From a virus, in the IMG/VR virus record IMGVR_UViG_3300046005_000805, positions 1-21,240 of that record: DNA of 21,240 bases. One strand, written 5' to 3'. Position numbers and translations under genes: made by a program. Under the pieces are notes generated by a model. That model ran no database searches, was not told the DNA's origin, and saw only the letters and a list, made by a program, of their open reading frames with translations. Positions 1-21,240 of the stretch are shown here, in pieces; within the stretch, counting starts at the first letter, position 1, and the number at the start of each line of letters is the position of its first letter.

Positions 1-2513
1 ACAGTAATAGTTGGTGCAAATGCTTCGTTTATCGTAACAGCATCCCAAAATACAGGGTTAAACAACCTTTCTCTATTCATATCAAACACCGCTAATTTAT
101 CATCCTCAATCTTCCATAGCAAGTTATATAACTGCACCTCTCCGTTTATTGTGATAATTTTATTCTCTTTTATGATTGTCATATTAATCGGATCGTACTT
201 TTCCTCTGCTTTAATGTTTAACTCCTTAGATAAAACATCCCACTTCATATTCACTGGGTATATTTTAATTACTCTATCGTTGTTATCAATACATCGTATA
301 AACCCTCTTTTTGACCTAATCTGTTTTGTCAATTCTAAGTAGTCCTCAAACTCTACATTGGCAAATATAATGTCATTATATAATATAGGACTTAGTATAA
401 TTCCACTTGGTACTATCGACTGATTCTCTACCGTTGTTACGTCATTTGCAACTATCGTTGCCTCTCCATTGTTTTTGTAAGCGGTTGTGGTAATCGCTTT
501 TTCTTTATGGTATAGGTTACAAGTAGCTAAGTATGAGTTGTAATAGTTTAAGACATTTCTCTTTACTGAATACAAAATATTAGCAAATGTTTCAGGACTT
601 TTAATATTTGAAGTAGTGGTTATTCCCTCCGTTGTTCTACTCACATACGGTATTTGTTCTTTTGGTATCAAATAAGTATATTGCGTGAACCGTACTCCAT
701 CGTTATTGGTTGTCATTGCGCCACCACTTACCCAAGTGAGTTGCAACTCTTGCTCTGATACTTTCGATACGGTGTAAAACCCTGTATTCTTGTCGGGTGC
801 TTTTATCTCAAATGGCGTTCCCTCGAATACTCCTATAATTTTAAAGTTTAATGTTTCGTTGGATCGTAATATCAATTTAGAAGTACCTGTATTCCATTCG
901 TGATTCAACTCCGATGCTTCGGTATAACTCAAATCATTTTCATTTTTCACACAATCCAAAGCAAATAAATCACTATCGTTTTGGTAGGCTGTTCCGGTTG
1001 TTATTTCAATAGATTTCTTCCTTGCTTCATCTATCAAGAAACTATCTCTAATCCACTCAACCATTACCGCTTTAGTATTTTCAACCATTTTATTCCCCAA
1101 TAACATTGTAGTTTCTCCGTGTATAGTATCATCACTATTAGGTTGCTCGTTTTCTTTGAGTGCCTGGTAGGCTTTGTATTTAAAGTTAAAGGTATTAATG
1201 GAATGTTTTTCATTGAATTTCTTTGAAAATTGCGAGAATTGTGTATTGTCAAAAAACCCACATTCAGTATTAGTGTAAAAATCAGGATACGTTCCAAAGA
1301 ACACCCTATCATTCACTTCATAACTTGCATTATGTTCTGTTAATGATTCCTCTACATCGTCTAGGCTTATCTCAAATGGCTTATCTGTAATAGAACGAAG
1401 TAAGTTACCATTCAATAAAAACGTGTCGTAAAACTCCCCATTCGGCTCGTATCTCGGTGCTAATACATTCAATCCTGCATACGATTTTATTATTTGTTTC
1501 TGTACATCATTCAATCGTACTGCTTTTGTAATTGAATTGTAAGCGGTGCTTTCGGCTGTGATTGATATTTGACAAGTATTTACTATCGCTGTTATTTTGT
1601 AAGCTAAAATTTGACCTATAAACAAATAAATCCAGATGCTTTCCCCTCTTTTTAATTCAGGAATATCAATAATTGTATTTATATTAAACTCTACACTCTC
1701 GCCATTTTTTATTAATACATTTCTAATATCAGCAATTAGTTCACTTGTGGCATAAGTAAGCCCTTTTTTAATATCTAAATGAATACCTAAATTAGAATCT
1801 CCTGTACCTGTTTCCTGTGTTATGATTCCTTTTAAGTTAGATATATTTATTCTTAAACTCCTAATATTATTTTTAGCAGTTAGCAATAAAAAATCATTCC
1901 CATTAGTGCTATTAGGAAATGAAGGAGTATAAGTATCTTCGATTTCATATTGAGTTAATGATTGTGCTACGTTTATAAAATTACCTAAATTAGTTGTTGT
2001 AACTGTATTTACTATTTGTTGCTCCCATTTACTTTCTTGAAACACCGCTTTTGCTTTAACAAGTACATTGGTTGTTGGTGCTTTATCAATATCATTTCCG
2101 TCTAAATCCTTATCGCTAAACATATCCACTTTTACCTTGCTACGTCTTTTTATAACCTGCAAGGAAGTATCTTGTATCACGTTGCATTTAAAGTATTGCA
2201 AATCATCGGTAATAGCAGTAGCAAAATCTAATTCGCCTACTATATTTTCTATTCCATTTATTTCTATAATTAGGTTTACTTTAGATTCAAACCCGAATCT
2301 GTGATAGTAGTATAAAAGTTTATACAAGTAATGGTCACGGTAGTAGCTAAACTCAAATTGTGATTCCCCTCCTGCAAAAGATATATCTCTACCGTATCCT
2401 TTCTCTTTTTGGCGAAGTTCAAAAGAGGTGCTAGACATACCAATAGGTTCGGATATCTCTACCTTTCCAAAACCATCCGATAAAAAATGAAGATAAAATT
2501 TTGCGTTTTCCAT
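1..2513 (-). CDS. Large tail-associated structural protein, 3' part outside the window
   Basis: The reading frame starts at an ATG at 2513 (MENAKFYLHFLSDGFGKVEI) and stays open for 837 codons to the left edge, so it is a partial gene whose C-terminus is missing. I do not recognise a catalytic motif. The sequence is beta-rich and mixed, with no signal peptide or membrane segment, as expected for a virion protein. It is the next late gene after the tape measure gene in transcription order, where siphoviruses usually encode distal tail, tail-tip or baseplate proteins, so a tail-tip or minor tail role is inferred from position. It has its own promoter and hairpin leader just upstream (2525-2574). 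It is separated from the tape measure gene by a plus-strand methyltransferase/HNH unit. Confidence 0.7.
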   Translation of the reverse strand, partial: MENAKFYLHFLSDGFGKVEISEPIGMSSTSFELRQKEKGYGRDISFAGGESQFEFSYYRDHYLYKLLYYYHRFGFESKVNLIIEINGIENIVGELDFATAITDDLQYFKCNVIQDTSLQVIKRRSKVKVDMFSDKDLDGNDIDKAPTTNVLVKAKAVFQESKWEQQIVNTVTTTNLGNFINVAQSLTQYEIEDTYTPSFPNSTNGNDFLLLTAKNNIRSLRINISNLKGIITQETGTGDSNLGIHLDIKKGLTYATSELIADIRNVLIKNGESVEFNINTIIDIPELKRGESIWIYLFIGQILAYKITAIVNTCQISITAESTAYNSITKAVRLNDVQKQIIKSYAGLNVLAPRYEPNGEFYDTFLLNGNLLRSITDKPFEISLDDVEESLTEHNASYEVNDRVFFGTYPDFYTNTECGFFDNTQFSQFSKKFNEKHSINTFNFKYKAYQALKENEQPNSDDTIHGETTMLLGNKMVENTKAVMVEWIRDSFLIDEARKKSIEITTGTAYQNDSDLFALDCVKNENDLSYTEASELNHEWNTGTSKLILRSNETLNFKIIGVFEGTPFEIKAPDKNTGFYTVSKVSEQELQLTWVSGGAMTTNNDGVRFTQYTYLIPKEQIPYVSRTTEGITTTSNIKSPETFANILYSVKRNVLNYYNSYLATCNLYHKEKAITTTAYKNNGEATIVANDVTTVENQSIVPSGIILSPILYNDIIFANVEFEDYLELTKQIRSKRGFIRCIDNNDRVIKIYPVNMKWDVLSKELNIKAEEKYDPINMTIIKENKIITINGEVQLYNLLWKIEDDKLAVFDMNRERLFNPVFWDAVTINEAFAPTIT

Positions 2514-2524
2514 TGCTGTTTTAA

Positions 2525-2574
2525 TAAAAAATGCAATCCTTTTTTGGGATTGCATTACATTCATTACAAAAGTA
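2525..2574 (-). promoter_or_regulatory. Late promoter with promoter-proximal hairpin and U-tract (copy 1)
   Basis: On the minus strand the -7-like element TACTTTTG lies at 2574-2567. It is followed by TAATGAATGTAATGC and then a 9-bp hairpin (2547-2555 paired with 2531-2539, 7-nt loop) ending in a run of T. The start codon of the tail gene is at 2513. The same order and much of the same sequence recur at 7071-7119 and 9062-9111. Because the terminator-like hairpin lies after the promoter, it may act as an attenuator or as a 5' stabilising structure. The function is inference. Confidence 0.6.
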
Positions 2575-2606
2575 CATAATATTTTTTTTATTAATTACTT
2601 TATTTG

Positions 2607-2614
2607 TATATTTG
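2607..2614 (+). promoter_or_regulatory. Promoter (TATATTTG) of the methyltransferase/HNH unit
   Basis: TATATTTG matches the Bacteroidota -7 consensus TAnnTTTG and lies in the string TTTGTATATTTGTAT. That string precedes all three plus-strand units (also 7155-7162 and 16066-16073). The structured leader begins 4 nt later, so the transcript should start at or near the first stem. No clear -33 element was assigned. Confidence 0.65.
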
Positions 2615-2617
2615 TAT

Positions 2618-2703
2618 CGCAATCCATCACTTGCGGTTAAGATATTGCTTTCATTAGCAACCGAGAAACCCTTTAGAGTGTGATGGCTTTAAGGGGTTTT
2701 CTC
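2618..2703 (+). ncRNA. Kissing-hairpin RNA leader, copy 1 (candidate new structured RNA)
   Basis: Stem P1 is CGCAA (2618-2622) with TTGCG (2631-2635) around the 8-nt loop TCCATCAC. The loop segment CCATCAC (2624-2630) is perfectly complementary to GTGATGG (2680-2686). That target lies inside the loop of stem P2, formed by GAGAAACCCTT (2663-2673) and AAGGGGTTTTCTC (2691-2703, one bulge and one extra G). This copy has an extra hairpin, TTGCT/AGCAA (2645-2660), between P1 and P2 that the other copies lack. The linker TTTAGAG (2672-2678) before the target segment is shared with copy 3. The leader ends 19 nt before the methyltransferase ATG. Pairing was worked out by eye; the role is unknown. Confidence 0.7.
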
Positions 2704-2722
2704 ATTTATAACATTTAATATT

Positions 2723-3427
2723 ATGAGTTTAACAATCACAAACGAGGATAATATGGAGCTAATGGCTCGTTATCCTGACAATTATTTTGATTTAACAATA
2801 ACATCACCTCCTTATAATTTAGGTGAAAAACATCATACAGGAAATAAAAGATTTAAAGCCTATGATGGTTTTATTGACGATATGCCTGAGGAAGAATATC
2901 AAAAACAACAAATAAAAGTTTTAAATGAAATATTCAGAATAACCAAAGAAGGAGGAAGTTTAATGTATAACCATAAAAACAGAATAAAAAATGGTAAGCA
3001 AATAACACCTTATGAATGGATTTTAAAAACTGAATGGACTATAAAGCAGGAAGTTGTTTGGTTTAATAGAAGTCAAAATTTTGATAAATGTAGGTTTTAT
3101 CCAATGACAGAAAGAATATATTGGTTATCAAAAGGAGAAAAAACAGAATTTTATAACGAAATAAATCAACACGATTTATTAAAAGACACAGCAGAAGGAA
3201 CAAACAAAGAGCATAAAAGAGCGTTTCCTTTGTCTTTAGCAGAAAGATTAATAATGTGTTTTCCTAATTCTAAAAATATTTTAGACCCATATACAGGTAG
3301 CGGAACTACTGCAATAGCATCTCACAATCTTAATAAAGATTTTGTTGGATGTGAATTATCTAAAAAAGCATACGACAAAGCGATGCAAAGGATTACAAAT
3401 CATACTAATCAAACTAAACTGTTTTAA
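2723..3427 (+). CDS. DNA methyltransferase of the N4-cytosine/N6-adenine type
   Basis: This 234-residue protein would methylate an exocyclic amino group of cytosine or adenine in DNA, using S-adenosylmethionine. The catalytic motif TSPPYNLG is near the N-terminus (about residues 27-34). The SAM-binding motif DPYTGSGTT is near the C-terminus (about residues 188-196), followed by GCELS. This order is that of beta-class enzymes in the N6/N4 methylase family. An SPPY core is commonly found in N4-cytosine enzymes, but the target base cannot be set from this alone. It is the first gene after leader copy 1 and is followed 2 nt later by an HNH endonuclease gene, so both are probably on one transcript. 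It may protect phage DNA from host or self-encoded nucleases; that is inference. Confidence 0.88.
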   Translation: MSLTITNEDNMELMARYPDNYFDLTITSPPYNLGEKHHTGNKRFKAYDGFIDDMPEEEYQKQQIKVLNEIFRITKEGGSLMYNHKNRIKNGKQITPYEWILKTEWTIKQEVVWFNRSQNFDKCRFYPMTERIYWLSKGEKTEFYNEINQHDLLKDTAEGTNKEHKRAFPLSLAERLIMCFPNSKNILDPYTGSGTTAIASHNLNKDFVGCELSKKAYDKAMQRITNHTNQTKLF

Positions 3428-3429
3428 TT

Positions 3430-3951
3430 ATGGAAAATATAGAAATTTGGAAAGACATTGAAAATTATGAATATTATAAAATTAGCAATTTAGGCAGAGT
3501 AAAAAGTTTAAGTAGAAATAGAAGATGTGGAAAAATATTTTATATAACAAAAGAAATGATATTAAAGCCTACACTCGGACAGAATGGATATTTCTATATT
3601 ACTTCTTTAAAAAACACAATTCATAGATTAATAGCTATATCGTTTATACCAAACCCACACAATTATCCTTGCGTAAATCACATTAACGGAATTAAAACCG
3701 ATAATCGAGTTGAAAATCTTGAATGGTGTACTTATTCTCAAAACAATAAACACGCTTACGATACGAAATTAAAAATTCCACACGAAAGACAAGGAACTTC
3801 TAATCCTTGTTCAAAGTTAACAGAAAAAGAAGTTTTAGAAATAAGAGAAATTGGGAACAAATTATCTACTGTAAAACTAGGAAATATTTATAATATTCAT
3901 CCAAGTATGATTTCTTTAATATTAAAAAGAAAAAACTGGACACATATATAG
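3430..3951 (+). CDS. NUMOD4-HNH homing-type endonuclease, copy 1
   Basis: A 173-residue endonuclease. The N-terminal NUMOD4-like DNA-binding segment (EIWKDIENYEYYKISNLGRV, about residues 5-24) is followed by an HNH core with IHRLIA (H65) and VNHINGIKTDNRVENLEW (H84, N92, N96). A C-terminal helix-turn-helix-like part (about residues 125-173) starts with the SKLTEKEVLEIR segment shared by the family. It probably cuts or nicks a specific DNA site and so spreads its own unit. Unlike the other two copies it has no leader of its own, but follows the methyltransferase gene by 2 nt. Its stop codon directly abuts the stop codon of the convergent tape measure gene (3952), with no terminator visible, so its transcript may run antisense into that gene. 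Confidence 0.9.
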   Translation: MENIEIWKDIENYEYYKISNLGRVKSLSRNRRCGKIFYITKEMILKPTLGQNGYFYITSLKNTIHRLIAISFIPNPHNYPCVNHINGIKTDNRVENLEWCTYSQNNKHAYDTKLKIPHERQGTSNPCSKLTEKEVLEIREIGNKLSTVKLGNIYNIHPSMISLILKRKNWTHI

Positions 3952-6900
3952 TCAGACTTTTAAACCTACACCGCTCACACGATTACTTAGGAATATTGTT
4001 TTTGAGTGACCGTTTGTTATGATGTGCTGTAACCCATTTTTGTCTATGATAGTACTTTGCATTGGCATTGCTCCTAATGTTTCCATTAAGGCTTCTTTCA
4101 TATCCGATTTACTCATTCCACTATTCACTACTACTTTAGGTGCATTCCCTATTCCATTATCAGTTAATATTGAGTTTAGGTTATCATCAAACATCATTTT
4201 CTTGGTTTGTTGCGCTGTATAAACCTTATCTCCTTTCTCCATCATTGTCAGTTTCGCTCCTTTGTTTGTTCCAAAGTCCTTGATGTGTCCTTCTTTATCT
4301 GTTACAAGTTCAGCTCCACGTTCATTTGTCCAAGCTAATCCTGCTTCGGCATTGTCAGTACCTCTCCAATATTGCGGTACTTTTTGAGCAGCTACCATCG
4401 CAAGTTGTATTGCTCCCATTGCAGCTACCGCAATAGCTAATGGCGATGCAAAGAACCCGCCTTTACCTAATGTTGCCATTACCGCTTGTGCTGTATCCAT
4501 AGCAATATTAAACATTGCTTGTTGTTTTTTTGCTTTTGCTTCCCTTTGCTGAATTTGTTTATGTTTCTTTTCGTAATCCTCTTCAATCTTTGCTTTAGCA
4601 GTAGTGCTATCTCCAGCAAACTGTAAAGCTACTGTTTTTTGATCCTCTAATCTTTTATATTCAGCTTCAAACCTTGCCTGTGATTGTTGATTCAAGAAAT
4701 TATACATATCCTGCATAACAGTTGTAACGGCAAGTGCATAATCTTTCCAATGATCCTCATCCGTTTTAAGCCTATCAAACAAAGTGTTTCCGTCTTTATC
4801 TTCTCCTAACAAGAAATCAAAAGTATCTGTAAACCCCATTTTATCAGCAAAATCTCCAGCAAACATATTAAAAGCATCACTAATAGCTTTTTGAGTTTTC
4901 TTTAATTCTTCAAGTCTAACTCTATCTGCTTCTTCTGCTTCTTTCAACTGCTCTTTAGTCCACATTCCTGTTGCAGTAAAAGTTTTATCCCCTACGGCAT
5001 CACTCATTTCTTTATAGAAATCTTTATAAAATGATACTACTCGTTTTTGATTAGATTGCAAAACATCTCCTTGTGCTTTAAACTCTACGTTTTCTGCAAT
5101 TCCTATTAATCTTCCATCACCGTTAGACTGTCTTTTAGCTTCTTTTAATTTGATTTTATTAATATCATTTTCAGCTAATGCTAATTTCATTGATAACTGA
5201 ATTTTTTGCTCTATACTACCTTTAAAAGTGTCTAATTCATCTTCTATCAATTCTTTTTTTCTTTCAGCATTTGATAACGCTAAATCATAATCTATTTTAG
5301 CTGACTTTTCAATAGCATCTAATCTTTCTTTTTCAGCTTTTTCTCTTGCTTTTCTTTGTGCTTCTGTTTCTACTACCGCTGGTTTTTTCTTAACTTCTTG
5401 TGGGTTTAAAACGCTATTTATTTTTTTCATAGCACCCTCAAGTTGACCTAATTCTTGATTTAATTTTTCAATATCTTCACCTGTATTTGAAAATGGATTT
5501 ATTTCACTAAAAAAACCTTCTTTTGCGAATTTTTTATTTAATTCTGTTATTTTTGCTGCTATTTTTACCGACCCAGCATACATAAAATCAAAATCCTCTT
5601 TTAGTTTTTCTTTTGATTTCCCTTTCGTTGTATAAAAATCAGCACCAACTATTTTACCCTCTTCTCTTGCTGTTCCATGTAATTTTTTCCATTCTGTATT
5701 GTATCTTGTAAGATAGTCTAAAGCGACTTTTAAACCACCCGCTAATGCTCCTAAAAATACACTTAAACCACCTGTTTTACTTTCATTCATTGAACGAACT
5801 AAATCAGTCCAACTATTTTTCAATCGGTTTTGAGCAGCTTGTAAGGTTTCAACCTTATCCACCATCTCTATTCCGTACAACTTCTCTAAATTCTTAACAA
5901 TCAATGGTACATACGTAGCACTATCAATAGCACCTCGCTTCATTTCTACCAATAACATTTTCTCTGCCTCTTGTATCGTCTTAATAGCAGGGTGTAAGTC
6001 CATATACGCCATTGCAGCAGCACGTATAGCACCCGGCATAGAGTTACCTAATTGTTTTTTCAACTCCTCACTCGTTACAATACCTTTAGACATCATTTGC
6101 TCAAAGGCATAAAACGCTGCACTTTGTTTCTCTAATGACAATCCCATTACCGCACCTGCCTTAGCAATTCCCTCAAAGGTTGTTTTGATTTCAGCAGTAC
6201 TCATAAGTCCTTTCGCTGCTGTATAGAAGTACGTGTATTGCTCGGTCAAAGTCTTAATCTCCACACCCCATTTTTCAGCAGTTGCAGTTACAAAGGCTTG
6301 GTTACTCGCAAACTCATCTTGCGTACCCGACACCATTTTAAGTGCTAAGTCTAATGATTGTAATGCTTTGGTAGTTTCGTAAATGTTTTTAGCAATATCA
6401 ATAGCAAGGTAAATCCCTGTTCCTACTCCAAAAGCAGTCATTAAGTTACCTACACTTGTTGCTAATCCGTTTATTTTACGGTTAGCATCGCTAAATCTAC
6501 CCACCGCTTTATCTGCAGCAGCTACTTTTTTGTTAAGTACATCAAACTCTTGTTGTGCTTTGCGTATTTCAGCGTTTGATGCTTTTTCAGAAGCAATTAA
6601 GTCTTGAAGTTTGTTTTTAGCTTTCTCCCTATTTGCAGTAAGTTGTACGTAGGCTCGGTTTAGTTTTTCATTGGCTAATGCTGCCTTTTGCGCTTGTGCT
6701 ATTTCTTCATTTTTCTGTTTATTCAAAGAAGCAATCATAGCTTGTTTGTCACGCATTTGCTTTAACTCTTTATCGCTTTTATAAGTTAATGCTTTATCGT
6801 TATCGGCAATTAATTTTGCCTCTTGTTCATATCTCTGTTTGTTCAAAGAAGCAATCAAAGCTAATTTTGCTCTAGTTTGTTCTAATGTAGAGTTATATTC

Positions 6901-7053
6901 TTTTTGTTTGTTATCAGCACCACTAGGAGTATTAGCAGGTTTAAAGTTGTTTATGGTTTTAATTTGGTCAGCAAGTTCCTTAACCAATGGCATTATATCA
7001 TTGATTTGCTTTTTGGTTTGTTCCGAGATAATCTCTATAAATTCGTTTGCCAT
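3952..7053 (-). CDS. Tail tape measure protein
   Basis: At 1033 residues this is the longest complete gene here. The N-terminal ~200 residues are strongly coiled-coil and charged. Residues about 215-400 match the phage tape measure domain pattern (SLDLALKMVSGTQDEF, then GLSLEKQSAAFYAFEQMMSK and ELKKQLGNSMPGAIRAAAMA). A second coiled-coil part follows, then a hydrophobic Ala/Gly-rich stretch near residues 875-905 and a C-terminal globular part. Such proteins set tail length and help DNA entry; about 1.5 Å per residue would give a tail near 150 nm. It has its own promoter and hairpin leader (7071-7119). Plus-strand HNH units flank it on both sides. Confidence 0.9.
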   Translation of the reverse strand: MANEFIEIISEQTKKQINDIMPLVKELADQIKTINNFKPANTPSGADNKQKEYNSTLEQTRAKLALIASLNKQRYEQEAKLIADNDKALTYKSDKELKQMRDKQAMIASLNKQKNEEIAQAQKAALANEKLNRAYVQLTANREKAKNKLQDLIASEKASNAEIRKAQQEFDVLNKKVAAADKAVGRFSDANRKINGLATSVGNLMTAFGVGTGIYLAIDIAKNIYETTKALQSLDLALKMVSGTQDEFASNQAFVTATAEKWGVEIKTLTEQYTYFYTAAKGLMSTAEIKTTFEGIAKAGAVMGLSLEKQSAAFYAFEQMMSKGIVTSEELKKQLGNSMPGAIRAAAMAYMDLHPAIKTIQEAEKMLLVEMKRGAIDSATYVPLIVKNLEKLYGIEMVDKVETLQAAQNRLKNSWTDLVRSMNESKTGGLSVFLGALAGGLKVALDYLTRYNTEWKKLHGTAREEGKIVGADFYTTKGKSKEKLKEDFDFMYAGSVKIAAKITELNKKFAKEGFFSEINPFSNTGEDIEKLNQELGQLEGAMKKINSVLNPQEVKKKPAVVETEAQRKAREKAEKERLDAIEKSAKIDYDLALSNAERKKELIEDELDTFKGSIEQKIQLSMKLALAENDINKIKLKEAKRQSNGDGRLIGIAENVEFKAQGDVLQSNQKRVVSFYKDFYKEMSDAVGDKTFTATGMWTKEQLKEAEEADRVRLEELKKTQKAISDAFNMFAGDFADKMGFTDTFDFLLGEDKDGNTLFDRLKTDEDHWKDYALAVTTVMQDMYNFLNQQSQARFEAEYKRLEDQKTVALQFAGDSTTAKAKIEEDYEKKHKQIQQREAKAKKQQAMFNIAMDTAQAVMATLGKGGFFASPLAIAVAAMGAIQLAMVAAQKVPQYWRGTDNAEAGLAWTNERGAELVTDKEGHIKDFGTNKGAKLTMMEKGDKVYTAQQTKKMMFDDNLNSILTDNGIGNAPKVVVNSGMSKSDMKEALMETLGAMPMQSTIIDKNGLQHIITNGHSKTIFLSNRVSGVGLKV

Positions 7054-7070
7054 AACTTATATGTTTAAAA

Positions 7071-7119
7071 TAAAAAATGCAACTCTTGTTGGAGTTGCAT
7101 TACATTCAGTACAAATATA
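7071..7119 (-). promoter_or_regulatory. Late promoter with promoter-proximal hairpin and U-tract (copy 2)
   Basis: On the minus strand TATATTTG (7119-7112) is followed by TACTGAATGTAATGC and a 9-bp hairpin (7092-7100 with 7077-7085, loop TTGTTG on the plus strand) and T6. The tape measure ATG is at 7053. Stem bases differ from those of the copies at 2531-2555 and 9069-9092, yet pairing is kept, while the flanking GAATGTAATGC is the same. Confidence 0.62.
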
Positions 7120-7136
7120 GTAATTATATTTGTACT
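7108..7136. repeat. Perfect 12-bp inverted repeat forming back-to-back promoters
   Basis: AGTACAAATATA (7108-7119) and TATATTTGTACT (7125-7136) are perfect reverse complements separated by GTAAT. Each arm contains a TATATTTG -7 element pointing outward, leftward to the tape measure gene and rightward to the HNH unit. The symmetry could be an operator as well as a divergent promoter pair. Confidence 0.6.
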
Positions 7137-7154
7137 ATGTATTATTTTTTTTTG

Positions 7155-7162
7155 TATATTTG
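7155..7162 (+). promoter_or_regulatory. Promoter (TATATTTG) of the second HNH unit
   Basis: This is the same TTTGTATATTTGTAT string as in the other two units, immediately before leader copy 2. A second rightward TATATTTG lies 30 bp upstream at 7126-7133, so the unit may have tandem promoters. Confidence 0.65.
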
Positions 7163-7163
7163 T

Positions 7164-7243
7164 ATTGTCGAGGTCAAGCGATAAAACAATTTAATAAAAT
7201 TCCCGATTATTAAGGACTTGACCCCTTTTTATTCGGGTTTTTT
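7164..7243 (+). ncRNA. Kissing-hairpin RNA leader, copy 2 (candidate new structured RNA)
   Basis: P1 pairs ATTGT (7164-7168) with ACAAT (7186-7190) and CG (7169-7170) with CG (7179-7180), leaving a bulge on the 3' side, around the 8-nt loop AGGTCAAG. The loop segment GGTCAAG (7172-7178) is perfectly complementary to CTTGACC (7217-7223). That target lies in the loop of P2: CCCGATTA (7202-7209) with TATTCGGG (7230-7237), one mismatch. P2 is followed by T6 (7238-7243), giving it the look of an intrinsic terminator, and the HNH ATG follows 5 nt later at 7249. There is no Shine-Dalgarno site. Confidence 0.72.
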
Positions 7244-7248
7244 GTATT

Positions 7249-7770
7249 ATGGAAATTTGGAAAGACGTTGTAGGGTATGAAGGTTTATATCAGGTATCTA
7301 ATTTAGGAAATGTTAAAAGATTGTCAGTTAACAAATTGAATGGTCGTTTTTTTAGTATTTGTAAAGAAAAAATATTAAAAGATAAAAAAAATAAATATGG
7401 ATATGTAAACATTACTTTAACTAATGACGGAAATGTAAAAACATTTTTATCACACAGGCTAGTCGCTATAGCTTTTATACCTAATCTAAAAAACAAACCT
7501 TGTGTTAATCACATTAATGGAATTAAATACGACAATCGTGTTGAAAACTTGGAGTGGGTAACAGCAAAAGAAAACACCAAACACGCTTATGATACTGGAT
7601 TACAAAAATCAGTTAAGGGAGAATTACATTGTCAATCTATACTAACTGAAAAAAAAGTTTTAGAAATTAGAGCGAGTAATTTAAAACAAAAAGATTTAGC
7701 AGTTATTTATAATGTTGGGTACAAGTTAATAAGTCAAATAAAATTAAGAAAAACTTGGAAACACATTTAA
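7249..7770 (+). CDS. NUMOD4-HNH homing-type endonuclease, copy 2
   Basis: A 173-residue relative of the other two HNH proteins. It starts EIWKDVVGYEGLYQVSNLG (NUMOD4, about residues 2-20), then LSHRLVAIAFIP (H69) and VNHINGIKYDNRVENLEW (H88, N96, N100). The C-terminal part contains LTEKKVLEIRASNLKQKDLA, a helix-turn-helix-like segment probably used for DNA recognition. It has its own promoter and kissing-hairpin leader. Its stop codon overlaps, on the opposite strand, the stop codon of the convergent late gene ending at 7767, a very tight fit suggesting precise insertion between two late genes. Confidence 0.9.
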   Translation: MEIWKDVVGYEGLYQVSNLGNVKRLSVNKLNGRFFSICKEKILKDKKNKYGYVNITLTNDGNVKTFLSHRLVAIAFIPNLKNKPCVNHINGIKYDNRVENLEWVTAKENTKHAYDTGLQKSVKGELHCQSILTEKKVLEIRASNLKQKDLAVIYNVGYKLISQIKLRKTWKHI

Positions 7771-8369
7771 CTTAATTTACTACCTATACTTTTTTTGCTT
7801 TGTGCTTTTATTTTATTATCACACATTTTTTCGTAATAAATAAATTTAATAAGTAAAATTTCATCAGGTAGATTCCTTTCTAAAATTGTTTCAAAATTTA
7901 CAATAGTTTCAAAATAATCGAATTGTTTATTATCTTTAATTTTAGTTAAATTTTCTAAATCAAATTTAGCAATATTTAATTCATTTTCGATTAAGCCCAA
8001 TTCCACTTGCAATACGTTTCTTATCTCATCTTCAAATTTTCCTTCTAAGTCTATTCCTATACCTATATCTTTTAAGGCTTGTAATAGCGTATTACGTATT
8101 TCTAAGTCGGTTTCATTGAACATTAAGAAGTCTAGTACTTGAACTACACTTTGTATTTTATGTTCCATAAAATCAATCTCCTGACGTAATCTCAAAAACT
8201 CATTCGACCTATAATTATTCGATTTAACAAAGTAATCATCATAAATAGCTACAAACACTTCCTCTGCATCTTCTCCTTCTATCGGTTCAAGCAAGTTAAA
8301 ATCCTTTGTTTCTAAAATATCGAAGAATAACTTTGCAGGGATATTGCTTATCGAGTTATACTTACTCAT
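7767..8369 (-). CDS. Unknown late protein, 200 aa, upstream of the tape measure gene
   Basis: I do not recognise this protein. It is acidic and predicted mainly helical, with a likely coiled-coil (about residues 55-85) and no membrane segment. Its start overlaps the stop of the preceding gene by 4 nt (ATGA), so the two are probably translationally coupled. It belongs to a three-gene set between the fibre cassette and the tape measure gene. In many siphoviruses that position holds tail assembly chaperones, which is a possible role, but I saw no clear slippery site or overlapping frame to support it. Confidence 0.65.
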   Translation of the reverse strand: MSKYNSISNIPAKLFFDILETKDFNLLEPIEGEDAEEVFVAIYDDYFVKSNNYRSNEFLRLRQEIDFMEHKIQSVVQVLDFLMFNETDLEIRNTLLQALKDIGIGIDLEGKFEDEIRNVLQVELGLIENELNIAKFDLENLTKIKDNKQFDYFETIVNFETILERNLPDEILLIKFIYYEKMCDNKIKAQSKKSIGSKLS

Positions 8370-8815
8370 TTTTTGTTAATTATTTTCTTTAAATCGGCTA
8401 TGAATAATGGTTTTATAATCACATATTGGAAATCCTCAAAGGTTTGTTGCTCTAAACTCATTATATTCCCAAACATATCTACTAATTTATCTCTTTTTGG
8501 ATCTGTTGCTCCGAATATGTATTTATTCTGATTTGGTTTGTTTAATTTAAAACTATTGATAAATGCTCCAGTTAATATTAAATCTACATTTCCATTAGCT
8601 CTTGGATTTTGTTGATATTTTTCATTACCATACCAATCCCATTTATATCTTCTTGTAGTTTTATTACTGTAAATATTTCCTTGCTCGTATTCTTCCTCTT
8701 TTAAATCTCTTAAAATATCCTCATTAGCCTTAATATGTACGTACACCATCTCTCTCAAAGTGGTTATCTTCGATACTGATTCAAGTCTGCGTAACATTTC
8801 GGCTGCACTTGCCAT
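8366..8815 (-). CDS. Unknown late protein, 149 aa, possibly tail or neck morphogenesis
   Basis: The family was not recognised. A central Trp/Tyr-rich region (RYKWDWYGNEKYQQNP) precedes NGNVDLILTGAFINSFKL. The latter weakly recalls the L-x-x-TG-x-hydrophobic-x-x-S motif of small virion morphogenesis or tail completion proteins; this resemblance is tentative. The start codon directly follows the stop of the upstream 75-residue gene, and the stop overlaps the next gene by 4 nt, so it is part of a tight operon. Confidence 0.6.
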   Translation of the reverse strand: MASAAEMLRRLESVSKITTLREMVYVHIKANEDILRDLKEEEYEQGNIYSNKTTRRYKWDWYGNEKYQQNPRANGNVDLILTGAFINSFKLNKPNQNKYIFGATDPKRDKLVDMFGNIMSLEQQTFEDFQYVIIKPLFIADLKKIINKK

Positions 8816-9043
8816 TTATTTTTTCTTTTTAACGTATGCTTTAATACTAATCTTTTGTTTTTTATCCCTGCAATCTAAACAATGTGCATCCTTTGTTATC
8901 TTGGGATTGCATATAAACTCCTCTATCAACTCTTCATTTGTTTGGTTGGTGTTGTGTAATATCCAAAATCTCTTTTGGTCTTTTGATAGTTTCAACCATT
9001 CGGTTGCACATTCTCCGAAAATCTGTACATTAAAAATTTCCAT
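8816..9043 (-). CDS. Small unknown protein, 75 aa, Cys-containing, first gene of a late operon
   Basis: It is not recognised. It has scattered cysteines and a CLDC pair near residues 55-58, and ends in a Lys-rich tail (AYVKKKK). Four cysteines and nearby histidines could bind a metal, but the spacing fits no motif I know. It is the first gene after the third promoter/hairpin cassette (9062-9111) and abuts the 149-residue gene without a gap. Confidence 0.6.
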   Translation of the reverse strand: MEIFNVQIFGECATEWLKLSKDQKRFWILHNTNQTNEELIEEFICNPKITKDAHCLDCRDKKQKISIKAYVKKKK

Positions 9044-9061
9044 TCTATTTAGGTTTTAGTT

Positions 9062-9111
9062 AAAAAAAATGCCAATCGTTTCTGATTGGCATTACATTCA
9101 TTACAAAGATA
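9062..9111 (-). promoter_or_regulatory. Late promoter with promoter-proximal hairpin and U-tract (copy 3)
   Basis: On the minus strand TATCTTTG (9111-9104) is followed by TAATGAATGTAATGC and a 9-bp hairpin (9084-9092 with 9069-9077, 6-nt loop) and T8. The ATG of the 75-residue gene is at 9043. This is the only copy with no plus-strand HNH unit beside it. The hairpin could also terminate transcripts arriving from the 462-residue gene that ends at 9137. Confidence 0.62.
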
Positions 9112-9136
9112 TACAAAATTTATTTGTAATCTACAT

Positions 9137-10525
9137 TTATACTAATTCTTTCCAATTTATTGATGCAGCTAATAAAGCTCCTGCCCCTGCTGTTTGTAAT
9201 GGACCAGCAGCCAATGCTAAGACGCTTGAACCTGTTATAGCGACTGTCCCTGCAGCATTATATCCTATCACATTAGAGTTATCAGCTAACATAGACAAAT
9301 CAAAAGTATAAACTCCGATTACGTTTGGAATTATTGCAGTCCAAATAGTTGTACCTGTTATTGCTGTCGATGCTGTGGCAGCTTGGTCAACCGTTGTAAC
9401 CGACCCTGCTACCGTTGCAGCAAAAGTTGCTCCCGTATTTGGTGTTGGTAACATTAATAATGCTACTGTAAGTGCTGTCGCTGTTGTTGCTGCTACAGCT
9501 ACCGTTATTGATACTGATGTTGGTATAATTCTTGCTCTTTTTGTTAAATCATTTGTAGATGCTGCTCTTAATGATAGTATTGGGTAATAAGTATTAGCAG
9601 TCACCCCACCTACTTTTAAAGTTGCACCTGATGTACCGCCAAAATTTCTCCAACCTCTTATACTAACATCGCCTTCTTGAATAACTACACAATTAATCAA
9701 TGTTAATTTACCTGGTTGAGCTAATACACCGTTAGAAACTATTTCAGCTCTTACAGGTAATGTTCCTGTTCTACTCCAAGAAGTTGATAAACCGTTTACA
9801 GATGATATTTCGTGAGCCCATACCATTCCATTATCTCCTGTCTCAAATCCATAACGAATTGTACCTACACCTAACCATTGGTATTCTACAACTAGATGTT
9901 GAGCTTTAGCCCAATCAAGCGTTATACCTGATGCTCCTGTGCCATCCATTTTATCTTTATTCCAATCATTTTGTAGTATTCTTTCTTCTGCTCCAGCAAC
10001 GCCTGCCGTCATATATCGTCTTACTAATGATACTGATGCACCATCGGCTTCAATGTAAAATCCATCACCTACTGTTGAAGGATATATCCACTGGTCTGTA
10101 AACATTCCAACTCTTTGTCTAACATTAGTTATTAATTCGTTAAAATTAAATGTTACTCTAAACAAAGTTGAGATACCAGGTGCATAACGAATATGGTTGT
10201 ACGATTGAATCCAATATCCTGATGTGGCAGTAGTCAAAGTGTTCAACTCCAAACCATATAAGTTAGTGGTTAATGCTTGTGTTCCTGATGCGGTTGCAGT
10301 AGATTCCCAAAGTTGTGTTAAGGTAGAAGTCAATACCGTGCCAAAAGTTTGCTCAAAGGCTATTCTAGCATCCGACACTCTTACTCTTTCAAATGAATCT
10401 AAAGTAAAATCATCGTGATTATATGTAGTTGTAGCAACGCCTTTTTGAATAACGTGTAAGGCTTTTTCTGTTGGATCTACCGTTGCTATCGTAGAATCAA
10501 TCCCTGATTTTAAAACTGTACTCAT
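9137..10525 (-). CDS. Virion surface or fibre protein, 462 aa
   Basis: A probable structural protein. The N-terminal two thirds look like a beta-sandwich, with segments such as VRQRVGMFTDQ, GDGFYIEADGASVSLVRRY and VVEYQWLGVGTIRYGFE that resemble lectin-like or receptor-binding folds of phage surface proteins. The last ~130 residues are very rich in Ala, Thr and Val. No protease or enzyme motif was seen. It lies 3 nt after the collagen-like gene and so belongs to the same three-gene cassette, which begins at the promoter near 11998. A role in host attachment or capsid/tail decoration is inferred from this neighbourhood. Confidence 0.7.
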   Translation of the reverse strand: MSTVLKSGIDSTIATVDPTEKALHVIQKGVATTTYNHDDFTLDSFERVRVSDARIAFEQTFGTVLTSTLTQLWESTATASGTQALTTNLYGLELNTLTTATSGYWIQSYNHIRYAPGISTLFRVTFNFNELITNVRQRVGMFTDQWIYPSTVGDGFYIEADGASVSLVRRYMTAGVAGAEERILQNDWNKDKMDGTGASGITLDWAKAQHLVVEYQWLGVGTIRYGFETGDNGMVWAHEISSVNGLSTSWSRTGTLPVRAEIVSNGVLAQPGKLTLINCVVIQEGDVSIRGWRNFGGTSGATLKVGGVTANTYYPILSLRAASTNDLTKRARIIPTSVSITVAVAATTATALTVALLMLPTPNTGATFAATVAGSVTTVDQAATASTAITGTTIWTAIIPNVIGVYTFDLSMLADNSNVIGYNAAGTVAITGSSVLALAAGPLQTAGAGALLAASINWKELV

Positions 10526-10528
10526 TTT

Positions 10529-11635
10529 TTATATTTGTATTAGATATTTTACGGTAAAATTACCACTTGCGTTGTTAAATGCGGTTGCTCTTAAATCGAA
10601 TGAAACATTATCAATTATATTTTCAATATTAAAAACAATGCCATTTAAATAGAAATCATCTAAACTTGTTTCGCTTGTTTCTTGCGGTATAAACGATATA
10701 TTTTTAATATTGGCATTAGTTATCAAAGCGTTTAAAATCGTTGCTATTTTGCTGTCTGTTTCGTTTCCTAAATCAATAACAGTTGTTCCTGTGATAGTGG
10801 TTATTATAGTTCCATCTGCTCCGTCGTCACCTTTTACACCCTGTATTCCTTGAATACCCTGTGCGCCTGTTTCTCCTATATCGCCTTTCAATCCTTGAAT
10901 CCCTTGTATGCCTTGTTCACCTTGCACTCCCTGAATCCCTTGACTTCCTGTATCGCCTTTTACACCTTGAACGGACATATCGGTTGTATAAGAATAAACT
11001 ACACCATTCCAAAGGTATAATTTACCATTATCTACATCCGTTGGGTCAACTGTTGAAACGATTGCAAACTCTCCTGATGCTATTCCTGTTGGTGCTGTAT
11101 CAGCTAATAAAGCTGCTAATGTAGTGTAAGTTTTTGAAATTTTAAAACCTTCTCCTGTTATCCCTTGCTCACCTTGAACTCCTTGTATTCCCTGAACTCC
11201 TTGTATTCCTTGTAACCCTGTGTTGCCTGTATCTCCTTTATCACCTTTTAAACCTTGTATGCCTTGAATACCCTGTATGCCTTGCGCTCCAACATCGCCT
11301 GTATCTCCTTTTGTACCTACTTCGCCTTGAACTCCTTGACTTCCTGTGTCGCCTTTTACTCCTGTTGCTCCTGTTGCACCATCGAAATAATCTATTCCCT
11401 TAATCGGTGTATATCCATCATCACCTGTATCTCCTTTAATTCCCTGTATGCCTTGCAATCCTTGAATACCTTGCTCTCCATCATCTCCTTTGTCGCCTTT
11501 TAATCCTTGCAGTCCAATATCAGATATTTCAATATAAATAGTTTCAGTTGTTTGAACCACATCGATATTAATCTCCGATGTTAATTCATCAACCGTTAAG
11601 TTTACTTCTTGTACTATCGGAATTATCTCTATCAT
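10529..11635 (-). CDS. Collagen-like repeat fibre protein, 368 aa
   Basis: A short beta-rich N-terminal part (residues 1-40) is followed by Gly-X-Y repeats at about residues 41-163 and 224-275. The repeats are dominated by GIQ, GVQ, GDT and GDK triplets. Between the two blocks is a ~60-residue non-collagen module (GFKISKTYTTLAALLADTAP to LYLWNGVVYSY), and a C-terminal beta-type domain follows. Phage proteins with such repeats form trimeric fibres. The start overlaps the stop of the 114-residue gene by 4 nt, so the two are probably co-translated. The near-identical repeat codons make the gene prone to length change by slippage or recombination. Confidence 0.85.
   Translation of the reverse strand: MIEIIPIVQEVNLTVDELTSEINIDVVQTTETIYIEISDIGLQGLKGDKGDDGEQGIQGLQGIQGIKGDTGDDGYTPIKGIDYFDGATGATGVKGDTGSQGVQGEVGTKGDTGDVGAQGIQGIQGIQGLKGDKGDTGNTGLQGIQGVQGIQGVQGEQGITGEGFKISKTYTTLAALLADTAPTGIASGEFAIVSTVDPTDVDNGKLYLWNGVVYSYTTDMSVQGVKGDTGSQGIQGVQGEQGIQGIQGLKGDIGETGAQGIQGIQGVKGDDGADGTIITTITGTTVIDLGNETDSKIATILNALITNANIKNISFIPQETSETSLDDFYLNGIVFNIENIIDNVSFDLRATAFNNASGNFTVKYLIQI
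10811..11515 (-). repeat. Short tandem codon repeats coding for Gly-X-Y triplets
   Basis: Two blocks, about 11147-11515 and 10811-10966, consist of 9-bp-spaced repeats such as GGNATACAAGGN on the coding strand. They encode the collagen-like triplets. A unique spacer (about 10967-11146) encodes the non-collagen module. Confidence 0.8.
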
Positions 11636-11976
11636 ACTGTTTTAATAGTTACGTCTTGAATTACTTTCAAACTTCCTTTCATATAAGTTTGGCAAGTGCC
11701 ATCTGCAAAAATTATCTGTAAATCATATACATAATTTCCAGCAGTAGGATTGAATTTATTTACTTGTTGCAATACTATTTCCCCTGTCAATGCGTTTGTA
11801 ACCGTGATATTAGTACCTGTTTTCCACTCGTGAACTATCGTGGCGTTAGGTTGTGTTCTAATTTGACAAATAATTTCAGCACCCGTAACATCAAAATTAA
11901 ACTTGATAGCCAATGGAGATAATGTCGAACCCTTGTAATGGTCTTGGAAATTATAAATTGAAGGTATTGCACTCAT
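11632..11976 (-). CDS. Baseplate/fibre-type protein, 114 aa, BppU N-domain-like
   Basis: The sequence is short and beta-rich. It includes DHYKGSTLSPLAIKFNFDVT, then ICQIRTQPNATIVHEWKTG and YVYDLQIIFADGTCQTYMKG. This order (an early G-s-T segment, a QIR strand, and an aYDl-q strand ending in a G-x-l-x-V strand) resembles the N-terminal domain of baseplate upper-type proteins that anchor receptor-binding parts. The resemblance is by eye and moderate. It is the first gene after promoter 11994-12001 and is translationally coupled to the collagen-like gene, supporting a role as adaptor for that fibre. Confidence 0.65.
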   Translation of the reverse strand: MSAIPSIYNFQDHYKGSTLSPLAIKFNFDVTGAEIICQIRTQPNATIVHEWKTGTNITVTNALTGEIVLQQVNKFNPTAGNYVYDLQIIFADGTCQTYMKGSLKVIQDVTIKTV

Positions 11977-11993
11977 TTTGTGATATTTTAAGT

Positions 11994-12001
11994 CAAAGAT
12001 A
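11994..12001 (-). promoter_or_regulatory. Promoter (TATCTTTG) of the fibre cassette
   Basis: The minus-strand TATCTTTG fits TAnnTTTG. It lies about 18 nt before the ATG at 11976 and just after the terminator at 12024-12053, so a new transcription unit begins here. No leader hairpin of the type at 9069 is present. Confidence 0.6.
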
Positions 12002-12023
12002 TAAAATATTTCGATACAAATTA

Positions 12024-12053
12024 AAAAGCCGTTATATTTCTACAACGGCTTTT
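12024..12053 (-). terminator. Intrinsic terminator after the tail tube gene
   Basis: A perfect 10-bp stem, AAAAGCCGTT with AACGGCTTTT, encloses a 10-nt loop and ends in a T-run. It is symmetric and could act both ways, but only the minus-strand gene ending at 12080 feeds into it. Confidence 0.8.
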
Positions 12054-12079
12054 CAACTAATTAACAAAACACCTAATCT

Positions 12080-13009
12080 TTATGCTACTGTTACAGCAGT
12101 ATTAGAAATTCCTTTATAGAATTTTGTCCCGATTTTTGCACAACTTACAGCATTTACTGTGTCGTACAATTCCACAATTACCGTGTTAGTAGCTACTAAA
12201 ACCGCAGTAGGAGTATATTGATACTCTTTTGTGGTTGCATTGTAGCTCAACGATGCAGCAGTAATTGTATCAACTACTCCGTTTACAGTAGAACGAAGAT
12301 TTGCTATTGCAATTCCTCCTAATGTAGTGGCTCTATTCATTTCAAACACTGGTTTGAAGTAAACTTTAGCGTCTGATGCGTCTGCTCTTGCTGTGATAAC
12401 AATGTCAGTTACAGGATTGATGTCTTGATTTACTTTGAAATCCAATGAATCGGCTTCCAAAATAGCTACATCTCTGTTAAACTGAACTTCGTTAATCAAC
12501 TGCATTGATACAGTTACACTTGCGCTTGTTGATCCGTCAGTAAACATATATGTTCCTGTGTTCAACATTCCTAATTCAAAACCACTAAATGTAGTTCCGT
12601 TTGTTGCTCCTGCGATTGCTCCACTAGAGAATACAAACAATAGGTCAAATGCTTGGAATGAATTGTAAGTGTATAAAGCACTTGCAAATTTCCATCCACC
12701 TTTTAAGTATTTGAAACTGTATTCAGGAAGTCCATTACGAACTACTGATTTAACACCTCCTTGATACTCTTCTGTTGTGGCTTCTGGCGTACCGTTGGTA
12801 GCTTCAATAGCTCCCAATACGGGAACAAAGTTACCATCTTGAATTTGCTCATTCACATAAGCTAAATCAAAGGTATCTGCGGTCAAGTCTATCGCCCAAC
12901 CTTTAGGTACAATCATAAAACCTGTTAATCTACCCTCTTGGATGATACAGTCTGAAAGCCCTAAATTCTTTCTGCTTACTAAGCAGTCTTTTTGATTTAT
13001 TAATACCAT
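12080..13009 (-). CDS. Probable major tail tube protein, 309 aa
   Basis: The protein is beta-rich, with no enzyme motif and a length usual for tail tube subunits carrying an extra domain. The C-terminal ~90 residues (from about NPVTDIVITARADASDAKVY) look like an Ig-like or beta-sandwich addition. The position supports the call: it follows the neck-like genes and closes the transcription unit with a strong terminator, as expected for a protein made in large amounts. Sequence alone does not prove the assignment. A head decoration or other virion protein is the main alternative. Confidence 0.6.
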   Translation of the reverse strand: MVLINQKDCLVSRKNLGLSDCIIQEGRLTGFMIVPKGWAIDLTADTFDLAYVNEQIQDGNFVPVLGAIEATNGTPEATTEEYQGGVKSVVRNGLPEYSFKYLKGGWKFASALYTYNSFQAFDLLFVFSSGAIAGATNGTTFSGFELGMLNTGTYMFTDGSTSASVTVSMQLINEVQFNRDVAILEADSLDFKVNQDINPVTDIVITARADASDAKVYFKPVFEMNRATTLGGIAIANLRSTVNGVVDTITAASLSYNATTKEYQYTPTAVLVATNTVIVELYDTVNAVSCAKIGTKFYKGISNTAVTVA

Positions 13010-13028
13010 AATATTTCGTTTTTAAAAA

Positions 13029-13580
13029 TTAATAACAACTTGTTTGATTTATATCATATTCTAAAATATCAATCAATACTTTAAAATAATGATACGGTTG
13101 CATATCGTCCGTACTTTCGTGCTCATAGTTTTGACTGATTCTACTGTTAAACCTTGCAAACACTTTATCTGAATTATGCTCTACTGTCGATACATTAATG
13201 CCTGGAATAGTGTTTAAAACATTCAAAACATCAACTCTAACTTCTTCATCTGCTCTATGGTCTATACTTGGATAAACTTCATCCAAATTTAACATAAAAT
13301 AAACTTCAATAGTTGTTTTGTAGTAGGTATTACTAATGTGTTCTATTGATTCTCCAGCTAATATGAAAAACTTGTTTTCCTCTGCAAAAATTAAAGAACC
13401 ACTATACTCATTATCTCCTAAATAGGCTTCAATAGTTTTTTTTCCTTCTCGAACTAAAATTTGACATCTTGGATAACCATCTAATTCAACTTCCCATAAA
13501 TCTTTTAATTCATAGATTTTTCGCTGGATATTGTCTATAACAACGTCAATTCCTACTGGGTTTGTTTTTATTAGATTCAT
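13029..13580 (-). CDS. Neck protein, possibly tail terminator, 183 aa
   Basis: I do not recognise a named family. It has alternating strands and helices (VGIDVVIDNIQRKIYEL at the start; ADEEVRVDVLNVLNTIPGIN in the middle; YHYFKVLIDILEYDIN near the end), compatible with the small alpha/beta fold of tail terminator or tail completion proteins. The gene sits directly before the probable tail tube gene and 3 nt after the 358-residue gene, which is where tail terminators usually lie. The function is inferred from order. Confidence 0.55.
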   Translation of the reverse strand: MNLIKTNPVGIDVVIDNIQRKIYELKDLWEVELDGYPRCQILVREGKKTIEAYLGDNEYSGSLIFAEENKFFILAGESIEHISNTYYKTTIEVYFMLNLDEVYPSIDHRADEEVRVDVLNVLNTIPGINVSTVEHNSDKVFARFNSRISQNYEHESTDDMQPYHYFKVLIDILEYDINQTSCY

Positions 13581-13583
13581 TTT

Positions 13584-14660
13584 TTATTGCAATGTGTAAG
13601 TTAAAAATTGTCTTGATTTTGTAAAACCTACTTTTAATTTCTTAACCTCTTGCTTTAATTGTGAGATTTCTCCAAGTGCTTGTTCTCTTAATCCCGTTAC
13701 AGATATTAAACTATCACTTCCTTTTGTTCCCTCAATCTCTATCATTATTTTTTGATAAAGCTCTTGGGATTTTGTTTCCTTGAAATTACTTCTAATTGAT
13801 GAAACATACATTTGTAAGCATCGAATTGTGAACTCTAAACTTATTGCTTTTGCAAACAACATTTTATTGTTTAGGATAAAATCTGTATAATCGTCATAAA
13901 TCGATAAGTCCAAATTCAACCCCGTGTCTTGTGATAGTCCTTCTATTAGCGATAAATCAAACAGTTGATTTCCTGTATAATTTTTCACAAACACTTTTTC
14001 TAAACACAATTCTTTAAAACTGCTCATTACACTAGCATTGTTCCATTCTCTTTTAAAAGGCTTTACCGCAATCCCTGTTGATACATATCCAATATAGTAG
14101 TCTCCTTTGTAAGTTGTGCCGGTATTGTCCAGCACCCAGTTTAGTTCTTCTACTTGATTATCGGATGCGATTGTTATCAGTTTGCTCTGTAATGCACCTT
14201 TCTTCCCTGTGTTGAATAAGAGTAACGTAAAAGTACCTGTTTCGTTAAAATCAAGGATTACTCTATTAATAGAGAAAGCCGTGTTTTTAGCATTTGAAAC
14301 CTGTATTTTATATCCAACAAAACCATCTGGCAATGTTTCTACTTCCGTTTTATTTGAAGCGTTTTTATACACTAACCCTCTGTCAATAAAATCAAACTCA
14401 TTAAAAACTTGACTGCAAACACTAACAATACTTGATTTCTGCATATTTTTCAACAGCAAATTAAAATCCAATACGTCAATATCCTTATAATCCTGATTGT
14501 CTTTTATAAACTCAATTTTTGCATAAGGGTTGTCGTTTATAAACAACCCTGATGTACTTAAAATGTTGTCTGCATCCAATAAAGCATAGATAGGATTGTA
14601 AGGTTGTCTGAAACCTACAATTCCTAATAATTCATCCGCTATTTTGTTTGCTACAAACAT
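13584..14660 (-). CDS. Unknown virion protein, 358 aa, after the major capsid gene
   Basis: Not recognised. The N-terminal part is mixed, the middle (about residues 110-210: VGYKIQVSNAKNTAFSINRV, TFTLLLFNTGKKG, YKGDYYIGYVSTGI) is a likely beta-sandwich, and the C-terminal third is helical with a coiled-coil (ALGEISQLKQEVKKLKVG). Its ATG overlaps the stop of the major capsid gene (TAATG), so the two are tightly coupled. A head-tail connector or neck role is possible given its place between the capsid and tail genes. Confidence 0.6.
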   Translation of the reverse strand: MFVANKIADELLGIVGFRQPYNPIYALLDADNILSTSGLFINDNPYAKIEFIKDNQDYKDIDVLDFNLLLKNMQKSSIVSVCSQVFNEFDFIDRGLVYKNASNKTEVETLPDGFVGYKIQVSNAKNTAFSINRVILDFNETGTFTLLLFNTGKKGALQSKLITIASDNQVEELNWVLDNTGTTYKGDYYIGYVSTGIAVKPFKREWNNASVMSSFKELCLEKVFVKNYTGNQLFDLSLIEGLSQDTGLNLDLSIYDDYTDFILNNKMLFAKAISLEFTIRCLQMYVSSIRSNFKETKSQELYQKIMIEIEGTKGSDSLISVTGLREQALGEISQLKQEVKKLKVGFTKSRQFLTYTLQ

Positions 14661-15688
14661 TATACTATTGCAAAAGCTAAAATTGGAGTAGTGTTGGCTA
14701 CGCTTAATGGTGCTTTCACAAATGATAAATCTTGCGATACTTCATATTGTGTAACTACGTCTTGTGTATAACCATTGTTTGCGCTATCGTCAGCACTTGT
14801 TGAATAGTAGTGCATTGCGTAAACTTCGCCATCCACAGGGTTCAAAATATTAGTATAAGTTGCCAATGGAGCAGCTCCTGTAAATCCTCTTCTGTTTTGA
14901 ATAGGAATCCAAGGTAAAGTTGCTACTGTTCCTGTTGGAACTACAATCCAGAAGCCTTTAGCATAAGCAGAAACTAACGCTGCGGCTAATGCACCTAATT
15001 CAACAGAGTGAACAAATGTTACACCATTAAATTGGAATGAAAGGTTAGTGCTGTTAGACGCTCCTTGTGCAGCTTGATACTCAAATTTAGCAAATGCGAT
15101 ACTATCACAGAAAATAGTGCATCCTGATGGATATTTATTAGCATCCAATGCAATTTTAGTGATTTGAATAGCTCTTGTTTCTTTTGCCTCGGCAATTTCA
15201 AATACATCATCTACTGCATCAAAAGTGCCTTCGGCAGTTGCCAAGTTAGCACCTGAACGGTTTGCAAATAAATAAGCAGTTGCAGCAGTTTCATATCCTT
15301 CCATAAAGTTGGAAATGATGTTTTGTACTTCTAAATTCATTTGCTCTTGAGCATCATAAATAGAAATGTCAGACTGTTTCAAAGACATATTGAATTTGTC
15401 GCTGTAAGTAGTCCAAGTTGGAGTAAGTACTGCGCTGTCTTGTTTAACCCCTGTGTGGTTGTGTGTTCTTGCACCTCCTAAAGCACGTGTTGCTCTAGTA
15501 GCGTAATTAGTCTCAACTGTTCTGTCCTCACGTGTTCTTAAAACATCGTAATTAGGAAACATAATAGGAGACATTCCTCTTAAAGCCAAGTAAGTGGCTG
15601 GAAATCTGAATCTAAGTTCAGAGGATTGGAAAGCAGCAATAAGTTTTGCTTGTGCTTTTACCAAATTTGCGGTGGTCATATTTGCCAT
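14660..15688 (-). CDS. Major capsid protein (HK97-like fold inferred)
   Basis: A 342-residue protein with features common in major capsid proteins: an N-terminal helix, an extended region with conserved-looking FPNYDVLRTREDRTVETNY, a helical spine (ISIYDAQEQMNLEVQNIISN), and a C-terminal beta domain ending DVVTQYEVSQDLSFVK. It follows the portal and scaffold genes and has its own promoter (15774-15781) with an ~85-nt leader, fitting high expression. The HK97 fold is inferred from order and layout, not from a search. Confidence 0.78.
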   Translation of the reverse strand: MANMTTANLVKAQAKLIAAFQSSELRFRFPATYLALRGMSPIMFPNYDVLRTREDRTVETNYATRATRALGGARTHNHTGVKQDSAVLTPTWTTYSDKFNMSLKQSDISIYDAQEQMNLEVQNIISNFMEGYETAATAYLFANRSGANLATAEGTFDAVDDVFEIAEAKETRAIQITKIALDANKYPSGCTIFCDSIAFAKFEYQAAQGASNSTNLSFQFNGVTFVHSVELGALAAALVSAYAKGFWIVVPTGTVATLPWIPIQNRRGFTGAAPLATYTNILNPVDGEVYAMHYYSTSADDSANNGYTQDVVTQYEVSQDLSFVKAPLSVANTTPILAFAIV

Positions 15689-15773
15689 TGCTTTTTTGTT
15701 TTTATGTTAAAAATTCGTTTAAATTATTTGGCTATACCGCCTTTATCCGAATTAACATTACCGCAATTCTCTA

Positions 15774-15781
15774 CAAATATA
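15774..15781 (-). promoter_or_regulatory. Promoter (TATATTTG) of the major capsid gene
   Basis: The minus-strand TATATTTG lies directly after the terminator at 15807-15833 and about 85 nt before the ATG at 15688. The leader between them contains a possible small hairpin (GGC/GCC around GGTATA) and a GAATT/AATTC stem, but no kissing arrangement like that of the HNH leaders. Confidence 0.62.
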
Positions 15782-15806
15782 TAAATAAAATCTATACAAA
15801 AAGAAA

Positions 15807-15833
15807 AAACCTATAAAAATAATTTATAGGTTT
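15807..15833 (-). terminator. Intrinsic terminator before the capsid promoter
   Basis: A perfect 11-bp stem, AAACCTATAAA with TTTATAGGTTT, has a 5-nt loop and is followed by a T-rich tail on the minus strand. It lies 7 nt after the stop of the 64-residue gene and separates it from the capsid transcription unit. Confidence 0.75.
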
Positions 15834-15840
15834 CTTTTAT

Positions 15841-16035
15841 TTATTCAGTTGGTGCTTTTACGTATTTTTTTCTCCCCGAATATTTAGATAGATATTTTTG
15901 GTTTGCTTCCTTGATTTTAGCATACTTCAATATCTCTTTTTGTCGTTCTAAAAAAGCCTCTTGTTTTACCTTTTCCGCTTTTTTACGTAGAAATAAATTA
16001 AAAAACCATTCTATCGCTATAAATATATATTTCAT
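15841..16035 (-). CDS. Small basic late protein, 64 aa, with N-terminal hydrophobic helix
   Basis: It begins MKYIFIAIEWFFNLFLRKKA, a hydrophobic segment of about 16 residues followed by a Lys-rich helix, and ends KYVKAPTE. It could be a small membrane-anchored protein. The frame extends upstream to an ATG at 16092, but that longer form would overlap the promoter and first stem of the plus-strand HNH leader. The ATG at 16035 lies 11 nt after a promoter-like TATCTTTA (16053-16046), so I chose it. The function is unknown. Confidence 0.6.
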   Translation of the reverse strand: MKYIFIAIEWFFNLFLRKKAEKVKQEAFLERQKEILKYAKIKEANQKYLSKYSGRKKYVKAPTE

Positions 16036-16045
16036 ATTTTTTATG

Positions 16046-16053
16046 TAAAGATA
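16046..16053 (-). promoter_or_regulatory. Promoter-like element (TATCTTTA) of the 64-aa gene
   Basis: One base off TAnnTTTG and pointing left, 12 bp from the rightward promoter at 16066-16073. This repeats the divergent arrangement seen at the other two HNH units. Confidence 0.4.
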
Positions 16054-16065
16054 ATATATTTTTTG

Positions 16066-16073
16066 TATATTTG
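16066..16073 (+). promoter_or_regulatory. Promoter (TATATTTG) of the third HNH unit
   Basis: This is the same TTTGTATATTTGTAT string found before the other two units. Leader stem P1 starts 5 nt later. Confidence 0.65.
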
Positions 16074-16077
16074 TATT

Positions 16078-16155
16078 AGTGAGTACGACCACTATTAAAA
16101 TTTATTACAATTCCCGATTATTTAGAGCGTCGTACCTCTTTTTAATCGGGTTTTT
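16078..16155 (+). ncRNA. Kissing-hairpin RNA leader, copy 3 (candidate new structured RNA)
   Basis: P1 is AGTG (16078-16081) with CACT (16090-16093) around the 8-nt loop AGTACGAC. The loop segment GTACGAC (16083-16089) is perfectly complementary to GTCGTAC (16129-16135). That target lies inside the loop of P2: CCCGATTA (16113-16120) with TAATCGGG (16143-16150), a perfect 8-bp stem followed by T5. The linker TTTAGAG before the target segment matches copy 1, and CCCGATTATT matches copy 2. The HNH ATG is at 16167. Confidence 0.75.
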
Positions 16156-16166
16156 AATTATATATT

Positions 16167-16679
16167 ATGGAAGTTTGGAAAGATATTGTTAAGTATGAAG
16201 GCATTTATCAAATAAGCAATCTTGGAAATGTAAAAAGTATGAGTTTTCAAAAAAGCGGAAAAGAAAAATTAATGAAAATGACAAAAGGACAAGCTGGTTA
16301 TTTGAAAATAATTTTAAGACTAAACTCAATAAAACATACATATTCTATTCATAGACTTGTAGCTATTGCATTTATTGATAATTTAGAAGAAAAACCACAG
16401 GTTAATCATAAAAACGGGATTAAAACTGATAATAGGGTTGAAAATTTAGAATGGAATACAAGTAAAGAAAATATTAATCATTCTTATAATACTGGGCTAA
16501 AAAAAGGATATAAACTTGGACAAAAAGGAATAACAAATCCATCAAGTAAACTTAACGAAAAAGATGTTTTAGAGATAAGAAATAGTACTTTAAGAGGTGC
16601 TGAATTAGCAAGAAAATATAATGTTAGTTCAACATTAATTTATAGTGTTTTAAAAAATAAAATTTGGATTCATATATAA
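16167..16679 (+). CDS. NUMOD4-HNH homing-type endonuclease, copy 3
   Basis: A 170-residue relative of the other two. It has a NUMOD4 segment (EVWKDIVKYEGIYQISNLG, about residues 2-20), IHRLVAIAFI (H62), VNHKNGIKTDNRVENLEW (H81, N86, N89, N93) and a C-terminal helix-turn-helix-like part (about residues 127-170). It probably makes a site-specific cut that promotes spread of its unit. It has its own promoter and leader and ends in a shared bidirectional terminator, so unlike the other two units it is insulated from the convergent late gene (scaffold, ending at 16720). Confidence 0.9.
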   Translation: MEVWKDIVKYEGIYQISNLGNVKSMSFQKSGKEKLMKMTKGQAGYLKIILRLNSIKHTYSIHRLVAIAFIDNLEEKPQVNHKNGIKTDNRVENLEWNTSKENINHSYNTGLKKGYKLGQKGITNPSSKLNEKDVLEIRNSTLRGAELARKYNVSSTLIYSVLKNKIWIHI

Positions 16680-16710
16680 AAAAGCATTGCTTTTAAAACA
16701 ATGCTTTTTT
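16678..16710. terminator. Bidirectional intrinsic terminator
   Basis: A 12-bp perfect stem, AAAAAAGCATTG with CAATGCTTTTTT, has a 9-nt loop and lies between the convergent HNH gene and the scaffold-like gene. It gives a U-tract on both strands. Confidence 0.82.
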
Positions 16711-16719
16711 ATATTTTTA

Positions 16720-17511
16720 TTATACTTTTAAAGTTCCATCTTTTATTCTCTTAGACATCTCTGTATTTTTTTGAGAATCATTCCATCCGTTTTTGATGGC
16801 CTCTTTTTCAAAACTTTCAAAAGAACCTTGTTTATACTGCTTGGCATCATCTCCTTTACCACTTCCCCCCTCTACTTTTGCTAAATATGGTGTTGCAAAG
16901 TTTGTTACCCAACTTGCAATGTCAATAGGAGATAAGGTTTTTTCGTCCTTCAACACCTCTCCGTTTTGTTTTACAATGGTCTTTCCTTCTTCCCTTTCAA
17001 AAGAAAATCCTTTTTCCTTAGCTTCGGTAAAAATGGTAGATTTTGAAACAAGTGTATTGTCTGGAATGTGTTTCGTGAAATCGTTTTTAATTTCTGAAAG
17101 TAGGTTTTGTTTTTCAATGTTTGTCTTGAATGCGTTAAATTCGTTTTCTTTTTCTACTAAATTACCCTGTAATTTCTCAAAATCGGTCTTTAACGACTTG
17201 TATTTCTCCTCTGGCTCAATTTTACTATCGCTTTCAGTCTTTGCTTTGATTGCATTCACCAGGTTCTCCATTGTTTTTCCTGTAAACTCCAATCCTAATA
17301 CGTTTCTCTGCTCTTTTACAGCCATTTCAAGTGCTGTTTTTGCAGTTTCTTTCTTGATGTTCTCTAATCTTTCATCATAAATTGATTTTTTTTCTATCAA
17401 CAACTCTGATAAATCAATTTTATGTTTCTCTTCACTTGTAATCATTTCCGTTAGCGTACCGCCTTCAATCCCTAGAGCTTTTTCAATCTCTAATACATTT
17501 TCTAATGCCAT
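16720..17511 (-). CDS. Probable capsid scaffold protein, 263 aa
   Basis: A highly charged, mostly helical protein with long coiled-coil stretches (about residues 20-150: KIDLSELLIEKKSIYDERLE; KYKSLKTDFEKLQGNLVEKE) and a Gly/Asp-rich loop before a short C-terminal tail. This composition and its position between portal and major capsid genes fit a scaffold protein, which shapes the procapsid and is then removed. No protease catalytic motif was seen. It is followed by a strong terminator. Confidence 0.7.
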   Translation of the reverse strand: MALENVLEIEKALGIEGGTLTEMITSEEKHKIDLSELLIEKKSIYDERLENIKKETAKTALEMAVKEQRNVLGLEFTGKTMENLVNAIKAKTESDSKIEPEEKYKSLKTDFEKLQGNLVEKENEFNAFKTNIEKQNLLSEIKNDFTKHIPDNTLVSKSTIFTEAKEKGFSFEREEGKTIVKQNGEVLKDEKTLSPIDIASWVTNFATPYLAKVEGGSGKGDDAKQYKQGSFESFEKEAIKNGWNDSQKNTEMSKRIKDGTLKV

Positions 17512-17514
17512 AAT

Positions 17515-17892
17515 TTACTTTTTAAGTTCGTCAATTAATTCGATTAATTTCTCTTCTTTCCACAAGTGATGAGCCTTTTTACCACTTAATTCCAAATACT
17601 CACCTCTTAATTTCTCAATTTCAGACGATGTTGTCATTTCAACGTCTTTAACCTCTTCAAATGCAACATACTCCTTAACTGTTTTGTATGGTTTTTTCTC
17701 CCAATACAGTTTTGTAGCTTTTACATCTTCCTCATACAACAATCCATTAATGTTTGATTGTGCATTGATTTTCTCTGCATACTCGTGATGTACTACGTGC
17801 AAATCACGCTCCAACACCTTAATTGTCGGATCAAAATTCTCTCCGCTTAATCGCCCTAGTTTAAAAAGACGAAATACTCCTACTTGATTCAT
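17515..17892 (-). CDS. Unknown head-region protein, 125 aa, with HeH/LEM-like C-terminus
   Basis: No family was assigned for the first ~90 residues. The last ~30 (EIEKLRGEYLELSGKKAHHL then WKEEKLIELIDELKK) resemble the small helix-extended-helix (HeH/LEM-like) motif found at the ends of several phage head proteins. It lies 3 nt before the scaffold-like gene and 13 nt after the portal gene, so it is probably on the portal transcript. Its role in head assembly is inferred from position. Confidence 0.62.
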   Translation of the reverse strand: MNQVGVFRLFKLGRLSGENFDPTIKVLERDLHVVHHEYAEKINAQSNINGLLYEEDVKATKLYWEKKPYKTVKEYVAFEEVKDVEMTTSSEIEKLRGEYLELSGKKAHHLWKEEKLIELIDELKK

Positions 17893-17905
17893 AATATATA
17901 TTTAT

Positions 17906-19543
17906 TTAATTAGTTACTACTTCCTTTAGTTCTGGCAATGTTACCTTATTCGCTTCAAACCATACGTCAAATTCTTTTTTAATCTTTTCAGTGTCTAAAT
18001 AATTAGTCACTCCTATCCAATATTTTTGAAACAATATCTTTCTTTGTGCTTCTTCGTTCCCAAACACCTCCAACACTTGTGCTACTGTACTGTGTAAATA
18101 GGGTTCACATTTAGCCTTAGCCAAACTTATCTGCAAGTCAATAGGGTTGTTTCTAAACTTGCTCCACAAATATTCTTCAAACAATTTGTCCAAGATAATA
18201 CTGTTACAACTCGACTTAACTGCCATCTCATATCGTTCCAACAACACGTCATAACTTTCAATGATATACCTTCTTCCTAAGTTGATGGTAATCATACTCT
18301 CGAACTTATCCTTGCCCGTATCATACAAGTTCAATATCCACTCTGATAATTTCCACTCGATATACTCCGCAAAATCAGCATATTTGTTTAGTTGATTCTC
18401 AAATGGCTGTTTGTCAAATAATATCTCTGTTGCTGTTTTCTCCACATTGTTGTTGGTTCTAATCCCAAAACTCGTACCCCAATGTGATTTGTACATTTTT
18501 TCTTCCAATATCAACAACTCATCATTGAACTGTGTCCAAGTGCTTAATTCAGGTGCTAAATATCCTCCAATGTTATCTCCTACCAATAACTTTTCGTCTC
18601 CCTCTGGTAATGGTACTTCTATAACATCCGTTACGTCATTCTTCCCTACATATTTACCGTGTCCATTGCAAGTGCCACAAACTTCATCTCCTGTTTTACC
18701 ACTTCCTTGACAATCACCGCAAAATTGCACCACTTTCCAAAACAATGGCATTCCTCTAAATATCTTATAAAGTGTCAATATGCTCTGATTCTGTGCCAAT
18801 TCCTTTGCTATTCCAATAACACTATCAATAGCAGCTACCTTTTCATCCTCACCTACATACGATAAATTACTACATATCACAGCAGGGACTTCCCCAAATG
18901 GATGCGCAAAACTCAAATCTTTTACCAATGTAAATTGTCCGCCCTCTTGCAAGAACGTTCTATCCATCACATCATCGACTATTCTCCATAATAACTTACT
19001 GCCACTTGGCAACTGCTTTGGCTCAAACAGTACATATTCCACCATTTGACCTTTACTCTCGTAATGCCTTATACTGTTTATACTCTTATAAGTTGGGTAA
19101 ACGTCTAACTTTGGAGTTGTAGTGTATTCCAAAAATATCAACCCATTAGGGTCTGTGTTAAATAATTCAATAGCCTTGTGTTGCACCCATTCAGCCAATG
19201 GCTTCCCATCACGAATACTTGCAATCTTTTTTATAAATGCTTCCTTGATAGTCGGGTTAATATCATAATCCTTAACCCCTCCTGTTGCGTAATAGATATT
19301 ATCTATCGGTTGAAACAACCTACTGAACACATCTTTTATATCCCTAGAATACTTCCTTCTAGCTAATGCCTTCTTCTCACTTTCAATGATTTCAATCTTC
19401 TCAATCAACTCCTCTATAAAGTCCTCCCCATTCACTAATGCTCTCAACTCCTTAGAGTATTCACGCATTTCTAAAAAATCTTTACAAACTCTTTCGTGTG
19501 TTTTAATAACGTCTATCGCTTCTTGGTCGCTCTTGAAAATCAT
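17906..19543 (-). CDS. Portal protein, with an internal DnaJ-type zinc motif
   Basis: A 545-residue protein. The size, helical N-terminus and order directly after the large terminase gene support a portal, the dodecameric ring through which DNA enters the head. Residues about 225-270 (EDEKVAAIDSVIGIAKELAQ, LTLYKIFRG) and the C-terminal helical part also fit. Unusually, it contains two CxxCxGxG units (C275/C278 and C289/C292), the form of the DnaJ zinc-finger repeat, inserted where portals usually have a loop. This pair could bind one zinc ion. The ATG at 19543 follows a TACATTTG promoter by about 22 nt. Confidence 0.75.
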   Translation of the reverse strand: MIFKSDQEAIDVIKTHERVCKDFLEMREYSKELRALVNGEDFIEELIEKIEIIESEKKALARRKYSRDIKDVFSRLFQPIDNIYYATGGVKDYDINPTIKEAFIKKIASIRDGKPLAEWVQHKAIELFNTDPNGLIFLEYTTTPKLDVYPTYKSINSIRHYESKGQMVEYVLFEPKQLPSGSKLLWRIVDDVMDRTFLQEGGQFTLVKDLSFAHPFGEVPAVICSNLSYVGEDEKVAAIDSVIGIAKELAQNQSILTLYKIFRGMPLFWKVVQFCGDCQGSGKTGDEVCGTCNGHGKYVGKNDVTDVIEVPLPEGDEKLLVGDNIGGYLAPELSTWTQFNDELLILEEKMYKSHWGTSFGIRTNNNVEKTATEILFDKQPFENQLNKYADFAEYIEWKLSEWILNLYDTGKDKFESMITINLGRRYIIESYDVLLERYEMAVKSSCNSIILDKLFEEYLWSKFRNNPIDLQISLAKAKCEPYLHSTVAQVLEVFGNEEAQRKILFQKYWIGVTNYLDTEKIKKEFDVWFEANKVTLPELKEVVTN

Positions 19544-19564
19544 TGTTTTGAATGTTTTTATCTA

Positions 19565-19572
19565 CAAATGTA
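19565..19572 (-). promoter_or_regulatory. Promoter (TACATTTG) of the portal gene
   Basis: The minus-strand TACATTTG fits TAnnTTTG. It lies between the terL stop (19598) and the portal ATG (19543) in a 54-nt AT-rich gap. Confidence 0.55.
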
Positions 19573-19597
19573 ATAAATTTTTTTATATAAATTGTTT

Positions 19598-20961
19598 TTA
19601 CCATAAAATTCTTGGTTTATGCTTCCCTTTTATCTCCACATAAGCCCTCATCATTATCGCATCAGCAAAGTCAGGACTTCGTTTCAACCTCTCTTTCAAA
19701 TCTACTTTCCTCTCTATCGCCAAGTACCCATCATCATCCAACGGTTTTCTATTTATTTGCTCAAACTCCTCAATTATTTGTTTTGAATAAACTTTATCCT
19801 GTATAAATACCTTGCCATCCTTTACCAAATCCGCAAAGTAAAAATAACATTGTGCTTTCAAATTCTTATAGTTCTCTGTTTTCCCTGATACCTTAATCGC
19901 TCTGCCATTGTTCTTGAAACCTACAGCACCACTCAATACCCCAAACTTACTACTAAACCTAGTAAACGTCTGCAATCCATCACTATCATAAATCACATTC
20001 TTAATTGGCACTCTATGCTCTATCCTCAAATCATTCAACTTCTTGCTTATCATTGTATCGTCTATCTTGTCAATAGCGATTATCTTTATTGCTACCATCC
20101 CAGCCCATATCACTATTACAAACTTATCCGAACCTGTATAAGCAATATCCGCAGTGATATATCTGTCCTCAGTTGGCTTAACCCACTCACTTGTAAACAT
20201 CCCCAAGATATTCTCATAGTCAAACATAGCATAAGGATTGTCATCAAAATTCCAATCTCCTTCTAATAACCTCTTCCTACTCGCTGTATCTAAACTCTTC
20301 AAAGTCTCTACATAACTCTCGTGCAAATGCGGATTGTCAGTTGGTAAAGCCTGTATGAACTTCCTGTACTTTGGCAAACTATTACTCAAACTCGGATTGT
20401 AAAAGTTTGAATACGTCCAATTCTTAGCAGGATTACAAGTCATCAACATCTTAGGTATCAACTTATACTCCCTCAATTTATACCTTATCCTACTCTTTAC
20501 TATCTGTACTGCCTTCTCCGTACACTGATTGCACTCATCTACAAACGCACCCGTTATCTCCAAAGACCCCAAACTGTCAAAATTAGGGTCACTCGGATAT
20601 AGAAATAAATCCTTCAATAATATCTCACTACCATTCAACCAAGTTATAACATTAGTCTGACTATTGTATTTGTACTGATTAGCCAACCCTAAATCACTGC
20701 TCAACTGAAAAAATGTATTCAATGTAGTCTCCTTCAATGCCTTCAACTTCGCCCTACCCATTAACCACCTCGTCTTTGGGTATTTCTGACATTGCTCCAT
20801 TAACCACAACACACCCAATGCTGATTTTCCTCCATTCTTTACCCCCTAATATTGCTACTAGGGGGTTAACAACCACCAGCCCCTCCGCCATAGAGAAGCT
20901 CGGTGGTTTCCGAATCGTTTAGGTAGTAAACTGCGTACTGTTGCTTTTTTAATAACTCCAT
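19598..20961 (-). CDS. terL: Terminase large subunit, interrupted in the P-loop by 41 nt
   Basis: The DNA-packaging motor. The start at 20961 is 20 nt after a TACATTTG promoter and gives a normal N-terminus running into TTELLYGGGAGG, after which the frame meets TGT TAA. The rest resumes at 20830 in another frame with GKSALGVLWLMEQC and runs to 19598. Leaving out 20831-20871 gives 440 residues with an intact Walker A (GGAGGGKS, about 26-33). Walker B (FVDE) is near residues 126-129, and a coupling motif (MLMTCNPA) is near 158-165. Nuclease acidic residues are in ITADIAY (D258), YDSD (312-314) and PDFADA (417, 420). Without the P-loop the enzyme could not hydrolyse ATP. Either the gap is bypassed or removed, or the gene is broken, or the sequence is wrong. 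Confidence 0.85.
20831..20871 (-). other. 41-nt interruption in terL with stop codon and 8-bp hairpin (bypass-like element)
   Basis: On the coding strand the upstream frame reads GGT GGT, then TGT TAA. An 8-bp perfect hairpin follows (20859-20866 with 20841-20848, 10-nt loop), then AAGAATGGA, and the downstream frame continues GGA AAA TCA. Both flanks are glycine codons (GGT before; GGA GGA after). The length is 41, so the frame changes, and every direct read-through route to the terL frame meets stops or needs two shifts. The shape (glycine take-off codon, nearby stop overlapping a stem, glycine landing codon) matches that of the 50-nt gap in T4 gene 60. Junctions can be set at equivalent positions a codon either way. 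Confidence 0.75.
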
Positions 20962-20980
20962 ACTAAATGTTTAATTTATA

Positions 20981-20988
20981 CAAATGTA
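20981..20988 (-). promoter_or_regulatory. Promoter (TACATTTG) of terL
   Basis: The minus-strand TACATTTG lies 20 nt before the ATG at 20961 and after a 120-nt gap that follows the upstream gene. It supports the long terL start over an internal start after the P-loop break. Confidence 0.6.
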
Positions 20989-21018
20989 AGCAAAAAAATA
21001 AAATTGATAACAAAAATT

Positions 21019-21108
21019 ACTGTGGAGGGATATTAAACCCATCTCGATTTCCTCTCAAGGGGGTGTACACCTCCGATATTCCTCTTTTAAGGGGGTTACT
21101 TCTTTAAA
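21019..21108 (-). repeat. C-rich imperfect direct repeats between the terminase genes
   Basis: On the minus strand, ACCCCCTTAAAAGAGGAATA (from about 21097) and ACCCCCTTGAGAGGAAATCG (from about 21065) are imperfect direct repeats about 32 nt apart. Between them is GGTGTACACC, a perfect 10-bp palindrome. TAACCCCCT occurs here and again in the terL interruption. Runs of five C are rare elsewhere in this AT-rich window. No ORF of note and no T-tailed terminator is seen here. Confidence 0.5.
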
Positions 21109-21240
21109 TTACTCTTCTAGCTTCATCCCTCTACGCTTGTCTTTATATGATAGCTTTTGGACCGGTGCTGCTTCGGGTGTAACGTCGATATAGTCAGCAT
21201 CTTCAGGCGGTTTGGTGCCTCCTCCCAACGATATGATGTT
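21109..21240 (-). CDS. C-terminal end of an upstream gene, possibly terminase small subunit
   Basis: The frame is open from the right edge to a TAA at 21109-21111, giving 43 residues: a Gly-rich start, an acidic and Pro-rich segment (KPPEDADYIDVTPEAAP) and a basic tail (YKDKRRGMKLEE). Only the end is visible, so there is no motif to judge. Position directly upstream of terL makes a small terminase subunit likely. A disordered Pro-rich tail is compatible with that but not proof. Confidence 0.5.
   Translation of the reverse strand, partial: NIISLGGGTKPPEDADYIDVTPEAAPVQKLSYKDKRRGMKLEE

Follow-up and report, generated by a model that had tools for sequence, protein, structure and literature searches.

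Three copies of a two-hairpin leader

The window, by which we mean the whole stretch of 21,240 nucleotides analysed here (positions 1 to 21,240 of IMG/VR virus record IMGVR_UViG_3300046005_000805), carries three copies of a structured leader, each preceded by a promoter box and followed by a gene on the same strand (Table 1). The endonucleases adjoining these leaders comprise 170–173 aa and combine NUMOD4 with HNH_3. All loops of the three copies are 8 nt long, with one free base and seven that pair with the other loop; in copy 1 these read U-CCAUCAC in hairpin 1 and U-GUGAUGG in hairpin 2, the 7-mers being exact complements. Folding yielded MFE z-scores of -4.8, -4.6, and -3.4 for copies 1, 2, and 3, respectively.

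The first-pass annotation, made from the letters alone, had placed copy 1 at 2618–2703, with CCATCAC and GTGATGG as exactly complementary loops, and had named two further copies with the 7-mers GGTCAAG and GTACGAC. The positions and bases of copy 1 are correct, and both further copies are present, each 7-mer having its complement downstream. A detector that required both hairpins, complementary 7-mers in them, and the TAnnTTTG box found three matches in the window against a chance expectation of about 0.05. The annotation had also given all three copies the same fold, which holds for copies 2 and 3 (type 1) but not quite for copy 1 (type 2), where hairpin 2 is long and unbroken and a middle hairpin is present. 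That added hairpin, which had been noticed already, is a mark of the subtype.

Table 1. Leader copies, their promoter boxes, and associated genes in the window
Feature	Position	Strand	Details
Copy 1, -7 promoter box	2607–2614	+	TATATTTG; consensus TAnnTTTG at -12 to -5 (PMC6847099, PMC9723704); predicted transcription start 2619
Copy 1, hairpin 1	2618–2635	+	CGCAA-UCCAUCAC-UUGCG; kissing 7-mer CCAUCAC, 2624–2630
Copy 1, middle hairpin	2645–2660	+	UUGCU-UUCAUU-AGCAA; type 2 subtype mark
Copy 1, hairpin 2	2663–2703	+	GAGAAACCC..GGGGUUUUCUC; loop UGUGAUGG; kissing 7-mer GUGAUGG, 2680–2686
N6_N4 DNA methyltransferase gene after copy 1	2723–3427	+	Pfam PF01555, E 2e-30
NUMOD4/HNH_3 endonuclease gene, second gene of copy 1 unit	3430–3951	+	Pfam PF07463 and PF13392
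Copy 2, -7 promoter box	7155–7162	+	TATATTTG
Copy 2, hairpin 1	7165–7184	+	Kissing 7-mer GGUCAAG, 7172–7178
Copy 2, hairpin 2 (7202–7237) and U-tract	7202–7243	+	Kissing 7-mer CUUGACC, 7217–7223
NUMOD4/HNH_3 endonuclease gene after copy 2	7249–7770	+	
Copy 3, -7 promoter box	16066–16073	+	TATATTTG
Copy 3, hairpin 1	16077–16094	+	Kissing 7-mer GUACGAC, 16083–16089
Copy 3, hairpin 2 (16113–16150) and U-tract	16113–16155	+	Kissing 7-mer GUCGUAC, 16129–16135
NUMOD4/HNH_3 endonuclease gene after copy 3	16167–16679	+	
Segment missing from empty-site relative L595	~16014–16726	.	Promoter, leader, HNH gene, terminator-like hairpin 16680–16712; right-hand limit approximate, falling in 75% identical sequence

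Elsewhere in the window, on the minus strand, the Walker A motif of the terminase large subunit is split by about 41 nt (20831–20871; TGTTAACCCCCTAGTAGCAATATTAGGGGGTAAAGAATGGA). The insert holds a stop codon and a strong hairpin (-20.7 kcal/mol for the whole stretch) and recurs in assemblies G001 and G171. In L650, a relative with 78% identity, the motif runs on without a gap as GGSAGGGKS. It could be a ribosomal bypass (cf. T4 gene 60), another form of recoding, or a broken gene.

Family members and subtypes

Members were gathered from IMG/VR, seeded by HNH proteins and hairpin 2 patterns. In 4.3 Mb of fetched sequence the detector gave 208 raw matches, against 10 in reversed sequences; these reduce to 134 distinct examples, a few of them visibly due to chance. 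Three other searches were set aside: a first pattern scan (AATTCCCGATTATT) and a pattern scan of genome contigs, whose matches were mostly chance and, in the latter, scattered across all phyla, and a very loose detector (262 matches versus 207 in the control). Among the MAFFT alignments, A3, A4, and A6 put some loops out of register; A5 and A7 were used, together with anchor-based pair counts.

Two subtypes were distinguished. In type 1 (window copies 2 and 3), 37–40 nt separate the loops, and hairpin 2 is built from a lower stem of 7 bp and an upper stem of 4 bp with a 3×3 internal loop between them. The extra middle hairpin sets type 2 (window copy 1) apart, along with a long hairpin 2 (GAGAAACCC...GGGTTTTCTC) and a loop 1 of 8 or 9 nt. 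A type 2 model trained with copy 1 left out recovers copy 1 at E 4.4e-8, and a search with the type 1 model did not recover it. The internal loop of type 1 hairpin 2 (e.g., L217:13205–13245) is GAU/UGA in 74 of 95 members, a count inflated by the search pattern, with possible tandem G–A and U–U pairs; some other type 1 members are all-U at this place. The loop may serve recognition or lend flexibility.

The leader is also found in cultured phages: 34 records of Flavobacterium Moomin phages carry it upstream of a gene annotated "endonuclease", and F. columnare phage FCL-2 carries it at 37487–37596, upstream of a Phg_2220_C gene, so that the family is directly testable. In bacterial genomes it is rare (2 of 87 in one family). 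The type 2 model found no match in 396 Bacteroidota genomes, a weak search in which 10 candidates per genome were scored, and blastn of two other type 2 members against phages returned none.

Covariation and the loop–loop helix

The proposal of an RNA leader family with a kissing helix is borne out by this material, about 130 distinct examples from covariance-model and other searches of phage sequences, in that the loop pairs covary in many further homologues. Among 24 type 1 sequences, 98.7% of cells are paired and both sides have changed in 18 of 22 pairs; the covariation score is 0.70, against 0.17 for shuffles and values no higher than 0.15 for slid controls, and the loop–loop helix shows double changes in five of its seven pairs. 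The 20 type 2 sequences are 95.4% paired, rising to 100% in the loop–loop helix, where three pairs are doubly changed.

Because many sequences had been gathered by complementarity, the loop–loop pairs were omitted from the search models, with which whole virus records were searched. Seven Watson–Crick loop–loop pairs were read automatically in 53 of the 60 matches (26 multi-copy contigs); four of the other seven had been misregistered by the script, and some of the 60 were training sequences. The 7-mer codes lying outside both training sets include ATGCAAG/CTTGCAT, CTCTCAC/GTGAGAG, GTAAGGC/GCCTTAC, TCACGAC/GTCGTGA, and GGACTAG/CTAGTCC. On the sense strand, G–U cells exceed A–C cells by 43 to 15, which identifies the sense RNA as the paired molecule. 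The loop–loop duplex is worth a computed -7 to -10 kcal/mol; the type 1 upper stem alone has a dG of at least 0 in 76 of 95 members. We regard it as virtually certain that the RNA family and its loop–loop pairing are real.

Position between promoter and start codon

The elements come in a uniform order, from the TAnnTTTG promoter through hairpin 1, the linker, and the terminator-like hairpin 2 with its U-tract to the ATG. In F. johnsoniae the -7 box occupies positions -12 to -5 (PMC6847099), and the TAnnTTTG consensus is also given elsewhere (PMC9723704). By this rule, 105 of 128 members have the 4-bp stem of hairpin 1 starting at predicted +1/+2, so the transcript would open with hairpin 1. 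In 132 of the 134 distinct examples an ORF starting with ATG lies directly downstream, nearly always 23–42 nt past loop 2, which places the base of hairpin 2 about 10–20 nt ahead of the start codon; given this position, a stand-alone RNA is possible but less likely than a leader. Hairpin 2 extends into the -20 to +20 zone around the start, a zone that in F. johnsoniae normally lacks structure (PMC6847099).

Of 127 leader genes, 104 have five consecutive T no more than 25 nt from the ATG, compared with 99 of 912 other long ORFs. The mean MFE of hairpin 2 is -13.3 in type 1 and -21.4 in type 2, where the U-run lies partly inside the stem. A simple terminator scan called only copy 1 terminator-like, type 1 stems failing its rule owing to the internal loop.

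Three structural genes of the window have a different leader, on the minus strand at 2574–2511, 7119–7053, and 9111–9043. It consists of TAnnTTTG, TA[A/C]TGAATGTAATGC, a 10-bp hairpin, and GCATTTTTT, with the ATG about 20 nt further on, and its stems show compensatory base differences between copies. Promoter, U-tract hairpin, and ATG therefore form a wider layout in the window phage.

Genes behind the leader and mobility

Just over half of the ORFs that follow the leader (68 of 132) belong to one homing-endonuclease cluster (NUMOD4-HNH; GIY-YIG with NUMOD3). Primases are also found there (BT4734-like_N/PriCT_1; Prim-Pol/DUF3987), as are a ResIII/DEAD helicase, AAA_25, DUF5906, a C5 methylase, PAPS reductase, DUF6291, Phg_2220_C, and small unknown proteins. 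A phage protein family of 78–79 aa (MNTISVQGFKIDINHFDTQISK...), for which Pfam gave no match, recurs behind leaders with GTCGTCG or GTCGTAG (L331–L341 and others).

At copy 3, about 0.7 kb is missing from a relative, L595, that shares 98% identity in the flanking gene; promoter, leader, HNH gene, and terminator are all absent. Comparison with this empty site indicates that copy 3 was inserted as one piece with its promoter, gene, and terminator, which would make it a case of a homing unit bringing its own structured control region. In other relatives the same intergenic site is occupied by an opposite-strand GIY-YIG gene that has a separate leader, the 7-mer being ATGCAAG or GTCGCAG. Insertions recur in the gap ahead of the 342-aa, major capsid-like gene, a hot spot (L607, L610, L612, L620, L625, L629, and L631) where the window phage has an HNH unit and relatives have a GIY-YIG unit on the opposite strand, each with a kissing leader. 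For copy 1, loci of relatives with the 854-aa neighbour gene and its upstream flank showed no methyltransferase or HNH match and no leader, in a comparison that leaves out G001 and G171, both of which end short of the copy 1 region.

The first-pass annotation had tied the RNA to the mobile unit rather than to one protein. This stands insofar as the leader accompanies HNH genes in the window and GIY-YIG genes at the same site in relatives, but it does not cover the roughly half of the examples in which the leader heads other phage genes, such as those for primases, helicases, and AAA proteins; many members precede genes without known mobility. The leader thus travels with different endonucleases but stands ahead of core genes too, and looks like a general phage leader that is carried by homing units as well.

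Proposed function and alternatives

Our best reading of the family is a cis-acting 5′ leader RNA in phages of Flavobacterium-like Bacteroidota. That this leader is a transcription attenuator, in which the loop of a terminator is captured by the 5′ hairpin, has in our judgement about an even chance; transcript start, short terminated RNA, and read-through are all predicted from sequence. Hairpin 1 would fold first, and its loop would capture the emerging loop 2 sequence before the polymerase has made the terminator's 3′ arm. The frequency with which hairpin 2 forms early enough to halt transcription would depend on this capture, as would, in full-length mRNA, the blocking of the ribosome-entry zone. 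The gene would thereby be kept low or delayed, with capture favouring either termination or read-through. Homing units would bring the leader along as a ready-made promoter and gate, and replication genes would use the same device.

As in an attenuator, a terminator-like hairpin and U-tract lie between promoter and gene. The consensus folded without the 3′ arm of hairpin 2, representing the nascent transcript, forms the 7-bp loop–loop helix alone, which can coexist with hairpin 2; besides this helix, no alternative antiterminator was found in that fold. No switching ligand, protein, or alternative fold was found for the leader. The layout could be a general 5′-UTR design, since the structural genes too have a U-run hairpin between promoter and ATG.

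The leader may instead be a passive 5′-UTR element, hairpin 1 and the kissing fold shielding the mRNA from decay or setting ribosome access with no regulated termination. Such a role would suit the location of hairpin 1 at the extreme predicted 5′ end and the different, simple hairpin leader that the structural genes of the phage bear in the same place, but it leaves unexplained both the U-tract bias (104/127 versus 99/912) and the upkeep of seven loop–loop pairs; we consider it possible, if doubtful. An autonomous antitermination RNA, whose hairpins bind RNA polymerase and so permit read-through of later terminators or pauses, would make the leader a licence and not a gate. In size, position, and hairpin number the leader resembles HK022 putL, which has two stem-loops in about 70 nt directly after an early phage promoter and works without a phage protein (PMC9378689). 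However, the second hairpin here is itself terminator-like and adjoins the start codon, in many cases the leader serves a lone short gene that has a terminator to itself (e.g., window copy 3), and no loop–loop helix has been described for put, kissing being unmentioned in PMC9378689; put-like action seems unlikely to us.

Terminated leaders of about 90 nt might also build up and act in trans, their loops pairing with nascent leaders of the same gene to give gene-specific feedback through different 7-mers. No 7-mer is common to two leaders of one contig (0 of 43 pairs, 3.0 expected, permutation p = 0.027), a result that is suggestive only, because the 7-mer tends to track gene lineage and the test is confounded. 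Cross-pairing among the three window copies is worth about 0 kcal/mol, versus -9 for cognate pairs, but some 7-mer pairs within a genome are one base apart, and intramolecular pairing should win. Both trans action as such and a private 7-nt loop–loop address, by which terminated leaders act on their own gene only, strike us as quite improbable; were the address real, moving homing units would bring along mutually insulated RNA feedback gates. Finally, every part is also an inverted repeat in DNA, but the sense-strand excess of G–U over A–C cells (43 versus 15) and the location of the element, which begins where transcription is predicted to start and shares its strand with the gene behind it, led us to reject operator or homing-endonuclease sites acting as DNA as very improbable.

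Comparison with known systems

Rfam 15 (4227 covariance models) gave no match at the window copies (E up to 5) or at 17 loci holding other members (E up to 1), in agreement with the earlier remark that no named family is known to have this layout, and a search of the open-access literature found no paper naming the leader RNA. Apparently, the family has had no name so far. The candidate RNA HMP_4078, of 109 bp, comes from Bacteroidetes and lies near phage D5_N and integrase genes; its published description, in contrast to the leader, is of a palindromic RNA lacking a predicted terminator (PMC8040213). HEARO, the IsrB-associated RNA, differs in that the leader has no Rfam match and adjoins a NUMOD4 and HNH_3 nuclease rather than RuvC-HNH.

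HK022 putRNA is like the leader in its size of about 70–100 nt and in having stem-loops where a phage transcript begins, just past the promoter; two stem-loops are predicted at that end here as well (+1/+2 in 105 of 128). In contrast, put suppresses distant terminators via the β′ zinc-binding domain of RNA polymerase, whereas the leader includes a terminator-like hairpin and belongs to phages of Bacteroidota, hosts with promoter and ribosome-entry rules of their own. Intrinsic-terminator attenuators as a general class share the series of promoter, short leader, terminator-like hairpin with U-tract, and gene. The leader departs from them in that its 5′-terminal hairpin pairs with the terminator loop, and no leader peptide, ligand domain, or competing antiterminator hairpin was found.

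In the antisense-controlled attenuators of plasmids pT181 and pIP501, a loop–loop contact beside a terminator also decides transcription, the partner being a separate RNA from the opposite strand, whereas the two complementary loops of the leader lie on one strand, in one RNA from one promoter. Purine-type riboswitches, often located upstream of a terminator, likewise have a fold closed by a loop–loop helix, but the leader has no three-way junction (P1–P2–P3), closing P1 helix, conserved ligand core, or Rfam match.

In Bacteroidota phages, genes for homing endonucleases and for replication thus stand behind a strongly covarying RNA, whose numerous natural 7-nt codes could become raw material for orthogonal RNA gates in these bacteria. 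A structured phage 5′ leader is of a known kind; to our knowledge, no described family has a 5′ hairpin that kisses the loop of a terminator-like hairpin, and this pairing would constitute a new leader architecture.
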